Assembly: GCF_024808255.1 (NCBI RefSeq)
Contig: NZ_JANTYS010000008.1
Span: 186,001 to 250,000, forward strand
Length of the DNA: 64,000 nt
Origin: Mucilaginibacter dorajii
GTDB taxonomy: Bacteria; Bacteroidota; Bacteroidia; Sphingobacteriales; Sphingobacteriaceae
Reading direction: 5' to 3'
Position numbers and translations under genes: made by a program. The notes beneath the pieces were generated by a model that did no database searches, was not told the DNA's origin, and saw only the letters and a list, made by a program, of their open reading frames with translations. This document shows positions 1 through 64,000 of this stretch, piece after piece (the stretch's first letter is position 1; every line of letters starts with the position of its first letter).

Positions 1-438
1 TTCGGTAAATAGGTTTTTTGCCAACTGTTGGGTAATGGTACTGCCACCCTGTTTTTGACCGATAAGTAAATGCAGGAAAATGGTAAAGCTGCGGCCAAAA
101 TCGATGCCTGAGTGGTCGTAAAATCTTTTATCCTCTGTGGCGATAAGCGCGTTAATCACATTAGGCGATAATTCTTTATAGGTAACGTTTGATCGGTTTT
201 GAACATAATAAGTTCCCAGCACCTGTTTATCTGATGAAATCACCTCTGACGCAAGGTTACTTTTGGGATTTTCAAGGTCGCGAAATGATGGCAGCTGACC
301 AAATACATCAAAAATGGTGAGCGTGAACATGATGGCAACCAACACAAAAAGCGCGATAACGCTACGCCATATGTACCAGTTATAGTGCCTTATATCCTGC
401 GAGCTAAGTGTTGGTTTCTTATTATAGGTGGTCTTCAT
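1..438 (-). CDS. Class A penicillin-binding protein 1A, N-terminal part (cut by window edge)
   Basis: Bifunctional peptidoglycan glycosyltransferase/transpeptidase of the inner membrane; only the first 146 residues are in the window. A short cytoplasmic tail is followed by one hydrophobic segment at about residues 24-43. The GT51 domain then begins, with the catalytic-Glu motif ATEDKRFYDHSGID and the motif GGSTITQQLAKN, both diagnostic of the family. The start ATG lies 5 bases after the stop of the PorW/SprE-like gene, so the two are probably co-transcribed. The transpeptidase domain is outside the window. Family assignment is certain; the exact subtype (1A) is inferred. Confidence 0.93.
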   Translation of the reverse strand, partial: MKTTYNKKPTLSSQDIRHYNWYIWRSVIALFVLVAIMFTLTIFDVFGQLPSFRDLENPKSNLASEVISSDKQVLGTYYVQNRSNVTYKELSPNVINALIATEDKRFYDHSGIDFGRSFTIFLHLLIGQKQGGSTITQQLAKNLFTE

Positions 439-443
439 TTTTT

Positions 444-3400
444 TCAATAGAATTTCTGATAGTAATCAATATAACTATCTAATGTTTTTTGGTCGGCTAA
501 TTTATCCAGATTTTCCTTCGTAATGATAAAAAAACTGTATTTATCCTTAGGTACCTTCATAATCTCGGGCAATAAAGGCACAATGCCACGCGCGTAATTT
601 TTAACATCGTCCAGGCTGTAAAAGCGACCTACAAATATTACCTGGTCATCGGCCCCTATGGGTTTCAGGTCGTGCTTAATGGCGCTATTTGCAAAATGGA
701 TACGGTTAAACTGCCCTACTCCAAAACGTGAAGAAGCAAGGTTAGTTGTACCTGTGGCAACATTTATAACAAAGTAATAGTTGGTGCTATCCCTTAAGTT
801 AAATATATAAGTTACCGGAGTCGCCGTTATTACTGGTGGGGCAGCTGCAGGCGACTGTTGTTGCTGGGCCTGTTTGGCCGCGGCAAACTGATCAAGGAGC
901 TTGCGTACCGAATCAACAGTAGGTGCCGCGTTAGCATTTACCGGCTGCTTAGGTGGTTCAACAATCGTTTTAACCGAATCTTTATGAGTTACAACCGCTA
1001 CAACAGGTGGTTTAACCTGTTCAACAGGTTTTGGCGGTGCCTGTACCGGGGGCTCGGCCTTGGGCTTTATTGGCGGCGTCACTTTAGGCTCCTGCCTTAC
1101 TTGTGCAACCTGTACATCGGCCGATGGATGATAAACCGGGCGGTATTCTGTTTTTTTTTGATAGGCTACCGGCGGCGTAAATGGAATTTCGTTTAAATCA
1201 TTATCAGATAAAACAACAGATCGGGTCGCCATCTCCGTTTTGTTTGAATCGATATAGGTAAGATGTTGTTGTGCTAATGGAGTTACCAGCCTGTCGTTAG
1301 GGTATTTAGCTACAATCAATTGCAGGTCTGTTAAAAATGGCTGCAGTTTTTCCTGGTGGGCTGCGGCTATCGTTTTTAAATAGTACAGTTGTGCTGCAAA
1401 TTTATTATCTGGATAGCGGCTTAGCAGGTCATTGGCCTGCGTAATTACATCAGTGTATTTCCTTTGGCTATACAAGTCATACACTTTGTTATAATACCCG
1501 TTAAACTCGGCATTGGCATCGTCCAGGCGTTTGGCGTAATTAGGGTCAAGAATTACTTTGGCAAAAACGGATTCGGGGAATTCTGCCAGGATCCTGTTTT
1601 TATAATCCTCAGATTTTTTTACATCCACATCGGCATATAAGCGGTACAGGTTATAATATACGGCTGCCTTATCGCTGCTTTTAGGGAAACGCAGTAATAA
1701 AGCCTCATAGGTTGCTATGGCTTCTTTTTTATCGCCCAAAATATCGCGGTAAAAATTGGCCATATCCATGTAGGCATTATAAACCCTGATGTTTGACCGG
1801 TTGAGCAGATCGGGTGTGAGTGGTACGTTTTTAATCAGGTCCTGCCGGTAAGCACCCGCATCGCCTTTTAATGCGTTGGCAGCATCTTGCGGCGATGGGG
1901 CAAACGGATCATCACTTTGGCTACCTGGGGAATTAACGGTTTGGGCAAGGGTACTGTTTGACCGTTTGCTGCGGCGCCAGTTATCTTCCAGTTTGCGGTT
2001 ACCCCATTGTCGTTTAAAATCATTTACCCCCGCGCTTAACGCTGCCGGATTATAAAAGTAAAATGTGCTGCCGCCAATTTTGTTGGCCTGCTGGTTGTTT
2101 AAGCCTGCGGTGTTCCGGTTGTTTTCTAACTGACCGGCATTATTATCCGCAGCCTGCTGAACTACTTTATCTTGTAAAATTTTGCGGTTAACCATCGCCT
2201 CGATACGTGCGGCGCGGGTTTTCTCATCAAGCGCGGCCAGCATTTGCAGGGTATCCTCATGCGATATAGTTTGTAGCAGCCCGGTTAGTATCTGCAGGTT
2301 ATTGGCTTTTTTACGGATGATCTGGTAGCCCGGATAGGTAGGGGGCAGGTAAGTGAGGGTGCTATCGTAATATAGTTTGGCCCCGGCATAATCTGCTTTG
2401 TTTTTAAAGTCGATATCGGCAATGCGTAAATAGCTCAACCCTTTCTGACTTTGGTTTTTGGTGCTGTTGCGTACCGATAGCTTATAGTTTTTGATGGCGT
2501 TATCAATATCGCCGGCGGTATAAAATTGCTGGGCTATCTGGTAATAGATCTGATCTGTAAATTCCTTGTTGTTTTGGTTCCGGAGCAGCTTACGCAGGCG
2601 TTCAGTTTTGTTTAGCTTGATGCCGCTTTCCATATCCTGTAAACGGATACGATTAAGATTGGCGTTAAAAGCCATCTCGAACGATGCGTTGCTTTTTACA
2701 ATACTGGTATAATTAACAATGGCCGCGTCTGGTTTTTGATTAAGCTCCTGCAGCTGGGCCAAAATAAAGGTCCACCTTAATTTAAGGTTGCCATCATGGC
2801 AATATTGCAGCGCTGTTTTCGCGCTCTCTTCGGCGGCAGGGTATTCTTCAACATCAATGTCATGCTGCAGTTTTGCCGCGTAAATGCCTGCCGGTATGCT
2901 TTTTTTAGGGTTGATGTTGTTAATGGCGGTGTCAATAGCCACTTTGGCCTCGGATGGGTTATTAAGGTATAGCAAAGCCCTTGCCTTCCAGATCAATGCT
3001 TCCTGTTTTAAATTGGCCTGTTTACCGTATGATAAAACAACATAGTTAAAGTACTCTACGGCATCAAAATAATTTCCCTCCAAAAAGCGGGACTTACCCA
3101 GCACCAGGTAGGCATCGCCCAGGTAATGGCTTTGTTCTTTAATATTGATGATTTTATTGGCTTTGCTGATAGCCAGCTCCAGGTCTTTATCGGCCGTACC
3201 GCCTTGGGCCGTAGTATCGGGATAAACGTTTAGTAGTTCGTTGTAGGAGTCAACGAAGCCGGTGGCATAGCTTTCCTGTTTAATGCGGAGTATCTCGTTG
3301 GCGTTAAATAGTATGTTATAATGCGCGGTAAGATTTTGCATATTGCGGTTAAAGCCGCTTTCTTTTTCGAGCGAGCAACCTGCCAGGAATAGCATGAATG

Positions 3401-3455
3401 CAAACAGCGCAAAACTGACTTGCTTTATAATGATGTAGTTAGAATTGCGCCTCAA
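444..3455 (-). CDS. TPR-rich lipoprotein, PorW/SprE-like type IX secretion component
   Basis: A 1003-residue lipoprotein: hydrophobic signal ending in the lipobox LAGC with Cys27 as the lipidated residue, then many TPR-like helical repeats through about residue 740. A proline/lysine/valine-rich linker follows at about 770-870, and then a compact C-terminal domain. The early segment around NLTAHYNILFNANE resembles the start of SprE/PorW, a periplasmic lipoprotein needed for type IX secretion and gliding in Flavobacterium and Porphyromonas. Length and layout fit that family. It stands directly upstream of the penicillin-binding protein. The secretion role is inferred from resemblance; the lipoprotein and TPR features are seen directly. 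Confidence 0.75.
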   Translation of the reverse strand: MRRNSNYIIIKQVSFALFAFMLFLAGCSLEKESGFNRNMQNLTAHYNILFNANEILRIKQESYATGFVDSYNELLNVYPDTTAQGGTADKDLELAISKANKIINIKEQSHYLGDAYLVLGKSRFLEGNYFDAVEYFNYVVLSYGKQANLKQEALIWKARALLYLNNPSEAKVAIDTAINNINPKKSIPAGIYAAKLQHDIDVEEYPAAEESAKTALQYCHDGNLKLRWTFILAQLQELNQKPDAAIVNYTSIVKSNASFEMAFNANLNRIRLQDMESGIKLNKTERLRKLLRNQNNKEFTDQIYYQIAQQFYTAGDIDNAIKNYKLSVRNSTKNQSQKGLSYLRIADIDFKNKADYAGAKLYYDSTLTYLPPTYPGYQIIRKKANNLQILTGLLQTISHEDTLQMLAALDEKTRAARIEAMVNRKILQDKVVQQAADNNAGQLENNRNTAGLNNQQANKIGGSTFYFYNPAALSAGVNDFKRQWGNRKLEDNWRRSKRSNSTLAQTVNSPGSQSDDPFAPSPQDAANALKGDAGAYRQDLIKNVPLTPDLLNRSNIRVYNAYMDMANFYRDILGDKKEAIATYEALLLRFPKSSDKAAVYYNLYRLYADVDVKKSEDYKNRILAEFPESVFAKVILDPNYAKRLDDANAEFNGYYNKVYDLYSQRKYTDVITQANDLLSRYPDNKFAAQLYYLKTIAAAHQEKLQPFLTDLQLIVAKYPNDRLVTPLAQQHLTYIDSNKTEMATRSVVLSDNDLNEIPFTPPVAYQKKTEYRPVYHPSADVQVAQVRQEPKVTPPIKPKAEPPVQAPPKPVEQVKPPVVAVVTHKDSVKTIVEPPKQPVNANAAPTVDSVRKLLDQFAAAKQAQQQQSPAAAPPVITATPVTYIFNLRDSTNYYFVINVATGTTNLASSRFGVGQFNRIHFANSAIKHDLKPIGADDQVIFVGRFYSLDDVKNYARGIVPLLPEIMKVPKDKYSFFIITKENLDKLADQKTLDSYIDYYQKFY

Positions 3456-3523
3456 AGGTTTTTGTTTTGGTAAATAAGCTTTAATAAATCTTTTATTGCC
3501 ATGTGCTATTTCTAACGTAGAAT

Positions 3524-3727
3524 TTAAGGAAGCTCTTTTAGCAACTCTTCAGCGGGTCTTCCCTTTAGCTGTCCGGTTTTTATCAGTTTGATTTCTTCTA
3601 CGGCGTATAATAATTCTGTTAAAAATACATGGTTAGCCTCGGTATTAGGTTTAGTTTTGGTATGCTTTTTTAAAAGTGTTTTTACAAAGACAGCTTTGTC
3701 GTCATTTTTGCCTAACAAGATCTTCAT
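3524..3727 (-). CDS. Small hypothetical protein, 67 aa
   Basis: A short, charged, helical-looking protein with no signal peptide or membrane segment; it ends in GRPAEELLKELP. It is transcribed divergently from the ATP synthase operon, about 60 bases away, and tandem to the PorW/SprE-like gene, whose start lies 68 bases downstream. I do not recognise the family. The size and composition would fit a small regulator or antitoxin-like protein, but no partner toxin is adjacent, so no function is assigned. Confidence 0.5.
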   Translation of the reverse strand: MKILLGKNDDKAVFVKTLLKKHTKTKPNTEANHVFLTELLYAVEEIKLIKTGQLKGRPAEELLKELP

Positions 3728-3794
3728 AAATATTTATAATTAAAAGCATTGCTAAAATACTAAAGATTATACAATAGGTTTAATAAATTTGCGC

Positions 3795-4022
3795 ATGGCC
3801 CAAAATGAACAAAGTGATGGTAACGGCAGCAACGAGGCAAACAGCTACGCCAAATATATGGGCATAGCATTCCAGATGCTGGTAATTATTGGTATTTGTA
3901 CTTTTGCCGGATACAAAATTGATGAAGCCGCAAATCATCAAACTAAATGGGTAACCGCCTTACTGGCTTTGTTGGGAGTTTTTGGCTCGTTGTTTTTAGT
4001 AATCAGATCTGTAAAAAATTGA
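3795..4022 (+). CDS. atpZ: AtpZ/AtpI family protein
   Basis: Small two-helix membrane protein encoded at the head of ATP synthase operons and thought to help assembly or ion supply of the Fo sector. Two hydrophobic segments are seen, around YMGIAFQMLVIIGICTFAGY and ALLALLGVFGSLFLVI, joined by a short loop containing a conserved-looking KIDEA stretch. The ATG at 3795 is preferred over the TTG two codons upstream. A TAnnTTTG-like sequence (3784-3791) lies only 3 bases before the ATG, so if it is the promoter the mRNA would be nearly leaderless. The stop overlaps the next gene. Confidence 0.8.
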   Translation: MAQNEQSDGNGSNEANSYAKYMGIAFQMLVIIGICTFAGYKIDEAANHQTKWVTALLALLGVFGSLFLVIRSVKN

Positions 4023-4402
4023 AACTGCTTAAACCTGCCTTTGGGTACCTTGTATTTGTTATAATAATAGGAGCTTTGCCGGCGTTGGCAAGCCATAATG
4101 GTCATCAAAACTGGCTTATTCAAAAGTTTTGGGTGTTGTTTGCTTTTATAGGCATATTTACTTTTTTAACCGTAATGCTGGTGTTGGTTATAGGGCAAAT
4201 AAAACCTGAGTTATATGCCCAAACCTTTTTAATAGCAACCACTGTTAAAATACTTTTCAGCTTGCTCTTTGTATTGATATTGGTAACCAAAACACCAATT
4301 GACCGGTATGTTTTCATGGCAAATTTTGCTTATATATATATCTTAAATATGGGCTTTGAAATCTACACTTTGTTATGTAACTTGCGCAACCAAAATTTAT
4401 AG
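4019..4402 (+). CDS. Hydrophobic membrane protein in atp operon (AtpI-like position)
   Basis: About 127 residues with four predicted membrane helices (starting near FGYLVFVIIIGALPAL, FWVLFAFIGIFTFL, ATTVKILFSLLFVLIL and MANFAYIYILNMGF). I infer a TTG start at 4019 because it overlaps the TGA of atpZ as TTGA, the usual coupling arrangement, whereas the longer reading begins inside atpZ. Its place between atpZ and atpB matches a second subunit-I-like helper protein of Bacteroidota ATP synthase operons. The sequence itself shows only a four-helix membrane protein; the assembly role is inferred from position. Confidence 0.65.
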   Translation: MKLLKPAFGYLVFVIIIGALPALASHNGHQNWLIQKFWVLFAFIGIFTFLTVMLVLVIGQIKPELYAQTFLIATTVKILFSLLFVLILVTKTPIDRYVFMANFAYIYILNMGFEIYTLLCNLRNQNL

Positions 4403-4419
4403 TAAGAATCTCGCAATTA

Positions 4420-5505
4420 ATGGATTTTAGCCACATTTTGAACTCAAGAAAAATAACCACCAGCGTAGTTTTGGGCGTTTTTTTAACGCTACTTTCCTTT
4501 GGCAGGCTTTACGCCCAAGAGCAAAAAGCCCCTGAAAACGGCCAGGAAACAAAAACTGAAGAAAAGTTTGACCCTACAGAAACCATTATGGAACATATTG
4601 GCGACTCGCATTTTTATCATGTGGGTGGCGGTATCGCATTTCCTTTGCCTGTAATATTATATACCAACAAAGGTGTAGAAATATTTATGTCATCAGTATT
4701 TGGTCATGAAGGCGAAGAAATTCACCAGGGTAAATATTACAAATATGCCTTGGTACATGATAAAGTGAAAGCTGTAACCGGCGATGATAAAACTATTGAT
4801 GCTACAGCCTCGGTTTTTGACCTGTCGATAACCCGCAACGTGGCGTCGTTGTGGATGTCGGTTATTTTGCTGCTTATCATTTTCCTGAGCGTGGCGTCAA
4901 GCTATAAAAAACGCGTTGGTAAAGCGCCAAAAGGTTTGCAATCTTTCCTGGAGCCGGTTATCCTTTTTATAAGGGATGATGTGGCCTTGCCAAACATTGG
5001 TTACAAATACGCGCGCTTTATGCCGTTGTTGTTAACTGTATTCTTTTTTATATTGATCAACAACCTGATAGGTTTAATCCCTTTCTTTCCGGGTGGTTCA
5101 AATTTAACCGGTAATATCGCGGTAACGCTGGTGCTTTCGGTTATTACTTTGCTGGTTGTAAATCTTAACGGTAATAAACATTACTGGGGTCACATATTTT
5201 TCCCGGGTACTGTGCCAATCTGGCTTTGGCCGCTTTGGTGGGTGGTTGAATTACTTGGGATTTTTTCAAGGCCATTCGCCCTCATGATTCGTTTGTTTGC
5301 CAACATTACCGCGGGGCACATTATTGTGCTTAGTTTAATATCACTGATCTTTGTTTTTAAATCAGTAGCTATTGCGCCGGTATCTGTTGCGTTTGTGGTG
5401 TTCATGGATATATTGGAGTTACTGGTAGCATTGCTGCAGGCGTTTATTTTTACCCTGCTTACATCATTGTTTATCGGTAGTGCAATTGAAGAGCATCACC
5501 ATTAA
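4420..5505 (+). CDS. atpB: ATP synthase Fo subunit a
   Basis: Proton-channel stator subunit of the inner-membrane ATP synthase. The C-terminal two thirds carry five or more membrane helices, including the segment MIRLFANITAGH with the essential Arg that faces the c-ring, followed by the last helices ending in GSAIEEHHH. The first 130 or so residues form a secreted-type extension, with a hydrophobic start ending near LYAQEQ and then a hydrophilic, His-containing domain. Such an extension is usual in Bacteroidota and explains the 361-residue length against about 270 in E. coli. It starts 17 bases after the upstream membrane-protein gene. Confidence 0.96.
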   Translation: MDFSHILNSRKITTSVVLGVFLTLLSFGRLYAQEQKAPENGQETKTEEKFDPTETIMEHIGDSHFYHVGGGIAFPLPVILYTNKGVEIFMSSVFGHEGEEIHQGKYYKYALVHDKVKAVTGDDKTIDATASVFDLSITRNVASLWMSVILLLIIFLSVASSYKKRVGKAPKGLQSFLEPVILFIRDDVALPNIGYKYARFMPLLLTVFFFILINNLIGLIPFFPGGSNLTGNIAVTLVLSVITLLVVNLNGNKHYWGHIFFPGTVPIWLWPLWWVVELLGIFSRPFALMIRLFANITAGHIIVLSLISLIFVFKSVAIAPVSVAFVVFMDILELLVALLQAFIFTLLTSLFIGSAIEEHHH

Positions 5506-5545
5506 TCGTAAATAACTATAATATATATTAACATTTAAATTTTAA

Positions 5546-5758
<213 letters not shown>

Positions 5759-5776
5759 GAAACCCGGTTAAAAAAT

Positions 5777-5816
5777 AAAAGCCGTGCCTGGCGCGATTGG
5801 CACCAGCCCGGCTTTT
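5777..5816 (+). terminator. Terminator-like hairpin inside the atp operon
   Basis: An AAAAGCC...GGCTTTT inverted repeat with an internal CTGG/CCAG pairing lies between atpE and atpF. It resembles an intrinsic terminator or attenuator. Because atpF follows 37 bases later in the same direction with no clear promoter, partial read-through is likely. That would favour extra subunit c, which is needed in many copies per complex. Confidence 0.6.
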
Positions 5817-5853
5817 AATTAAAATGTTCATTTAAAAATAGAATATATAAAAG

Positions 5854-6348
5854 ATGAATCCATTAGTAACACCGGATTTAGGATTAGTAGTTTGGACAAC
5901 AGTAGCGTTTGCTTTCCTGTTTTTTATATTGGCCAAATTTGCCTGGAAACCAATTATGGCTGCCATTGGCGACCGTGAAGCTTCGATAGAAAAAGCATTG
6001 CTTAAAGCAGAAGCCGCTAAAGAAGAAATGGAGCGTTTAGTTCATGAAAACGAGGCGTTGATTAAACAAGCCCGTGCCGAGCGCGACCAGATCTTATCTG
6101 ATGCCAAAAAAGTAAAAGATCAGATGATAAGTGATGCCAAAGAAATTGCTCATAAAGAAGGCGCACGTATGATTGAGCTTGCCCGTGTTGAAATAAATAA
6201 TCAAAAAGCGGTTGCAATGGCTGATGTTAAAAACCAGGTTGCTGTATTATCTATCCAGATTGCCGAGAAGATTTTACAAGGCCAGTTAGAAGATCAGAAA
6301 AAACAGGATGAGTTGGTAAGCCAGTTATTAAAGGAAGTGAAATTGTAA
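5854..6348 (+). CDS. atpF: ATP synthase Fo subunit b
   Basis: Peripheral-stalk subunit of 164 residues. One N-terminal membrane helix (about 10-28, VVWTTVAFAFLFFILAKFAW) is followed by a long, charged, heptad-like helix rich in Ala, Lys and Glu. This long helix dimerises and reaches up to subunit delta. Length and layout are normal for the family. It begins 38 bases after the hairpin that follows atpE, and it is separated from atpH by a repeat-containing spacer. Confidence 0.96.
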   Translation: MNPLVTPDLGLVVWTTVAFAFLFFILAKFAWKPIMAAIGDREASIEKALLKAEAAKEEMERLVHENEALIKQARAERDQILSDAKKVKDQMISDAKEIAHKEGARMIELARVEINNQKAVAMADVKNQVAVLSIQIAEKILQGQLEDQKKQDELVSQLLKEVKL

Positions 6349-6349
6349 G

Positions 6350-6470
6350 GATTTCGGATTTGGGATGTTCAATTTCGGATTTATTTCCTTGAGTATCCAA
6401 AACCAATCTCCAGAAAATTCAAAATAAAAAATTCCGATATCGAAAATTCGAAATCCGAAATACATAAAAT
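6350..6470. repeat. Dispersed TTTCGGATTT/AAATCCGAAA repeat between atpF and atpH
   Basis: The spacer contains ATTTCGGATTTGGG and AATTTCGGATTT on one side, and ATTCCGATATCGAAAATTCG and AAATCCGAAA on the other. They can pair into a long imperfect stem. Related sequence occurs after lpdA (21450-21486) and before murB (28803-28854), so this is a dispersed family, not part of the ATP synthase genes. It reads through in the transcript between two genes of one operon. Confidence 0.75.
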
Positions 6471-7019
6471 ATGTCAGAATTAACAGTAGCAGCCAGGTAC
6501 GCCAAATCACTTATTGATCTTGCACAAGAGCAAAATGGTGTTGAAGCTGCTAAAAGCGATATGGAACTTTTTGTGCATACGTTGAAAGCAAATCCGCAGC
6601 TTAGCGCGGTGCTGGCAAATCCGGTAGTATCACACAGCAAAAAATTAAGCATCCTTGATCTTATATTTGGTAGTAAGGTTAGCAAACTTACGCTTGCTTT
6701 TTTTAAACTAATGATCAATAAAGGCCGTGGTGAGGTTTTAATGACAACAGGTTACGAATACATTAACCTGTACAATATCAAAAAGAATATCACTAAAGCG
6801 CGTGTTGTTTCGGCTACTCCATTATCTGAAGCCAACAAGCAGGTAATTATTAAAGAATTACAGGCTTCTATTGGTGGCACTATTCAGTTAAGCGCTAAAG
6901 TTGATGCAGCGTTAATAGGCGGTTTTGTGCTTACCGTTGGCGGTCAGCAATTGGATACCAGCGTAAGCAGCAGCCTTAAAAAATTACAAAAAGAATTTAC
7001 CCAAAGCGGGGTTATATAA
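6471..7019 (+). CDS. atpH: ATP synthase F1 subunit delta
   Basis: 182-residue subunit that joins the peripheral stalk to the alpha3beta3 head. The N-terminal helical part begins SELTVAARYAKSLIDLA, a typical family start. The C-terminal part holds the motif ALIGGFVLTVGGQQLDTS, matching the conserved GG-F-(x)-(V/I)-(x)4-D-x-S signature. It is followed by SSLKKLQKEF, as expected. Position between atpF and atpA is canonical. Confidence 0.96.
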   Translation: MSELTVAARYAKSLIDLAQEQNGVEAAKSDMELFVHTLKANPQLSAVLANPVVSHSKKLSILDLIFGSKVSKLTLAFFKLMINKGRGEVLMTTGYEYINLYNIKKNITKARVVSATPLSEANKQVIIKELQASIGGTIQLSAKVDAALIGGFVLTVGGQQLDTSVSSSLKKLQKEFTQSGVI

Positions 7020-7052
7020 TATTAAACATAAAACTCTAAATAAATTTAAACA

Positions 7053-8627
7053 ATGGTAGAGGTAAGACCAGACGAAGTATCGGCAATTTTGCGTCAGCAA
7101 TTGGCAGGCTTTAAGTCAGAATCTGAATTAGAAGAAGTGGGTACTGTACTCCAGGTGGGCGACGGTATTGCACGCGTTTATGGACTAACAAAAGTACAAT
7201 CAGGTGAGCTTGTTGAATTTGGCACAGGATTGCAAGGTATCGTACTTAACCTTGAAGAAGATAACGTGGGTGTGGTATTGTTAGGTAAATCTGACGATAT
7301 TAAAGAAGGTGATACTGTAAAACGCACCAACCGTATTGCATCAATCAACGTTGGCGAAGGTATGCTTGGCCGTGTTGTTGATACTTTGGGTACACCAATT
7401 GATGGTAAAGGACCAATATTAGGTCAAACTTACGAAATGCCTTTGGAGCGTAAAGCGCCAGGGGTTATCTACCGTCAGCCGGTTACCGAGCCTTTGCAAA
7501 CAGGTATCAAAGCTATCGACGCGATGATCCCTATTGGCCGTGGCCAGCGTGAGTTGGTTATTGGTGACCGCCAAACTGGTAAAACAGCGGTTTGTATCGA
7601 TACCATCATCAATCAAAAAGAATTTTATGATGCCGGCAAACCGGTTATCTGTATATATGTTGCCTGCGGTCAAAAAGCATCAACAGTTGCAAACATTGTA
7701 CGCACGTTGGAAGAAAATGGTGCTATGCCTTATTCTATCATCGTTGCTGCAAATGCTTCTGACTCTGCTACCATGCAGTTCTTTGCTCCTTTCGCGGGTG
7801 CTGCTATCGGCGAGTATTTCCGCGATACCGGAAGACCGGCTTTGATCGTTTATGATGACTTGTCAAAACAAGCTGTTGCTTACCGTGAGGTATCACTGTT
7901 ATTACGTCGCCCACCGGGCCGTGAGGCTTACCCTGGTGATGTATTTTACCTGCATAGCCGTTTATTAGAGCGTGCCGCTAAGGTTAACTCCAATGATTCT
8001 ATCGCCCAGGCGATGAATGATTTGCCAGAGTCAATCCGTGGTATCGTAAAGGGTGGTGGTTCATTAACCGCTTTGCCTATCATCGAAACACAAGCCGGTG
8101 ACGTATCTGCTTACATCCCAACCAACGTAATTTCTATTACTGATGGTCAGATCTTCTTAGAGTCTAACTTATTCAACGCAGGTGTTCGTCCGGCCATCAA
8201 CGTAGGTATCTCGGTATCACGTGTGGGTGGTAACGCGCAGATCAAATCAATGAAAAAGGTAGCCGGTACTTTGAAACTTGACCAGGCTCAATACCGCGAG
8301 TTAGAGGCTTTCTCTAAATTCGGTTCGGATTTAGATGCATCTACCAAAAGCGTATTGGATAAAGGTATCCGTAACGTAGAGATCCTTAAACAAGGTCAAT
8401 ACTCACCGGTATCTGTAGAAAAACAAGTGGCTATCATTTACTTAGGTACCAAAAACCTGATGCGTAGCGTACCTGTAAAAGATATCAGGAAGTTTGAATT
8501 AGAATACACCAGCCAACTGGAAGTTCGTCACCCTGAAGTATTAGCTGCCCTTAAAGCAGGTAAATTCGACGATCAGATAACAGGTGTACTGGAAACAGTA
8601 GCTAAAGAACTGGCAGGAAAATACTAA
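7053..8627 (+). CDS. atpA: ATP synthase F1 subunit alpha
   Basis: 524-residue non-catalytic nucleotide-binding subunit of F1. The Walker A motif GDRQTGKT is at residues 171-178, the Walker B region near LIVYDD, and the signature [14 protein letters not shown] carries the Arg that contacts the catalytic site. Full length and strongly conserved. The start ATG at 7053 gives [13 protein letters not shown], the expected N-terminus. It is followed by a repeat-rich spacer before atpG. Confidence 0.98.
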
Positions 8628-8629
8628 AT

Positions 8630-8827
8630 TAGTAGCAAGTAGTTAGTATCAAGTAGCAAGACAAAACTGGTACTAACTACTTGCTCTAAAAGAATAACTG
8701 TAGTAAAAAGTAAAGAGAAAGATATATACTTGATACTTAATACTAACTACTTGATACTTAAAAAAAGCATTAATCGAGTGGCTAAACAAGTCTTGATACT
8801 TGATACTAGCTACTTGATACCCAAATA
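8630..8827. repeat. TACTTGATAC-type repeat cluster between atpA and atpG
   Basis: About 200 bases holding several direct and inverted copies of AGTAGTTAGTATCAAGTA and its complement TACTTGATACTAACTACTTG, for example near 8634-8660, 8671-8685, 8727-8760 and 8793-8820. The copies can fold into alternative stems in the atp mRNA. No reading frame here is convincing; translated frames give repeated KYQV/IKYQ strings, a sign of repeat rather than coding sequence. Confidence 0.85.
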
Positions 8828-8829
8828 AG

Positions 8830-9714
8830 ATGGCTAATTTAAAAGAAGTAAGAAACAGGATAAAGTCTGTATCGTCAACACAGCAAATCACCAAGGCCAT
8901 GAAAATGGTTTCGGCGGCTAAGCTAAAGCGTGCTACAAATGCAATTATTCAGTTGCGTCCTTATGCTACCAAACTGAACGAGTTGCTGGCAAATCTTTCT
9001 CAGAGTTTGGAGGAAGGTTCGTCGCCATTTTTGAAGGAACGCGAACCAGTACGTGTTTTAGTTGTTGTTGTATCGTCAAACCGTGGTTTGGCAGGTGCCT
9101 TCAATGCCAACGTAATTAAAACGGCTAATAACCTTATTGCCGAAAAATACAGCAAGCAATTAGCAGCAGGCAATGTATCGATTATAGCTATCGGTAAAAA
9201 AAGCCAGGAGTTTTACGAGAGGCGCAAATACAACGTAATTGGTAACAACAACGATTTGTACCTTGCTCTTAACTTTGAAAATGCTTCAAAAATTACCGAG
9301 AGCATTATGGCTGGTTTTATTAAAGGTGAATACGACCGTGTTGAGTTAGTGTATAACCACTTCCGTAACGCGGCAGTGCAGTATTTGGTTGCAGAACAAT
9401 TATTACCTGTACCTAAGGCGGAGAAAAAAGAGGAAGTAAAAACAGCTAATGTTGATTACATCCTTGAGCCTTCTCAGCGGGAAATAGTTGATGAACTGAT
9501 CCCTAAAAATATCAAGATCCAGTTATACCGTGCCGTATTAGATTCAAATGCATCTGAGCATGGTGCACGTATGACAGCGATGGATAAAGCGACTGAAAAT
9601 GCCGGCGAACTGTTGAAAGCCTTAAAACTTTCATACAACCAGGCCCGCCAGGCAGCCATCACCACCGAACTTACCGAAATTGTAAGCGGCGCGGCAGCTT
9701 TAGGCGGTAACTAA
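8830..9714 (+). CDS. atpG: ATP synthase F1 subunit gamma
   Basis: Central rotor shaft, 294 residues. The N-terminal coiled-coil helix contains KSVSSTQQITKAMKMVSAAK, and the C-terminal helix contains ARMTAMDKATENAGELL and LTEIVSGAAAL, both diagnostic. A short charged insertion near 194-204 (KAEKKEEVKTAN) is the only notable variation. It is the last gene of this cluster; atpD and atpC are absent from the window, the usual split in Bacteroidota. A strong terminator follows. Confidence 0.97.
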   Translation: MANLKEVRNRIKSVSSTQQITKAMKMVSAAKLKRATNAIIQLRPYATKLNELLANLSQSLEEGSSPFLKEREPVRVLVVVVSSNRGLAGAFNANVIKTANNLIAEKYSKQLAAGNVSIIAIGKKSQEFYERRKYNVIGNNNDLYLALNFENASKITESIMAGFIKGEYDRVELVYNHFRNAAVQYLVAEQLLPVPKAEKKEEVKTANVDYILEPSQREIVDELIPKNIKIQLYRAVLDSNASEHGARMTAMDKATENAGELLKALKLSYNQARQAAITTELTEIVSGAAALGGN

Positions 9715-9739
9715 GCCTTTTACAAACTTATTTTATACA

Positions 9740-9769
9740 GGCCCCCTTGCAAAAGGGGGCCTTTTTTTT
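9740..9769 (+). terminator. Intrinsic terminator of the atp operon
   Basis: Perfect GGCCCCCTT/AAGGGGGCC stem with a GCAA loop followed by eight T residues, 25 bases after the atpG stop. This is a textbook rho-independent terminator and marks the operon end. Confidence 0.93.
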
Positions 9770-9791
9770 GTAAAGTTTTTAGGCCGTGAAC

Positions 9792-9884
9792 TGTCATTCT
9801 GAACGTAGTGAAGAATCTAATCTGCGCCGTGTTTCTTTGCCCTGCAAGGTTCGCGAGTATATGCTTCGTGCTTCAGTATGACAA
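9792..9884. repeat. Palindromic repeat, TGTCATTCTGAACG family
   Basis: Begins ACTGTCATTCTGAACGTAGT and ends GCTTCAGTATGACA, so the ends are inverted copies. This is one of the dispersed palindromic families seen again at 31320-31540. No coding potential was seen. Confidence 0.7.
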
Positions 9885-9891
9885 ATCCACT

Positions 9892-9976
9892 ATGTCATTG
9901 CAAGGCACGAAGCAATCTCATGCTCTACAGGGCGGATCTGCACAGTTCGCGATTGCTTCGTACCTCGCAATGACAT
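9892..9976. repeat. Palindromic repeat, ATGTCATTGCGAGG family
   Basis: Left arm ATGTCATTGCAAGGCACGAA and right arm TTCGTACCTCGCAATGACAT form a near-perfect inverted repeat around a less conserved centre. A second full copy is at 14274-14357, with fragments near 30815 and 31590. It looks like a small non-autonomous palindromic element. Confidence 0.85.
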
Positions 9977-10051
9977 AGCCTTTATATTGCACAGTCCGCG
10001 AAATTTTACAACTCAGCACAACAGTGTAGAAAGCAGCCCTGTTGACTTTCC

Positions 10052-10513
10052 TTACAAAACAACCAGCTTCATCAGTGCCGTAATACACCCCGAATGCAAA
10101 CCTTCATGAAAAGGTAAAAACGCTATTGCTGTTTCGATAGAATCCATTACCACGCCGTAACGGGTATTCCAGGTAGGGTAATTGGTAAAAATGCCTTTGT
10201 TGAGATCAACTTCTAATTGATCAATTGTTGACAGGAACAGATCCTTAATGATCGTCACTTCATCGGCGTCTATAAAGCCGTCGGGTTTGGTATCGGGACG
10301 GTATGGGGTATAGTATTTATCGTCGGTAATGATGGGCACCCCTGCACGGGTATAGCAGATGCCTTGCTGTGCCGATATCATATGTGCAAGGTTCCAGATG
10401 ATGTTATTATTGAAACCGGAAGGGATGTGGTTAAGCTGGTCCACACTGAGGTCTTTGATCCGTTCCAATATAAATTCCCTTGGTTTACGTACAATTTCAA
10501 TTGATTTGAGCAT
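10052..10513 (-). CDS. DinB-like metal-dependent four-helix protein
   Basis: 153-residue cytoplasmic protein of the DinB/YfiT superfamily, whose members are often thiol transferases or damage-inducible proteins of unclear substrate. The metal triad is visible as His44 in NLAHM and His136/His140 in FHEGLHSG, spaced as in the family. No signal peptide. It stands alone on the minus strand, with its start facing the glycosyltransferase gene. The enzymatic reaction cannot be told from sequence. Confidence 0.83.
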   Translation of the reverse strand: MLKSIEIVRKPREFILERIKDLSVDQLNHIPSGFNNNIIWNLAHMISAQQGICYTRAGVPIITDDKYYTPYRPDTKPDGFIDADEVTIIKDLFLSTIDQLEVDLNKGIFTNYPTWNTRYGVVMDSIETAIAFLPFHEGLHSGCITALMKLVVL

Positions 10514-10618
10514 TTTAAGTGTTGATTTAGTGCGACTAAAGTATGAAGATTTGGGGTATTATTTGATCAAATTACTTAATCATGATAGCTACCTGTTTAA
10601 GGATTTGGGCTTTTATCA

Positions 10619-10626
10619 TACCTTTG
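10619..10626 (+). promoter_or_regulatory. Candidate promoter -7 box
   Basis: TACCTTTG matches the Bacteroidota TAnnTTTG box exactly. The predicted start of transcription is about 7 bases downstream, leaving roughly 20 bases before the ATG at 10652. The upstream -33 element is weak (TGTTTA near 10594). Confidence 0.55.
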
Positions 10627-10651
10627 CAGCTTAATTTTCAATAAAGGCTAA

Positions 10652-12376
10652 ATGCAGGATACCGCCATAAACAATACGCCGGCCCAAACCAGGTACAATA
10701 CGCCCATTCTTTATTTTCTGCTGGTTTGGACAGCCTTAAACATCCTGCAATCCTGCGCGCTTGAACTTCATGCCGATGAGGCCTATTACTGGGTTTACTC
10801 GCGCATGATGGATTGGGGCTTTTACTACCATCCGCCCATGGTAGCCGTATTTATCCGTATGGGCGATATGCTGATGCATAACGAGCTTGGCGTGAGGTTG
10901 GCGACTATACTGGCAAGTACCTGTGCCATATACCTTATGTGGCTGATGCTTAAAAGATATCAGGTAAGCGCCAAATGGTTTATTGTGCTGATATCAGGCA
11001 TCTGGGTTTTTCATATTTACGGTTTTATAGCCACGCCCGATTCACCCTTACTTTTCTTTGCAGTACTGTTTTACTTTTTTTACCAGCGATACCTGGATAA
11101 AGATAGCTGGCTTTTAGCGTTGATATTAGGTGTGGTAGTGGCCTGTTTGATGTATAGCAAATATCATGGGATACTGTTGGTGACTTTTACTTTGCTTGCC
11201 AATTTAAAGTTATTAAAGCGGCCTTCTTTTTACCTCATCGTATTGCTGGCCATCGGCTTATATGTGCCGCATATTTTGTGGCAATACCACCATGGTTTCC
11301 CGGCGCTTAATGTCAACTTGTTTGAGCGGGATGATACCATAAACTTTACTTTTGGCTTTACTTACCTGGGTATGCAACTGTTGCTTGGCGGGGCTTTTAC
11401 CAGTTGGTTTTTATTTTATAAAGGATTTACCACCAAAGTGCAGGACGTTTTTATGCGCACCATGCTGGTAAATGCGATAGGCATCTTCGTGTTTTTTTAC
11501 CTTAATACGTTTAAGGTAGATGTACAGCCGCATTACACCCTCATAGGCTTTGTACCGTTGGTGATGCTTACTTTAATTCATTTTAAGCAGGATGGTAAAA
11601 ATCCGCCCGCCTGGTTTTATAAACTAAGCATGGCCAACATAGCGCTGTTTGTTGTTTTTAGGATTTGTACCATCATCGGGTTCGACTTTTTGCAGCACGC
11701 CCCGCAGTTATCTACCTATTATGGCTTTCATAAATGGGCCGATGAAGTACACGCCAAAGCCGGCGACGCATATGTGGTGATGCGCGACGAATATCAAAAT
11801 CCATCTAAATATGATTTTTATACCAATTCGTTAAAAGGCTTTGGGTACGATTCAAAATATTACCGCACCACGCAGTTTGATATGTGGCCTTTTGAGGACG
11901 AGATGCAGCACAAAAAGGTGTATTTTCTTACTGATAGTAAAATACCGGGCGTAACTACAGATAGCATTAATAACTTAGGGAAATGGTATGGCGGCTGGAT
12001 TACCGATACCCGTACATATCAGAAAGTGGTATTTAAGCCGACATCTTATATCTTAACGGGAACTACAGGCAGTATACAAACTATCGACCTGGATATCACC
12101 AACCCCTATCCTTTTGCCATCAGCTTCAGCAATGAAGACATAACCCACCAGCTAAGTTTAGAGGCTTGCCTGTTTTTAGGAACGCAGCAGGTTGATACCC
12201 AAAAAGGCACCCCCGACTTTTATAACATTACAATAAAACCGGGGCAAGAGGCTCATTATCAATTTCCGTTTAAAGTACCGGCTAAAAAAGGATTATACCA
12301 GCTTTACTTTTCGCTCCGAACAGACCCTTTTACGGGCAGCAGGAATAGCGGCATCATAAAATTAACAGTTAAATAA
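10652..12376 (+). CDS. ArnT/PMT-type glycosyltransferase (GT39-like)
   Basis: 574-residue polytopic membrane enzyme. The acidic motif LHADEAYYW (Asp42, Glu43) lies in the first periplasmic loop, as in ArnT and protein mannosyltransferases that use lipid-linked sugars. About ten or more hydrophobic helices reach to residue 340, followed by a soluble C-terminal domain. Further family marks are YYHPPMVA and ATPDSPLLFF. It probably transfers a sugar from a polyprenyl carrier to lipid A, a glycan or a protein at the periplasmic face; donor and acceptor are unknown. Eleven bases separate it from the next gene. Confidence 0.87.
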   Translation: MQDTAINNTPAQTRYNTPILYFLLVWTALNILQSCALELHADEAYYWVYSRMMDWGFYYHPPMVAVFIRMGDMLMHNELGVRLATILASTCAIYLMWLMLKRYQVSAKWFIVLISGIWVFHIYGFIATPDSPLLFFAVLFYFFYQRYLDKDSWLLALILGVVVACLMYSKYHGILLVTFTLLANLKLLKRPSFYLIVLLAIGLYVPHILWQYHHGFPALNVNLFERDDTINFTFGFTYLGMQLLLGGAFTSWFLFYKGFTTKVQDVFMRTMLVNAIGIFVFFYLNTFKVDVQPHYTLIGFVPLVMLTLIHFKQDGKNPPAWFYKLSMANIALFVVFRICTIIGFDFLQHAPQLSTYYGFHKWADEVHAKAGDAYVVMRDEYQNPSKYDFYTNSLKGFGYDSKYYRTTQFDMWPFEDEMQHKKVYFLTDSKIPGVTTDSINNLGKWYGGWITDTRTYQKVVFKPTSYILTGTTGSIQTIDLDITNPYPFAISFSNEDITHQLSLEACLFLGTQQVDTQKGTPDFYNITIKPGQEAHYQFPFKVPAKKGLYQLYFSLRTDPFTGSRNSGIIKLTVK

Positions 12377-12387
12377 TACAATTACCC

Positions 12388-13416
12388 ATGATCAAAAAAA
12401 TATACCTATTTGCCATCTTTACAATAATAAGCTGCACCGCTGCAATGGCCCAGGAAACCATCGACGTGCATTTTAGCGCGTTGGGCTTTATGGATAACCG
12501 CGAGTACAAACCTTTTGTGCTGCGTTCCCATACTTACAATGGTATTCGTACCGAGCTTGATTTTGGTTTTAACGTTGATAGCCTTAACCACTTCATTTTT
12601 GGTGCTAACGGTATTCACGAGTTTGGTGCCCAGCCTTATTTTTTAAAGGTAAACCCGGTTGCCTATTACAGCTTTACCGGCAAAAGCTGGCTGTTTAACG
12701 CAGGCGCGTTCCCGCGTGAAGGTTTAATAAGCGATTATCCCCGCGCTTTATTAAATGATACCCTGCGTTACTATCGCCCCAATATTGAAGGTCTTTTGGC
12801 ACGGGTACATAACGATCATTTTGTTGAAACCGGTTGGATTGACTGGGTAAGCCGCCAAACCAATACCGATAGGGAACAGTTTATCTTCGGCTTCTCGGGT
12901 AAATACAAACCGGTTGTTAATGGTATGTTTTATGTATCGCATTATTTTATGTTAGAGCATGATGCCGGTGCTGCTATTGCCGTACCTAATGACAATATCA
13001 GGGACAATGGCGGGGGCCAGATCAGGTTAGGGCTCGACTTTGGGCACAAAACTTTTTTAGACTCATTGACAGTAGAAGCAGGTGGTATGATGTCATTAGA
13101 ACGGGTACGTGGTTTGGACGGTTTTCAGAAACCTGCCGGCTTTGTAGCTAATGCTTACTTTGGTTATCACCGTTTTGCTTTGTATGATGAATTTTATAAA
13201 GGCGAAGGCCATCATATTATGTACGGCGACGCGTTTTATGAAAAGAAAACGTATAACCGCATGGACATTATCTGGACACCTTTTTTATACAACAGGTTTA
13301 AGGGGCAGTTTATCCTGAGCTTTCATCAAACCCCCGGATACCAGATGAGTAACCAGGAAGCGTTTAGAATTACTTTTGACCTGGGCAGGCGTGTACTGGC
13401 AAGGTTAAAAGACTAA
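12388..13416 (+). CDS. Exported protein of unknown function
   Basis: 342 residues with a clear signal peptide (MIKKIYLFAIF...) and probable cleavage after AMAQ. The mature part is rich in aromatic and Gly residues, with alternating polar/nonpolar stretches and a C-terminal segment FRITFDLGRRVL that fits a beta-rich or outer-membrane protein. It lies 11 bases after the glycosyltransferase and 29 bases before the DUF2490 gene, so the three are probably one operon. I do not recognise a named domain. Confidence 0.75.
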   Translation: MIKKIYLFAIFTIISCTAAMAQETIDVHFSALGFMDNREYKPFVLRSHTYNGIRTELDFGFNVDSLNHFIFGANGIHEFGAQPYFLKVNPVAYYSFTGKSWLFNAGAFPREGLISDYPRALLNDTLRYYRPNIEGLLARVHNDHFVETGWIDWVSRQTNTDREQFIFGFSGKYKPVVNGMFYVSHYFMLEHDAGAAIAVPNDNIRDNGGGQIRLGLDFGHKTFLDSLTVEAGGMMSLERVRGLDGFQKPAGFVANAYFGYHRFALYDEFYKGEGHHIMYGDAFYEKKTYNRMDIIWTPFLYNRFKGQFILSFHQTPGYQMSNQEAFRITFDLGRRVLARLKD

Positions 13417-13445
13417 ATTGAATTTTTAATTAATACATATACCTT

Positions 13446-14171
13446 ATGCACCTAAAAAAACAATTAGCTCTTGCAGCTATCCTGTTATTTGTAGTTCCTG
13501 CAAAACTACGCGCGCAGGACAATCAGTTTTCGGCCTGGGGAGCCCTGTTTCATACCCAGAAGCTATCAAACCGTTGGGGATACTCGTTTGACGGCCAGTT
13601 ACGATCTCATGATGAGATCAGTTATTTAAAGCACATCCTGCTGCGCCCATCAGTTAACTATTACTTTGCCAAAAACAAGGTTGGGGCTTTGGGCTATGCC
13701 TATATTGCCACCTATGGCCGTACCCCGGCCGGAGATCAAACCTTTCGCCCCGAGCACCGCACCTGGGAGCAATTCATCTACTCGCATAAAATTGGTAAAG
13801 ATGTAGCCATGCAGCACCGTTTCCGGTTAGAGCAGCGTTACCTGGGCAACACTGCCGCTACAAAAAATGATCATTACTTTGCCCAGCGCATGCGTTACTT
13901 TGCCCGGGCGGTAGTACCCATAGGGAACGATTCGGTAGTATTTAATAAGGGGCCATTTGTAGCCTTACAGAACGAGGTATTTGTAAACATCCACAACAAA
14001 CAAAAAGTAAACAAACATTTTTTTGACCAAAACCGTGCCTATGTAGCCATTGGTTACCGCATCAATAAAATGATTGATGTAGAAACAGGGTATTTGAACC
14101 AATACATTAAACAGGCTGAGAGTTATACCTTGAACCACGTTGCGCAGTTGGCGTTTTATACAAGGTTTTAA
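13446..14171 (+). CDS. DUF2490 domain outer-membrane-like protein
   Basis: 241 residues: signal peptide ending near LRAQD, then an all-beta domain matching DUF2490. Visible family marks are FSAWGALFHTQKLS at the start of the mature protein, HILLRPSVNYYF, RTWEQFIY, the QHRFRLEQRY segment, and the C-terminal aromatic residue in LAFYTRF typical of outer-membrane barrels. Function is unknown in general. It is the last gene of the three-gene group. Confidence 0.82.
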   Translation: MHLKKQLALAAILLFVVPAKLRAQDNQFSAWGALFHTQKLSNRWGYSFDGQLRSHDEISYLKHILLRPSVNYYFAKNKVGALGYAYIATYGRTPAGDQTFRPEHRTWEQFIYSHKIGKDVAMQHRFRLEQRYLGNTAATKNDHYFAQRMRYFARAVVPIGNDSVVFNKGPFVALQNEVFVNIHNKQKVNKHFFDQNRAYVAIGYRINKMIDVETGYLNQYIKQAESYTLNHVAQLAFYTRF

Positions 14172-14273
14172 GAGCCTCACCTAAACAGCGAAGCTATCAT
14201 GAATGCCAAGAACAAATTAAAATACGAATAATCCTCTCCAAAGGAGAGGACTTTTGATTTGCCGCTTTATCCC

Positions 14274-14357
14274 ATGTCATTGCGAGGTACGAAGCAACCG
14301 CACGCATGCAAATCTGCTCTGTAATGTTCGCGATTGCTTCGTACCTCGCAATGACAT
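14274..14357. repeat. Palindromic repeat, ATGTCATTGCGAGG family (second copy)
   Basis: Arms ATGTCATTGCGAGGTACGAA and TTCGTACCTCGCAATGACAT are perfectly complementary at the ends and extend as GAAGCAA/TTGCTTC. The centre resembles that of the copy at 9892-9976, including GATCTGC/AATCTGC. It occupies the spacer between two convergent genes. Confidence 0.9.
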
Positions 14358-14371
14358 GATTATATAAACAG

Positions 14372-14425
14372 GATATTAAAACAGTAAAAGCGATGAGTCA
14401 TCATCGCTTTTACTGTTTTAATATC
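14372..14425. terminator. Perfect 25-bp inverted repeat, bidirectional terminator
   Basis: The arms 14372-14396 and 14401-14425 are exact reverse complements around the 4-base loop GTCA. The stem core is AAAACAGTAAAAGCGATGA and its complement. It sits between the convergent DUF2490 and DUF2807 genes and has T-rich flanks, so it can end transcripts from both sides. Confidence 0.8.
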
Positions 14426-14427
14426 AA

Positions 14428-14461
14428 GAACCCTCTCCTTTTGGAGAGGGCAGGGTGAGGC
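14428..14461 (-). terminator. Repeat-type terminator CCCTCTCC...GGAGAGGG
   Basis: The plus strand reads AACCCTCTCCTTTTGGAGAGGGCAGGGTGAGGCC in two joined parts: a CCCTCTCC/GGAGAGGG hairpin, then CAGGGTGAGGCC. It begins 3 bases beyond the stop of the DUF2807 gene. The same unit follows the second M1 gene at 17103-17138. Confidence 0.75.
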
Positions 14462-14464
14462 CTT

Positions 14465-15211
14465 CTACATCCTGCTCACATCTCCACTGCCAATCTTAGA
14501 AGTACTCACACTTTTAACACTGCCGGTATAATGAATATCACCCGAGCCAACTACTGAGGCATCTAATTTTGAACTTACGTTGATCTTAACATCGCCAGAG
14601 CCTGCTACACGTACGGCGGCGGTATTAGTTATAAAACGGGTTGCTGAGTAATCGCCGGAACCGGCTACACTTACGTTTGAATTTTCGGCGCTGCCGCTGA
14701 TGCTGATATCACCGGAACCAGCCAATACACAATCCAGGTTTTTAACGTCCAGCTTGCCGGTTAAATCGCCCGAGCCTGTCAGCTTTAATTTAAATGAATT
14801 GGCACGCAGGCCTTCTTTAAAGGATACATCGCCTGATCCAGAAAGGGTAACTCCATCAAGTTGCTTAGCCGATACATAGATGATGATCTTTTTATGCCCA
14901 CCATCAAACCAGTGCCAGTCGTTATCGCTTTTGGTGTATATTTTTAGTACACCGCCTTCAACCTCGGTAATGATGCGTTTGATCACATCGGCCGGTGCGG
15001 TTACCTTAACAGATTCGGTTGATCCCTGGGTAATTACCACATCAAAAGATCCCGAAACATTCACCGAACTAAAGCCGGAAAGGTGACGGTCTTCGGTATT
15101 GCTTTGGTCGTCATCGGCAACAATTTTAGCAACAGGCGCTTTTGCAATAGTATATTGTGCGCTACCGGTTGCCAGCGCTGCAACCAATAATACTTTACTT
15201 AAACACTTCAT
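14465..15211 (-). CDS. Head-GIN/DUF2807 repeat protein, exported
   Basis: 248 residues with a signal peptide ending near QYTIAKA. The rest is a beta-solenoid-type domain made of recurring GSGD turns: SGSGDV, TGSGDL, AGSGDI, AGSGDY, AGSGDV, VGSGDI and IGSGDV. This is the pattern of DUF2807, annotated as a putative autotransporter-like adhesin (head GIN) domain. It probably sits at the cell surface or in the periplasm; the ligand is unknown. Single gene between repeat-type terminators. Confidence 0.87.
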   Translation of the reverse strand: MKCLSKVLLVAALATGSAQYTIAKAPVAKIVADDDQSNTEDRHLSGFSSVNVSGSFDVVITQGSTESVKVTAPADVIKRIITEVEGGVLKIYTKSDNDWHWFDGGHKKIIIYVSAKQLDGVTLSGSGDVSFKEGLRANSFKLKLTGSGDLTGKLDVKNLDCVLAGSGDISISGSAENSNVSVAGSGDYSATRFITNTAAVRVAGSGDVKINVSSKLDASVVGSGDIHYTGSVKSVSTSKIGSGDVSRM

Positions 15212-15282
15212 AATTATATCGTTTTGTACCTATAAGACCCAGGTTATAAATAAAGGTTGCATGGGTGGTGAAAATAAAAGCT

Positions 15283-15376
15283 ACAGCCCCTCTAAATCTC
15301 CCCTAAAGGGGAGACTTTTTATTTTAAACCCTGTTTTTAAGCCCTCCCCTGAAGGGGAGGGTTTGGGTGGGGCTTC
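15283..15376. repeat. GCCCCTCTAAATCTCCCC...GGGTTTGGGTGGGGC element
   Basis: About 94 bases with a TCTCCCCTAAAGGGGAGA hairpin on the left and a CCCTCCCCTGAAGGGGAGGG hairpin on the right. The ends AGCCCCTCTAAATC and GGGTTTGGGTGGGGCT form an imperfect inverted pair. A second copy is at 36507-36606. The right end touches the stop codon of the M1 gene at 15377, so it can act as that gene's terminator. Confidence 0.85.
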
Positions 15377-17059
15377 TCAATTAACCAGCACCCCAATATA
15401 ATAATTAAAAGTATCAACCTCAATATTATCCTTGGTTGCACCGGCAAGGTCAACAGGTTTAAAGCGGGTTGTTGGGGTGATAAATTTATAGTCGCCGCCT
15501 TTAATGCGCACTTTAACCGGCATGGCAAAGTCTTTGGCATCGGTGCTGGTCCAGCGGGCAAGGGTTTTGCCATCGCGCACTAACAGTTCCAGTATAGGCA
15601 GGGTTTTGTAGTGCAGGTATTGGTCAAATACCGGCGCTAAATTCATGCCCGCTTCTTTACAGATGTAGTCAACAACCTGGTTGTAAGTAACGGTTTGGTG
15701 ATAGAATGTTTTGTTTAAACCACGCAGGATGCCACGCCACTTTTCATCATCATTGATAATGGTGCGGATCATGTTGAGCATGTTGCCGCCTTTGTAATAC
15801 ATATCGCCCGATCCTTCTTTGTTTACCCCATAGCTGCCGATAATTGGCCTGTCGTTAACAATAGCCATGCGGGTACCGTGTACGTATTCCTGCCCGGCCT
15901 GTTTGCCATAAAAGGTTTCTACAAATAACGACTCCGAGTAATTGGTAAAGCTTTCGTGTATCCACATATCGGCAAGGTCTTTAGAGGTGATGTTGTTGCC
16001 AAACCATTCGTGCCCGCTTTCGTGAACCACAATAAAATCCCATTTTAAACCCCAGCCTGTGCCAGACAAATCACGACCGAGATAGCCATTTTGATAATGG
16101 TTACCGTAAGCGGTACCGCTTTGGTGTTCCATCCCCAGGTGATGGCTTTCAATTAATTTGTAACCATCTTCATAAAAAGGGTAGGGGCCAAACCAGTGTT
16201 CAAAAGCTTTAAGCATGCGGGGAGCATCAAGTCCCCATTGGGCTTTGGCTTTGTTCAGGTTATAGCTCAGCGGCCAAAAATCCATGGTTAGTTTGCCTTT
16301 TTCGCCATCATACACGCCTTCGTAGTGGGTATAATCGCCAATGTTTGCTTCGATATCGTAGTTGTTGATAGGGTTTGATACAAACCAGTCGAATTTGGTG
16401 TAACCATTTTTCAAATCGGTTACCTTACGTAACCTACCGTTTGATACATCTTTTAAGCCGGTTGGCACGCTGATACTGATCAGGGCGCTATCAACCTCAT
16501 CGGCCTGCTGATCTTTAGTTGGCCACCATACGCTGGCACCCATGCCCTGGCAGGCTGTTGAAACCCATGCGTGACCTAAGGAGTCGGTATTATACTCAAC
16601 ACCGCCATCCCATGGCGCACGTTTGGCAATGGTTGGGTTGCCCGAGTAATAAACGGTAAACTCGTCCTTGCTGCCTTTGGTAATGTTTTTAGGGAAGCTT
16701 AAAAACACGGCGTTAGACTCGCGGGTATATTTTAACTCCTTGCCTTTGTAAACTACTTTTTCGATGGTAAGGTTATTCCACAAATCGAATTGTAATTTAT
16801 CAAAATCAGCATCGGCAGTAAACTTAAACAGCACGCTGCCACTGATGAATTTTTTATCGATATCAAACTTCACATCCAGGTGATAATAGTTGATATCATA
16901 ACAGGTACGTAAAGGCGTAGTTAACGATCCGCGTAGCGTATCAGCCCGTGTAAATTTCTCTTTCACCGTACCCAATTGCGCCTGCGCGGACATAAAAGCG
17001 CCGCCCGCCAGTAAAAGGCTCATTGATAATTTGTATAGATATTTAGTTTTCATGTTCAT
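15377..17059 (-). CDS. M1 family (gluzincin) metallopeptidase, copy 1
   Basis: 560-residue secreted zinc peptidase. A signal peptide ends near SAQAQL. The active site is HESGH at 346-350 with the third zinc ligand Glu369 in WIHES. GMEHQS (309-314) takes the place of the family's GxMEN exopeptidase motif. It lacks the long C-terminal helical domain of classical aminopeptidase N, so it is a short M1 form. The paralogue 79 bases upstream is highly similar along its length, showing tandem duplication. It probably trims extracellular or periplasmic peptides; substrate unknown. Confidence 0.92.
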   Translation of the reverse strand: MNMKTKYLYKLSMSLLLAGGAFMSAQAQLGTVKEKFTRADTLRGSLTTPLRTCYDINYYHLDVKFDIDKKFISGSVLFKFTADADFDKLQFDLWNNLTIEKVVYKGKELKYTRESNAVFLSFPKNITKGSKDEFTVYYSGNPTIAKRAPWDGGVEYNTDSLGHAWVSTACQGMGASVWWPTKDQQADEVDSALISISVPTGLKDVSNGRLRKVTDLKNGYTKFDWFVSNPINNYDIEANIGDYTHYEGVYDGEKGKLTMDFWPLSYNLNKAKAQWGLDAPRMLKAFEHWFGPYPFYEDGYKLIESHHLGMEHQSGTAYGNHYQNGYLGRDLSGTGWGLKWDFIVVHESGHEWFGNNITSKDLADMWIHESFTNYSESLFVETFYGKQAGQEYVHGTRMAIVNDRPIIGSYGVNKEGSGDMYYKGGNMLNMIRTIINDDEKWRGILRGLNKTFYHQTVTYNQVVDYICKEAGMNLAPVFDQYLHYKTLPILELLVRDGKTLARWTSTDAKDFAMPVKVRIKGGDYKFITPTTRFKPVDLAGATKDNIEVDTFNYYIGVLVN

Positions 17060-17102
17060 ATGTTATTCAGTGAATGTACGTTCCGCAAAGCAGCCTGCTT
17101 TT

Positions 17103-17138
17103 AAGAACCCTCTCCTTTGGAGAGGGCAGGGTGAGGCT
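17103..17138 (-). terminator. Repeat-type terminator between the two M1 genes
   Basis: A CCCTCTCC/GGAGAGGG hairpin followed by CAGGGTGAGGCTT, directly next to the stop of the upstream M1 copy. It is the same unit as at 14428-14461. Confidence 0.75.
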
Positions 17139-18791
17139 TTAATCGATTAGCTCCCCCACGTAAAAATTCATTTTATCAAATTCAATATTATCCTTGTTAG
17201 CCCCTTCTACATCAACAGGAGTAAAGCGGGTAGTTGGGGTAATAAATTTGTATTCGCCGCCTTTTACGCGTACCAAAACAGGCATAGTAAAATCTTTGGC
17301 ATTGGCTATCCAGCGGCTGCAAAATTTGCCGCGTACCGTGGTAAACTCCAATATGGGCAGATCTTTATAATGTAGATACTGGTCAAATACAGACAGCAGG
17401 TTTTTGCCCGATTTTTCGTTGATGTAATTAACCACCTGGTTGTAGGTTACCGTTTGGTGATAAAAAGTTTTGTTGAGGCCACGCAGGATATCGCGCCATT
17501 TTTCATCATCGTTAATAATGGTGCGTATCATGTTAAGCACAACCGCGCCTTTAGGGTACATATCTCCCGATCCCTCTTTGTTTACATTGTAGGGACCAAC
17601 AACAGGGCTATCATTGCTAATACCACTCCGCAGGCCAAAGTTATATTCCTGCCCGGCCGCTTTGCCCCAGTTATCCTCAATAAACAACGATTCGGAGTAG
17701 CAGGTAAAACTCTCGTGGATCCACATATCGCCCAGGTCTTTACCGGTGATGTTATTACCAAACCATTCGTGCCCGCTCTCGTGAATAATAATGTAATCCC
17801 ATTTTTTACCCCAGCCGGTTCCCGACATATCGTACCCAAGGTAGCCATTTAAAAAGTGGTTGCCATAGGCCGTGGCGCTCTGGTGTTCCATGCCCAAATG
17901 TGGGGTTTCTACCAGTTTATAGCCATCCTCATAAAAAGGATAGGGGCCAAACCAGTGTTCAAAAGCTTTCAGCATGGGCCTTGCATTGATGCCGAAATGT
18001 TCTTTGGCTTTTGCCAGGCTGGCGGGTAGTACCCAGTAGTCCATGGTGAGCTTGCCTTTTTCGCCCATGTAGGTATCTCCAAAGTGAACGTAATCGCCAA
18101 TGTTGGCTACCACATCATAATTGTTGATGGGGTTGGCCACAAACCAATCAAACCTGGTATAGCCATCGGTAAGTGGCGTAACTTTACGCAGGCGGCCGTT
18201 TGATACATCTTTTAGTCCTTTAGGTACGCTGATGCTGATAAGCATGCTATCAACCTCATCGCTCAAATGATCTTTATCAGGCCACCAGATGCTGGCGCCA
18301 ACACCCTCGCAGGCGGTTACTACCCAGGGTTTGCCCAATGAATCTTTTTTGAAAACCAGGCCGCCGTCCCAGGGCGCGTTTAAAGCTACGGTTGGCTTGC
18401 CCGAGTAAAATACCGTAAACTGATCTTTACTGCCTTTGGCTATAGTTTTTGGGAAAGTAACAAATACCGCGTTGGCATCCCTTTTAAACGGAACGGGTTT
18501 GCCTTTATAAGTCACCCTATCCACCGTTAAATTGGCAAACAGATCAAACTGGAGTTTGGTAAAATCTTCCGTTGCCGTAAACTTAAACAGGTTACTGCCG
18601 CTGATGGTGCGCTGGGCGATGTTGAATTTCACATCCAGGTGGTAGTAATTGATATCGTAACAGGTACGGAGAGGTGTAAGGTTGCCCCGCAGGCTGTCGG
18701 CATGGGTAAAGGTTTCTTTTTCTTTGAGGAGCTGGGCTTTGGCAGTAATAGCGCCAATTGATAGCAGGATAATGAGAAAACGTAGTTTCAT
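17139..18791 (-). CDS. M1 family (gluzincin) metallopeptidase, copy 2
   Basis: 550-residue paralogue of the downstream gene with the same order of motifs: signal peptide ending near AKAQL, GMEHQS, HESGHEWFGNNIT and MWIHES. All zinc ligands and the catalytic Glu are intact, so both copies should be active. The best conserved stretches between copies are the catalytic core and the C-terminal segment around WRGILRGLNKTFYHQTVTY (WRDILRGLNKTFYHQTVTY here). Differences cluster in surface loops and in the active-site neighbourhood after the HESGH helix, compatible with diverged substrate choice. Confidence 0.92.
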   Translation of the reverse strand: MKLRFLIILLSIGAITAKAQLLKEKETFTHADSLRGNLTPLRTCYDINYYHLDVKFNIAQRTISGSNLFKFTATEDFTKLQFDLFANLTVDRVTYKGKPVPFKRDANAVFVTFPKTIAKGSKDQFTVFYSGKPTVALNAPWDGGLVFKKDSLGKPWVVTACEGVGASIWWPDKDHLSDEVDSMLISISVPKGLKDVSNGRLRKVTPLTDGYTRFDWFVANPINNYDVVANIGDYVHFGDTYMGEKGKLTMDYWVLPASLAKAKEHFGINARPMLKAFEHWFGPYPFYEDGYKLVETPHLGMEHQSATAYGNHFLNGYLGYDMSGTGWGKKWDYIIIHESGHEWFGNNITGKDLGDMWIHESFTCYSESLFIEDNWGKAAGQEYNFGLRSGISNDSPVVGPYNVNKEGSGDMYPKGAVVLNMIRTIINDDEKWRDILRGLNKTFYHQTVTYNQVVNYINEKSGKNLLSVFDQYLHYKDLPILEFTTVRGKFCSRWIANAKDFTMPVLVRVKGGEYKFITPTTRFTPVDVEGANKDNIEFDKMNFYVGELID

Positions 18792-18903
18792 TTATGGTGG
18801 TTTTCGATATTCAGTCAAAATAAACAGCCTAATTTAACAACATAATTGCTAACAAATAATTAAATACAACACTGTTACATTAAGGAGCTAATAAGTGGCT
18901 AAT

Positions 18904-18938
18904 TTTTGCTAAAATAGGGCTAAGCTGCCATATGTTTG
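18904..18938 (+). promoter_or_regulatory. Candidate promoter for the APH-like kinase gene
   Basis: TATGTTTG (18931-18938) matches TAnnTTTG, and TTTTG (18904-18908) lies 22 bases upstream as a -33 element. Transcription would start near 18945, 38 bases before the ATG. Confidence 0.5.
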
Positions 18939-18982
18939 CGCTATTTTGTATCATTGCAGCCCGTTAAAAAAATCATCAGTTT

Positions 18983-19981
18983 ATGAGTCATTTTCCTGTG
19001 CAGTATTCTACGCTATCGGCCACGGCTTTAAAAATATTTATTGAGGATGCCTATGGTTTAACGCTCATTTCATGCAAATATTTGTTGCGTGGCGTTAGTG
19101 ATACTTACATTATTGAAGCTACCGATGCTAAGTATGTACTGAAGATCTATCGCGAACAGCACCGCTCATTAAATGAGATTAAAGGCGAGGCAGAACTGCT
19201 GAACCTGCTTAAAGAAAAAGGCGCGAGTGTAGCCTATCCCATCAAAGATACCCACGGTGAACAACTGCAAAATTTTAAAGCGCCCGAAGGTACACGCCAT
19301 GGTGTACTGTTTTCTTATGCCGAAGGTGTACCGGTTATGGATTTAAGCGATGAGCAATTGAAAACAGTTGGCGGGCAGATGGCCAAAGTTCACAATATTA
19401 CATCGTCAATTGAGCTAAAACATCCCCGGAGGGAATATAATATCGAAACTACACTTATTGCACCGCTAAAAAGTTTTGCACCTGCGTTTAAAGATCTGCC
19501 CGATGAATATGCTTACCTGCAGGATTTAACCGCTAAGGTTGCTCAAAAGCTAAACTCATTTGATACCTCCAAATTCAGCCGCGGCTATTGCCAATACGAT
19601 TTTTTACCCAAGAACTTTCATTTTGACGAAAACGGCGGTTTAACCTTTTTTGATTTCGATTTTGCAGGCAAAGGTTTCCTGGTTAATGACCTGCTATCGT
19701 TCTTCGTGCATTTCTTTATGCATGTGTATACAGGCAAGCTAACCGATGCTGAAGCTGAACGGATGTTTAGTCTTTTTATTGAAAGCTATCGCGAAGTAAG
19801 AACGATTACTGACGAGGAGCTCAAAGCCATCCCGTACCTGGGCGTTGGTTTCTGGATTTTTTACCTGGGGTTCCAATATGAGAATTTTGATGATTGGTCG
19901 AACCCGTTTTTCGGTCCTCGGTTTATTAAAGACAGGGTAGGTTTGATTAAGGCCTGGGTAAATAAGTACTGTGAGTTTTAG
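18983..19981 (+). CDS. APH/choline-kinase-like phosphotransferase
   Basis: 332-residue cytoplasmic protein-kinase-like enzyme. The N-lobe Lys is in the segment KYVLKIYRE and a Glu follows in the ElKGEAELL-type helix. The catalytic loop reads YCQYDFLPKNFHF, with the HxD of classical kinases changed to QYD, and the metal-binding Asp is in TFFDFDFAG. Such phosphotransferases act on small molecules such as homoserine, choline, amino sugars or aminoglycosides. The substrate cannot be assigned, and resistance should not be assumed. Single gene with its own promoter. Confidence 0.82.
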   Translation: MSHFPVQYSTLSATALKIFIEDAYGLTLISCKYLLRGVSDTYIIEATDAKYVLKIYREQHRSLNEIKGEAELLNLLKEKGASVAYPIKDTHGEQLQNFKAPEGTRHGVLFSYAEGVPVMDLSDEQLKTVGGQMAKVHNITSSIELKHPRREYNIETTLIAPLKSFAPAFKDLPDEYAYLQDLTAKVAQKLNSFDTSKFSRGYCQYDFLPKNFHFDENGGLTFFDFDFAGKGFLVNDLLSFFVHFFMHVYTGKLTDAEAERMFSLFIESYREVRTITDEELKAIPYLGVGFWIFYLGFQYENFDDWSNPFFGPRFIKDRVGLIKAWVNKYCEF

Positions 19982-20015
19982 CAATTCACTAAATCACTAA
20001 TTCAATAATTACTAC

Positions 20016-20023
20016 TAACTTTG
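20016..20023 (+). promoter_or_regulatory. Candidate promoter -7 box of lpdA
   Basis: TAACTTTG matches TAnnTTTG exactly, 22 bases before the start codon. No good -33 TTTG is seen at the usual distance. Confidence 0.55.
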
Positions 20024-20045
20024 GCCCCCATAAAACACAAAGCTT

Positions 20046-21449
20046 ATGCAATATGATGTTATCGTTATCGGTTCGGGCCCGGGGGGGTATGTAGCCGCTA
20101 TACGTTGTGCCCAACTGGGTTTAAAAACTGCAATCGTCGAAAAATATAATACCCTTGGTGGTACCTGCCTTAATGTGGGCTGTATCCCATCAAAGGCCCT
20201 GCTTGATTCATCCGAGCATTACCATAATGCCGCACATACTTTTACCACGCACGGCATTAAACTCGAAAACCTGGGTATTGATTTTGGCCAGATGGTGAAA
20301 CGCAAGCAGGAGGTAGTAGATGCCAATACCAGCGGCATTAGCTATTTAATGAAAAAAAATAAAATCGATACCCATTTTGGTGTTGGCTCTTTTAAAGATA
20401 AAAACACCATCACCGTTAAAAAGGCCGATGGTACCGAAACCGAGATTACCGGTAAAAACGTGATTATTGCTACCGGTTCAAAACCATCGGCACTGCCATT
20501 TTTAAAGATCGATAAAAAACGCATTATCACATCAACCGAGGCTTTAAACCTTACCGAAGTGCCTAAGCATTTGGTGCTGATTGGTGGTGGTGTTATTGGT
20601 TTGGAGTTGGGTTCTGTTTACGCCCGTTTAGGAGCCAAGGTGTCTGTAATTGAATTTATGGATGGCATTATCCCAACTATGGATAAAGCCCTTGGCAAAG
20701 AATTGCAAAAGGTACTGACCAAATTGGGCATGGAGTTTTACCTGGGTCATAAAGTAACCGGCGCTACTGTAAAAGGAAAAGACGTGACGGTTACTTTTGA
20801 TACCCCTAAAGGCGAAAGCAAAGAGCTGAAAGGCGATTATTGCCTGGTAGCCGTTGGTCGTGTAGCTTATACCGATGGTTTAGGTTTAGATAAAATTGGT
20901 ATCACGGTTGAAGAACGTGGCCGCAAAATTACTGTTAATGACCACCTGGAAACCAGTGTTAAAGGTGTTTACGCTATTGGCGACGTAATTAAAGGTGCTA
21001 TGCTTGCCCACAAGGCCGAAGACGAAGGTACTTTAGTTGCCGAACTGATTGCCGGTCAGAAACCGCATATTGATTATAACCTGATCCCGGGCGTGGTTTA
21101 CACCTGGCCAGAAGTTGCCGCTGTTGGTCAAACCGAAGAGCAATTGAAAGCCGCGGGTGTAAAATATAAAACAGGATCGTTCCCGTTCAAAGCCAGCGGC
21201 CGTGCCCGTGCCAGCGGCGATCTGGATGGTTTTGTAAAAGTATTGGCCGATGCCACTACCGACGAGATCCTGGGTGTGCATATGATTGGTCCGCGTGCTG
21301 CTGATATGATTGCCGAGGCCGTTGTAGCCATGGAATACCGCGCCAGCGCCGAAGATATTTCAAGAATGAGCCACGCTCACCCTACTTATACCGAAGCCAT
21401 GAGAGAGGCTTGTTTGGCCGCTACAGAGAATAGAGCGATACACATTTAA
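20046..21449 (+). CDS. lpdA: Dihydrolipoyl dehydrogenase
   Basis: 467-residue flavoprotein that reoxidises dihydrolipoamide of 2-oxoacid dehydrogenase complexes with NAD. It has the FAD-binding GSGPGG at residues 10-15, redox cysteines Cys41 and Cys46 in GGTCLNVGCIPSK, the NAD-binding GGGVIGLELG, the second FAD motif YAIGDV, and the C-terminal HAHPTYTEA with the catalytic His/Glu pair. Full length and intact. It is not next to dehydrogenase E1/E2 genes here, so it may serve several complexes. Confidence 0.96.
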   Translation: MQYDVIVIGSGPGGYVAAIRCAQLGLKTAIVEKYNTLGGTCLNVGCIPSKALLDSSEHYHNAAHTFTTHGIKLENLGIDFGQMVKRKQEVVDANTSGISYLMKKNKIDTHFGVGSFKDKNTITVKKADGTETEITGKNVIIATGSKPSALPFLKIDKKRIITSTEALNLTEVPKHLVLIGGGVIGLELGSVYARLGAKVSVIEFMDGIIPTMDKALGKELQKVLTKLGMEFYLGHKVTGATVKGKDVTVTFDTPKGESKELKGDYCLVAVGRVAYTDGLGLDKIGITVEERGRKITVNDHLETSVKGVYAIGDVIKGAMLAHKAEDEGTLVAELIAGQKPHIDYNLIPGVVYTWPEVAAVGQTEEQLKAAGVKYKTGSFPFKASGRARASGDLDGFVKVLADATTDEILGVHMIGPRAADMIAEAVVAMEYRASAEDISRMSHAHPTYTEAMREACLAATENRAIHI

Positions 21450-21486
21450 TTTTGGATTTCGGAATTTCGATTTCGGATTTTTGAAT
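21450..21486. repeat. TTTCGGATTT-family repeat after lpdA
   Basis: Contains GGATTTCGGAATTTCGATTT and CGGATTTTTGAA, related to the repeats at 6350-6470 and 28803-28854. It begins directly at the lpdA stop codon. Confidence 0.65.
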
Positions 21487-21490
21487 AATT

Positions 21491-21520
21491 AAGACAGCTA
21501 CTTCGGTGGCTGTCTTTTTT
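21491..21520 (+). terminator. Intrinsic terminator after lpdA
   Basis: AAGACAGCTAC, tetraloop TTCG, then GTGGCTGTCTT with one G-T pair, followed by a T run. UUCG is a very stable loop. Confidence 0.88.
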
Positions 21521-21555
21521 GTTACCTTTAAAAAATTATCCTAAACCCAATAGCT

Positions 21556-22260
21556 ATGACTGATATTGAACTTCTAAAATCAGAGTTAGAAAAGATTAAC
21601 TCTTATCCACCTATATTTACAAAAGTACAATGCGAAATTTCAGGGGTTGGGTTTTTTCCTGGTGCGCGTGGATTATGGCGCAAAGATGATATGCAAATAT
21701 CCAATAAACCAATTATGATCTTAGGCCATGACTTTGGCGCGGAAAGAGATTACAATTTGTCAATTATACGCGGTAATGAAAATATGACCGCCTTAACATG
21801 GAAGAATTTATGTAAGATGCTTTCTTTTTATGGGATAGAAAAAGAAGAATGCTTTTTTACAAACGCCATAATGGGAGTAAGACGTGAGGGTAGTGCAATA
21901 GGTAAAAGTCCGGCTTTTGATTATCCAGAATATCTAAGTGATTGCAAGAGCTTTTTGATCAAACAGATTGAAATACAAAAGCCCAAGTTGATTTTAGTAT
22001 TGGGGCTTCATTTGCTGGGATTTATGGCTACGGTATCTGTCGAATTATCAGCAATCTCTAAAATAAAGTCTTACAAAAAGTTAGATCAAGAAAAGCTATC
22101 AGCATTTGAAAGTATTTCTTTCGTCGGCGTAGATGGCTTCAAAACAAATGTTGTTTTTCTAACGCATCCCACTTATCGTCATCTTAATATTGGTAATAGA
22201 AGATTTGGTGATTTTAAAAGTGAGCAAGCGGAATTAGAATTAATTAAACAATTTAGATAG
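21556..22260 (+). CDS. Uracil-DNA-glycosylase-superfamily-like protein
   Basis: 234-residue soluble protein. The pattern resembles the UDG fold: an early loop motif after a hydrophobic strand (PIMILGHDFGAERDY, residues 52-66), a following CFFTNAIMGVRR strand, the core strand KPKLILVLGLHLLG, and a late His-Pro motif in VVFLTHPTYRHLN. The first and last correspond to the two UDG catalytic loops. Its sequence is far from standard Ung, so the base specificity is unknown and a non-repair role is possible. It stands alone after the lpdA terminator and 19 bases before crtZ, in the same direction. Confidence 0.6.
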   Translation: MTDIELLKSELEKINSYPPIFTKVQCEISGVGFFPGARGLWRKDDMQISNKPIMILGHDFGAERDYNLSIIRGNENMTALTWKNLCKMLSFYGIEKEECFFTNAIMGVRREGSAIGKSPAFDYPEYLSDCKSFLIKQIEIQKPKLILVLGLHLLGFMATVSVELSAISKIKSYKKLDQEKLSAFESISFVGVDGFKTNVVFLTHPTYRHLNIGNRRFGDFKSEQAELELIKQFR

Positions 22261-22279
22261 TGGGACGTATTTTACTACG

Positions 22280-22720
22280 ATGCAGGTTATCATCGATATA
22301 ATTACAGTAATTGCCACCATCGCCACCATGGAACTCCTCTCCTGGGCAATGCACAAGTACCTCTTTCATGGCCCGCTTTGGTTTATCCATAAAACACATC
22401 ACCAGGAACGACACGGTTTTTTAGAATTGAACGATATTTTCAGCATAGGCTTTGCGGCGTTTGCTTTATGGCTCATCTGGGTTGGGCATTATACTTTAGA
22501 TTACCGGCTGTGGGTAGGCATTGGCATCAGCATTTATGGCAACATCTATTTTGTTTTTCACGATTGGTTTATTCATAACCGCTTCAAAGCTTTTAAAAGC
22601 AATCACCGCTATTTAATGGCCATCCGCCGGGCACATAAAATTCATCATAAATCAATGGAGAAAAAGCCTGCCCAGGAATTTGGGTTGTTGGTGGTGGGGA
22701 GGAAGTGGTTTAGGAAGTAA
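22280..22720 (+). CDS. crtZ: Beta-carotene 3-hydroxylase (sterol-desaturase/hydroxylase fold)
   Basis: 146-residue membrane di-iron hydroxylase that converts beta-carotene to zeaxanthin. All histidine clusters are present: HKYLFH (25-30), HKTHH (37-41), HDWFIH (94-99) and HKIHH (119-123). Hydrophobic helices lie between them. The flanking RHGFLELND and RRAHKIHHKS are characteristic of CrtZ. The other carotenoid genes are about 10 kb away (32506-36519), so this gene is unlinked to that cluster. Electron donors are normally ferredoxin or a cytochrome-type carrier; a cytochrome b5-like gene is in the distant cluster. Confidence 0.9.
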   Translation: MQVIIDIITVIATIATMELLSWAMHKYLFHGPLWFIHKTHHQERHGFLELNDIFSIGFAAFALWLIWVGHYTLDYRLWVGIGISIYGNIYFVFHDWFIHNRFKAFKSNHRYLMAIRRAHKIHHKSMEKKPAQEFGLLVVGRKWFRK

Positions 22721-22865
22721 AGTCCGAATCTTTGAAACTCAGCAAGAGTACCATGTTTATAGCCAAAATGTATGTCTTGCTTTTAGGCTTCATAGGAGTC
22801 CCCTTTCTAAAACTATTCATTTTCTGTTTGCGTATAGCTTGATCTTATTTATTGAAAATTAATTT

Positions 22866-22890
22866 ATTTTTATTGTTTATCAATAAAAAT
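22866..22890 (+). promoter_or_regulatory. Candidate operator upstream of the DUF2975/HTH pair
   Basis: Perfect 10-bp inverted repeat ATTTTTATTG-TTTAT-CAATAAAAAT, centred about 50 bases before the DUF2975 start. Position and symmetry suit a dimeric HTH repressor, most simply the HTH protein of the same operon. It could also be an AT-rich hairpin; no proof of binding. Confidence 0.4.
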
Positions 22891-22927
22891 TATCTATAAT
22901 TGTTTTGTCAATTCAATTGCAGATAAA

Positions 22928-23452
22928 ATGAAAACAAGAACAGAACAAATCCTCACCATAATGAATGTACTGTGTTGGATAGTATATATCGGCTTAATGG
23001 TAGAGGCCGGTACTATTATGGTATCGTACGCCATAACTGCCATAAACCCGCAGATTGCCTCCAAATTATATATGGGCGCAACCCTGCTTCCATTGATGCA
23101 ATTTAGTTTTGAATACTATACATTAACCATTGCATTTATGTCTGCTTTATTAATTATCAAGGCGTATATCGCATTCCTGGTAATCAAGGTGCTATCTAAA
23201 ATAAAAATGACCAGTCCGTTTACTATGGAGATATCAAGATTGCTGGAAAAGGTTAGTTATTTGATTATTGTACTTTGGGGCGTGGTGATGCTTTCAAACG
23301 CCTATACAGCGTGGTTGCAAAATAAAACTGAAGGGCCGCAGGGAAATCTGGTTTCGGGCGAGTTTATTTTCCTGGCTGGTGTGGTATTTGTGATGGCACA
23401 GATATTTAAAAAAGGCGTTGAAATTCAATCAGAAAACGAGCTAACCGTATAA
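22928..23452 (+). CDS. DUF2975 membrane protein
   Basis: 174 residues with four membrane helices (about 12-35, 55-80 overlapping the next, 98-115 and 135-155). Layout and sequence fit DUF2975, a family almost always encoded just before a small HTH regulator of the YozG type. Only 2 bases separate it from that HTH gene, so they are translationally linked. The biochemical role of the family is not established; it may pass a membrane signal to the regulator. Confidence 0.8.
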   Translation: MKTRTEQILTIMNVLCWIVYIGLMVEAGTIMVSYAITAINPQIASKLYMGATLLPLMQFSFEYYTLTIAFMSALLIIKAYIAFLVIKVLSKIKMTSPFTMEISRLLEKVSYLIIVLWGVVMLSNAYTAWLQNKTEGPQGNLVSGEFIFLAGVVFVMAQIFKKGVEIQSENELTV

Positions 23453-23454
23453 TT

Positions 23455-23658
23455 ATGCCAATTGTTGTGAACCTGGATGTGATGATGGCCAAAAGAAAAA
23501 TGTCGTTAAATGAACTCTCAGAAAAGGTAGATCTTACGCTTGCCAATCTATCCATTCTTAAAACCGGTAAAGCAAAAGCAGTGCGCTTTAGTACGCTTGA
23601 AGCCATTTGCAAAGTGTTGGATTGCCAGCCTGGAGATATATTAGAGTATACCAAATAA
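23455..23658 (+). CDS. Small Cro/CI-type HTH regulator (YozG-like)
   Basis: 67-residue DNA-binding protein that is nearly all HTH. The helix-turn-helix lies in MSLNELSEKVDLTLANLSIL, followed by KAVRFSTLEAICKVLDCQPGDILEY, the typical end of this family. It forms the usual pair with the DUF2975 gene upstream. The inverted repeat at 22866-22890 is the likeliest target for autoregulation (inference). Confidence 0.9.
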   Translation: MPIVVNLDVMMAKRKMSLNELSEKVDLTLANLSILKTGKAKAVRFSTLEAICKVLDCQPGDILEYTK

Positions 23659-23786
23659 TAATAAACTGGATCTGAACCGGAACCGAATTGCTTGAATGTG
23701 CAAAGTTTGTGTTCTTTTTGAAGTTTTAAAAATTCCTTAATTCAAAAAAATCAGATTCAGAAAATATGCATTATCAGCAAATGATA

Positions 23787-24371
23787 TCAACTTTGCCAAA
23801 ATCTCGTTTTAATAATCATTATAGCGATAGCTATAACAAAGCTCCCTGTTGTTACAAACAACGATGTTATCAATAACTTTTTCATAGGCTCACCAAAGTC
23901 ATTTGAAATCCTTTCAAGTAAAGCCGGATCTTTTATCTTTTGGGTTTTGAATGATACGTAGAGGTTATTGATTAAAAAGAACGTTATAAATAAATGCAAT
24001 AAATCTACTCCCACAAACATAACACCCCATGATGCGTAGCTGCTATGTGTTGGCCCCAGTCGGCGCGGACCGCTAAATTCTTCTAAGGCCATATAAACAA
24101 ATGTAATTATGAAAATAAGTGTTCCTAAAACTGCTACTATGTTGTTTATGGTAACCCAAACAGAACCCTTTACGCTTTTATTGAAAACCACAACCAGGTA
24201 TACCTGGTACCATATGGCAATAAAAACATCACTGCATACTGCTATGGCTACCATTCCGCTATTAACATGGTAAACTGCTAACGTTGCGGGTGGTATACAC
24301 ATGTAAGCAAGTGCAACAAAAAAAGGCGAAAATAATAGCAGCAACTGCCAGTAATTCAGTCTTATTTTCAT
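23787..24371 (-). CDS. Multi-pass membrane protein of unknown function
   Basis: 194 residues with about five hydrophobic helices: LLLLFSPFFVALAYM, MVAIAVCSDVFIAIWYQVYL, VAVLGTLIFIITFVYMAL, WGVMFVGVDLLHLFITFFLI and LFVTTGSFVIAIAIMII. There are no recognisable catalytic motifs and no signal peptide beyond the first helix. It is a lone minus-strand gene convergent with the HTH gene. I cannot name a family. Confidence 0.6.
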   Translation of the reverse strand: MKIRLNYWQLLLLFSPFFVALAYMCIPPATLAVYHVNSGMVAIAVCSDVFIAIWYQVYLVVVFNKSVKGSVWVTINNIVAVLGTLIFIITFVYMALEEFSGPRRLGPTHSSYASWGVMFVGVDLLHLFITFFLINNLYVSFKTQKIKDPALLERISNDFGEPMKKLLITSLFVTTGSFVIAIAIMIIKTRFWQS

Positions 24372-24501
24372 GGATAAGGTAAAACTAATAAGGCAGCAAT
24401 ATAGTCAATATCGCTGCCTTATTAAAGTGACTTGAAGTATAAAAAAGGGAAATCGCTTTTAACAGTTCCGCATAAGGTAACATCATTCAATGAGCACAAT
24501 G

Positions 24502-24665
24502 GGTAGCCGCTATGCGGCATCTTGTCTGGTTCTTTTTCTTACTACAAACAGGTAGCCGCTATGCGGCACTCTTCCCGCTTATTAAATGTTCGATGCCGCA
24601 TAGCGGCTACCTATTTGTAGAAAAATTAATTTATGCTTTTTTGCTCCATAGGAGCTACCTGTTGC
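24502..24665. repeat. GGTAGCCGCTATGCGGCA repeat cluster
   Basis: Two direct copies of GGTAGCCGCTATGCGGCA (24502-24519 and 24551-24568) and one inverted copy (24594-24611). The second and third extend to a 27-base inverted pair that includes CTACAAACAGG/CCTATTTGTAG. A looser relative, TTGCTCCATAGGAGCTACCTG, follows at about 24641. The 337-base spacer between the two minus-strand genes holds no credible gene. Confidence 0.85.
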
Positions 24666-24708
24666 TATGCAAATCTTTAAAAGCGATTCCCCTGGTAGCT
24701 GTAATAGC

Positions 24709-26001
24709 TTATACCGCTATAACATGTTTGCCTTTTTTGTATCCGATGGTTGAAAAATAAAGAATAAACAGGTAAATAGGGATCAGCATCATGTATGCTT
24801 CCTGGGCCGATAATTTATCAACCAATAAGCCGTATAATGGCGGAAAAACCGCCGCGCCCGCAATACCCATTACTAACAGCGATGAACCTATTTTTGTAAA
24901 CCTGCCCAGGCCTGATAAGGCTAATGGCCAAATGGCAGGCCACATCAAGGCATTTGCCAACCCTAAAAGCGCTATGCAACCTATAGATACATATATTGGC
25001 GTAACCAATGCCAAACCGGTAAGTACCACACCCAATATGGCCGAGTATACCAATGCCTTTTGCTGACTGATATAACGTGGAATAAACAGGATCCCTGCAA
25101 AATAACCAATCACCATGCAGATCAATGTGCCCGATGCAAAGTATTTGGCTGTTGATAGCGGGATATGGCTTGCCGTGCCATAGCCGATGATCGAGTCGCC
25201 GGCTATTACTTCGGCGCCTACGTAAAAGAACAAAGCCAACACGCCTAATATTAAATGCGGAAACTGGAAAATGCTATCCTTGCCCGAGTTTGCCGCCGCT
25301 ACGGCCTCATCCTCATGTTCGGTATCAATTTCTGGTAATCCCGAAAAATAGATCAGCACAGCTAATACAGCTAATACTACTACAATGATTACATAAGGCA
25401 ATATAACCCGCGATGCCAAGCCGTTTAAAGCTATCACTTTTTGAGCGGCATCCAGTTTCAGCAAGGTTGCATTAAAGCTGTCAATATTAGCTAATACCAG
25501 CGCGCCAAGGGCTATAGGAGCCAATACACCAGCGCATTTATTGAAAATACCCATGATGCTCATGCGCTTGGCAGCACCTTCGGGCGGGCCAATAATGGTA
25601 ATATAAGGGTTTGATGCCGATTGTAATATAGCCAGCCCGGTGCCCTGCACAAATAGGCCCACCAGGAAAACGGAATAAACCCGGGTAAGGGCCGCCGGGA
25701 TAAATATCAAGGCACCCAATGCAATAACTACTAAACCTACAGCCATCCCGTTTTTAAAGCCACACAGCTTAAGCACCCATGCCGATGGTTTGGCCATCAA
25801 CAGGTAAGCTATGTAAAACGCGCTTGTTACCAGGTACGATTCAAAATTGTTTAGCTGACAGGCTATCTTTAAATATGGGATCAATACCGAGTTAAGCCAG
25901 GTTACAAACCCGAAAATGAAAAATAAGGCACCTATAATGATGATAGGGTTAATGGCCGATTTTTTTTGTATTGGCTTTTCGGGAATGCTGACGGATGTCA
26001 T
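24709..26001 (-). CDS. Sugar MFS transporter, FucP/GluP type
   Basis: 430-residue inner-membrane sugar:proton symporter with 12 hydrophobic segments. Family marks include FFIFGFVTWLNSVLIPYLK in helix 1, SAFYIAYLLMAKPSAWVL, GLFVQGTGLAILQSASNPYI and GIFNKCAGVLAPI, all typical of the Bacteroidota glucose/galactose/fucose transporters. The soluble loop between helices 6 and 7 (EIDTEHEDEAVAAAN) is acidic. Single gene with a long AT-rich upstream region (26002-26268) in which I see no clear TAnnTTTG box. The exact sugar is unknown. Confidence 0.88.
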   Translation of the reverse strand: MTSVSIPEKPIQKKSAINPIIIIGALFFIFGFVTWLNSVLIPYLKIACQLNNFESYLVTSAFYIAYLLMAKPSAWVLKLCGFKNGMAVGLVVIALGALIFIPAALTRVYSVFLVGLFVQGTGLAILQSASNPYITIIGPPEGAAKRMSIMGIFNKCAGVLAPIALGALVLANIDSFNATLLKLDAAQKVIALNGLASRVILPYVIIVVVLAVLAVLIYFSGLPEIDTEHEDEAVAAANSGKDSIFQFPHLILGVLALFFYVGAEVIAGDSIIGYGTASHIPLSTAKYFASGTLICMVIGYFAGILFIPRYISQQKALVYSAILGVVLTGLALVTPIYVSIGCIALLGLANALMWPAIWPLALSGLGRFTKIGSSLLVMGIAGAAVFPPLYGLLVDKLSAQEAYMMLIPIYLFILYFSTIGYKKGKHVIAV

Positions 26002-26268
26002 ATCTTTTAGTTAAATTGTTAATAAGTTAATGAAGTTTCTAAAATAATTAAAAAAGCCGATAAATTATATTGCCAAATTGAAAATTGTTAAATAAAACAT
26101 TTTTAGTTAACAATAACTTTAAATTAAGTATGTATTTGATCTATAATTTGGTAGCCATTCATTCGTTAAAGGGTTATCGAAACATTGTTGACAGGTGAGG
26201 GTTAAAAAGCCTGCTTTAGCATGCGCTATTAGTAAATATATAAAGTAAATGTTTTATCGCAATGTTTT

Positions 26269-27936
26269 ATGGCGGATAGCTTGACAATGCCCCGGTTTTC
26301 GATACAAAAAAAGCCCTATTTATTCGTACTGGTATTAGCCATACTGATCAATGTGGCGGGCATCGGCGTAAAATATTTTACAGATGATCCCAGCCTGTAC
26401 AGCATGCTGGCCCGCACCATGGCCCAAACCAGTAATTTTACCGATCTTATTTACCATGGTGGCGATTGGCTCGATAAACCGCATTTTCCGTTTTGGATGG
26501 CGGCCCTTAGCTTTAAGGTGTTTGGTATTAATACTATTGCCTATAAAATACCGGCATTGCTGTTTTTCTTTATGTCGGTTGCTTATACCTATAAGCTTGC
26601 TCAAAAGTTTTATGGTACCGAAACGGCTATCATCGCCATATTGATCCTGCTTACCGCGCAACACGTGGTGATGTCAAATACCGATATCCGGGCCGAGCCT
26701 TATATTATGGGATTACTGATGGGCGCCGTTTATCACTTTTATAAAGTTAAAGAACGTTTTAACTGGGGCGATATATTATTGGCATCACTATTTACAGGCT
26801 GCGCAGTGATGACCAAGGGCATCTATCTGCTTATCCCCATCGGTTTTGCCATTATTGGCGATTACATTTTTAAAAAGGACATCAAATCCCTATTTGCCTG
26901 GAAATGGTTGCTGGCCGCGGTACTGGTGTTGTTGTTTACCCTACCCGAGATCTATACGCTATATGTGCAGTTTGATCTGCATCCAGAAAAAATAATATTT
27001 GGGCACCCAGGTGTATCTGGCATTCATTGGTTTTTGTGGGATAGCCAGTTTGGGCGTTTTAGTAATACCGCCGTTATTAAAAACACGCATGGCGATGTGT
27101 TTTTCTTTTTGCATACCCTGCTTTGGGCCTTTGCACCCTGGAGTATCGTATTATATTGCTGCATCTTCAAAAGCATCAAAAACCTTATAAAAGGCGTCGT
27201 AATGCCAGAGTACGTTACGGTTAGCGGGGCTTTTATTATGCTGCTCATTTTCTCCATCTCTAAATTTCAGCTGCCTTTTTATACCAATATCCTGTTCCCG
27301 TTTTTGGCCATTATAACGGCAAGGTTTGTAAAGCAGATCATAGACAGTAACCAGAGCCGTTTTTTCAGCATTACACAGTATACTATAGCGGCATTGCTTA
27401 TAGCCACTATTTTTGTGCTGAATTTTGTTTTTGAGCCCGAGGGCTGGCTGCTGTTTTTAAGTATGCTTGTCGGGCTTGTATTATGCACGTGGTACGTATA
27501 CAAAAGCAACGGTGCAGGCATCAGGGCATTGTTTTTATTTACCTGCTGTGTAAGCATTTTTGTAAATGCCTATCTTATTTTTATAGTTTACCCAATATTG
27601 GTAAAATATAAAGGCGATGTGCAGGCTGCCCAATACATTAACCAAAACTACCCCAATCAAAAAGTGATTGCGGCATTTGAAGTTAAAAACGCTTTTGAGT
27701 TTTATATGCAGGCACCCGTTACGTTTATGGATGAGGCGCAGGCCGAAAAACAACAAAACGTATTAACATTGATTAACGAGGACGTTAAGATCGCCTTGCT
27801 ACGTGATCATATTTCTTTTAAGGTGATAAAATCATTTGACCATTATTCCAATGAAAATATGACGCTTCCTTTTTTGATAGAGGACGAACGGGCATCGGTA
27901 CTTACGCATTACTATTTGGTGTTGATGGGAAAGTAG
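26269..27936 (+). CDS. ArnT/PMT-type glycosyltransferase (GT39-like), second paralogue
   Basis: 555-residue polytopic membrane protein. The first periplasmic loop has an acidic pair in FTDDPSLYS, followed by DWLDKPHFPFW and IRAEPYIMG, a pattern of PMT_2-type lipid-linked sugar transferases. About eleven to twelve helices are followed by a short soluble tail of about 100 residues. It is only distantly similar to the protein at 10652. Its substrate is unknown. It is followed at once by the first MITE-like palindrome. Confidence 0.83.
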   Translation: MADSLTMPRFSIQKKPYLFVLVLAILINVAGIGVKYFTDDPSLYSMLARTMAQTSNFTDLIYHGGDWLDKPHFPFWMAALSFKVFGINTIAYKIPALLFFFMSVAYTYKLAQKFYGTETAIIAILILLTAQHVVMSNTDIRAEPYIMGLLMGAVYHFYKVKERFNWGDILLASLFTGCAVMTKGIYLLIPIGFAIIGDYIFKKDIKSLFAWKWLLAAVLVLLFTLPEIYTLYVQFDLHPEKIIFGHPGVSGIHWFLWDSQFGRFSNTAVIKNTHGDVFFFLHTLLWAFAPWSIVLYCCIFKSIKNLIKGVVMPEYVTVSGAFIMLLIFSISKFQLPFYTNILFPFLAIITARFVKQIIDSNQSRFFSITQYTIAALLIATIFVLNFVFEPEGWLLFLSMLVGLVLCTWYVYKSNGAGIRALFLFTCCVSIFVNAYLIFIVYPILVKYKGDVQAAQYINQNYPNQKVIAAFEVKNAFEFYMQAPVTFMDEAQAEKQQNVLTLINEDVKIALLRDHISFKVIKSFDHYSNENMTLPFLIEDERASVLTHYYLVLMGK

Positions 27937-27982
27937 GGAAGTTTTGCTTGTTGTGAGATGGCGTGATGAAAACTAACCGAGG

Positions 27983-28141
27983 GACGACTCACCCGGTCTA
28001 CGCTTCGCTGGACCGCCCTCTCTCCGGCTAATGCCGCAAAGAGGGCTTAAAAAAATAAGCTAAAGACTTCTCCCGCCCCTCTATGCGGCGCAGCCGGAGA
28101 GAGAGGCAGAACGAGCGTAGCGATGTTCGGGGTGAGTCGTC
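27983..28141. repeat. MITE-like palindrome A (GACGACTCACCCCG ends)
   Basis: A 159-base element whose two halves are imperfect inverted copies. The left half runs GACGACTCACCC, CGCTTCGCT, CCCTCTCTCCGGCT, GCCGCAAAGAGGG; the right half is its complement with a few changes. An AT-rich loop lies between. No gene inside. A second copy is at 28560-28741, on the other side of the DUF559 gene. Confidence 0.87.
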
Positions 28142-28159
28142 TGCATTATACTCAACATC

Positions 28160-28516
28160 TTATAAGTATTTCGCAATCCCGTTCAGAACTGACGCTGTAT
28201 CGTTTAAAATATCTTCGTTTTTAAACCGCAGAATTTTTAATCCCATAGCTGCCAGTACTTCGTTCCGGTTTTGGTCATAGTCTTTTTTCAATAAATGAAT
28301 AGGGCCATCTGCTTCAATAACTAATTTATGCTCGGCACAATAAAAATCGGGAATGTAATATATGTTGCCTCTGATGCTTGATTGAACACAAATTGCAAAT
28401 TGTCTCAAAAACTTTTTGTTGTTCAGGTTTCTGTTCCGTAGATGTTGCCATAAAAGTTTTTCGGCAGGGGTTTCCTGCTGTCTTAATAGCCGGCATAGAT
28501 CGATTATTGATGACAT
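28160..28516 (-). CDS. DUF559 endonuclease-like protein (Vsr/PD-(D/E)XK fold)
   Basis: 118 residues with the family order: TPAEKLLWQHLRNRNL near the start, FLRQFAICVQ, then IPDFYCAEHKLVIEADG carrying the Asp and Glu expected for metal binding, and the final NEVLAAMGLKILRFKNEDIL. It resembles Vsr-type nucleases but lacks partner methylase or mismatch genes here. It lies exactly between two palindromic elements, with 18 and 43 bases of spacing. Function is unknown; DNA cleavage or nicking is inferred from the fold. Confidence 0.87.
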   Translation of the reverse strand: MSSIIDLCRLLRQQETPAEKLLWQHLRNRNLNNKKFLRQFAICVQSSIRGNIYYIPDFYCAEHKLVIEADGPIHLLKKDYDQNRNEVLAAMGLKILRFKNEDILNDTASVLNGIAKYL

Positions 28517-28559
28517 AAGTGAAATTAATAAAATAACCCTAAACGTTGAGTACGGCGAA

Positions 28560-28741
28560 GACGACTCACCCCGCCAGGCTCCGCCGGCGACCCTCTCTCC
28601 GGTTGCGCCGCATAGAGGGTTAAGAAAAAGTTTTTACACCCTCCTATGCAATTTTGCTTAAAAAAATAAATTTCCCCACCCCTCTATGCGACGCAGTCGG
28701 AGAGAGGGGCAGACGGGCAAAGCCTCGTCGGGGTGAGTCGT
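28560..28741. repeat. MITE-like palindrome B (GACGACTCACCCCG ends)
   Basis: A 182-base copy of the same family as 27983-28141, with ends GACGACTCACCCCG and CGGGGTGAGTCGTC and the inner CCCTCTCTCCGG...GCCGCATAGAGGG pairing. The loop is AT-rich. Flanking bases do not show an obvious target duplication. Confidence 0.87.
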
Positions 28742-28802
28742 CTGCGCCCTGTTTCTTCTCCGTGCACACACAAATTCAAAAGTCATAAACGCATCCAAAT
28801 TA

Positions 28803-28854
28803 AAATTCCGAAATTCGCGCTAAATCCGATATCGAAAATCCGACATCCGAAATT
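28803..28854. repeat. AAATCCGATATCGAAAATCCG repeat before murB
   Basis: Contains AAATTCCGAAATTCGCGC and CCGATATCGAAAATCCGAC, the third copy in the window of the TTTCGGATTT family. It ends 9 bases before the murB start and so forms most of its leader. Confidence 0.7.
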
Positions 28855-28863
28855 AAAGACCTC

Positions 28864-29883
28864 ATGCTGCAAATACAGGAAAACGTATCCCTTAAACACT
28901 TTAACACTTTTGGCATTGATACCAAAGCGAGATATTTTGTAGAGATAGCCCACGAAGATGACCTGGTGGAGCTTTTTGCAGATGAGCAATGGCAACAAAC
29001 CCAACGCCTGGTTTTAGGAGGGGGAAGCAATATGCTGCTGGTGGCCAATTTTGACGGCCTGGTAATCCGCATGAACATTCGCGGTATTGAACATCGTATC
29101 AGTCATGATGATGTATTTGTGGAAGCCGGCGGCGGTGAGGTATGGAACGATCTGGTAAATTTTTGTGTTGCCCGTGGTTACGCAGGTATCGAAAACCTGA
29201 GCCTTATCCCGGGTTCGGTTGGGGCATCGCCTATTCAAAACATCGGCGCTTACGGGGTTGAGCTAAAAGATGCCTTTGTAAGTTGTCGTGCTTTTGAAAT
29301 AGCTACCGGCACTTTTAAAACTTTTACCAAAGCCGATTGCAAATTTGGCTACCGTGAAAGTGTTTTTAAAAGTGAGTTAAAAGAACAATATATTATTGTA
29401 TCGGTAAAATTCCATTTATCGCTTACGCCTAATATCAATACACAATATGGTGCTATAGGGCAGGAACTGGCCAATCGTGGTATTACATCGCCTACTATAA
29501 AAGATGTATCGCAGGTTGTATCGTACATCCGGGTATCCAAACTGCCCGATCCTTCAACCATTGGTAATGCCGGCAGTTTCTTTAAAAATCCGGTGATTAG
29601 TAAGCCGGAGTTTGAAGCTGTGCTGGCTAACTTTCCCGATGTGGTAAACTATCCCGCCGCTGATGGAAAGGTAAAATTAGCTGCCGGATGGTTAATTGAA
29701 CAATGTGGCTGGAAAGGAAAAACCGTTGGCAACACAGGTACCTGGAAGAACCAGGCGCTGGTATTAGTGAACCATGGCGGGGCCACCGGACAGGAAGTGT
29801 ACAACTTTTCGTCGCAAATTATAGACAGTGTGTACGCTAAATTTGGCGTTACACTACAACGCGAGGTGAATATTATTAGTTAA
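28864..29883 (+). CDS. murB: UDP-N-acetylenolpyruvoylglucosamine reductase
   Basis: 339-residue cytoplasmic FAD enzyme that reduces UDP-GlcNAc-enolpyruvate to UDP-MurNAc with NADPH in peptidoglycan synthesis. Seen are the FAD motif GGGSNMLL (52-59), NLSLIPGSVGASPIQNIGAYG, the active-site YRESVFK, GNAGSFFKNP with the catalytic Ser, and the C-terminal NHGGATGQEV. It is a type I, E. coli-like MurB. The ATG at 28864 gives the expected N-terminus; the upstream repeat leaves little space for its own promoter. Confidence 0.96.
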   Translation: MLQIQENVSLKHFNTFGIDTKARYFVEIAHEDDLVELFADEQWQQTQRLVLGGGSNMLLVANFDGLVIRMNIRGIEHRISHDDVFVEAGGGEVWNDLVNFCVARGYAGIENLSLIPGSVGASPIQNIGAYGVELKDAFVSCRAFEIATGTFKTFTKADCKFGYRESVFKSELKEQYIIVSVKFHLSLTPNINTQYGAIGQELANRGITSPTIKDVSQVVSYIRVSKLPDPSTIGNAGSFFKNPVISKPEFEAVLANFPDVVNYPAADGKVKLAAGWLIEQCGWKGKTVGNTGTWKNQALVLVNHGGATGQEVYNFSSQIIDSVYAKFGVTLQREVNIIS

Positions 29884-30029
29884 TAATTTAAATTTTAACT
29901 AAACATTTCATTTTGTTTTCATCTGTTTTCGATAACATTTCTGTTACAAACAAACTTTTTGGCTTCTTTATAACTCGCTTTTTATATCTATTTAATGACT
30001 TGTTTATCAGTTTGTTAAATGTAATCAAA

Positions 30030-30044
30030 GTGTAAATTTTACAC
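30030..30044. promoter_or_regulatory. Small palindrome in the sigma factor leader
   Basis: GTGTAAA-T-TTTACAC is a perfect 7-1-7 palindrome inside the 266-base AT-rich gap before the ECF sigma gene. It could be an operator. The rest of the gap (29884-30149) shows no gene and no clear TAnnTTTG box. Confidence 0.3.
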
Positions 30045-30149
30045 GATTGTTTTGTTCGCGATTTTTTGTGTTTAACTGTTATTTGTGTGGTAAAGAATAC
30101 AGTATGTGGCATCATGCTTGCCTAACTGTTAACACAAAACATTAATAAA

Positions 30150-30686
30150 ATGACAAAGATTGAGTTTAACACCCTGGTATTACGTCAAGCTACTTCATTA
30201 AGGTCTTACGCTTTACACTTTACGCATGACGCAGACGATGCTAACGACCTTGTTCAGGATACAATGTTGAAAGCCATAACTTATTACAATAAGTTTAAAG
30301 AAGGCACAAATTTAAAAGGATGGCTATATACCATCATGAAAAATACATTCATCAACAACTACCGCCGTTTTGTTAAAATGAGCACTTTTGTTACCAAAAG
30401 CGATGAAATTTCATCTCCAAACCTGGTATTCAGCTCAACAAAAAATCAAGGCGAAGCCAAATTTGTGATGGACGATATCAAAAGAGCTTTAGACAGGCTG
30501 CCTGGAGATTATTATATACCCTTCACCATGTACTTTGAAGGCCATAAATACCACGAAATTGCCGATCACCTGGATATTCCAATCGGTACAGTTAAAACCC
30601 GCATTCACGTAGCCCGTAAGCTTTTAAAGAAAAGTTTAAAAGCATACGATAACGGAATTGCAAAACCCGTTTACGCAGAAAACTAA
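30150..30686 (+). CDS. ECF-type RNA polymerase sigma factor
   Basis: 178 residues. The sigma region 2 motif is DADDANDLVQDTMLKA followed by NLKGWLYTIMKNTFINNYRR; region 4 carries HEIADHLDIPIGTVKTRIHVARKLLKK. There is no anti-sigma gene beside it, unlike the FecI-like one at 54618. Similar stand-alone sigma factors are frequent in Bacteroidota and often respond to stress. The target regulon is unknown. A long leader precedes it and a terminator follows. Confidence 0.93.
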   Translation: MTKIEFNTLVLRQATSLRSYALHFTHDADDANDLVQDTMLKAITYYNKFKEGTNLKGWLYTIMKNTFINNYRRFVKMSTFVTKSDEISSPNLVFSSTKNQGEAKFVMDDIKRALDRLPGDYYIPFTMYFEGHKYHEIADHLDIPIGTVKTRIHVARKLLKKSLKAYDNGIAKPVYAEN

Positions 30687-30712
30687 GAGCATAAACTCAA
30701 CCATATATAATG

Positions 30713-30740
30713 AAAAACCCGCTTTTTAGGCGGGTTTTTT
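30713..30740 (+). terminator. Intrinsic terminator after the sigma factor gene
   Basis: AAACCCGC/GCGGGTTT stem with a T-rich loop, followed by TTTT, 27 bases after the stop. Confidence 0.88.
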
Positions 30741-30759
30741 AGTTTGCCTTCTCCCCTCT

Positions 30760-31660
30760 GTTATGCCGAATTGTAAAATTTAGCGAGACCCTGAAGGTAG
30801 AATGACGGTATAAAGCTATGTCATTGCGAGTATCCATCAGGGTAACCTGAAAAAAACAGTGATGACATCGTTAACGCGCTTGTGTAGAGACGCAACATTT
30901 TGCGTCTCCCGCGTGCAAATGCACCACGCAAATCCGCTCTGTATAGCTAGAGACGCAAAATATTGCGTCTCTACAAAAAAAACATATTTGATAATCAATA
31001 ACTTACATGGACGTCATTATAAGTGGTAAAATCCGCGGACTGTGAAGAGAAAATGACGTAAAAGATTTGTCATCCTGAGTAAGTTTTATTTGCGCAGAAA
31101 TAATGGCATTGCAGATAACACTAAAAATAGCTCTAATAATCAGTAAGTTATAAATGTGTCAATGGCAGGAACGAAGGATCTTCTTCGCCCTGCTAATTGC
31201 AGACTTTTCTAACGAAGAAGATCCTTCACTGTGTTCAGGATGACAAACGTTTCTTACAAAACGTCATGGGTAGGTATAAAATCCGCGGACTGTGAAGGTG
31301 GAAATGACAAAGCAACTTGAACCACAATGTCATGCTGAACTTGTTTCAGCACCCCACGCGCTAAGTAAACATCATGCGGGAAACCTGTCCTGTGGGGTCC
31401 TGAAACAAGTTCAGCATGACTTCGTTCCTACCCATGACGTATTTGATTTGTGTGAGCGAGGGCCGGTCACCCTGAGCCTGTCGAAGGGCGCGCGTAGAGG
31501 CCTTCGACCGCGTGCTTCGACAAGCTCAGCATGCCCTCTTTTTATTATTAACGTCATTTCCACCTTTACAGTCCGCGGATTTTATAACTCGCAATGACAT
31601 GGTGGGCTGGTCATGGGTAGGAACGAAGCAATCGTGAACTGTGCAATCCCGCCTGCGAAG
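30760..31660. repeat. Composite block of several palindromic repeat families
   Basis: About 900 bases without a credible gene. Seen in order: a TGTCATTGCGAG fragment near 30820; TAGAGACGCAA hairpins at 30884-30909 and 30949-30974; AAAATCCGCGGACTGT units at 31028 and 31278 and inverted near 31578; a GAAGGATCTTCTTCG/CGAAGAAGATCCTTC pair at 31167-31227; a GTCATGCTGAACTTGTTTCAG palindrome at 31329-31421; a CACCCTGAGCCTGTCGAAGG/GCTTCGACAAGCTCAGCATG pair at 31469-31532. A 101-residue reading frame here is made entirely of these repeats. Confidence 0.85.
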
Positions 31661-31671
31661 TAAACGCTACC

Positions 31672-32409
31672 CTATTTCACTTTTTTCCAGACTTCATTAT
31701 AAGGATTATTTATGCCGTTTATATATAGCAGCGAATCGGTAATTTTATATTTAAAGGCATTTTTTGCTCCTAAAAACCTGTTGTAACCGTTGCCGGCGGT
31801 GGTAATGTTTTCTGTGTATATATTGTTATCTATAGTGTATGGTCCAGACATTGCCGCAGCCATCAGGCCTTGTTTGTATAAAACATCAAGCACTATAAAT
31901 CTGTCGGTAGTAATCATTTTATACCTCGTTAGCCCCTGCTGGTTGCTGTACATGGTATCGCGGATACCATTACTGTTTAAAATTTGCCAGGTACCAACAA
32001 GCGGATTTGGGCTGGATATGGCTTTCTTTGTACTAAGGCAAGCCGAAAGGATCACTGTGCAAACAGTTAAAGAGAAGATAGATAAGATGGTTAATTTTTT
32101 CATTGCATCGGTTTTTAAGTTAAATAAATCAATGATGTACCTATAGAACTTAAGGAAACCATTGATCATAACATCGCTGGTTGCTTTTAGCCTGCCAGGT
32201 AAGCCGGGTGCTTGCTCATAGGCATTGTGGCCAAGCGCAGCAAAAATCAATTTGATGGTGTAGCTTCTGGGCGTTACTTCGCCAGCTTCAATGCGCTGGA
32301 GTGTGCGTACGCTTAGGTTACATTTTTCAACAAGTTCTTCCTGGGTCAGGCCTTTGGCTTTTCTGAGTTTCGCAATCTTCTTACCTAAATTTGGCTGTTG
32401 CATATCCAT
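31672..32409 (-). CDS. HTH regulator fused to a membrane-anchored lipocalin-like domain
   Basis: 245 residues from the preferred start at 32409, since the longer frame would run through a promoter-like region. Residues 8-60 form a Cro/CI-type HTH (LTQEELVEKCNLSVRTLQRIEAG). After a linker comes a segment that by itself is a complete lipoprotein signal: Met103, KK, a hydrophobic stretch, and LSAC with Cys124. The remaining 120 residues (NPLVGTWQILNS...) resemble a lipocalin-like periplasmic domain. It may be a membrane-tethered regulator or a fusion of two genes. The ligand and target are unknown. Located alone next to crtI. Confidence 0.75.
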   Translation of the reverse strand: MDMQQPNLGKKIAKLRKAKGLTQEELVEKCNLSVRTLQRIEAGEVTPRSYTIKLIFAALGHNAYEQAPGLPGRLKATSDVMINGFLKFYRYIIDLFNLKTDAMKKLTILSIFSLTVCTVILSACLSTKKAISSPNPLVGTWQILNSNGIRDTMYSNQQGLTRYKMITTDRFIVLDVLYKQGLMAAAMSGPYTIDNNIYTENITTAGNGYNRFLGAKNAFKYKITDSLLYINGINNPYNEVWKKVK

Positions 32410-32505
32410 TAAAATTCTGAAGCAATGATAAAGTTTACTCCCGCAAAGTACGATAAATAGCGCTGTATTTATAGCCGACATTAACCCGACTTTAGTTTTT
32501 CGGGC

Positions 32506-34056
32506 TTAAGATTTAACCTTTTTTAAAACTTTAATTGCCTCCATCGCCGCTACCTGGCCCGAAATAATAGCGGGAGGCACACCCGGCCCGGGTACAGTGA
32601 GCTGCCCGGTATACAGCATGTTTTTGATATGCTTTGCCCGCATGGCCGGTTTAAAAAAGGCGGTTTGTGCCAGCGTATTAGCCAGGCCATAGGCATTGCC
32701 TTTAAAAGAATGATAATCGGCCTTAAAATTATTAAGCGCATAGCTGCGCTTAACTACTATCGAACTGCGGATATCCTGCCCGGTAATGCGTTGAAACCTA
32801 TCCAGCATTAAGTTGAAATATTTTTCGCGGATGCTGTCGTCATCATTTAAGCCCGGCGCTATAGGCATCAGGAAAAACAGATTTTCGCCACCCTCTGGTG
32901 CAGCATCCTTATCTGTTTTAGAAGTGCAACAAACATAAAATAGCGGATTAGTAGGCCACATGGGTGTTGTATAAATTTCTTTGGCATGCAGCTCAAAATC
33001 CTCGTCAAAAAACAAGTTATGGTGCTGTATCCCTTCCACCTTTTTATTGGTGCCGATATAAAACAGCAGGCTCGATGGTGACATGGTGCGGCTATCCCAA
33101 TATTGCGGGGTGTAATTTTGATGGGGCTTATCTACCAGGTGCTGGTCCACGTGCTCATAGTCGGCACCTGCAATTATAAAGTCGGCTTTAAAAATACCCT
33201 GGTTGGTAATGATGTCGCCGGCCTGGTTATTTGCTAAATCGATTTTAGTAACTTCGGTATTTAGTTTGATGGTTGCACCTAACTCTTCGGCAAGGCTTAC
33301 CATAGCTTTTACTATCTGGTTCATGCCGCCCTGTGGGTACCAGGTGCCAAGGGCTAGGTCGGCATAGTTCATCATACTGTACATGGCCGGCGTGTTTTGC
33401 GGGGTAGCACCAAGAAATAGTACCGGGAACTCCAGTAGTTTAACCAGTTTAGGGTTTTTAAAATACCTGCGTACATGCTTGCTCATACTGCCTAACAATT
33501 GCAGGCTGAAGCTTTTTTTGATGAGATTAAAATCTATAAACTCCGTAATGGAATGCGAGGGGCGAAAAACATACTCGCCCATACCAACTTTGTATTTATA
33601 AGCAGCCTGTTTTAAAAATCCTTTTAGCGCAGCGCTGCTACCCGGTTCAATGCTGTCAAATAGGGTTTCTAACTCAATCATATTAGCCGGCACATCCATT
33701 ACATCATCATTGCCAAAATAAACACGGTAACCAGGGTCAAGGCGCACCAGTTGGTAATACTCGGCAGGCTTTTTACCAAATAAGGCAAAAAAGTTTTCAA
33801 AAACATCGGGCATCCAGTACCAGCTTGGTCCCATATCAAACTTAAACCCATCCTGTTCCCACACCCTTGCACGGCCACCGGGCTGGTCGTTTTTTTCCAA
33901 TACAGTAACATTGTAGCCCTCCTTGGCCAAAACGCACGCCGCAGATAAGCCCGCGAAGCCTGCCCCTATAACGATGATGTGTTTTGAGGTTCGGGCTGAA
34001 TTGAGGTTCGAGGCTCGTGTCGCGAGGTTCGGGTTGCGTTTATCTGTGTTATGCAT
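32506..34056 (-). CDS. crtI: Phytoene desaturase (CrtI family)
   Basis: 516-residue FAD-dependent enzyme that desaturates phytoene toward lycopene at the membrane. The FAD-binding VIGAGFAGLSAA is followed by VLEKNDQPGGRARVWEQDGFKFDMGPSWY, diagnostic of CrtI. The C-terminal part has the family signature ending PGPGVPPAIISGQVAAM. The first 24 residues are an extension coded by a dispersed repeat (33985-34037); no other ATG lies between it and the Rossmann motif. It is divergent from crtB, sharing a repeat-filled intergenic region. Confidence 0.93.
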   Translation of the reverse strand: MHNTDKRNPNLATRASNLNSARTSKHIIVIGAGFAGLSAACVLAKEGYNVTVLEKNDQPGGRARVWEQDGFKFDMGPSWYWMPDVFENFFALFGKKPAEYYQLVRLDPGYRVYFGNDDVMDVPANMIELETLFDSIEPGSSAALKGFLKQAAYKYKVGMGEYVFRPSHSITEFIDFNLIKKSFSLQLLGSMSKHVRRYFKNPKLVKLLEFPVLFLGATPQNTPAMYSMMNYADLALGTWYPQGGMNQIVKAMVSLAEELGATIKLNTEVTKIDLANNQAGDIITNQGIFKADFIIAGADYEHVDQHLVDKPHQNYTPQYWDSRTMSPSSLLFYIGTNKKVEGIQHHNLFFDEDFELHAKEIYTTPMWPTNPLFYVCCTSKTDKDAAPEGGENLFFLMPIAPGLNDDDSIREKYFNLMLDRFQRITGQDIRSSIVVKRSYALNNFKADYHSFKGNAYGLANTLAQTAFFKPAMRAKHIKNMLYTGQLTVPGPGVPPAIISGQVAAMEAIKVLKKVKS

Positions 34057-34146
34057 TTTTTGCGCTGTCTGGTGGTTCGAGTTTTTAATCTGTGTGATAA
34101 TTGCCGCATTTTATCTCGACCCTCACAACCCGACCCTCGAACCTCG
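33985..34146. repeat. GAGGTTCGAGGGTCG repeat pair across the crtI start
   Basis: Arm 1 (33985-34037) has three units starting GAGGTTCG: GAGGTTCGGGC, GAGGTTCGAGGCTCGTG and GAGGTTCGGGTTGCG. Arm 2 (34115-34146) reads CTCGACCCTCACAACCCGAC and then CCTCGAACCTCG, its inverted relative. Arm 1 lies within the crtI coding sequence; arm 2 lies in the crtI-crtB spacer. Confidence 0.75.
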
Positions 34147-34202
34147 TTCGGTAAAGTAAATTGTTTTTGTGCCGATAAAAAAACAATCCGGCCGCTATTT
34201 TG

Positions 34203-34210
34203 TACTTTTG
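34203..34210 (+). promoter_or_regulatory. Candidate promoter -7 box of the crtB operon
   Basis: TACTTTTG matches TAnnTTTG, 18 bases before the ATG at 34229, giving a leader of roughly a dozen bases. This supports the later ATG over the GTG at 34169, which would lie upstream of the promoter. Confidence 0.55.
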
Positions 34211-34228
34211 GGCACAACGGTATTGCAA

Positions 34229-35065
34229 ATGATGGAACTGTACGATAACACCTGTTTTGAATGCAGTAAGTTAATCACCCAAAAATATAGCACTTCTTTT
34301 AGTTTAGGCATCAGGGCCTTTGATAAGGCTTTCAGGTACCCGGTTTATGCCGTGTATGGTTTTGTGCGCTATGCCGATGAAATTGTAGATACCTTTCACC
34401 ATCATGATAAGCTACAGTTGATCAATAATTTCAGGCAGGAAACATTTAGGGCTATTACAGATAAGATCAGCCTGAACCCGGTTTTGCACTCTTTTCAGCA
34501 GGTGGTAAACCATTACCATATCGAACATAACCAGATTGAGGCGTTTTTAAGTTCGATGGAAATGGACATCGAAAAAAAGGCATATAGTAAGGATGCTTAT
34601 GATACCTACATCTACGGCTCGGCCGAGGTGGTTGGCCTGATGTGCCTCCGCATTTTTGCCGATAACAACAATGAGCTTTACAAGGCCCTGTTGCCCCAGG
34701 CCCGCAGCCTTGGCGCGGCTTTTCAAAAAGTGAATTTTTTACGCGATGTTAGGGCCGACCTGGAAGAACGCGGTCGCACATACTTCCCGGGCATCGATTT
34801 TAATAATTTTACCGAAGAAGATAAGTTTGGTATTCAGCAGGATATTGAACGCGACTTTAAAGATGCTTTCGAGGGTATTAAAAGGTTGCCCAACGGTACA
34901 CGCCTGGGTGTATATATTGCTTATACTTATTACCGGCAATTGTTTAAAAAGATAAGCTATACCCCGGCAAATGTTATCCTGCAAAAAAGAATCAGAATTT
35001 CAGATACCCGCAAAATGGGCTTGTATATAAAAGCTGTACTCCAGCAAAAACTAAATGTGATATGA
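34229..35065 (+). CDS. crtB: Phytoene synthase
   Basis: About 278 residues. Joins two geranylgeranyl diphosphates to phytoene. The two Asp-rich metal-binding motifs are visible: YADEIVDTF near residue 50, and NFLRDVRADLEERGR, followed by YFP, in the middle of the chain. A further family mark is YIYGSAEVVGLMCLRIF. I chose the start at 34229 (or the next ATG at 34232) because of the promoter position. Its stop overlaps the next gene by ATGA, beginning a four-gene overlapping operon. Confidence 0.94.
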   Translation: MMELYDNTCFECSKLITQKYSTSFSLGIRAFDKAFRYPVYAVYGFVRYADEIVDTFHHHDKLQLINNFRQETFRAITDKISLNPVLHSFQQVVNHYHIEHNQIEAFLSSMEMDIEKKAYSKDAYDTYIYGSAEVVGLMCLRIFADNNNELYKALLPQARSLGAAFQKVNFLRDVRADLEERGRTYFPGIDFNNFTEEDKFGIQQDIERDFKDAFEGIKRLPNGTRLGVYIAYTYYRQLFKKISYTPANVILQKRIRISDTRKMGLYIKAVLQQKLNVI

Positions 35066-35604
35066 AGGGTAAGGCGATATTTTTGGGAGCAGTTTTATTG
35101 CTGTCTTTCGGGCAGGTTGTTAAGGCCGATGAGCCTAATTTGAGGCACATCCGCAGCCTGTTGGTAGTGTGTATGAACAATAGTAAAACAACTGATTCAT
35201 TGTACAAAAGCCTGGCGGCAATTAAGAACCGCACCGGCGTGATCACAGCATACCTGGGTACTTTATATGCCTGTAAAGCCAAGCTAAGCTGGAACCCCTA
35301 TATGAAAGTAAAGCATCTTAACAACGCCGAGGCTACCTATAAAACAGCTGTAAGTGCCGATCCTCATAATATCGAGATCCGTTTTCTGCGATTTTCGGTA
35401 GAGCATAATGTGCCTGGTTTCCTCGGTTTTAACAAAGACCTGGTTACCGATAGAGACGAAATCATTACCCAGCTGGATAAAAAGAACTATGGCACCGCCG
35501 ATAAAGATTTAACAGTAGCTATTATCAAATTCCTGCTGCAATCCAAACGTTGCACCCCTGCCCAAAATGAGGGGCTCAATAAAACCTTAGCCGAATTAAA
35601 GTGA
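35062..35604 (+). CDS. Exported protein of unknown function in the carotenoid operon
   Basis: 180 residues with a signal peptide (MKGKAIFLGAVLLL...) cleaved near VVKADE. The mature part is helical, with a segment NNAEATYKTAVSADPHNIEIRFLRFSVEHNVPGFLGF that resembles a single TPR-like hairpin. It overlaps crtB by ATGA upstream and the lycopene cyclase by GTGA downstream, so tight co-translation is expected. A link to pigment synthesis, such as assembly or membrane delivery, is inferred only from position. Confidence 0.8.
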   Translation: MKGKAIFLGAVLLLSFGQVVKADEPNLRHIRSLLVVCMNNSKTTDSLYKSLAAIKNRTGVITAYLGTLYACKAKLSWNPYMKVKHLNNAEATYKTAVSADPHNIEIRFLRFSVEHNVPGFLGFNKDLVTDRDEIITQLDKKNYGTADKDLTVAIIKFLLQSKRCTPAQNEGLNKTLAELK

Positions 35605-36293
35605 GATACGCTTATCTGCTTATCAATATATTAACCGTGTTTTTTCCGGTGGTGCTATCATTTGATAAAAAGGTTTACTTCTACAAAAACTGGCGGCTCA
35701 TCTGGCCGGGGATGGCCATAACAGGCTTATTCTTTTTGTTTTGGGATGTGTTGTTTGCCATGAAAGGCGTATGGTCATTTAATCCACAGTATATTATGGG
35801 CATCACCATTTTGGGGTTGCCTTTAGAGGAAGTATTATTCTTTTTGACAGTGCCATTTGCCTGTATATTTATACATGCCTGCTTAAACTATTATATTAAA
35901 TGGCAGGTAAGGGCGTGGGTAACGGGCATCGTCAGTGCATTAATTGCTATACTATGCATCCTGGGATTGATCTTCTGTTACGATAAATTATATACAGCAA
36001 TTACCTGCGGGCTGTTACTTTCGCTGATCCTCATATTGCAATATGTTGTTAAAGCAACGTGGCTTAATCGTTTCTATATAACTTATTTGGTTGCGCTTAT
36101 CCCGTTTTACATTGTAAACGGTGTATTGACATCTATACCCATAGTTATTTATAATAACACTGAAAATATGGGCAGAAGGGTAGGCACTATCCCTGTTGAA
36201 GACCATTTTTACCTGATGGCTTTACTGCTGATGAATATTGGCATTTTTGAGTACTTTAAAGGAAAAAATAAGACTAATGGACAACCTGCCTGA
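35601..36293 (+). CDS. Lycopene beta-cyclase, fused CrtYc-CrtYd type
   Basis: 230-residue membrane protein with about seven helices. It contains two copies of the cyclase half-domain: each has a helix and a Pro-x-Glu-(Glu/Asp) motif, here GLPLEEVLFF in the first half and IPVEDHFYL in the second. This is the pattern of heterodimeric-type bacterial and archaeal cyclases fused in one chain. It converts lycopene to beta-carotene. GTG start, overlapping the upstream stop as GTGA. Followed, with overlap, by the cytochrome b5-like gene. Confidence 0.9.
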   Translation: MRYAYLLINILTVFFPVVLSFDKKVYFYKNWRLIWPGMAITGLFFLFWDVLFAMKGVWSFNPQYIMGITILGLPLEEVLFFLTVPFACIFIHACLNYYIKWQVRAWVTGIVSALIAILCILGLIFCYDKLYTAITCGLLLSLILILQYVVKATWLNRFYITYLVALIPFYIVNGVLTSIPIVIYNNTENMGRRVGTIPVEDHFYLMALLLMNIGIFEYFKGKNKTNGQPA

Positions 36294-36519
36294 ATATACC
36301 CGCTCACAAATGGCCTTACGTAACGGACAGGATAAGCCCCAGATTTGGGTGGCCTACAAAGGTGATATATATGATGTTACCGAAAGCCGGCTATGGCGCA
36401 ACGGCAAACACTACGAACACTGGGCCGGCCAGGACCTAACCCCCGAACTTATCGACGCCCCGCATACCGAAACTGTTTTTGAAAAGTTTGAGAAGGTGGG
36501 AAGGTTAAGCCCCCTCTAA
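36277..36519 (+). CDS. Cytochrome b5-like heme-binding protein
   Basis: 80 residues, a compact cytochrome b5-like domain: IWVAYKGDIYDVTESRLW, then GKHYEHWAGQDLT with a candidate heme-ligand His, and DAPHTETVFEKF with the second. There is no signal or membrane anchor, so it should be cytoplasmic. The start at 36277 lies inside the end of the cyclase gene. The last three codons and stop come from the repeat that begins at 36507. Its place in the crt operon suggests an electron donor to a carotenoid-modifying enzyme such as CrtZ (inference). Confidence 0.83.
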   Translation: MDNLPEYTRSQMALRNGQDKPQIWVAYKGDIYDVTESRLWRNGKHYEHWAGQDLTPELIDAPHTETVFEKFEKVGRLSPL

Positions 36520-36606
36520 ATCTCCCCCGGTAGGGGGGACTTAAAAGATATTTAATTGGACAGTTTTTAAAGCCCTCCCTTCCGGGGAGGGTTTGGGTGG
36601 GGCTTG
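36507..36606. repeat. GCCCCCTCTAAATCTCCCCC...GGGTTTGGGTGGGGC element, second copy
   Basis: A 100-base relative of 15283-15376 with the same order: AGCCCCCTCTAAATC, a CTCCCCC/GGGGGG hairpin, an AT-rich middle, a CCCTCCC/GGGGAGGG hairpin and GGGTTTGGGTGGGGCTT. It overlaps the end of the cytochrome b5-like gene and stops 4 bases before the PfkB stop codon, between convergent genes. Confidence 0.87.
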
Positions 36607-36610
36607 CTCC

Positions 36611-37525
36611 TTATATCTCAAACTTAGCCAACCCCACAAACTCTTGGATCCTACCCGCTATTTCTTCTTGTGTTAGATTTCTCAGTCTTTCTGATCCGAA
36701 TTTTTCAACGCAGAAGGATGCCAGGGCAGAGCCATAGATGATTGCGTTTTTCATGCTATCAAAGCTCACTGTGCCGGTTTTAGCCATATAGCCAATAAAA
36801 CCACCTGCGAAGGTATCGCCGGCTCCGGTAGGGTCAAAAACTTCTTCAAGCGGCAGGGCAGGTGCGCTGAAGATCTTATCTTCATGGAAAAGCAATGCAC
36901 CATGTTCTCCTTTTTTAATAATGAGGTACTTTGGTCCCATGGTTAAAATTTTGCGGGCAGCCTTTACCAAACTAAACTCGCCAGATAGTTGACGTGCTTC
37001 GGCATCGTTGATGGTTAAAACATCAATCATAGTTAAGGTTTTAAGCAATTCATCCAGTGCTATGTCCATCCAAAAATTCATGGTATCCATTACGATAAGT
37101 TTTGGGCGGTTTTTAAGGCGGCTGATCACACTTTGCTGTACCTGGGGCGATAAGTTGCCCAGCATTAGAAATTCGCAGTCCTGGTATGAATCGGGGATGA
37201 TGGGGTCAAAATCTGCCAAAACATTCAGCTCGGTAACCAGCGTATCGCGGCTATTCATATCGTTATGGTACTTTCCGCTCCAGAAAAAGGATTTTTCGCC
37301 TTGTTTTATCTGCAAACCTTCGGTATCTACGTTGTGCTTGTTCAGGTCTTCAATCTCGCTTTGAGGGAAGTCGTCGCCTACTACGGCAACAATATTTATA
37401 TCATCAAAAAAGTAGGATGCACCCAGGCTTGCGAAGGTGGCCGACCCTCCAACAATTTTATCTGTTTTCCCAAAGGGGGTTTCAATTGCGTCAAATGCTA
37501 CAGTACCAATAACTAACAAACTCAT
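36611..37525 (-). CDS. PfkB family sugar/nucleoside kinase
   Basis: About 304 residues from the ATG at 37525 (MSLLVIGTVAFDAIET); the longer frame adds ten unlikely residues. The ribokinase-fold signature DPTGAGDTFAGGFIGY carries the catalytic Asp and the anion hole, and the N-terminal GGSATFASLGASYF matches the family's sugar-binding loop. Phosphoryl transfer from ATP to a sugar or nucleoside is certain in type, but the substrate is not known. Related Bacteroidota proteins are often annotated as sugar or adenosine kinases. Lone gene, convergent with the crt operon. Confidence 0.88.
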   Translation of the reverse strand: MSLLVIGTVAFDAIETPFGKTDKIVGGSATFASLGASYFFDDINIVAVVGDDFPQSEIEDLNKHNVDTEGLQIKQGEKSFFWSGKYHNDMNSRDTLVTELNVLADFDPIIPDSYQDCEFLMLGNLSPQVQQSVISRLKNRPKLIVMDTMNFWMDIALDELLKTLTMIDVLTINDAEARQLSGEFSLVKAARKILTMGPKYLIIKKGEHGALLFHEDKIFSAPALPLEEVFDPTGAGDTFAGGFIGYMAKTGTVSFDSMKNAIIYGSALASFCVEKFGSERLRNLTQEEIAGRIQEFVGLAKFEI

Positions 37526-37768
37526 GTAAAAGTATTTATATTTTATTATCGGCAAATATTGCGAAAATCAATGAATATTGAACAATAGAGTGCGGTGGTT
37601 TTGGTATGAATGTACTTAGGCTGGTAATAAATGCCAAATTTTTTTACCCAATAAAGTAGCAAAAGAGCTTGAATGAAAAAAAACAGGCGATCTATAGAAA
37701 TTTAAGTATCACATTATCAATAGTTAACAAGGGATTTGAAAAATATTTGATTTTTTTTGATAGAAAAA

Positions 37769-37800
37769 TTGTGAGTTTTCCTCAGAAATACTACTTTTGC
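37769..37800 (+). promoter_or_regulatory. Promoter of the tRNA-Asn gene
   Basis: TTG at 37769-37771 and TACTTTTG at 37793-37800 are separated by 21 bases, a good -33/-7 pair. The predicted transcript starts about 15 bases before the mature tRNA. Confidence 0.65.
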
Positions 37801-37821
37801 AGACTCCAAAACGGAAACGAT

Positions 37822-37898
37822 TCCTGAGTAGCTCAGCTGGTTAGAGCATCTGACTGTTAATCAGAGGGTCGCTGGTTCGAGCCCAGCCTCAGGAGCCA
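37822..37898 (+). tRNA. tRNA-Asn (anticodon GTT)
   Basis: Full cloverleaf of 77 bases with CCA encoded. The acceptor arms TCCTGAG/CTCAGGA pair fully, the D arm is GCTC...GAGC, the anticodon stem TCTGA/TCAGA surrounds the loop CTGTTAA with anticodon GTT, and the T arm is GCTGG-TTCGAGC-CCAGC. A degenerate copy of its T-arm is found at 42740-42754, suggesting use as an integration site. Confidence 0.97.
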
Positions 37899-38057
37899 TA
37901 GGCCTTAGCATGCCCGCTAAGGCCTATTTTTATTTTAATAGAAATTTCGGTCTTCGTTTTAAATCAAATAGAGGCACATTTTGGGTTCGAACTCATTCTC
38001 CCACGGACACTGGGTAAAGTTTTCAATTTCATTTTCTAGCTTGTCTAACTCGTTGTT

Positions 38058-38297
38058 TTATAGTTGTTTGTTTTGGTTTTTAAGCTTGATATATGGTTCG
38101 AGCTTTTCGGATTCGCCCGATGTCCCGTTTTGGGAGGAAATAAAGTTTTGTTTAACCACTTGCTTAGCCAAAAAGTACAATAGATTAAGATATCTTTCAG
38201 CATCCGATTTAGATAATTCAACACCTCTTTTCTTAAAGTGAGTAATTATTTGCGAGGTGCTAATAGATCGTTTTAAGTCTTCGTGTATAGTTTTCAT
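38058..38297 (-). CDS. Small hypothetical protein in the tRNA-linked segment
   Basis: 79 residues, charged and helical, with a Ser/Gly/Gln-rich tail. The core ITHFKKRGVELSKSDAERYLNLLYFLAKQVVKQ resembles short helical proteins I associate with Bacteroidota mobile segments, but I cannot name a family. It is divergent from the primase-helicase gene, with 78 bases between the starts. It could be a regulator or antitoxin-like component; nothing in sequence proves it. The sequence 37899-38057 between it and the tRNA contains no recognisable gene. Confidence 0.5.
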   Translation of the reverse strand: MKTIHEDLKRSISTSQIITHFKKRGVELSKSDAERYLNLLYFLAKQVVKQNFISSQNGTSGESEKLEPYIKLKNQNKQL

Positions 38298-38375
38298 GAT
38301 TTATAAATTATAGTTTGTAAACACTAAAATAAACTGATATTTGAATAGCTTGATGTAATGAGTTCAGAGTGGTAA

Positions 38376-41360
38376 ATGAAAGATGATCGACTAAACTTAT
38401 ATAAATCCCTATTCAAAGGCAGAGAAGATGTGTTTGCTTTAAGGTGGGAGAAAGGTGGCAAAAGCAGCTATATGCCCGGTTATAGTTTCGATCCCAACCG
38501 ATATCGGCTCCACCAAATGAAAGGCGGTACTTTTCAAACGTTTACTGATAAAACTTACCAGACGCTAACCGACGACCATTTAATCAAACATCTCAAAGGC
38601 GAACAGGTTGTTGGATTGTACCCATTGCTGCAGGACAATACCTCCTGGTTTATCGCGGCTGATTTTGATGAAGCTGATTGGGTTGAAGAATGCAGGACAT
38701 TTATAAAGGCTTGTGAGGAGTATGACATTCCAACCTATTTAGAAAGGTCTCGTTCGGGTAAAGGGGGGCACGTGTGGATATTTTTTGAAGAGCCCTTTGA
38801 AGCGTTCAGAAGCAGAAAAATAATGATGTCCCTGCTACAGAAGGCAGGTTTAATTTCGGTGTTCGATAAAAACTCAAGTTTCGACCGGCTTTTTCCTAAT
38901 CAGGATTATCATTCAAAAAAAGGTTTGGGCAACCTCATTGCTTTGCCTTTAAATAAAACCAGTTTAAATAACGGGAATAGCTGTTTTATCGACCCTGAAT
39001 CGTTACAGCCTTTTGATGATCAGTGGGCATTTCTAAAAACAATCAACAGGATCACCATAAACCAACTAAATCACATTTACAAAGAGCAAACTAATCAGGA
39101 CGAACTTTCCACAGGTTTATTTCAAAAAGAACAGCCCATAGCTGGTAAGTTGACGATTATATTAAATAACGCAATTTATATTAGCCGTGCAGGTTTGCCT
39201 GCTTCTCTTATTGCTTTTCTGAAAGATGAACTAAATTTTGCCAACAATGAATACCAGGTAAAAAAGAATATCAATAAAAATGCATTCGGCATAAAACGTT
39301 ACTTTAAGCTACTGAACGAAACATCAGAATCTATTTCTGTTCCCCGTGGTTTTATTGGCAAGCTATTGCGTTTTTGTAAAGAACAACAAATAGAATATAC
39401 CCTCGAGGATCAAAGAAAGAAAATAGAACCGGTCAGGTTTAAAGGCGCTATTACTTTAAGGGAATATCAAATACCAGCACAGAAAGCTGCTACTAAAAAA
39501 GATTTTGGAATTATTGTTGCTCCGCCTGGTTCGGGCAAAACGGTTTTGAGTTTGGCTATTATAAAAGATAAACAACAACCGGCGCTCATTTTAGTTCATC
39601 GTAAGCAGTTGGCAGATCAGTGGATGGAACGCATTGAATCCTTCCTGGGCATTTCGAAGAAAGAGATTGGACGTATTGGTCAAGGAAAGAACAAACCAGG
39701 CAAGCACATTACTGTCGCTATGATCCAAAGTATGGAAAAGGCGTTGGGCTCATCAGAATTCACCAAACTAATGAACGCTTTTGGTACCATCATCATTGAC
39801 GAATGCCATCACATACCGGCAGAAACCTATCAGCGGGTTGTCGGGAAGCTGAATAGTTACTATATGTATGGGCTTACGGCTACACCATTTAGGAAGTACA
39901 ATGATGGCAAATTGATATTTATTCATTTAGGTGAGATCATCCATGAAGTTAAAGCGCCGGAGGTGAAAAATCAATCAGGTACGCAGATCATCGTCAGAGA
40001 AACAGATTTATTTGTCCCCTTTAATATCAAAACAGACAAATTCGAAACGCTCTTTAAGATTTTAATACACGATTCGGCACGGAATCAACTTATTTTAAAT
40101 GATGTGGTCTCACGGCTAAATACTGGTAAGAAAGCCGTTATTATTACAGAGCGGAAAGAGCATATTACTTCTATTCAACAATATTTAAAGCAGCATTATG
40201 ATACCATTGCATTAAGTGGCGAAGATTCTGACTTAAATAAAAAATCCAAATGGGCTGCCATAAACAAAGGAGACTTTCAGGCACTGATTACAACAGGCCA
40301 ATATTTTGGCGAAGGAACCGACATTCAAAATATAGAATGCTTGTTTTTAGTTTACCCATTCGCTTTTGAAGGTAAGCTGATTCAATATATCGGCAGGGTA
40401 CAACGATCTGAAATATCACCCGTTATCTATGATTATCGCGACCACAGGATCAGCTACCTGGAAAGACTTTTTCAAAAAAGAAACCTCTACTATAAAAAGC
40501 TCGATCAAAGTGGCTTAACAATCCCTGTAGATGATAGCGAAATAGTTAGCGGTCAAATCAACGAAAAAATTGAGGTGTCAATCGAACAATTGGAGTTCAG
40601 ATTTGGCAGCATTGCTTTTAAGCATAATATTACCGATTTTAGTGGAAAAGAGGTGGAGTTTGAAATCGAAAACCTAAATATCAGGCCAGAATTTACGGTA
40701 CTTAAACCGTACTTTATCCGATTTCTAAAAAGCACAACGGTATTGATTAATATCCGGGCAACATTTCAACATAACAGGTTTGTGTTTAAATCTGCGTCCT
40801 CCAATGACCTTGATAAAATAAACCGCGAGGTTATTGAAAGTGTAAAGTTTCGTTTTTTGAATAAAGAAATCATTAAACGCGTTCCATCAGGTGAAGAAAA
40901 TTTATTGGACGCCGGGCAACTACAAAGTGGCAGCGAACAATTGATTTATGCGAATGAAGAAGACTTATTGGAAAATATCTTAGCGCTTAAACAATATAAG
41001 CACCATCGTCATCTCCGTTACCTTTCCCAAAAACATGAACGAAGCGTATTGAAACTTCGTTTTGTGTTGGAACCTTTCTCATTTGTTTTTCTACTTGCCG
41101 GTATCAATCAATATCATTTGGTTTGGGAAACATTAGATACTGAGGAAGCGACCTATATATGGCACCTCGGGAAATCAATTTATGAACTTGAACAAAGTGT
41201 AAAGAAGATAGATAGATTGCTTGGACAAATAAGAATAAAAGGGCGGCAACAATATCTTGAAACTAACCCCGAACAATTTAGCCGTATTGTACATGATTAT
41301 TCCGACGACACTAAAGGTTTGATTGTTTGGAAAGATCTTTTGGAGGAACGGCTATTTTAA
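38376..41360 (+). CDS. TOTE-type archaeo-eukaryotic primase fused to a superfamily 2 helicase
   Basis: 994 residues. Residues about 1-230 are a primase-like domain with the catalytic Asp96-x-Asp98 in FIAADFDEADW and the later SxH-like motif SRSGKGGHVWIFF (His132), as in primases of TOTE conflict systems. A linker follows to about 350. The helicase core has Walker A APPGSGKT (382-389), DECHH (475-479), TATP (501-504), and motif VI near YIGRVQRSE. About 270 further residues end the chain, with no recognised domain. It probably primes or remodels invading or damaged DNA; a defence role is inferred from the family and the neighbouring nuclease. Confidence 0.87.
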   Translation: MKDDRLNLYKSLFKGREDVFALRWEKGGKSSYMPGYSFDPNRYRLHQMKGGTFQTFTDKTYQTLTDDHLIKHLKGEQVVGLYPLLQDNTSWFIAADFDEADWVEECRTFIKACEEYDIPTYLERSRSGKGGHVWIFFEEPFEAFRSRKIMMSLLQKAGLISVFDKNSSFDRLFPNQDYHSKKGLGNLIALPLNKTSLNNGNSCFIDPESLQPFDDQWAFLKTINRITINQLNHIYKEQTNQDELSTGLFQKEQPIAGKLTIILNNAIYISRAGLPASLIAFLKDELNFANNEYQVKKNINKNAFGIKRYFKLLNETSESISVPRGFIGKLLRFCKEQQIEYTLEDQRKKIEPVRFKGAITLREYQIPAQKAATKKDFGIIVAPPGSGKTVLSLAIIKDKQQPALILVHRKQLADQWMERIESFLGISKKEIGRIGQGKNKPGKHITVAMIQSMEKALGSSEFTKLMNAFGTIIIDECHHIPAETYQRVVGKLNSYYMYGLTATPFRKYNDGKLIFIHLGEIIHEVKAPEVKNQSGTQIIVRETDLFVPFNIKTDKFETLFKILIHDSARNQLILNDVVSRLNTGKKAVIITERKEHITSIQQYLKQHYDTIALSGEDSDLNKKSKWAAINKGDFQALITTGQYFGEGTDIQNIECLFLVYPFAFEGKLIQYIGRVQRSEISPVIYDYRDHRISYLERLFQKRNLYYKKLDQSGLTIPVDDSEIVSGQINEKIEVSIEQLEFRFGSIAFKHNITDFSGKEVEFEIENLNIRPEFTVLKPYFIRFLKSTTVLINIRATFQHNRFVFKSASSNDLDKINREVIESVKFRFLNKEIIKRVPSGEENLLDAGQLQSGSEQLIYANEEDLLENILALKQYKHHRHLRYLSQKHERSVLKLRFVLEPFSFVFLLAGINQYHLVWETLDTEEATYIWHLGKSIYELEQSVKKIDRLLGQIRIKGRQQYLETNPEQFSRIVHDYSDDTKGLIVWKDLLEERLF

Positions 41361-41444
41361 GTTGATTATCGTAATCTTCTACTTCTAATTTGGTGTCTTG
41401 CTTATCATTCTTTAAGTTTATCACTAAATCATTTCTGGGTTACT

Positions 41445-42518
41445 ATGGATATTAAAGATTATCAATCTTTGTTAACAGACATAAAGGCAAGAATTCGCAA
41501 GGCGCAAACTAAGGCGGCTCTTGCGGTAAATGCCGAAATGATTATGCTTTATTGGGATATCGGTAAAACTGTAAAGCAACTTCAAAGCGAACAAGGCTGG
41601 GGAGCTACGGTTGTCGCACGGTTAGCCAATGATATTAAAAATGAACTGCCGGAGGTAAAGGGTTTTTCTGAACGAAATCTTTTATTTATGGTTCAATTTT
41701 ATAAGGAATATGATACCGAAGATCTAATTGTGAAACGGCCTGTTTCACAATTAGAAAATTCTAATCACGCTAAGATTGAATTTATGAAACAAGTCGTTTC
41801 ACAAATTCCTTGGGGGCATAATATTTTGCTAATCCAAAAAGTTAAGGAAAAAAACATACGTCTTTGGTATGCGCAACAAACGCTTTTAAATGGCTGGAGT
41901 AGAGATGTTCTTTCATTAATGATAAAGAGTGATCTTCATTTTCGACAGGGAGAAGCAATTAATAATTTTTCAAAAACCTTGCCCAGTCCACAATCTGATT
42001 TGGTAAAGGAAACGCTAAAAGACCCATACATATTTGACTTTATTACAATTGCCCAGCCTTTTACAGAACGCGAGTTGGAAACTGAACTGGTAAAACATGT
42101 AGAAAAGTTTCTATTAGAATTAGGTGCCGGCTTCGCTTTTGTTGGACGGCAGTATAAATTGGTTGTTGGCGACCAGGATTTCTATTTAGACCTCTTATTC
42201 TATCATCTTAAAATGAGATGTTTTGTTGTCGTTGACTTAAAAAGAGGCGACTTTAAGCCCGAATATGCGGGCAAAATGAATTTCTATTGTTCTGCAGTGG
42301 ATGACCTAATAAAACATCCGACTGATAAACCTACCATTGGTCTTATTCTTTGCCAAACAAAAAATAAGATTATGGCAGAATATGCTTTAAGGGACATGAA
42401 TAAACCCATTGGAATTTCGGAATTTGAATTAACCAGATCATTGCCGAAAAACCTGCGGTCAAGTTTACCAACTATTGAAGAAATAGAAAATGAATTAAAA
42501 AATGATGGTGACTTATGA
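41445..42518 (+). CDS. DUF1016/YhcG PD-(D/E)XK nuclease
   Basis: 357 residues. The N-terminal DUF1016 helical/winged domain includes MLYWDIGKTVKQLQ and the signature GWGATVVARLANDIKNELPEVKGFSERNL. The C-terminal nuclease has Asp249 in FYLDLLFYH and Asp264-Leu-Lys266 in VVVDLKRGDF, the catalytic layout of PD-(D/E)XK enzymes. Full length. It lies 84 bases downstream of the primase-helicase on the same strand and may form a two-gene unit with it. Members are common in restriction and defence neighbourhoods; here no restriction methylase is nearby. Confidence 0.92.
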   Translation: MDIKDYQSLLTDIKARIRKAQTKAALAVNAEMIMLYWDIGKTVKQLQSEQGWGATVVARLANDIKNELPEVKGFSERNLLFMVQFYKEYDTEDLIVKRPVSQLENSNHAKIEFMKQVVSQIPWGHNILLIQKVKEKNIRLWYAQQTLLNGWSRDVLSLMIKSDLHFRQGEAINNFSKTLPSPQSDLVKETLKDPYIFDFITIAQPFTERELETELVKHVEKFLLELGAGFAFVGRQYKLVVGDQDFYLDLLFYHLKMRCFVVVDLKRGDFKPEYAGKMNFYCSAVDDLIKHPTDKPTIGLILCQTKNKIMAEYALRDMNKPIGISEFELTRSLPKNLRSSLPTIEEIENELKNDGDL

Positions 42519-42658
42519 GCTAAATTCATCCATTACAATTTTGCCAATAATTTACTTCAAAAAGCAATAAATCATAGACGGCTCTCGCCAAAATTTCCAA
42601 TTCTTTTTAATTTTTCGATGAATTGGTTCGAAAAAACGCCACTGTGGGGAGCAAAATG

Positions 42659-42696
42659 GGGCAAGCACGTTTTATGGTCGCTTGCCCTTCTTTTTT
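42659..42696 (+). terminator. Terminator after the primase/nuclease segment
   Basis: GGGCAAGC/GCTTGCCC stem with a 13-base loop, followed by TTCTTTTTT. It is 140 bases after the nuclease stop and suggests the end of that transcript. Confidence 0.7.
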
Positions 42697-42739
42697 ATCA
42701 TATAATTCGCTATTAACTAAGTAAATATAAGTGTACAAA

Positions 42740-42754
42740 TCGCTGGTTTGAGCC
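42740..42754. other. Candidate attachment-site remnant matching the tRNA-Asn T-arm
   Basis: TCGCTGGTTTGAGCC matches 14 of 15 bases of the tRNA-Asn sequence 37869-37883 (TCGCTGGTTCGAGCC) in the same orientation. Together the two copies bracket the small hypothetical gene, the primase-helicase and the DUF1016 nuclease, about 4.87 kb. No integrase gene is present between them. The 410-base gap 42519-42929 holds this site, the terminator and two copies of TGGGGAGCA (42645 and 42786), but no convincing gene. Confidence 0.5.
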
Positions 42755-42929
42755 GTTTGATGTTGCATTTCTTCAAAGTGAATTTTGGGGAGCATTTTGA
42801 TTTGAGCCTGGTAGGGACGGCAAGTGGTACTTCCTAAAGGGCCCGAACGTATAAAAATACGGAACAGCAGCCATTGAGTAGTTAATTTATATAATTGGTT
42901 AACTCTAATTGAATTTCTTTACCCATAAT

Positions 42930-44180
42930 TTACATTTTCATTCCTGCCATATTATTGCCGCCATTTTTAAATATGGCCTCACTATTTAAAAGGTAAGCCC
43001 CGTTGGTAACCACAATATCTCCCATATTTAAACCGGAAATAACAGGTACGTAACTCTGATTACCACTGCCGGGTTTGATTATTCTTGATGAATAACTGCC
43101 ATCTGTATTTTTGACCCATACCCGGCTGCCCTTGCCATCAGTTAAAATGGCGGAAACAGGTACTGCTAATACATGGTTGCTACTACCCGCGATTGAAATA
43201 TATGCCAACATACCCGGCCGGATCAAACCTTGTGGGTTTGGTATGCTGATCCTCACCAAATTAATTTTAGAGGCATTCGATAATTCGGGATTGATAAATT
43301 CAACTTTACCTTTGATAACCAGTTCGCCCAGGTCTGGGAAGGACACGCTTACCGGATCACTTTCTTTATAGCTGTTCACTTCACTGGCATAAAGTTGAGC
43401 TTCTACCCAAAGACTGTTGAGTGCATGTGTTTTTAATATAGACATCCCTTCAGTTACATAATCACCTTCATGCACCGCAATCTCACTAACGGTTCCGCCA
43501 ACTTTGCTCAGCATCGTTGTGGTTGCAGATACCTTTCCGGAATTTGCGATGTCCTTGATCTGTGCGGACGAGAGACCCCATAGCTGTAGTTTGTTTTCGG
43601 CAGCACTGATGAGTTGCGGGTAGTCTACATCAGGGCTGTGCAGCACTTTCTGCTGCTGTTTGGCCAGTAAATATTCTTTTTCCGCCTCCTGCAGGTCTTC
43701 ACTATAAATGGAATAAACAGGCTGCCCAATGATTATTTTTTCCCCGGTTGTTCTGATAAATAATTCCTGTATCCGGCCCGCTAACCGTGCGCTCAGTTCT
43801 TGAGCTTTGTTTTCGTCTGTCGTTACTGTTCCAGTCAGTGTCTTTTCATTACCGGTATTTTCTTCTCTTAATGTGTCGGTTTGTATGCCGGCCAGCTGAA
43901 CCTGCGTAGCGGTTAGCCTGATCTTATTTGCGGACATATCCATCCTATTTCCGGTCATTTCCACTTTGATCAGTTTCATCCCACAGATAGGGCAGTTACC
44001 CGGATGATCTTCGTGGATCTGAGGGTGCATAGAACAGGTATAATATGCTTGGTTTGTTGCCTTGGCAATGGTAATTTTTGGTTTTTGGGTGCAAGCCGTA
44101 AAAAGTACAGCCGTCAATATTATAAAAGATAAGAGCCCTGCTGCGCTCAATACCACAAAATGGTTCTTTCTGTTATTCAT
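42930..44180 (-). CDS. RND efflux periplasmic adaptor (CusB-like) with metal-binding domain, second
   Basis: 416-residue membrane-fusion protein that links an inner-membrane RND pump to an outer-membrane channel. A lipoprotein-like start (FTACTQ) is followed by a heavy-metal-binding domain (YYTCSMHPQI...CPICGMKL), then an alpha-hairpin, lipoyl and beta-barrel parts of the CusB type. The end has a Met/His-containing tail (NNMAGMKM) that could bind Cu(I) or Ag(I). It overlaps the previous adaptor gene by 8 bases. Copper or silver export is the likely role, from family and the whole locus. Confidence 0.9.
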   Translation of the reverse strand: MNNRKNHFVVLSAAGLLSFIILTAVLFTACTQKPKITIAKATNQAYYTCSMHPQIHEDHPGNCPICGMKLIKVEMTGNRMDMSANKIRLTATQVQLAGIQTDTLREENTGNEKTLTGTVTTDENKAQELSARLAGRIQELFIRTTGEKIIIGQPVYSIYSEDLQEAEKEYLLAKQQQKVLHSPDVDYPQLISAAENKLQLWGLSSAQIKDIANSGKVSATTTMLSKVGGTVSEIAVHEGDYVTEGMSILKTHALNSLWVEAQLYASEVNSYKESDPVSVSFPDLGELVIKGKVEFINPELSNASKINLVRISIPNPQGLIRPGMLAYISIAGSSNHVLAVPVSAILTDGKGSRVWVKNTDGSYSSRIIKPGSGNQSYVPVISGLNMGDIVVTNGAYLLNSEAIFKNGGNNMAGMKM

Positions 44181-45429
44181 GGCCTTGCGTTTTAATGAAG
44201 CTTTCGCTGTCTGTTAAATATTGGGCATTGGATGCCAGGCTATCTGTTACGGACAGGCCTTTTGTGATTTGTATTTCGTTATTGCTGATAGCTCCTGAAC
44301 TTACTTTATGAGCGTGGAAAGATGCGCCATCTTTTAACCATACAACTTTAGCCTGGCCCAAATCAACCAGTGCGGACCGGGGTATCCATATGCCACCCGT
44401 GGTGCCAGTTTGTATAATAGCTTTTACGATGCTATTTACTTTTAGCTGGTGATCCATATTGTTCAAATAAACCCTGATGCTGGTGGTTTTATCTCCATCC
44501 TGTAATGTGGGTTCGATAAAGTTGACTTTCCCGCTGATGGCCTTGCCCTGCATATCCGGCAACATAATGGTAACCCGCTGATTTGATTTTAACCCTGCAA
44601 TAGCGGAGCGATCGATTTTTATAATCGCCCAGAGTTTATGCGGATTCACCACATTAAATAAAGTTTGCCCTTTTTGGATATACATTCCCTCTTTGACAGA
44701 TAACGGCAAGTTACCTGCAAAATCCAACGGCGTTTGTGTTGGCGAAGCGCCCGCCATCTGGCTGTGTGGCATATCATGCACATGCCCTTCATAGGCGCTA
44801 TACACCGGCAGCGTGTAGAAAGCCTTCCCGGTTTTAACAACCCGGGTAAGCTGTTCATCGGTCATTCCCAATAATAACAATTTTTGCCTCGCGGCATTTA
44901 TTAAGCCAGTTTCCCGCGGGGAATTTTTTGTGAGGTAGATCAGATCCTGTTGGGCGGTAACCATATCCGGACTATAGATATCAAAGACGCGCTGGCCACG
45001 GTGGATTTCCTGGAAGGCATATTTGATGTAAAGTTTTTCAATACGCCCCGAAAAACGCGAAGAGATATTGTTAAATGTCCGTGTATCAAAGTCCAGGTAA
45101 CCCTGGGCTAAAATTACTGTAGGTATTTCCTTTTGCTCGGGCGTAATGGCATTTACCGTTGATAGCACTGTAGAATTAACCGGTTGCAAAACGGTGGTTA
45201 AGCTGATACCCGAACCTTCACTGGCCTGACCTGTTTTTTTCACGAGGGGCATGCCGCAGATAGGGCAGCTGCCAGGATGGTCTTCCATGATTTGCGGGTG
45301 CATCGGGCAGGTATATTTTACATCGGTTTTAACCTCCTTTTTAGCCCGTTCCTTTTTTTGATCAGAACAGGCCGCAAAAAGCAGCATGCCCGACAGCAAA
45401 CCGATCATTATGATTTTAATATTTTTCAT
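44173..45429 (-). CDS. RND efflux periplasmic adaptor (CusB-like) with metal-binding domain, first
   Basis: 418-residue lipoprotein adaptor: LLFAACSDQ lipobox, heavy-metal-binding domain (KYTCPMHPQI...CPICGMPLV), then the CusB-type core including KLYIKYAFQEIHRGQRVF. A His/Met-containing stretch (YEGHVHDMPHSQMAGASP) lies in the middle and may be a further metal site. It overlaps the TolC-like gene by ATGA. Having two adaptors of this type in series is notable; one may replace the missing CusF chaperone function or form a mixed hexamer. Confidence 0.9.
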   Translation of the reverse strand: MKNIKIIMIGLLSGMLLFAACSDQKKERAKKEVKTDVKYTCPMHPQIMEDHPGSCPICGMPLVKKTGQASEGSGISLTTVLQPVNSTVLSTVNAITPEQKEIPTVILAQGYLDFDTRTFNNISSRFSGRIEKLYIKYAFQEIHRGQRVFDIYSPDMVTAQQDLIYLTKNSPRETGLINAARQKLLLLGMTDEQLTRVVKTGKAFYTLPVYSAYEGHVHDMPHSQMAGASPTQTPLDFAGNLPLSVKEGMYIQKGQTLFNVVNPHKLWAIIKIDRSAIAGLKSNQRVTIMLPDMQGKAISGKVNFIEPTLQDGDKTTSIRVYLNNMDHQLKVNSIVKAIIQTGTTGGIWIPRSALVDLGQAKVVWLKDGASFHAHKVSSGAISNNEIQITKGLSVTDSLASNAQYLTDSESFIKTQGHE

Positions 45430-46685
45430 TTGTTCTGATTATTTAGGGGCAGTTCCATAATTTCATTTTCCCGTTCATAAGCAACCTGCAGGGTTAAAAG
45501 TTCCTGCAATCGATCAAAGGCATTCATTCTTGACGTCTGCAGATCTTTAATAACGATCAACACAGTTGGCAGGTCGCCAGTATTCTGATCATAGGCCAGT
45601 AATGCCGTTTTATAACTATTCTGAAGGGCAGGAATAATATTTTGCTGATAGTTGCTGATCTGCTTTTTCTTGCTTGCGATGTCTGTTTTTATACCGGCCA
45701 GTTGCCCCTGAGCTTGGTTGAGCACGTCCATTTTTCGCTGCTGTAATTCTTCTATCTCGTAACGGATCCCTTTAAGGTTAGCCTTGTATTCATTAGACGC
45801 CCAGGGAACGATAGGTATGGTAACCGAAGCCATTAAGATATACTGGTTAGCATAACCGCCATAGCTGACCATGTGTGCAGCCTGGATACCAAAGTCAGGC
45901 TTGCGTTTGCTGTACTCAACCCGGGCATTTAATTGCTGCAACTCAATATTACGGTTAAGGCTTTTAATGTCGCTCCTGGCATTGGCCAGTGTCGCGGTAT
46001 CGGTTGGCGTACTTTCGTAGTTGTTTAATACAATTGTGGTATCCACCGTAAAAGCAGTTTGTTTATCCCGGTTCATCAACGTGTTGAGCATAACGTTCTT
46101 CTGGCTGATTTCGTTGTTTAATTGTTCGCGGGTATTATCCAGCTCGAATAGATCTGCTTTAGCTTTGTAAATATTATTCAGCTTTTCCTTGCCATAGGTT
46201 AGCCGGATGTTGGCATCTTTGAGCATATACTCCAGCAGGTTTTGTGTATGCTGCAGTAAAGCAAGCTTTTTCTCCAGTACCACCCGTTCGTAATAATACT
46301 GTTTAGCCTGCGCTATTAGTTGGTTTTTAAGGTAGTTTTTATCCTCTGCCGTAACTTTGGACTGTCCTTTCATATAATCTTCTTTGGCCTTCAGTTTTGC
46401 CGGATTGGTAAACATTTGCTCTGCCTGGATCATAAATGACCCTCCATTGGGGCTAAACTGATAGGGCACCTGGTACTGGCCGGCACTGATCTTCGGTGCA
46501 TCGAGGCTTTTAGCGCCGGCGGCATAAGCGTCCTGTGCGCCTACTTTCGCATCATATGCCTGCAAAGCCGGGTTGCCGGTAACACGAGCCAACACGCTGT
46601 CTAAAGGCAGGTGCTGTGCCCGTGCGCTTGCCGGTATGATGGCAAGGGAGAGCAGCATAATTATAATATGATATTTTGTTTTCAT
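45426..46685 (-). CDS. TolC-family outer-membrane channel (CusC-like)
   Basis: 419 residues with a signal peptide ending near ASARAQH, then two repeats of long helical hairpins and short strands typical of TolC-like trimeric channels. Heptad-like Gln/Ala/Leu-rich helices are evident, for example around ENLQQRKMDVLNQAQGQL-type segments. It provides the exit duct of the efflux complex. The ATG is 4 bases after the stop of the pump's second half and the stop overlaps the next gene, showing operon organisation. Confidence 0.9.
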   Translation of the reverse strand: MKTKYHIIIMLLSLAIIPASARAQHLPLDSVLARVTGNPALQAYDAKVGAQDAYAAGAKSLDAPKISAGQYQVPYQFSPNGGSFMIQAEQMFTNPAKLKAKEDYMKGQSKVTAEDKNYLKNQLIAQAKQYYYERVVLEKKLALLQHTQNLLEYMLKDANIRLTYGKEKLNNIYKAKADLFELDNTREQLNNEISQKNVMLNTLMNRDKQTAFTVDTTIVLNNYESTPTDTATLANARSDIKSLNRNIELQQLNARVEYSKRKPDFGIQAAHMVSYGGYANQYILMASVTIPIVPWASNEYKANLKGIRYEIEELQQRKMDVLNQAQGQLAGIKTDIASKKKQISNYQQNIIPALQNSYKTALLAYDQNTGDLPTVLIVIKDLQTSRMNAFDRLQELLTLQVAYERENEIMELPLNNQNK

Positions 46686-46689
46686 GTTT

Positions 46690-48582
46690 TTACTCCTTTA
46701 CTTCTAATACTTCCAGTTGGCCATGTTTTTTTAATTCGTACTCCTTTACCATCAAAAAGATAAGTGGGGTAACCAGTAAAATATGCGTGGAAGAAGTTAA
46801 AACTCCGCCAATCATCGGCAACACGATGGGCAGCATCACGTCACTGCCCGTCCCGGTTGCCCAAAGCACCGGCACCAGGCCAAACAGGGCTACACAAACA
46901 GTCATTAGTTTTGGCCGCAAGCGTTTCACTGCACCATTCATGACATAAACCCGCAGGTCTTCTTTCGTGATGGTTTCTTTGGAATTTCCCTTTAAGAGGA
47001 TCAATTGTTGTATCGCATCATTCAAATAAATCACCATCACGATACCCGTTTCTACTGCGATCCCAAACAGGGCGATAAAGCCAACGGCTACAGCAACCGA
47101 TAAATGCACACCAAAGAAATACACCATATAAGCGCCGCCGATCAGGGCAAACGGAATGGAGATCAGGCTGAAAAATGCTTCGCGTATAGAATGAAAGGCA
47201 AAATACAAACAGGCAAAAATGATGATCAGTACAATAGGTAATACCAGTTTTAAGGTATGCTCAGCCCGGATCAGGTTTTCGTATTGTCCGCTCCATTCAA
47301 TAAAGTAGCCTTTGGGCAATGATTTGACCATTGTATTTAATCTTTCCCGGGCTTCCTTAACCGTGCTTCCCAAATCCCGGTCACGTACGTTGAACAGCAC
47401 TGTTCCTCGCAATAGCGCATTTTCGGATTGAATCATAGCGGGGCCATCACTGATCCTGATATCAGCTACAGACGATAAGGGGATAGGACCATTATCCGGG
47501 GTTTGTACCAGCGTCCTTTTGATTGCATCAAGGTTGTTCCGGTAATCCTGTGCCAAGCGCGCATTTACACTGAACCGCTGCCTGCCCTCAACTGTAGTGG
47601 CCAGGTTCATACCGCCCAGGGCGCTTTCCACTATTTCATTCACATCATCTACGCTCAGGCCATACCGGCCAATCGCTTCTTTATTGATCTGTATATCCAG
47701 GTATTTGCCACCGGTGATGGGGTCAACGTATAAATCCTTTACCCCGTTAATGCCCTGTAATGCCTGTTTCATTTGGCTGGATAAGGAATAGATGGTATCC
47801 AGATTCTGTCCGTAAACTTTTAAACCTACATCGGTGCGGATACCTGTGGAGAGCATATTGATGCGGTTGATGATGGGCTGTGTCCAGCCATTCACCACAC
47901 CGGGTATCTGCAATTTGGCATTCAGCTCGTTAATAATATCCTCCTTTTTAATGCCCTTTCGCCATTCACTTTTAGGTTTTAAAAGAATGATGGTCTCTGT
48001 CATGCTTATCGGCGAATTATCGGTGGCCGTATTAGCCCGCCCGGCTTTACCCAAAACATTTTTTACTTCGGGTACACTTTTAATGATCTTATCCTGTACC
48101 TGCAAAAGCTGCTTAGCTTGGGAGTTGGATACATCCGGCTGGGTAACGGGCATAAACAGGATCGTTCCTTCATCCAGGGGCGGCATAAACTCACTGCCTA
48201 AACTTAACAGCAAGGGTATACTGATCAATAAAGCAACGAGGTTGATCCCGATAGTGGTTTTACGCCAGGTAACGCACCAGTTGAGAATTGGCCGGTACAG
48301 TTTTTCTAATGTATTGGTTAAGGGATTGCGGTCATCTGTTCTCAATTTGCCTTTCAGAAAGAAAGAGATTAGCACCGGGGCCAGTGTTACTGCCAAAATC
48401 GCGTCGATTGCGAGTATAAATGTTTTTGTCCAGGCCAGTGGGCCAAACAATTTACCTTCCTGTCCTTCCAATAAAAATACAGGGAGGAACGATGCGACAA
48501 TAATAAGCGTGGAAAAGAATACACCACGACCCACCTGTTTGCAGGAGGCTTCTATGATTTTTATTCGTTCTGCTGTGTTCAT
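46690..48582 (-). CDS. CusA-like RND pump, C-terminal part (split gene)
   Basis: 630 residues corresponding to the second part of a CusA heavy-metal RND pump, from just before TM5 to the end. It begins MNTAERIKIIEAS, then the TM5/6 region FFSTLIIVASFLPVFLLEGQEGK, periplasmic porter and docking domains, and the last TM helices with IALFGIAVETGIVMVIYLND and LFGLVPVLWATGTGSD. Its ATG overlaps the stop of the first part as ATGA. The two chains together (about 1054 residues) equal one normal CusA. It could function as a two-piece pump or be a frameshifted pseudogene. Confidence 0.88.
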   Translation of the reverse strand: MNTAERIKIIEASCKQVGRGVFFSTLIIVASFLPVFLLEGQEGKLFGPLAWTKTFILAIDAILAVTLAPVLISFFLKGKLRTDDRNPLTNTLEKLYRPILNWCVTWRKTTIGINLVALLISIPLLLSLGSEFMPPLDEGTILFMPVTQPDVSNSQAKQLLQVQDKIIKSVPEVKNVLGKAGRANTATDNSPISMTETIILLKPKSEWRKGIKKEDIINELNAKLQIPGVVNGWTQPIINRINMLSTGIRTDVGLKVYGQNLDTIYSLSSQMKQALQGINGVKDLYVDPITGGKYLDIQINKEAIGRYGLSVDDVNEIVESALGGMNLATTVEGRQRFSVNARLAQDYRNNLDAIKRTLVQTPDNGPIPLSSVADIRISDGPAMIQSENALLRGTVLFNVRDRDLGSTVKEARERLNTMVKSLPKGYFIEWSGQYENLIRAEHTLKLVLPIVLIIIFACLYFAFHSIREAFFSLISIPFALIGGAYMVYFFGVHLSVAVAVGFIALFGIAVETGIVMVIYLNDAIQQLILLKGNSKETITKEDLRVYVMNGAVKRLRPKLMTVCVALFGLVPVLWATGTGSDVMLPIVLPMIGGVLTSSTHILLVTPLIFLMVKEYELKKHGQLEVLEVKE

Positions 48583-49853
48583 GATTTCTCTTTTTGTTGT
48601 GCAAGGGATAAATTCCTATGCGAGTTTTCTACCATGACAATGCCATTATCCACAATAACCCCGATAGCTAAGGCAATACCCGTTAGGGACATGATATTGG
48701 AGCTGATGCCGAAAGCATTGAGCAGGATAAAGCTGGTTGCTATGGTTATCGGGATCTGAATAATGATGCTTAAAGCGCTTTTAAAACTCAATAAGAACAG
48801 GATCACAATAATGGATACCGTGATCATTTCTTCAATCAGTGTATGTTTCACAGAATCTATCGAGCTTTCAATCAGCTCACTCCGGTCATAGGCGATGTTG
48901 AAGCTCACACCAGGCGGCAAACCTTTTTGGATGTTCGCCATTTTATCTTTGACGGCATGAATTACCTTATCAGCATTTTCTCCGTAGCGCATCACCACTA
49001 TACCGCCAACGGTTTCACCGTTGCCGTTTTGGTCAAAAATACCCAGGCGCTCATCACCACCCATTTGAACGGTGGCAATATCTTTGATTTTTACCGGTAT
49101 GGTATTGATCACGCCAACCGGGATGCTCTCCACATCTGACAGGGTTTTGATATAACCCAGGCCCCGCACAATATAGCCGGTACCGTTCATTTCAAACTTT
49201 CTGCCACCTACATCATTATTATTGCTTTTCACCGCTTTCAAGACCTGCGATAGCGGGATATTATAGTAATTGAGTTTATGCGGGTCGATAGTAACCTGGT
49301 ATTGTTTCTCAAAGCCGCCAAAAGAAGCTACTTCACTAACACCTGGTACAGTCTGTAGTCCCAGTTTTACATACCAGTCCTGCAAGGCCCGTTGTTCGCC
49401 CAGGTCCATGCCTTTGGCGTCCAGCGTGTACCAGAGAATATGGCCTACACCAGTACCGTCGGGTCCCAATGTGGGAGTGACTCCTTGCGGTATTAACCGC
49501 TGGGCGTAGTTCAGCCTTTCCAGCACCCGGCTTCGCGCCCAGTAAACATCGGCTTTATCGTCAAAAACAATATAGACAAAACTCATCCCGAACATAGAAG
49601 TGGCACGGATGGCTTTCACTTTTGGAATACCTTGCAGGTTGCTCACCAGCGGATAAGTTACCTGGTCTTCCATAATCTGCGGACTGCGGCCCTGCCATTC
49701 GGCAAACACGATCACCTGGTTTTCTGAAAGATCGGGTATGGCATCAATAGGGTTTTCCCTTATCGCGTAAATGCCCCATGCAAAAAGAGCGGCAGCGATC
49801 AGTAAAACAATATACCTGTTTTTTAAAGACAGGGAAATGAGTTGATTAATCAT
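48579..49853 (-). CDS. CusA-like RND pump, N-terminal part (split gene)
   Basis: 424 residues from the preferred start MINQLISLSLKNRYIV; the longer frame adds 20 unlikely residues. It contains TM1, the first periplasmic region with family motifs DAIPDLSENQVIV and YVKLGLQTVPGVSEVASFGG, and TM2-TM4 ending in GIALAIGVIVDNGIVMVENSHR, which carries the proton-relay Asp. The reading frame stops 17 residues after MVEN, in the cytoplasmic loop between TM4 and TM5, and the next chain begins with ATGA overlap. Confidence 0.88.
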   Translation of the reverse strand: MINQLISLSLKNRYIVLLIAAALFAWGIYAIRENPIDAIPDLSENQVIVFAEWQGRSPQIMEDQVTYPLVSNLQGIPKVKAIRATSMFGMSFVYIVFDDKADVYWARSRVLERLNYAQRLIPQGVTPTLGPDGTGVGHILWYTLDAKGMDLGEQRALQDWYVKLGLQTVPGVSEVASFGGFEKQYQVTIDPHKLNYYNIPLSQVLKAVKSNNNDVGGRKFEMNGTGYIVRGLGYIKTLSDVESIPVGVINTIPVKIKDIATVQMGGDERLGIFDQNGNGETVGGIVVMRYGENADKVIHAVKDKMANIQKGLPPGVSFNIAYDRSELIESSIDSVKHTLIEEMITVSIIVILFLLSFKSALSIIIQIPITIATSFILLNAFGISSNIMSLTGIALAIGVIVDNGIVMVENSHRNLSLAQQKEKS

Positions 49854-49914
49854 CGTAATAGTTTTTAATAAGCCCGTCCACAAGGCAGTTGCCCGATGGG
49901 CGGGCCCGATCATT

Positions 49915-50160
49915 TTACATTTTCATGGAATCTGCTTTCTTTTTAGCCGGTTCTTTTTTAACCAGGGCCATGCCGCATTTTGGACATTTGCCCGGTTTAT
50001 CGCTCAGCACTTCCGGATGCATCGTGCAGGTATACTGCACTTTTACTGGTTTAACTTTCTTGGTTTTGGCGGTGTCAGTAACTGCGGCCTTGGTGTGGGC
50101 AGCAAAAACAGTTGCGGCAGATAACAGGATGGCAACAGCCATTAACATTACTTTTTTCAT
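49915..50160 (-). CDS. Small periplasmic heavy-metal-binding-domain protein
   Basis: 81 residues from the ATG at 50160 (MKKVMLMAVAILLSA), with a signal peptide ending near TVFAA. The mature part is one heavy-metal-binding domain: VQYTCTMHPEV...CPKCGMALV, with the Cys, Met and His set used for copper-group ions. It ends in a Lys-rich tail with DSMKM. It is the first gene of the efflux group and probably passes metal to the adaptors, in the place of CusF (inference). Confidence 0.87.
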   Translation of the reverse strand: MKKVMLMAVAILLSAATVFAAHTKAAVTDTAKTKKVKPVKVQYTCTMHPEVLSDKPGKCPKCGMALVKKEPAKKKADSMKM

Positions 50161-50200
50161 GAGTTTTATTGATTTGATGATTAATTGCATGTTATTATAG

Positions 50201-50623
50201 TTAGGCGGGATCAACTTTTGACAGGTAGTAATTGATGCTGTACTGTTGATGAATAGCATCGTAAACCAGCAGGTCGCTGTTTGTCCTGAAGCGTGTATCC
50301 AAAACTTCGAATGCCCGTCCGTTACGGTATATCTTTTTTAAGTTTTCCAGGGTAAACAGGTATATTTTGCTGCTCCCCTTTACACTGAAATAGTGGGTAA
50401 TAATGGGTTTGAAAAGATTGAGCTTATCGCCCGGGCGCTGGCGTTCGTAAATGGTGATTGCTCCTCTTTCCAGAACTTTATAACCGGATAGCTTCAGATG
50501 TTTAATAGCGATAAGTGAATCCTGAGTTGAAGGAATATTTGGAGCATTAAAGCTACCGGCTTGCACCAATGACCTTGAAAAAAGCAGGGCAAGCAAAATA
50601 ATTGAAAATTTGAAGATTTTCAT
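50201..50623 (-). CDS. Exported hypothetical protein near the efflux locus
   Basis: 140 residues from the ATG at 50623 (MKIFKFSIILLALLF), with a signal peptide ending near SLVQAG. The mature part is soluble and has no repeated Cys or His clusters; I recognise no family. It lies 40 bases upstream of the metal-binding protein on the same strand and could belong to the same transcript. Confidence 0.65.
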   Translation of the reverse strand: MKIFKFSIILLALLFSRSLVQAGSFNAPNIPSTQDSLIAIKHLKLSGYKVLERGAITIYERQRPGDKLNLFKPIITHYFSVKGSSKIYLFTLENLKKIYRNGRAFEVLDTRFRTNSDLLVYDAIHQQYSINYYLSKVDPA

Positions 50624-50758
50624 TTTTAAAAATATAAGTATGTACATGCTGAGAATTGTTCAGCAATACATTGATGGATAAAAAATATTGATTAATAAAT
50701 GGAATAGTCTAATTAGCCTGAATGGCAATTAAACAATATGGGGAAAGTACCGGAGGTA

Positions 50759-51139
50759 TTAAATTCTGTAGTTGGAGTAGAGGATGTAAAGCGGATCACA
50801 CTGGACAGGCGGTGCCTGGCTATTATAAGCGCTCTCCTTTCTTAAGGTAATTCCTTCTGCAGATGCAGGAATGAAAAATACAGGTGTAATTAAGGTAAAT
50901 GAGTTTTTTAACGTCAGATCGGTTTTGGCCGAAACGTGGTTGTCTTTTACTTTAATATTTGTTTTAATGGTTTTACAGCAATCGCTGTTACCAGCCTTGC
51001 TGTCCATCTTGCATGAGGAGGCTGCAGACAGGGATACATCGGTTAATTTACCACAGCAGTAAAACTTGTTTATGGTAACCCCATAAACAGATGCTGAGTA
51101 GATCAGGGCGAGTAATATGACTGCTATCTTTTTCACCAT
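50759..51139 (-). CDS. HYC_CC_PP-like exported protein
   Basis: 126 residues with an N-terminal signal segment (MVKKIAVILLALIYSASVYG). It has the features that give the HYC_CC_PP family its name: an aromatic-Cys motif (NKFYCCGKL), a further pair in SDCCKT, and a late double Pro in QAPPVQCDP. Such proteins are often encoded next to copper-handling genes in Bacteroidota. A metal-binding role in the periplasm or outer membrane is inferred from cysteines and context. Confidence 0.75.
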   Translation of the reverse strand: MVKKIAVILLALIYSASVYGVTINKFYCCGKLTDVSLSAASSCKMDSKAGNSDCCKTIKTNIKVKDNHVSAKTDLTLKNSFTLITPVFFIPASAEGITLRKESAYNSQAPPVQCDPLYILYSNYRI

Positions 51140-51340
51140 GCTAAATTAGGGCAATTCTTTTATCTAAATTTACATAATTACGGTAAAATTTTATATCCTA
51201 TTGCATTCACAATAAATTATTAGGGCGCGGTTTTCAATTGCGTTGCGTTCACAATAGTTGATTCCATAGTAGACTGACTGTTGGACGAAAAATGCAACGC
51301 CGTATCTTCCTCGCTTGAGAAATTAAGTTTAATTTTAAGA

Positions 51341-51408
51341 AAGGGAAATAATCACAACTAATCGGGAATTCTGCTAATAGCCGGGGCTATGCATTCGCCG
51401 CATCTTTG
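51341..51408 (+). promoter_or_regulatory. Conserved box and promoter-like site before hydrolase 1
   Basis: AAGGGAAATAATCACAACTA plus ATCGGGAA (51341-51368) lies 107 bases before the ATG, and CATCTTTG (51401-51408) is a near match to TAnnTTTG. Both are repeated at the same spacing before the paralogue (53131-53207). The rest of the 308-base gap 51140-51447 shows two degenerate TTGCxTTCACAATA units (about 51201 and 51241) and no gene. Confidence 0.55.
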
Positions 51409-51447
51409 TATTGTAAACAAAAACAAAAAATTTAAAACTCAAACAAG

Positions 51448-52149
51448 ATGAAAACTCAAGCTGTAAAAAACGTAGTATTAGTACATGGCGCTTTCGCCGA
51501 TGGTTCAGGCTTTAAAGCGCTTTACAACGAATTAACCAAAAAAGGCTATAACGTATCCGTTGTACAAAATCCACTAACCTCACTGGAAGACGATGTACTG
51601 GCAACACATGTTGCTTTAGACAGGATTGGCGGCCCGGCTATCCTTGCCGGACACTCATGGGGTGGCGCGGTGATTACCGAGGCTGGTAATCACCCGAATG
51701 TTGCTGCCCTGGTTTATATCGCCGCATTTCAGCCCGACAATGGCGAATCTGCCTTGCAATGGCTGCAAACTGCTCCTCCTGCTCCTGAAAACGGCGTGCT
51801 TGCTCCTGATGACAAGGGAATTGTATATTATGATAAAGATAAATATCATGCCGGTTTTTGTGCTGATATCGACGCCGATGAAGCGGCATTTATGTATGCT
51901 TCGCAAGGTGCCTTTTATGCCAAAGGTTTTGTAAGCCCCATCACCGATGCTGCCTGGAGGCACAAACCTACTTATGGGCTCATCGCTACTGAAGATAAAA
52001 GCATCAACCCCGATATACAAAGAAACATGTACAGCCGGTCAAACACCCAGGTAACCGAAGTAAAAGGCAGTCATGTGATCTTCATGTCGCAGCCCGAAAT
52101 TGTTGCAAGTGTTATTGTTGAAGCTGCGCAAGCGGCATCGGTTCAATAA
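51448..52149 (+). CDS. Alpha/beta hydrolase, cytoplasmic paralogue
   Basis: 233 residues. The oxyanion-hole motif VLVHGAFADGSG is near the start; the nucleophile Ser is in AGHSWGG, the acid Asp in ATEDKS and the His in KGSHVIFMS. This is the usual arrangement of the EstC-like esterase/hydrolase family with PF12697-type fold. There is no signal peptide, unlike the paralogue at 53237, from which it differs little otherwise. Substrate unknown; small esters or amides are plausible. An AraC regulator lies between the two copies. Confidence 0.9.
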   Translation: MKTQAVKNVVLVHGAFADGSGFKALYNELTKKGYNVSVVQNPLTSLEDDVLATHVALDRIGGPAILAGHSWGGAVITEAGNHPNVAALVYIAAFQPDNGESALQWLQTAPPAPENGVLAPDDKGIVYYDKDKYHAGFCADIDADEAAFMYASQGAFYAKGFVSPITDAAWRHKPTYGLIATEDKSINPDIQRNMYSRSNTQVTEVKGSHVIFMSQPEIVASVIVEAAQAASVQ

Positions 52150-52280
52150 TAAAATAAGATGCCAATTTGCCCACAGGCCCTATTTGCTGCAACAGGCAAA
52201 TGGGGCCTGTATATTTATAGTGGGTTTGAACTTTGTGTTTTGATGCTTCTTTAGTACTTTGGATGTTCGTTTGATCAACC

Positions 52281-53141
52281 ATGAAGCTTACACTAAGAGA
52301 GGAAAATACCGGCGGCGAATTGCTGCTTTTTAAAGAAGAAGCGGGTTTTGACCGTTTGTTTTTTACTCGGGACAGGTTCAACAAGTATTTTACCATTGCC
52401 TGGAACCCGGGGGAAAGCCAAACCGTTACCATTGACGGCACCGAATATGATTTTCCTGCCAATTCCCTGTTAACGCTTCTGTTTAACCAATCTTTCAGGT
52501 TTAAAAACTCCGAAAACATTGTGGCCTGGCAGTTTAACCGGGAATTCTACTGTATCATTGATCACGATAGTGAAGTGAGCTGCGTGGGGTTCTTGTTTAG
52601 CAGTACAGATCACCTGTTCGTGCCGCTAAATGACCTCGCACAGCAAAAGCTAAAACTATTGTCTGATGTTTTTATAGATGAATTTAAAACCTCAGATCAT
52701 ATCCAGAATGAAATGCTGCTGGTATTGCTCAAACGGCTGATCATTTATGTAACCAGGCTGGCTAAGGTGGGGTATGCCCCTGTTAAAAAATTGCAGGACG
52801 AAAGGTTTCATATTATCCGGAAATTTAACCTGATGGTAGAAGCCAATTTCAAATCGGAACACTCCGTTAGTTTTTATGCGGAGCAGCTTTGCAAGTCACC
52901 CAAAACTTTGTCTAATCTTTTTGCCATTTTCAATCAGAAAACACCTTCGCAGATCATCCAGGAAAGGATCACGGTAGAGGCTAAACGGCTTTTATGCTAT
53001 ACCGACAGATCTGTAAAGCATATAACCTTTGAACTTGGCTTTGAAGATGTTTCCTATTTCTCCAATTTTTTCAAAAAAAATGCCGGTGCATCACCCTCTG
53101 ATTTCAGAAGTTCACTAAAAGTTGCTAAAGAAGGGAAATAA
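52281..53141 (+). CDS. AraC-family transcriptional regulator
   Basis: 286 residues: an N-terminal cupin-like sensor domain of about 180 residues and a C-terminal AraC DNA-binding domain with two HTH motifs. These are FYAEQLCKSPKTLSNLF and then ITFELGFEDVSYFSNFFKK, followed by GASPSDFR. The stop codon lies inside the box shared by the two hydrolase genes (53131-53158). It probably controls one or both hydrolases in response to a small ligand (inference from position). Confidence 0.9.
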   Translation: MKLTLREENTGGELLLFKEEAGFDRLFFTRDRFNKYFTIAWNPGESQTVTIDGTEYDFPANSLLTLLFNQSFRFKNSENIVAWQFNREFYCIIDHDSEVSCVGFLFSSTDHLFVPLNDLAQQKLKLLSDVFIDEFKTSDHIQNEMLLVLLKRLIIYVTRLAKVGYAPVKKLQDERFHIIRKFNLMVEANFKSEHSVSFYAEQLCKSPKTLSNLFAIFNQKTPSQIIQERITVEAKRLLCYTDRSVKHITFELGFEDVSYFSNFFKKNAGASPSDFRSSLKVAKEGK

Positions 53142-53207
53142 TTACAACTAACCGGGAAATGTGCTCACAGGGCCCGCCTGCTTTTCATTGCACCTTTGTA
53201 TTGTTGA
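53131..53207 (+). promoter_or_regulatory. Conserved box and promoter-like site before hydrolase 2
   Basis: AAGGGAAATAATTACAACTA plus ACCGGGAA (53131-53158) is 26 of 28 identical to 51341-51368 and lies 106 bases before the ATG at 53237. CACCTTTG (53200-53207) matches the promoter-like site of the other copy. The box overlaps the end of the AraC coding sequence. Confidence 0.55.
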
Positions 53208-53236
53208 TCCAAACAAAAAACTCAACGATAAAGATC

Positions 53237-54031
53237 ATGAAAAAGCAAACATTAAAGAATTCATTAAAAGGCGGCATCGTAGCGTTAACCCTTGCGTTAG
53301 CTACTGTAACAGGCGCCGTGACCGAAGCAGCCGCACAAGCAGTAAAAAATGTGGTATTAGTACATGGCGCCTTTGCAGATGGCTCGGGGTATAAGGCCCT
53401 TTATACCGTGCTTACCAAAAAAGGATACCACGTAACCGTAGTACAAAATCCGCTTACTTCACTTGAGGACGACGTAACCGCCACAAAAGTAGCATTAGAC
53501 AAACAGGACGGACCTGCAATTTTGGTAGGCCATTCATGGGGAGGGGCTGTAATTACCGAGGCTGGAAACCATCCCAAAGTAGTTGCCCTTGTATATATAG
53601 CCGCGTTTCAGCCCGATAATGGCGAATCTGCCCTGCAATGGCTTCAAACAGTCGCACCAGCTCCCGAAAACGGCGTTCTTCCTCCTGATGATAAGGGCAT
53701 TGTATATTACGACAAGGATAAATATCACGCCGGTTTTTGTGCCGATATCAGCAAAGAAGAGGCAGATTTCATGTATGCCTCTCAAGGAGCCTTCTATGCA
53801 AAAGGTTTCGTAACGCCCATCACCCATGCTGCCTGGAGAGACAAACCTGCCTATGGCCTTATTGCCACAGAAGATAAAAGCATCGCCCCCGAAATTCAGC
53901 ATGCCATGTACAAACGTTCCAATACCAAGGTTACCGAGATAAAGGGAAGTCACGTAATATTCATGTCGCAACCCGAAAAAGTGGCGGCAGTGATCATTGA
54001 GGCCGCAACCAATGGCGCTCAGAAAAAATAA
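53237..54031 (+). CDS. Alpha/beta hydrolase, exported paralogue
   Basis: 264 residues from the ATG at 53237 (MKKQTLKNSLKGGIVALTLA), a signal peptide with cleavage likely near AAAQA. The mature domain nearly copies the protein at 51448: VLVHGAFADGSG, VGHSWGG, ATEDKS, KGSHVIFMS, all catalytic residues intact. The main difference is the added export signal, so the pair should act on similar substrates in different compartments. A strong terminator follows. Confidence 0.9.
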   Translation: MKKQTLKNSLKGGIVALTLALATVTGAVTEAAAQAVKNVVLVHGAFADGSGYKALYTVLTKKGYHVTVVQNPLTSLEDDVTATKVALDKQDGPAILVGHSWGGAVITEAGNHPKVVALVYIAAFQPDNGESALQWLQTVAPAPENGVLPPDDKGIVYYDKDKYHAGFCADISKEEADFMYASQGAFYAKGFVTPITHAAWRDKPAYGLIATEDKSIAPEIQHAMYKRSNTKVTEIKGSHVIFMSQPEKVAAVIIEAATNGAQKK

Positions 54032-54054
54032 CATCCTGCACTTAACGTATTTAA

Positions 54055-54092
54055 AAACAGCGGCTTGCCTTATCTGGCAAGTCGCTGTTTTT
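54055..54092 (+). terminator. Intrinsic terminator after hydrolase 2
   Basis: AACAGCGGCTTGCC, a 6-base loop, and GGCAAGTCGCTGTT with one mismatch, followed by TTTT. Confidence 0.88.
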
Positions 54093-54617
54093 TCGTTTAA
54101 TGGCAATCTGCATTAATATCTCCATAGCTAATTTAAAAAAACGCAGATAAATGGATCAGGGGTAACTATTCAACCCAGGGCAAACGCATCTAATTGGGTT
54201 AACATAACTTAACACATTTTAGATACGGTGCATTGTAATTATCTAATAATCAATATTTTGTATTTAAACAAGGTTAACACTAAACTGATGTATCGCGCAA
54301 TTTAGGCCCATCCAAATATTTGTGCCCGTTGATCGATACAAGTCCCTTCGATACCTGAATCATTTAACCAGGACCAGGCAATAAAAACAAGCTATCCTTT
54401 GATGCTTATATCTTCCAGACGCCATAAGCTTATTCCGTTACCTATTATTAAATAACAACTTATCCCCGTTACCTATTTAGATGTGTTTGCCCTGCTATTC
54501 AACCTAACACTTTAGCTAATTTGAAAGCTGCTTGTGGAATTTTTGTTGTAAATGTTTTTAATAAACTTAATGGTATGATTAAATTTATATAATTTTAAAA
54601 TTCAATTAAATTTCACA
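54093..54617. other. Long intergenic region before the glycan locus
   Basis: About 525 bases without a gene. AT-rich, with a short direct repeat CCGTTACCTATT at about 54435 and 54467. I see no clear TAnnTTTG box near the TTG start at 54618. It probably holds the regulatory region of the ECF sigma operon. Confidence 0.5.
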
Positions 54618-55214
54618 TTGCCAATTCGCCCTATTTATAATGAGAATGAACTCCTGAACAAAATTGCTTCAGGGGATGTGAGGGCTTTTACGCATCTTTT
54701 CGATTCATATTATAAACATCTTGGCCAATATGTTTACCGGCTTACAGAATCAACCGAGGTTGCGGAAGAAATTGTTCAGGACGTTTTTGTAAAGATCTGG
54801 TCCCGGCGGCAGGATCTGGTAAAAGTAGAGAGTTTTACAAATTATCTTTTTATTATTACCCGTAACCGGACCTATCGGTTTTTAAAAGAAAAAGCGACTG
54901 CCCATGTCAAACAGCAGGAATGGGAAAAGGAATACCGGGAAGAGCATTATTTTCCGGGCGATGTTAGTCCTGAGGAAAAATTTTGCCTAATAATAGATAA
55001 GCTGGTTGAAAAGCTGCCTCCACAGCAAAGGAAGGTTTATGAGCTAAGCCGGATAGGGCATTTGAAGCACAGCGAAATTGCAGGTATGCTTAATATCTCC
55101 ACAGAAACTGTTAAGAAGCATATCATGTTGGCTAATAAATTTATAAAAAATAGCATTTCTGAGAAAAATGACCTGCTTTTCCTCTTGTTTTTTATGGTTT
55201 ACGTTCATTTTTAA
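54618..55214 (+). CDS. FecI-like ECF sigma factor of the glycan locus
   Basis: 198 residues starting at TTG 54618; no nearby ATG gives the N-terminus. Region 2 contains STEVAEEIVQDVFVKIWSRR and LFIITRNRTYRFLK; region 4 has LKHSEIAGMLNISTETVKKHI. The hydrophobic C-terminal tail (FLLFFMVYVHF) is common in this type. It stands before a FecR gene and a SusC with an STN domain, forming a cell-surface signalling chain: SusC senses substrate, FecR releases the sigma factor, and the sigma transcribes the locus. Confidence 0.9.
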   Translation: MPIRPIYNENELLNKIASGDVRAFTHLFDSYYKHLGQYVYRLTESTEVAEEIVQDVFVKIWSRRQDLVKVESFTNYLFIITRNRTYRFLKEKATAHVKQQEWEKEYREEHYFPGDVSPEEKFCLIIDKLVEKLPPQQRKVYELSRIGHLKHSEIAGMLNISTETVKKHIMLANKFIKNSISEKNDLLFLLFFMVYVHF

Positions 55215-55291
55215 AAACAAACTATTTTTTTTAATCAGACTACCCCTTTTTGATTTTTTTTGACTCTTTAGTTGTAAGAGCGTAAAACAAA

Positions 55292-56476
55292 ATGTCTGAA
55301 AGATTAAACTACTTGTTTCTTCAATACTTTAATAAAACCGAAACACCGGAAGAGCGTGATGAATTAATGCAGCTCATCAATGAACCGGGTTCAGAAACGC
55401 TGGTGCATGGGTTGATGGAGGAAGTATACAAATCACATCAGCTCGAAGAGGATCCTTTCCCCGCCGGGTCCCGGGGAAAAATGTTGAGCGCGGCATTAGC
55501 GGGCTACTCTTCAGATCATCCTGTTGCTACTATAGTCCCGGTAAAAAAACGATTAAATACGTTTGTTTATGCTGCTGCCGCTATATTGGTTTTAGCACTG
55601 TCATTTGGTGTATATCAGTATCGTTCGCAAAAAAGCGGAGAAAACATGCTTGTAGATAAAATACATCATGATGTAAAACCAGGTGGTAATAAAGCAATAT
55701 TAACGCTTGCCAACGGCAAGAAAATTGAACTTAACGATGCGCAAAATGGCAAGCTTGTACAGCAAGGCAATACCACGGTGGTTAAACTCGCTAATGGCAG
55801 TCTGGCTTATGTAGCCGGAAACTCAGCTGACAGTGCGCCGGTTACCAACACCATGTCGACCCCGAGAGGTGGCCAGTACAGGCTGCAACTGCCGGACGGA
55901 ACATTAGTTATGCTCAATGCTGAATCTTCTATTTCGTACCCTACCATATTTACCGGCAAAACAAGAAAGGTAGCTATTACCGGCGAAGCTTATTTTGAAG
56001 TAGTCAAAAATAAGAAGATGCCTTTTATTGTAAGCTTTGGAGATCAAAAGGTGGAAGTGCTTGGAACACATTTTGATATTCGCGCCTATCCGGAACAGCC
56101 CGGAGAAACAACGCTTTTGGAAGGCTCCGTTAAAATATCAAACGGTAATCAGAAACAGTTATTGGTGCCCGGACAACAGGCTGTTTATAACAACAATGCT
56201 AAAAAGTTTGATATAAAAGCGGTTGATACCGAAGAGATCATAGCCTGGAAAAACGGATTGTTCCATTTTGATAATACCGACCTTGACCAGGTGATGCTTG
56301 AATTAGCACGATGGTACAATGTTGAAGTAATTTATAAAGGACCTAAGCCTACTTTGAATTTTACAGGCGAGGCCAAAAAGAGCAGTAACCTTTCCAGGGT
56401 GTTTAAGATACTGGAATCAACAGGAGGGGTAAAGTTCACGATAAACGGGAATACAGTAGCAGTAGAGAAGAAGTAA
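55292..56476 (+). CDS. FecR-type anti-sigma factor (DUF4974)
   Basis: 394 residues. The cytoplasmic N-terminal part (about 1-85) should bind the sigma factor. One membrane helix is at about 90-106 (FVYAAAAILVLALSFGV). The periplasmic FecR domain carries the typical TPRGGQYRLQLPDGTLVMLNAESS, and the C-terminal DUF4974 region FHFDNTDLDQVMLELARWYNVEV can contact the STN domain of SusC. It lies 77 bases downstream of the sigma gene. Confidence 0.93.
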   Translation: MSERLNYLFLQYFNKTETPEERDELMQLINEPGSETLVHGLMEEVYKSHQLEEDPFPAGSRGKMLSAALAGYSSDHPVATIVPVKKRLNTFVYAAAAILVLALSFGVYQYRSQKSGENMLVDKIHHDVKPGGNKAILTLANGKKIELNDAQNGKLVQQGNTTVVKLANGSLAYVAGNSADSAPVTNTMSTPRGGQYRLQLPDGTLVMLNAESSISYPTIFTGKTRKVAITGEAYFEVVKNKKMPFIVSFGDQKVEVLGTHFDIRAYPEQPGETTLLEGSVKISNGNQKQLLVPGQQAVYNNNAKKFDIKAVDTEEIIAWKNGLFHFDNTDLDQVMLELARWYNVEVIYKGPKPTLNFTGEAKKSSNLSRVFKILESTGGVKFTINGNTVAVEKK

Positions 56477-56512
56477 TATAAATTTAACCAATAACCAATT
56501 AAACTTAAAAAA

Positions 56513-56586
56513 ATGAACAGACACCCAAAGTAGCTCCGGCAAAGGGTATCCAAAAGTAAGCCCCTCCGGATTCCGGCCGGAGAGGC
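56513..56586 (+). promoter_or_regulatory. Leader with mini-ORF and hairpin before susC
   Basis: Between fecR and susC is a 7-codon frame including its stop, ATG AAC AGA CAC CCA AAG TAG (56513-56533). It is followed by a stable hairpin GCCCCTCCGG/CCGGAGAGGC (56560-56586). Such a pair could attenuate expression of the outer-membrane genes relative to the regulators. Only the sequence is seen; the effect is inferred. Confidence 0.35.
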
Positions 56587-56656
56587 TAAATGATTGGATC
56601 AACCCAAATTACAATTATAACCATTGATTTTAAACTTAACCCAAACATTCAAATGT

Positions 56657-59600
56657 ATGAAACAACTTCTACATTCTAAAGCTCCTATGCCCATTGGCCT
56701 GGGGCTTAATGAGAGAAACCTACGCGATAGTTATTTTAAACAGGTATTACGGATAATGAAACTTACGGGCGCCCTTTTATTTGTGCTGACTATGCACCTG
56801 AGCGCATCCACTATGGCGCAAAAAGTGAGCCTTTCCAAAGAAAATGATAACCTGAGATCAGTTTTAAAGGAATTGCGAAAACAAACCGGGTATTTGTTCA
56901 TGTACAATAACCAGGTTATTAAAAAGGCCCGGCCTATCTCTATACACGTTACCAATACCGAGCTTGGTGACGTGTTGGCAGAAATATTTAAAAATCAGCC
57001 GTTAACCTACGAACTGGACGATAATACGATCATTATCAAAGAGCCCGGTCAGTCATTGGGTAATGGGCAAGCTGAAAAGCCTGCCCCGATACGCATTACC
57101 GGTAAGGTGGTTGATAAAAAGGGCGTGCCCATTCCGGGAGTAACCGTGCAGGTTAAAGGTACCTCAACTATTACCTCAACTTCTATCGACGGAGGATTTG
57201 TTATCAATGCCGAAAAAGGGAGTGTTATTCAATTCCGTTTTATTGGGTTTGAAATGAAGGAGATATTGGTGGAGAACCAAACAACGCTTACCATTACCCT
57301 TAATGAAGATCAGAAAGGTTTGAACGAAGTAGTTGTAGTGGGTTATGGCACCAGCACCAAAAGGGAGCTGACCAGCGCCATTTCGACTGTTAAGGCCGAG
57401 CAATTTAATGCCGGAGTAGTAGCAACACCTGCCGACCTGCTTGAAGGTAAAGTGGCCGGTTTAAACATTACCAACGATGGCAACCCTAACGGAACTGCAA
57501 CGGTTACACTGCGCGGGCCTTCGTCGTTACGTCCCGCTGGCTCATCGCCGTTTTATGTGATTGATGGTGTGCCCGATGCTGATTTTAATTTGCTGGCTCC
57601 ATCAGATATCGCCTCTATCGATGTACTGAAAGATGCATCTGCTGCCGCTATTTACGGTACACGGGCTACTAACGGTGTAATTTTGGTTACTACCAAAAAA
57701 GCCAAAGCCGGACAATTAAGGATGACATATGATGGCTATGGATCAATAGAGAAAATATCCAATTCATTTAAAGTAGCTACTGCCGATCAGTTAAGGGCTT
57801 ATGTTAAAGCCAACGGACAAAGCTTTACACCGGCAAATGATAACGGTGGCAATACCGATTGGCAAAAAGCGGTTGAACGCAGCAATGGTTTTTCGCAAAA
57901 TCACAACCTTTCTTTTGGCGGCGGTACAGATAAAACACTTTATAGCGGAAGTTTAAATTACCTGGATAACCAGGGTATCGTAAAAACAAGTGGCTTAAAG
58001 CGTATTATAGGCAGGCTTAATGTTTCGCAAAAAGCGTTGAACGATAAGTTGAAACTCGATTTTTCGGTAAGTAATTCGGTGACCAACTCGGGATTACTGG
58101 TTAACGATATCCCTTTATCTACAGCAAATGGCCAAAGCCCCGGATTGTTTAAATCAGTTGTACAGTACTTACCAACCCGTACAATTTATAACGCCGATGG
58201 CACACTTTATAATGATCCTACTTTAAAGTTAGGCTATAACCCGGTGGGGCTGATCACCAATGATACTTATAAACAAAAAATTAGTCTTTTACTGGCCAAT
58301 ACCCGTGCCGAACTGCAATTGCCATTTGGCTTATTGTATAATTTGAACCTGGCTTACCAGGACAGGGTCACAAATAATAATACATATTATGATTCGGCAT
58401 CTGAATTGGCGCCGGGCCTTAACGGCAAGGCTATCCGCTCAACATCCGAGGATACCAAAAAGCTGTTTGAAAACTATTTAACGTATACACACAACTGGAA
58501 CAATGAGCATGACCTTAAGGTATTGTTTGGCTACTCGTTTGATGAAACTTCAACAGGCGATGGCTTTCAATCAGTTGCGCAAGGTTTTCCATCTGATGCC
58601 ACCAGCTATTATAACCTGGGTTTGGGTAACCAAACCGGTGTTAATTCCGATCTTGGAAATACACAGCTCACCACACTGCGCTTAATTTCATTTTACTCGC
58701 GGTTAAACTACAATTACTTAGGTAAGTATATTTTCCAGGCTTCAATTCGTAGAGATGGATCAAACGCGTTTGGTACCAATAACCGCTGGGGGTATTTCCC
58801 GGCAGCTTCGGCGGCGTGGCGCGTTATCGACGAATCGTTTATGAAATCGCAAAACCTGTTTGATGATTTAAAACTTAGGGTTGGTTATGGGCAAACAGGT
58901 AATTCATTAGGTTTTAGCCCATACACGCCAATTACCTTATACGGTACCACAGGTAGTTTTTACTATAATGGTGCTTACACGGGTGCTATTGGCGTAACGC
59001 AAAATCCCAATCCAAATTTGAAATGGGAAACCACAGCAACCTTAAACGGCGGTGTCGATTTTTCGTTGTTGCAAGGACGGTTAGCGGGATCAGTTGATGT
59101 TTACAATAAAAAGACAACCAATATGATCTATTCTATACCTGTTTCGCTGATCAATAACTTTGTAAATACCACCATAGCAAACGTTGGCAGTATGACCAAT
59201 AAAGGGGTAGAGATAGCGTTAAACGGAACTCCTGTAAAAACAAAAAACTTTACCTGGAGCAGCTACGGAAATATCGCCTTTAATAAAAATAAGATCATTT
59301 CTTTAGGTAAGGATGTATCTAAAATATATGTAGGTGACCCGGAAGGACCAGGCCAGAGTGGTATTAAGGTTTCTATTATTGAAGCAGGGTATCCGCTGGG
59401 CGAATTTTACACCTTGAAGTATATCGGTCGTACTAACGGTGTATCCACTTATATGGGGGCAAACGGGCAGCCTACTACTACACCAACAAGTGCCGATCAA
59501 ACCTACGCCGGTAACGCGCAGCCAACTTATACATTTGGCTGGGGTAACGATTTTTCTTATAAAAAATTCAGCCTGAATTTCTTTTTCCGCGGTCAGGGGG

Positions 59601-59989
59601 GCAATAAAATCATGGATGCCTCATTGGCAAGCTTTAACCAGCCTACGCAGGCTTCGGCGCATGGTGTGCCTACCTTAACATTAAGCGAGCCGGGTAATGA
59701 TGTAAATGCCAACCTATATTCAACACGCTATCTTGAAAGCGGGGCTTTCATCAGGTTAAGTAATGCAACTTTGTCTTACAAAACCAAGCTGCCGGGTAAT
59801 TATGTACATGGGCTGCGGTTTTATTTGACCGGTACTAACCTGTTTATCATTACCAAATATAAAGGGGTTGATCCGGAGTTAAACCTTAACCTCAACAACC
59901 AGGCAAGCGGGCAGTTTATAGGTATGGATAGTAATAACTTTTATCCAAAAACAAGGAGCTTCCTGGCTGGCGTACAAGTAGATTTATAA
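56657..59989 (+). CDS. SusC/RagA TonB-dependent outer-membrane transporter with STN domain
   Basis: About 1110 residues from the ATG at 56657. A long N-terminus is followed by a signal peptide (MKLTGALLFVLTMHLSAS). An STN signalling domain comes next (LRSVLKELRKQTGYLFMY...), then a carboxypeptidase-like domain (ITGKVVDKKGVPIPGVTV), the plug with the SusC motif DVLKDASAAAIYGTRATNGVI, and the barrel ending in FLAGVQVDL. It imports oligosaccharides bound by the SusD partner with energy from TonB. The STN domain ties it to the FecR/sigma pair upstream. Confidence 0.96.
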   Translation: MKQLLHSKAPMPIGLGLNERNLRDSYFKQVLRIMKLTGALLFVLTMHLSASTMAQKVSLSKENDNLRSVLKELRKQTGYLFMYNNQVIKKARPISIHVTNTELGDVLAEIFKNQPLTYELDDNTIIIKEPGQSLGNGQAEKPAPIRITGKVVDKKGVPIPGVTVQVKGTSTITSTSIDGGFVINAEKGSVIQFRFIGFEMKEILVENQTTLTITLNEDQKGLNEVVVVGYGTSTKRELTSAISTVKAEQFNAGVVATPADLLEGKVAGLNITNDGNPNGTATVTLRGPSSLRPAGSSPFYVIDGVPDADFNLLAPSDIASIDVLKDASAAAIYGTRATNGVILVTTKKAKAGQLRMTYDGYGSIEKISNSFKVATADQLRAYVKANGQSFTPANDNGGNTDWQKAVERSNGFSQNHNLSFGGGTDKTLYSGSLNYLDNQGIVKTSGLKRIIGRLNVSQKALNDKLKLDFSVSNSVTNSGLLVNDIPLSTANGQSPGLFKSVVQYLPTRTIYNADGTLYNDPTLKLGYNPVGLITNDTYKQKISLLLANTRAELQLPFGLLYNLNLAYQDRVTNNNTYYDSASELAPGLNGKAIRSTSEDTKKLFENYLTYTHNWNNEHDLKVLFGYSFDETSTGDGFQSVAQGFPSDATSYYNLGLGNQTGVNSDLGNTQLTTLRLISFYSRLNYNYLGKYIFQASIRRDGSNAFGTNNRWGYFPAASAAWRVIDESFMKSQNLFDDLKLRVGYGQTGNSLGFSPYTPITLYGTTGSFYYNGAYTGAIGVTQNPNPNLKWETTATLNGGVDFSLLQGRLAGSVDVYNKKTTNMIYSIPVSLINNFVNTTIANVGSMTNKGVEIALNGTPVKTKNFTWSSYGNIAFNKNKIISLGKDVSKIYVGDPEGPGQSGIKVSIIEAGYPLGEFYTLKYIGRTNGVSTYMGANGQPTTTPTSADQTYAGNAQPTYTFGWGNDFSYKKFSLNFFFRGQGGNKIMDASLASFNQPTQASAHGVPTLTLSEPGNDVNANLYSTRYLESGAFIRLSNATLSYKTKLPGNYVHGLRFYLTGTNLFIITKYKGVDPELNLNLNNQASGQFIGMDSNNFYPKTRSFLAGVQVDL

Positions 59990-60009
59990 TACCCTAAAAC
60001 CTAATTGAC

Positions 60010-61602
60010 ATGAACTTCATAAAAAAATATAAAAAACTTAGCTTCATAGCTTTGCTTGCGGGGGCAGTTTATCTGTCGGGCTGCACAAAATTGGATGTTA
60101 CGCCCAAGTCGGCGCTTACACCCAGTAATTTCCCAACTACGGCTGCCCAGTTTGTAGCGGCAACCGGCCCTATCTATACCTCGTTTCGTACTTCACCAGG
60201 CCGGGAGTACTGGCTGTTGCAAAACCTGAGCACAGACGAGAGCGTACTGGTAGCCCGTGGCGGTAACTGGTTAGATGGTGGTACCTACTCTACCGTAAAT
60301 TTACATACGGTAACGCCGGATAATGGCATGATAGAATCGTGCTGGTCATGGGGGTATACTACCATCAGTAATTGTAACAAGGTATTATCGTTATTTGCAT
60401 CGGCACCAGAAAGTACTTCTAAACAACAAACCATTGCCGAGATAAAAACCATGCGTGCTTTATCCTATTTTTATATGATGGATTTGTTTGGTAATGTGCC
60501 TATATCTAAAACCTTTGGCGATACCACCAATTTAGGTACACAGCCAAGGGCAACAGTGTTTGCTTTTGTTGAAAGCGAGTTACTGGCGCAAATTCCTAAT
60601 TTGAGCGCAACGGTAGGTGCTTCAACTTATGGCAGACCTACAAAATACCTGGCGTATGCTATTTTGGCTAAAATGTATCTGAATGCAGAATACTATATAG
60701 GGACAGCAAGATACCAGGACGCGGTTACCATGTGCGACAATATTATACAGGGAGGCCAGTATGGTTTGGATGCTGACTATTTAGGCATGTTTAAACCAAA
60801 TAACGGACCCGGCGTAAAGGATTTTATTTTTGCCATACCTTATGATGCTTTACTGGCGCAGGGCATGTATTACGCGCGGTGGACGATTAACCCCAATTTA
60901 GCCACCAAGTATAAAATGCCTTACACTCCCGATGGCCCTGTATATACTTATAAGCAATATTATGCCTTGTTTAACGACGCTAATGACGTGCGTAAAAAAC
61001 AATACCTTGCCGGCAAGCAATATAATAACGACGGAACACCGATTAACATTACCACAACCAATATAGGTCTTGATGCCAGCTACAGCGGATCTGACCCTAA
61101 CGGTGTTGTTGTACACCAGCTGGAGTTTACCCCGGATATTGTATGGAAAAATGCCGCCACTTTTGATATTGGTAATGATGAACTTGCTAACGAAGAAGGT
61201 TACAGGAACAATAAATTTTACCCGGATAGCCTGAGTACTACCCGTAACCAAAGTAACGATGTGCCGATGTTTAGGTATGCCGATGTTTTATTAGAAAAAG
61301 CCGAAGCCATATTAAGAGGAGCAAATGCTACCAACGGCCAAACTGCATTATCATTGGTTAACCAGGTACGCACACGTGCCAAAGCTGCCAGCCTTACTTC
61401 TGTGGCTTTGCAGGATATATTGGATGAACGTGGAAGAGAGTTGGCGATGGAATGCTGGAGAAGAAACGATATGATCAGGTTTGGACAATTTGAAAAAGCA
61501 TGGGGTATAAAAACCGATGCCAATCCCAATAAACGTATTTTCCCTATTCCGCGACCAGAAATTCAGTTAAACCCTAAATTAACCCAAAATCCGGGTTATT
61601 GA
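60010..61602 (+). CDS. SusD/RagB glycan-binding lipoprotein
   Basis: 530 residues. Lipobox LSGC with Cys25, then the SusD fold: early TPR-like helices (MRALSYFYMMDLFGNVPI) and the C-terminal signature LLEKAEAILR...VRTRAKA and ERGRELAMECWRRNDMIRFGQF. It binds the polymer at the cell surface and closes as a lid on the SusC transporter. It follows susC by 20 bases and is followed by a strong terminator, so downstream enzymes depend on read-through or their own promoter. Confidence 0.95.
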   Translation: MNFIKKYKKLSFIALLAGAVYLSGCTKLDVTPKSALTPSNFPTTAAQFVAATGPIYTSFRTSPGREYWLLQNLSTDESVLVARGGNWLDGGTYSTVNLHTVTPDNGMIESCWSWGYTTISNCNKVLSLFASAPESTSKQQTIAEIKTMRALSYFYMMDLFGNVPISKTFGDTTNLGTQPRATVFAFVESELLAQIPNLSATVGASTYGRPTKYLAYAILAKMYLNAEYYIGTARYQDAVTMCDNIIQGGQYGLDADYLGMFKPNNGPGVKDFIFAIPYDALLAQGMYYARWTINPNLATKYKMPYTPDGPVYTYKQYYALFNDANDVRKKQYLAGKQYNNDGTPINITTTNIGLDASYSGSDPNGVVVHQLEFTPDIVWKNAATFDIGNDELANEEGYRNNKFYPDSLSTTRNQSNDVPMFRYADVLLEKAEAILRGANATNGQTALSLVNQVRTRAKAASLTSVALQDILDERGRELAMECWRRNDMIRFGQFEKAWGIKTDANPNKRIFPIPRPEIQLNPKLTQNPGY

Positions 61603-61612
61603 TAATCCTCTT

Positions 61613-61646
61613 AATAATCCCCGGCCGGAAATGGCCGGGGATTATT
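61613..61646 (+). terminator. Intrinsic terminator after susD
   Basis: A perfect 14-bp stem AATAATCCCCGGCC/GGCCGGGGATTATT with a 6-base loop, starting 11 bases after the stop. It can limit transcription into the enzyme genes. Confidence 0.85.
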
Positions 61647-61727
61647 CTTGATGAAAGAGTTTTTTTGCAACTATAAAACTTTGATCTTTAAAAGCGACCA
61701 GTAAATTAAAAACCTTTATAAAATATT

Positions 61728-63260
61728 ATGAGAGTAATCCTGTTATTCCTGTTTTCGGTAATCTTAATCAATACTGCGTTTGCGCAACAAAAAGTATTTA
61801 ATATCAAAAAACTGGGAGCGGTGGCCGATGGCAAAACCGATAATACCCGTATTATACAGGGGGCTATTGACCGGGCTTTTGAAGCAGGTGGGGGAACAGT
61901 TTGGTTTCCGGCAGGTAAATTTGTAACCAGCGTTATTCATATACGGTCAAATGTAACATTGTACCTGGCGGCCGGTGCAGAATTACGCGCGTCTGTGAAA
62001 CGTATTACCTATGGCCCGGGAAAAGCATCTCCGCTGATTTGTGCAGACGGACAACAAAATATTTCTATTACCGGCAAAGGTACCATCAATGGGCAGGGTG
62101 AAGCGTTGTTAAAGGATATTTACCGGATGCTGAACGATGGGACATTAAAAGATACAGAGTGGAAAACCTATAACGACTGGCACCAATTACGCCCGGAGGA
62201 AGATAACAGGCCCAAGCTTATCGTTTTTAAAAATTGCGACAAGGTTACGCTCAAAAATATCACCATTAAAAATGGTTTATGCTGGATACAGGATTACAGA
62301 AGCTGTACCAATATGGTTATTGACAGTATCAGCGTAATTAGCAATACATTTTTAAACAACGATGGAATTGACCTGGTCGACTGCAAAAATGTAAAGCTCA
62401 CCAATAGCTTTTTTAATGTAGCCGATGACGGGATTTGCCTCAAATCATCCGATCCGCAAGGAGCCTGCGAAAATATATACATAGCCAATTGCAAAATACG
62501 TTCAAGTGCCAGTGCTTTTAAAATGGGAACAGCATCCTGGGGCGGGTTCAAAAAAATAAAGGTTCGGAATATTTATGTATATGATACCTACCGCTCGGCC
62601 ATTGCCATTGAATCAGTGGATGGCGCTGTTATAGATGGCATTGACATTCGGGATGTTGTTGCAAAAAATACAGGAAACGCCATTTTTATCCGTCTTGGAA
62701 AGCGAAATAAGAAAAGCCCGCCGGGATCTATCAGTAATGTTTACATCGGGAATGTTAAATGTGAGGTACCCGCCGGTAAACCAGATGCCGGTTACCATAT
62801 GGAAGGCCCCCCCGAACAGTTTGCTCATAATATTTTTCCGTCCTCCATTACCGGTATGCCTGGTTTTGAACCAAATAATATCACCCTTGAAAATATTGCC
62901 ATTAATTATCTTGGTACTGCCCAAAAACAAGTCGCTTACTTCAGCACCGATTCATTGGACAAAGTGCCCGAAAAAGCGGCTAACTACCCTGAGTTCTCGA
63001 TGTTTGGTGAATTACCGGCCTCCGGATTTTACGTAAGGCACGCCGCTGGTATAAAAATGAAAAATATAGATATCACTTATACCGGCAAAGATTTTCGGAC
63101 TCCTTTTATTTTTGATGATGTAAACAAGCTGAGCCTTGAAAAGGTAAATGTTATCCATACGGATATATTACCCATCATGATCCTGAATGGCGTAAAAGAC
63201 CCATTATTACTGGATATTCAGCCAACTCAGGATAACAAGAAAACTATTAAAGTGCAGTAG
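61728..63260 (+). CDS. Glycoside hydrolase family 28 (polygalacturonase-like)
   Basis: 510 residues with a signal peptide ending near NTAFAQQ. It is a right-handed beta-helix: GAVADGKTDNTRIIQGAID at the start, GGGTVWFPAGKF, then the catalytic region NNDGIDLVDCKN and ADDGICLKSSDPQG with the aspartates of GH28, and a later beta-helix coil SAFKMGTASWGGF. GH28 enzymes cleave galacturonic-acid linkages in pectin, but relatives act on other alpha-linked residues, so the substrate is not certain. Longer than simple polygalacturonases. Confidence 0.9.
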   Translation: MRVILLFLFSVILINTAFAQQKVFNIKKLGAVADGKTDNTRIIQGAIDRAFEAGGGTVWFPAGKFVTSVIHIRSNVTLYLAAGAELRASVKRITYGPGKASPLICADGQQNISITGKGTINGQGEALLKDIYRMLNDGTLKDTEWKTYNDWHQLRPEEDNRPKLIVFKNCDKVTLKNITIKNGLCWIQDYRSCTNMVIDSISVISNTFLNNDGIDLVDCKNVKLTNSFFNVADDGICLKSSDPQGACENIYIANCKIRSSASAFKMGTASWGGFKKIKVRNIYVYDTYRSAIAIESVDGAVIDGIDIRDVVAKNTGNAIFIRLGKRNKKSPPGSISNVYIGNVKCEVPAGKPDAGYHMEGPPEQFAHNIFPSSITGMPGFEPNNITLENIAINYLGTAQKQVAYFSTDSLDKVPEKAANYPEFSMFGELPASGFYVRHAAGIKMKNIDITYTGKDFRTPFIFDDVNKLSLEKVNVIHTDILPIMILNGVKDPLLLDIQPTQDNKKTIKVQ

Positions 63261-63306
63261 TTTATTACTCATAGCTCGGCTAATTGAATTACAAACAGAA
63301 ATAAAA

Positions 63307-64000
63307 ATGATGATAGGTAATAAAAGCCTCCTTAAATATTTGCTGATATATTTTATTTGTAGTGTTTTTACCAATATTGCCCGTGCGCAATTGAACCTGC
63401 CTGCCTCTTATGCACTCATCAAAAGGGTGGTACCGGGGTATTCACAAAAGTTTAAGGTTCAGTTGCTGCAAAGTACTACAGCTAAAGACGTTTTTGAGGT
63501 TGACGGTAGCAAGGGGACAATTATACTACGTGGGAATAACGGTATCGCCGTGGCTTCGGCATTATATTACTATTTAACGCAGTACACACACTGCCAAATA
63601 ACCTGGAATGGTACAAACCTGAATTTACCTGCTGAACTGCCTGTCCCCACAAAAAAAGTAAGGAAAAATACACCTTATGATTACCGGTACTATTTAAACT
63701 ATTGTACCTACAGTTACAGCATGAGCTGGTGGGACTGGAAAAGATGGGAGAAAGAAATTGACTGGATGGCCCTGCACGGAATTAATATGCCGCTGGCCAT
63801 AACAGGGCAGGAGTATGTATGGGATAAAGTTTATAAAGCCATGGGTTTTACTGACCAGGATATGAAGGACTTTTTTACCGGTCCCGCTTATTTTGGCTGG
63901 TTTTATATGGGGAATATTGATAAGTGGGACGGCCCGCTGCCTGCAAGCTGGATAACCAGTCATAAAGATTTGCAGGTTAAAATATTGCAACGCGAGCGTG
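63307..64000 (+). CDS. GH89 alpha-N-acetylglucosaminidase, N-terminal part (cut by window edge)
   Basis: 231 residues are visible and the frame is open to the edge. A signal peptide (LLKYLLIYFICSVFTNIARA) is followed by the N-terminal small domain, then the start of the catalytic barrel: RYYLNYCTYSYSMSWWDW and EKEIDWMALHGINMPLAITGQE, diagnostic of GH89 and human NAGLU-like enzymes. It removes terminal alpha-linked GlcNAc from glycans. Second enzyme after the SusC/SusD pair. Two adjacent ATG codons (63307 and 63310) are possible starts. Confidence 0.93.
   Translation, partial: MMIGNKSLLKYLLIYFICSVFTNIARAQLNLPASYALIKRVVPGYSQKFKVQLLQSTTAKDVFEVDGSKGTIILRGNNGIAVASALYYYLTQYTHCQITWNGTNLNLPAELPVPTKKVRKNTPYDYRYYLNYCTYSYSMSWWDWKRWEKEIDWMALHGINMPLAITGQEYVWDKVYKAMGFTDQDMKDFFTGPAYFGWFYMGNIDKWDGPLPASWITSHKDLQVKILQRER

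What the first reader, a model, noticed from the sequence alone, without database searches (positions are those of the whole stretch)
38058..42518. Minimal TOTE-type primase-helicase plus DUF1016 nuclease pair as a possible defence system
A primase-like domain with intact DxD and His motifs is fused to an intact SF2 helicase and followed by a full-length PD-(D/E)XK nuclease of a defence-associated family. This pair lacks the methylase, peptidase or other partners seen in larger systems, and about 270 residues at the C-terminus of the fusion match nothing I recognise. A divergent 79-residue protein could be its regulator. This is the best candidate for an undescribed system here.
Basis: partly seen in the sequence, partly recalled or inferred. 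Interest (0 to 1): 0.8.

Follow-up and report, generated by a model that had tools for sequence, protein, structure and literature searches.

The report
Primase-helicase with swappable toxin-like neighbours
A gene joining a primer-making enzyme to a DNA helicase, inserted beside a tRNA gene in a Bacteroidota bacterium, belongs to a widespread family whose next-door gene is often one of several unrelated toxin-like or nuclease types; it may be an anti-invader unit, but no activity has been tested.

Summary
The gene observation holds. Window 38376-41360 encodes a 994-aa fusion (AEP primase, XPB-like SF2 helicase, ~280-aa C-terminal domain without Pfam match); 41445-42518 encodes a full-length DUF1016/YhcG nuclease 84 bp downstream on the same strand. 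The 79-aa "regulator" is not supported. The interpretation needs changing. (1) Not a TOTE system (TPR, OB, TBP, Effector): TBP is absent from 28 of 28 carrier genomes searched. (2) The nuclease is not an obligate partner: 7 of 81 related loci have a DUF1016 match nearby, and 29 of 29 nuclease relatives examined (of 58 found) lack the fusion within 1.5 kb. (3) The fusion is a constant core with a changing neighbour: SLFN_AlbA_2, Fic, DUF1016 or AbiEii in 19 of 85 adjacent proteins against at most 4 of 113 four to five genes away; with HipA, 29 of 31 adjacent ones are co-oriented. Yet 40 of 66 loci have none of the five adjacent. (4) It sits at a tRNA-Asn hotspot; a 4.8-kb block recurs in one relative. 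Best reading: a mobile, probably anti-invader core with exchangeable toxin-like or nuclease modules. No activity was tested.

The parts
37822..37898 (+). tRNA-Asn(GTT), the insertion hotspot next to which the unit lies
   Evidence: ARAGORN, Rfam; tRNA-Asn found beside PfkB in 28 of 30 same-genus loci (own included), with differing genes beyond it
37857..42650 (.). block of about 4.8 kb shared with L052 (89.3% identity over 4798 aligned columns); its left end lies inside the tRNA-Asn, in the anticodon region
38376..41360 (+). primase-helicase fusion, 994 aa (the constant core)
38388..39074 (+). AEP primase domain (PF22548), aa 5-233; D96/D98 and H132 intact
39450..40409 (+). SF2 (XPB/RadD-like) helicase, aa 359-678
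40509..41357 (+). C-terminal domain, aa 712-994; no Pfam family; also found in shorter proteins without primase-helicase in other genomes
41445..42518 (+). DUF1016/YhcG PD-(D/E)XK nuclease, 357 aa; exchangeable neighbour of the core
42740..42754 (+). 15-nt repeat (one mismatch) of the tRNA T arm beyond the nuclease; possible but unproven relic of a second attachment site; outside the block shared with L052
38058..38297 (-). 79-aa ORF proposed as regulator; not supported as a conserved gene

Best explanation
A small, horizontally moved unit with a constant core and a swappable neighbour. The core is one protein: an AEP primase-polymerase, an SF2 helicase/translocase and a conserved C-terminal domain. 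Most likely (inferred) it engages the DNA of invaders such as phages or plasmids, the helicase opening or tracking along it and the primase making products on it, and so blocks or marks the invader. The neighbour, here the DUF1016 nuclease and elsewhere AbiE, SLFN_AlbA_2, Fic, HipA, RelA/SpoT-like, SIR2-like or restriction genes, is most likely (inferred) a toxin-like effector or guard that acts with the core or when the core is defeated. Shown: domain make-up, intact motifs, conservation, signs of mobility, repeated neighbour exchange, co-orientation. Not shown: any activity, any phage phenotype, any contact between core and neighbour.
For: All 81 loci fetched with the C-terminal-domain profile match the fusion, 79 of them beyond the C-terminal domain. 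Motif positions are intact in 71 of 71 full-length rows. Neighbours: SLFN_AlbA_2 6, Fic 5, DUF1016_N 4, AbiEii 4 of 85 adjacent proteins in 51 dereplicated loci, window not included; none of the four is among the families with 2 or more members in 113 proteins four to five genes away, so at most 4 of 113; Fisher P 6.5e-5 even then. With HipA added, 31 adjacent hits in 30 of 89 loci, window included, against a permutation mean of 12.1 and maximum of 22 in 5000. 29 of 31 lie on the core's strand against 74 of 124 other adjacent genes (P 2e-4); 23 are upstream, gaps -55 to 829 nt. The two AbiE loci whose second gene was scanned, L074 and L119, carry the AbiEi antitoxin too, so whole toxin-antitoxin modules stand there. 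Sisters on the tree carry different neighbours: L104 Fic and DUF1016 / L105 HipA, L109 HipA / L132 AbiEii, L126 Bro-N / L117 SLFN_AlbA_2. Neighbour labels change 14 times over 30 labelled tips, shuffled mean 16.5. Mobility: tRNA-Asn hotspot, block shared with L052. No phage or plasmid record of the two collections covers 80% of the fusion.
Against: Short cargo islands of unrelated passengers would by themselves put toxin-like genes at rank 1; adjacency and co-orientation are not function. The families were chosen after seeing the neighbours, and the seeds came largely from adjacent genes (searches are the less biased test). Of 66 loci with both flanks known, 40 have none of the five families adjacent. 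23 of 300 label shuffles gave 14 changes or fewer, so some inheritance of the neighbour is not excluded. DUF1016 alone reaches 5 adjacent hits with 99 of 5000 permutations as high, and HipA is not enriched (1607 of 5000). In this window the four flanking genes scanned are ordinary, not a defence island, and the only other copy of the same block has a broken nuclease (L052).
Confidence: 0.45

Rival explanations
1. Passenger clustering: the primase-helicase, the nuclease and the toxin-like genes elsewhere are independent cargo that gathers at insertion sites; adjacency has no functional meaning, and toxin-antitoxin neighbours at most stabilise the island.
For: The unit sits at a hotspot where same-genus loci carry mostly different genes; 29 of 29 nuclease loci examined lack the fusion within 1.5 kb; 40 of 66 loci have none of the five families adjacent; small islands alone would enrich cargo at rank 1.
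Against: 29 of 31 adjacent toxin-like genes are co-oriented with the core against 74 of 124 other adjacent genes, 23 of them upstream, most with short gaps.
Confidence: 0.3
2. The fusion is a replication, repair or maintenance protein of an integrative element, the primase-helicase priming the element's own DNA.
For: AEP-helicase proteins of mobile elements include replication proteins (PMC5862659, passages); tyrosine recombinases occur in a cluster seen in 15 loci (two members confirmed by Pfam; Phage_integrase in 4 of 85 adjacent proteins).
Against: The window's block has no other ORF over 86 aa, so no recombinase or relaxase gene of its own; no phage or plasmid record covers 80% of the protein. 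No origin was looked for.
Confidence: 0.12
3. As first read: a fixed primase-helicase plus DUF1016 nuclease system, with the 79-aa protein as regulator.
For: Same-strand neighbours 84 bp apart; same arrangement in L052; DUF1016 directly upstream on the same strand in L097 and L104.
Against: DUF1016 match near only 7 of 81 related loci; 0 of 29 nuclease loci examined with the fusion; 79-aa ORF not conserved.
Confidence: 0.05
4. A true TOTE conflict system that has lost parts.
For: AEP-TOTE domain, 279.8 bits against a cut-off of 27.
Against: TBP absent from 28 of 28 carrier genomes, control positive in 4 of 14 control genomes, all archaea; no TPR, OB or cold-shock family in the four flanking proteins of the window scanned.
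Confidence: 0.02

Closest known systems
Non-CRISPR CAPP_A-like primase-polymerase with helicase domain (PMC8211822, passages)
   Same: related AEP (PDB 7nqd/7nqf, E 1.9e-14) followed by a helicase; the paper calls a CAPP_A type 3-like, helicase-bearing form the most prevalent non-CRISPR architecture, typically in mobile elements
   Different: carries the extra C-terminal domain; no CRISPR gene among the four flanking proteins scanned; the passages I saw do not mention exchangeable toxin-like neighbours
TOTE conflict systems (TPR, OB, TBP, Effector; PMC12458937, passage)
   Same: the primase-domain family PF22548
   Different: TBP absent from 28 of 28 genomes; no TPR or OB family in the flanking genes scanned
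XPB/RAD25, RadD and type IV methyl-directed restriction SF2 helicases
   Same: SF2 helicase core
   Different: fused here to an AEP primase; that those proteins lack such a primase is recalled, not tested
DUF1016 / YhcG, PADLOC PDC-S02
   Same: the nuclease is a full-length ordinary member (E 3.5e-149)
   Different: no distinguishing feature found; it is the neighbour, not the core
ABC-3C systems
   Same: one shorter protein with the same C-terminal domain (L040) lies near a gene with the ABC-3C CTD6 domain (above cut-off) and Mrr_cat and AAA_23 matches (below cut-off)
   Different: single case; neighbours of the other free-standing copies scanned are unrelated

Membership tests
TOTE conflict system | AEP primase domain of PF22548 | tested here: met
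   279.8 bits against cut-off 27
TOTE conflict system | TATA-binding protein component | tested here: not met
   PF00352 in 0 of 28 carrier genomes; positive in 4 of 14 controls, all archaea
TOTE conflict system | TPR / OB (cold-shock) component next to it | tested here: not met
   window only: none of the four flanking proteins scanned. In other loci 1 of 85 adjacent proteins has a TPR_12 match, no OB or cold-shock family among the 25 of 110 families shown
CRISPR-associated primase-polymerase (CAPP) | AEP related to solved CAPP structures | tested here: met
   7nqd E 1.9e-14, DxD and H regions aligned
CRISPR-associated primase-polymerase (CAPP) | reaches NCBIfam cut-off NF040561 and lies with CRISPR-Cas genes | tested here: not met
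   99.3 bits against 200; no Cas family in the flanking genes scanned. Of the 30 upstream neighbours of other loci scanned one is Cas9, in L055
DUF1016/YhcG nuclease | both Pfam domains full length above cut-off | tested here: met
   D249 and K266 conserved in 14 rows, window included (catalytic role recalled)
Anti-phage defence system | protection against phage | not testable with these tools
   needs a phage challenge
ABC-3C system | ABC ATPase, middle component and CTD effector | tested here: not met
   no such family in the window proteins scanned; the shared C-terminal domain lies near one CTD6 gene, in L040 only
OB fold for the first half of the C-terminal domain | clear structural match | tested here: inconclusive
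   many SSB and other OB chains, but Z only 2 to 4.1; no Foldseek match at E 0.001

The most novel reading that the evidence does not exclude
A so far unnamed, Bacteroidota-wide modular immune unit: one primase-helicase core with a new C-terminal domain, paired with interchangeable toxin or nuclease modules that act as its effectors, or as guards that fire when an invader disables the core.
Probability: 0.3. Interest if true: 0.75.

Novelty: new variant of a known kind. Interest (0 to 1): 0.5.

Why it matters
If true, it would add a primase-helicase core to defence cores that carry exchangeable toxin-like companions, and would offer a natural series (the same core with AbiE, Fic, SLFN_AlbA_2 or DUF1016) in which the guard-versus-effector question can be tested directly. 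The conserved C-terminal domain, which also exists without the primase-helicase, is a defined unknown worth a structure. Even if only the passenger reading holds, it warns against filing these genes as TOTE systems on the domain name alone.

Tried and rejected
TOTE system: rejected on TBP. Obligate pair with the nuclease: rejected. 79-aa regulator: rejected. RNA element: Rfam at gathering threshold finds only the tRNA in 36500-44000. Phage or plasmid replication gene: 0 of 107 plasmid and 0 of 1057 phage records with a match cover 80% of the fusion; the 40 phage rows listed do not reach the primase domain, T5 D10 among them. Fold of the C-terminal domain: a model of the whole fusion from 7 sequences was poor (pLDDT 56.5) and was not searched; the domain alone from 56 sequences (pLDDT 83.1) gave no Foldseek match at E 0.001 in PDB or viral models. 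Top PDB rows are sliding clamps at TM about 0.1, which I do not trust; VIA Z values of at most 4.2 leave the fold open. A profile search of PDB sequences gave only designed 48-residue proteins at E 0.16 or worse; the nuclease has no PDB sequence match at E 0.1.

Split genes: in L037, L129, L082 and L103 the fusion is in two ORFs. L037 and L129 break near the same place after the primase domain, but the sequence looks like plain frameshifts, so I dropped the idea of a programmed one. Broken cores (at least L054, L061, L065, L067, L068, L082, L087, L103, L129 of 81) fit a non-essential accessory gene; assembly errors are not excluded. Free-standing C-terminal-domain proteins: neighbours scanned include Hsp90, exonuclease VII, an Lhr-like helicase and an ORC-CDC6-like protein, with no common context.

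Literature: 'TOTE conflict system' 0 papers; TOTE + primase + conflict system 0; AEP-TOTE, PF22548 and two further terms 0. Broader searches (one search listed 12 of 83 papers) listed none that I recognised as describing this arrangement, judged from titles and abstract starts. The library holds open-licence papers only. Seen: passages of PMC12458937, PMC8211822, PMC5862659 and PMC11341870. The 2022 review that names TOTE was not seen.

Rows dropped and limits: the best 80 of 309 genome matches were returned, and many loci are cut by contig ends. sought DUF1016 by blastp with this nuclease at E 1e-3, so remote members may be missed. Adjacent gene means the nearest ORF of 100 aa or more. A4/A5 used 51 of 81 loci (one per 85% identity group) and left out proteins over 800 aa. 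The tree used 71 rows with ORFs of 900 aa or more and is a quick tree. The 89 loci hold some duplicates (L032 and L125 are identical); the dereplicated set of 56 gives 21 of 23 co-oriented against 42 of 76. The reverse test saw 29 of 58 non-own nuclease matches and 1.5-kb flanks only. The ORF filter kept the antisense ORF over the 79-aa ORF; one search repeated that test on DNA. HipA, integrase and AbiEi names were first my reading of cluster sequences and were checked for single members.

Full report
What is there. The window encodes a 994-aa fusion at 38376-41360 and a 357-aa protein at 41445-42518 on the same strand. The fusion has an AEP-TOTE primase domain (aa 5-233), an SF2 helicase (ResIII 359-506, Helicase_C 576-678) and a C-terminal stretch without a Pfam match; the second protein is a full-length DUF1016_N plus YhcG_C nuclease. 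PADLOC matches the nuclease to candidate family PDC-S02 and the primase to CRISPR-associated PrimPol models. The nearest solved relatives by sequence are XPB/RAD25 helicases and the CAPP primase-polymerases 7nqd/7nqf. The motif positions listed under the observation check are identical in 71 of 71 full-length rows, window included.

Where it sits. A tRNA-Asn lies at 37822-37898. The flanking genes scanned are a PfkB kinase, a lycopene-cyclase-like and a cytochrome-b5-like protein upstream and a HlyD-type efflux protein downstream, so there is no sign of a larger defence island. Of 61 same-genus genomes, 56 have the PfkB gene. Of the 30 loci returned, own included, 28 have the tRNA-Asn beside it, and in the 0.5 to 1.4 kb read beyond the tRNA only three gene clusters are shared, each by two or three loci; I read them as integrase-, excisionase- and ParA-like, which no family search checked. 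In L052, a Mucilaginibacter contig, a block of 4798 aligned columns at 89.3% identity matches window 37857-42650. It starts in the anticodon region of the tRNA and carries a decayed tRNA 3' half; the fusion is intact there, the nuclease is in three ORFs. A 15-nt repeat of the tRNA T arm at 42740 (0.01 matches expected, but the pattern was chosen after seeing it) could be a relic of a second end, yet lies outside the shared block. Fusion, 79-aa stretch and nuclease have thus probably moved together once. tRNAs within 1.5 kb occur in 6 of 88 related loci, so tRNA sites are not the rule.

How widespread. 29 of 395 phylum genomes match the fusion, most without the C-terminal domain. A profile of that domain found 309 related places in a collection of 84,980 species genomes, of which the best 80 were returned, and one of 2.9 million viral contigs. 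By record title nearly all are Bacteroidota; exceptions are one Verrucomicrobia, one Balneolia and one Chloroherpetonaceae MAG. All 81 loci match the fusion, 79 beyond the C-terminal domain; L065 and L069 match only there. At least nine are broken, as expected for an accessory gene.

Is the nuclease its partner? Of 81 loci, 7 have a DUF1016 match nearby: L052, L053 (a fragment), L056 (fragments), L057, L059, L097, L104. The full-length ones, L057, L059, L097 and L104, are 28-29% identical to this nuclease. Conversely, 52 of 395 class genomes have a relative of the nuclease at E 1e-60, 59 matches in all; 29 of 29 non-own loci returned have no fusion within 1.5 kb. G099 of the same genus has it at 81% identity (with one stop inside) and no match to the fusion. 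Six phylum relatives of the fusion with the C-terminal domain (L032-L037, two of them in split ORFs) have no DUF1016 match in the stretches read. So the pair is not obligate, yet the adjacency has arisen more than once.

What stands beside the core instead. Upstream neighbours scanned include AbiEii, SLFN_AlbA_2, Fic, RelA_SpoT, SIR2_2, an M78 peptidase, BsuBI/PstI and Eco57I restriction genes, NA37, PP2C, UvrD, Bro-N, Cas9 and an IS66 transposase; some have no Pfam match. In 51 dereplicated loci, SLFN_AlbA_2, Fic, DUF1016_N and AbiEii account for 6, 5, 4 and 4 of 85 adjacent proteins. Among 113 proteins four or five genes away none of the four reaches two members, hence at most 4; P is 6.5e-5 even at 4. 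Counting five families over 89 loci, 31 adjacent hits lie in 30 loci against a permutation mean of 12.1, with the caveat that seeds came largely from adjacent genes; singly, Fic (0 of 5000 permutations as high), SLFN_AlbA_2 (6), AbiEii (48) and DUF1016 (99) are enriched, HipA (1607) is not. Co-orientation is 29 of 31 against 74 of 124 other adjacent genes. L074 and L119 carry the AbiEi antitoxin beside AbiEii, i.e. whole toxin-antitoxin modules. On a quick tree, sisters often differ in neighbour, and neighbour labels change nearly as often as shuffled ones (14 against a mean of 16.5; 23 of 300 shuffles at or below 14). Against this reading: 40 of 66 loci with both flanks known have none of the five families adjacent, and short cargo islands would give some of the enrichment on their own.

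The C-terminal domain. It models well alone (pLDDT 83.1, pTM 0.63) but matches no solved or viral structure at Foldseek E 0.001. Many VIA rows for its first half are OB-fold DNA-binding proteins at Z 2 to 4.1, a hint only. It also occurs in shorter proteins without the primase-helicase (about 300-460 aa) in 12 genomes, one copy broken, with varied neighbours, once near an ABC-3C CTD6 gene.

Is it TOTE? TOTE stands for TPR, OB, TBP, Effector (PMC12458937, passage). TBP is absent from 28 of 28 carrier genomes while the control rings in four archaea of 14 control genomes. It is therefore not a TOTE system, though its primase belongs to the family named after it. The nearest described kind is the non-CRISPR primase-polymerase plus helicase of PMC8211822 (passages); the C-terminal domain and the exchangeable neighbours are additions to what those passages say.

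How it probably works. From the make-up I infer that the core acts on DNA, opening or tracking along it and making primers or copies on it, and that its target is invading DNA; the neighbour would be an effector or a guard. The rival that all these are independent passengers is not excluded (0.3). No activity was measured.

Noticed in passing
L235 (Acinetobacter baumannii plasmid NZ_CP038501.1) 4129-7268: A shorter relative of the fusion (34.9% identity over query 3-709, no C-terminal domain match) lies directly behind genes annotated as HigB toxin and transcriptional regulator, so a toxin-like neighbour also occurs outside Bacteroidota. The E. coli and Paracoccus stretches read show none.
   Followed up: no
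window 37822-37898 and L175-L204: tRNA-Asn beside PfkB looks like an insertion hotspot in the genus: the 28 loci read carry mostly different genes behind it.
   Followed up: partly
L040:8779-10041: A shorter protein with the fusion's C-terminal domain lies near a gene with the ABC-3C CTD6 domain.
   Followed up: partly
L156-L166: Shorter proteins with the C-terminal domain but no primase-helicase in several genomes, mostly beside ordinary genes; two of them and the one in L040 were scanned and have no Pfam family.
   Followed up: partly
L121:10467-11970: A second, decayed copy in which the primase part is followed directly by the C-terminal domain, the helicase part being absent.
   Followed up: partly
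L041:7474-10335: A related primase-helicase with a different C-terminus, weakly phospholipase-D-like (PLDc_2, E 0.004, below cut-off).
   Followed up: no
L055:2935-7521: A Cas9 gene lies directly upstream of the fusion in Mucilaginibacter pineti, 335 bp away on the same strand.
   Followed up: no
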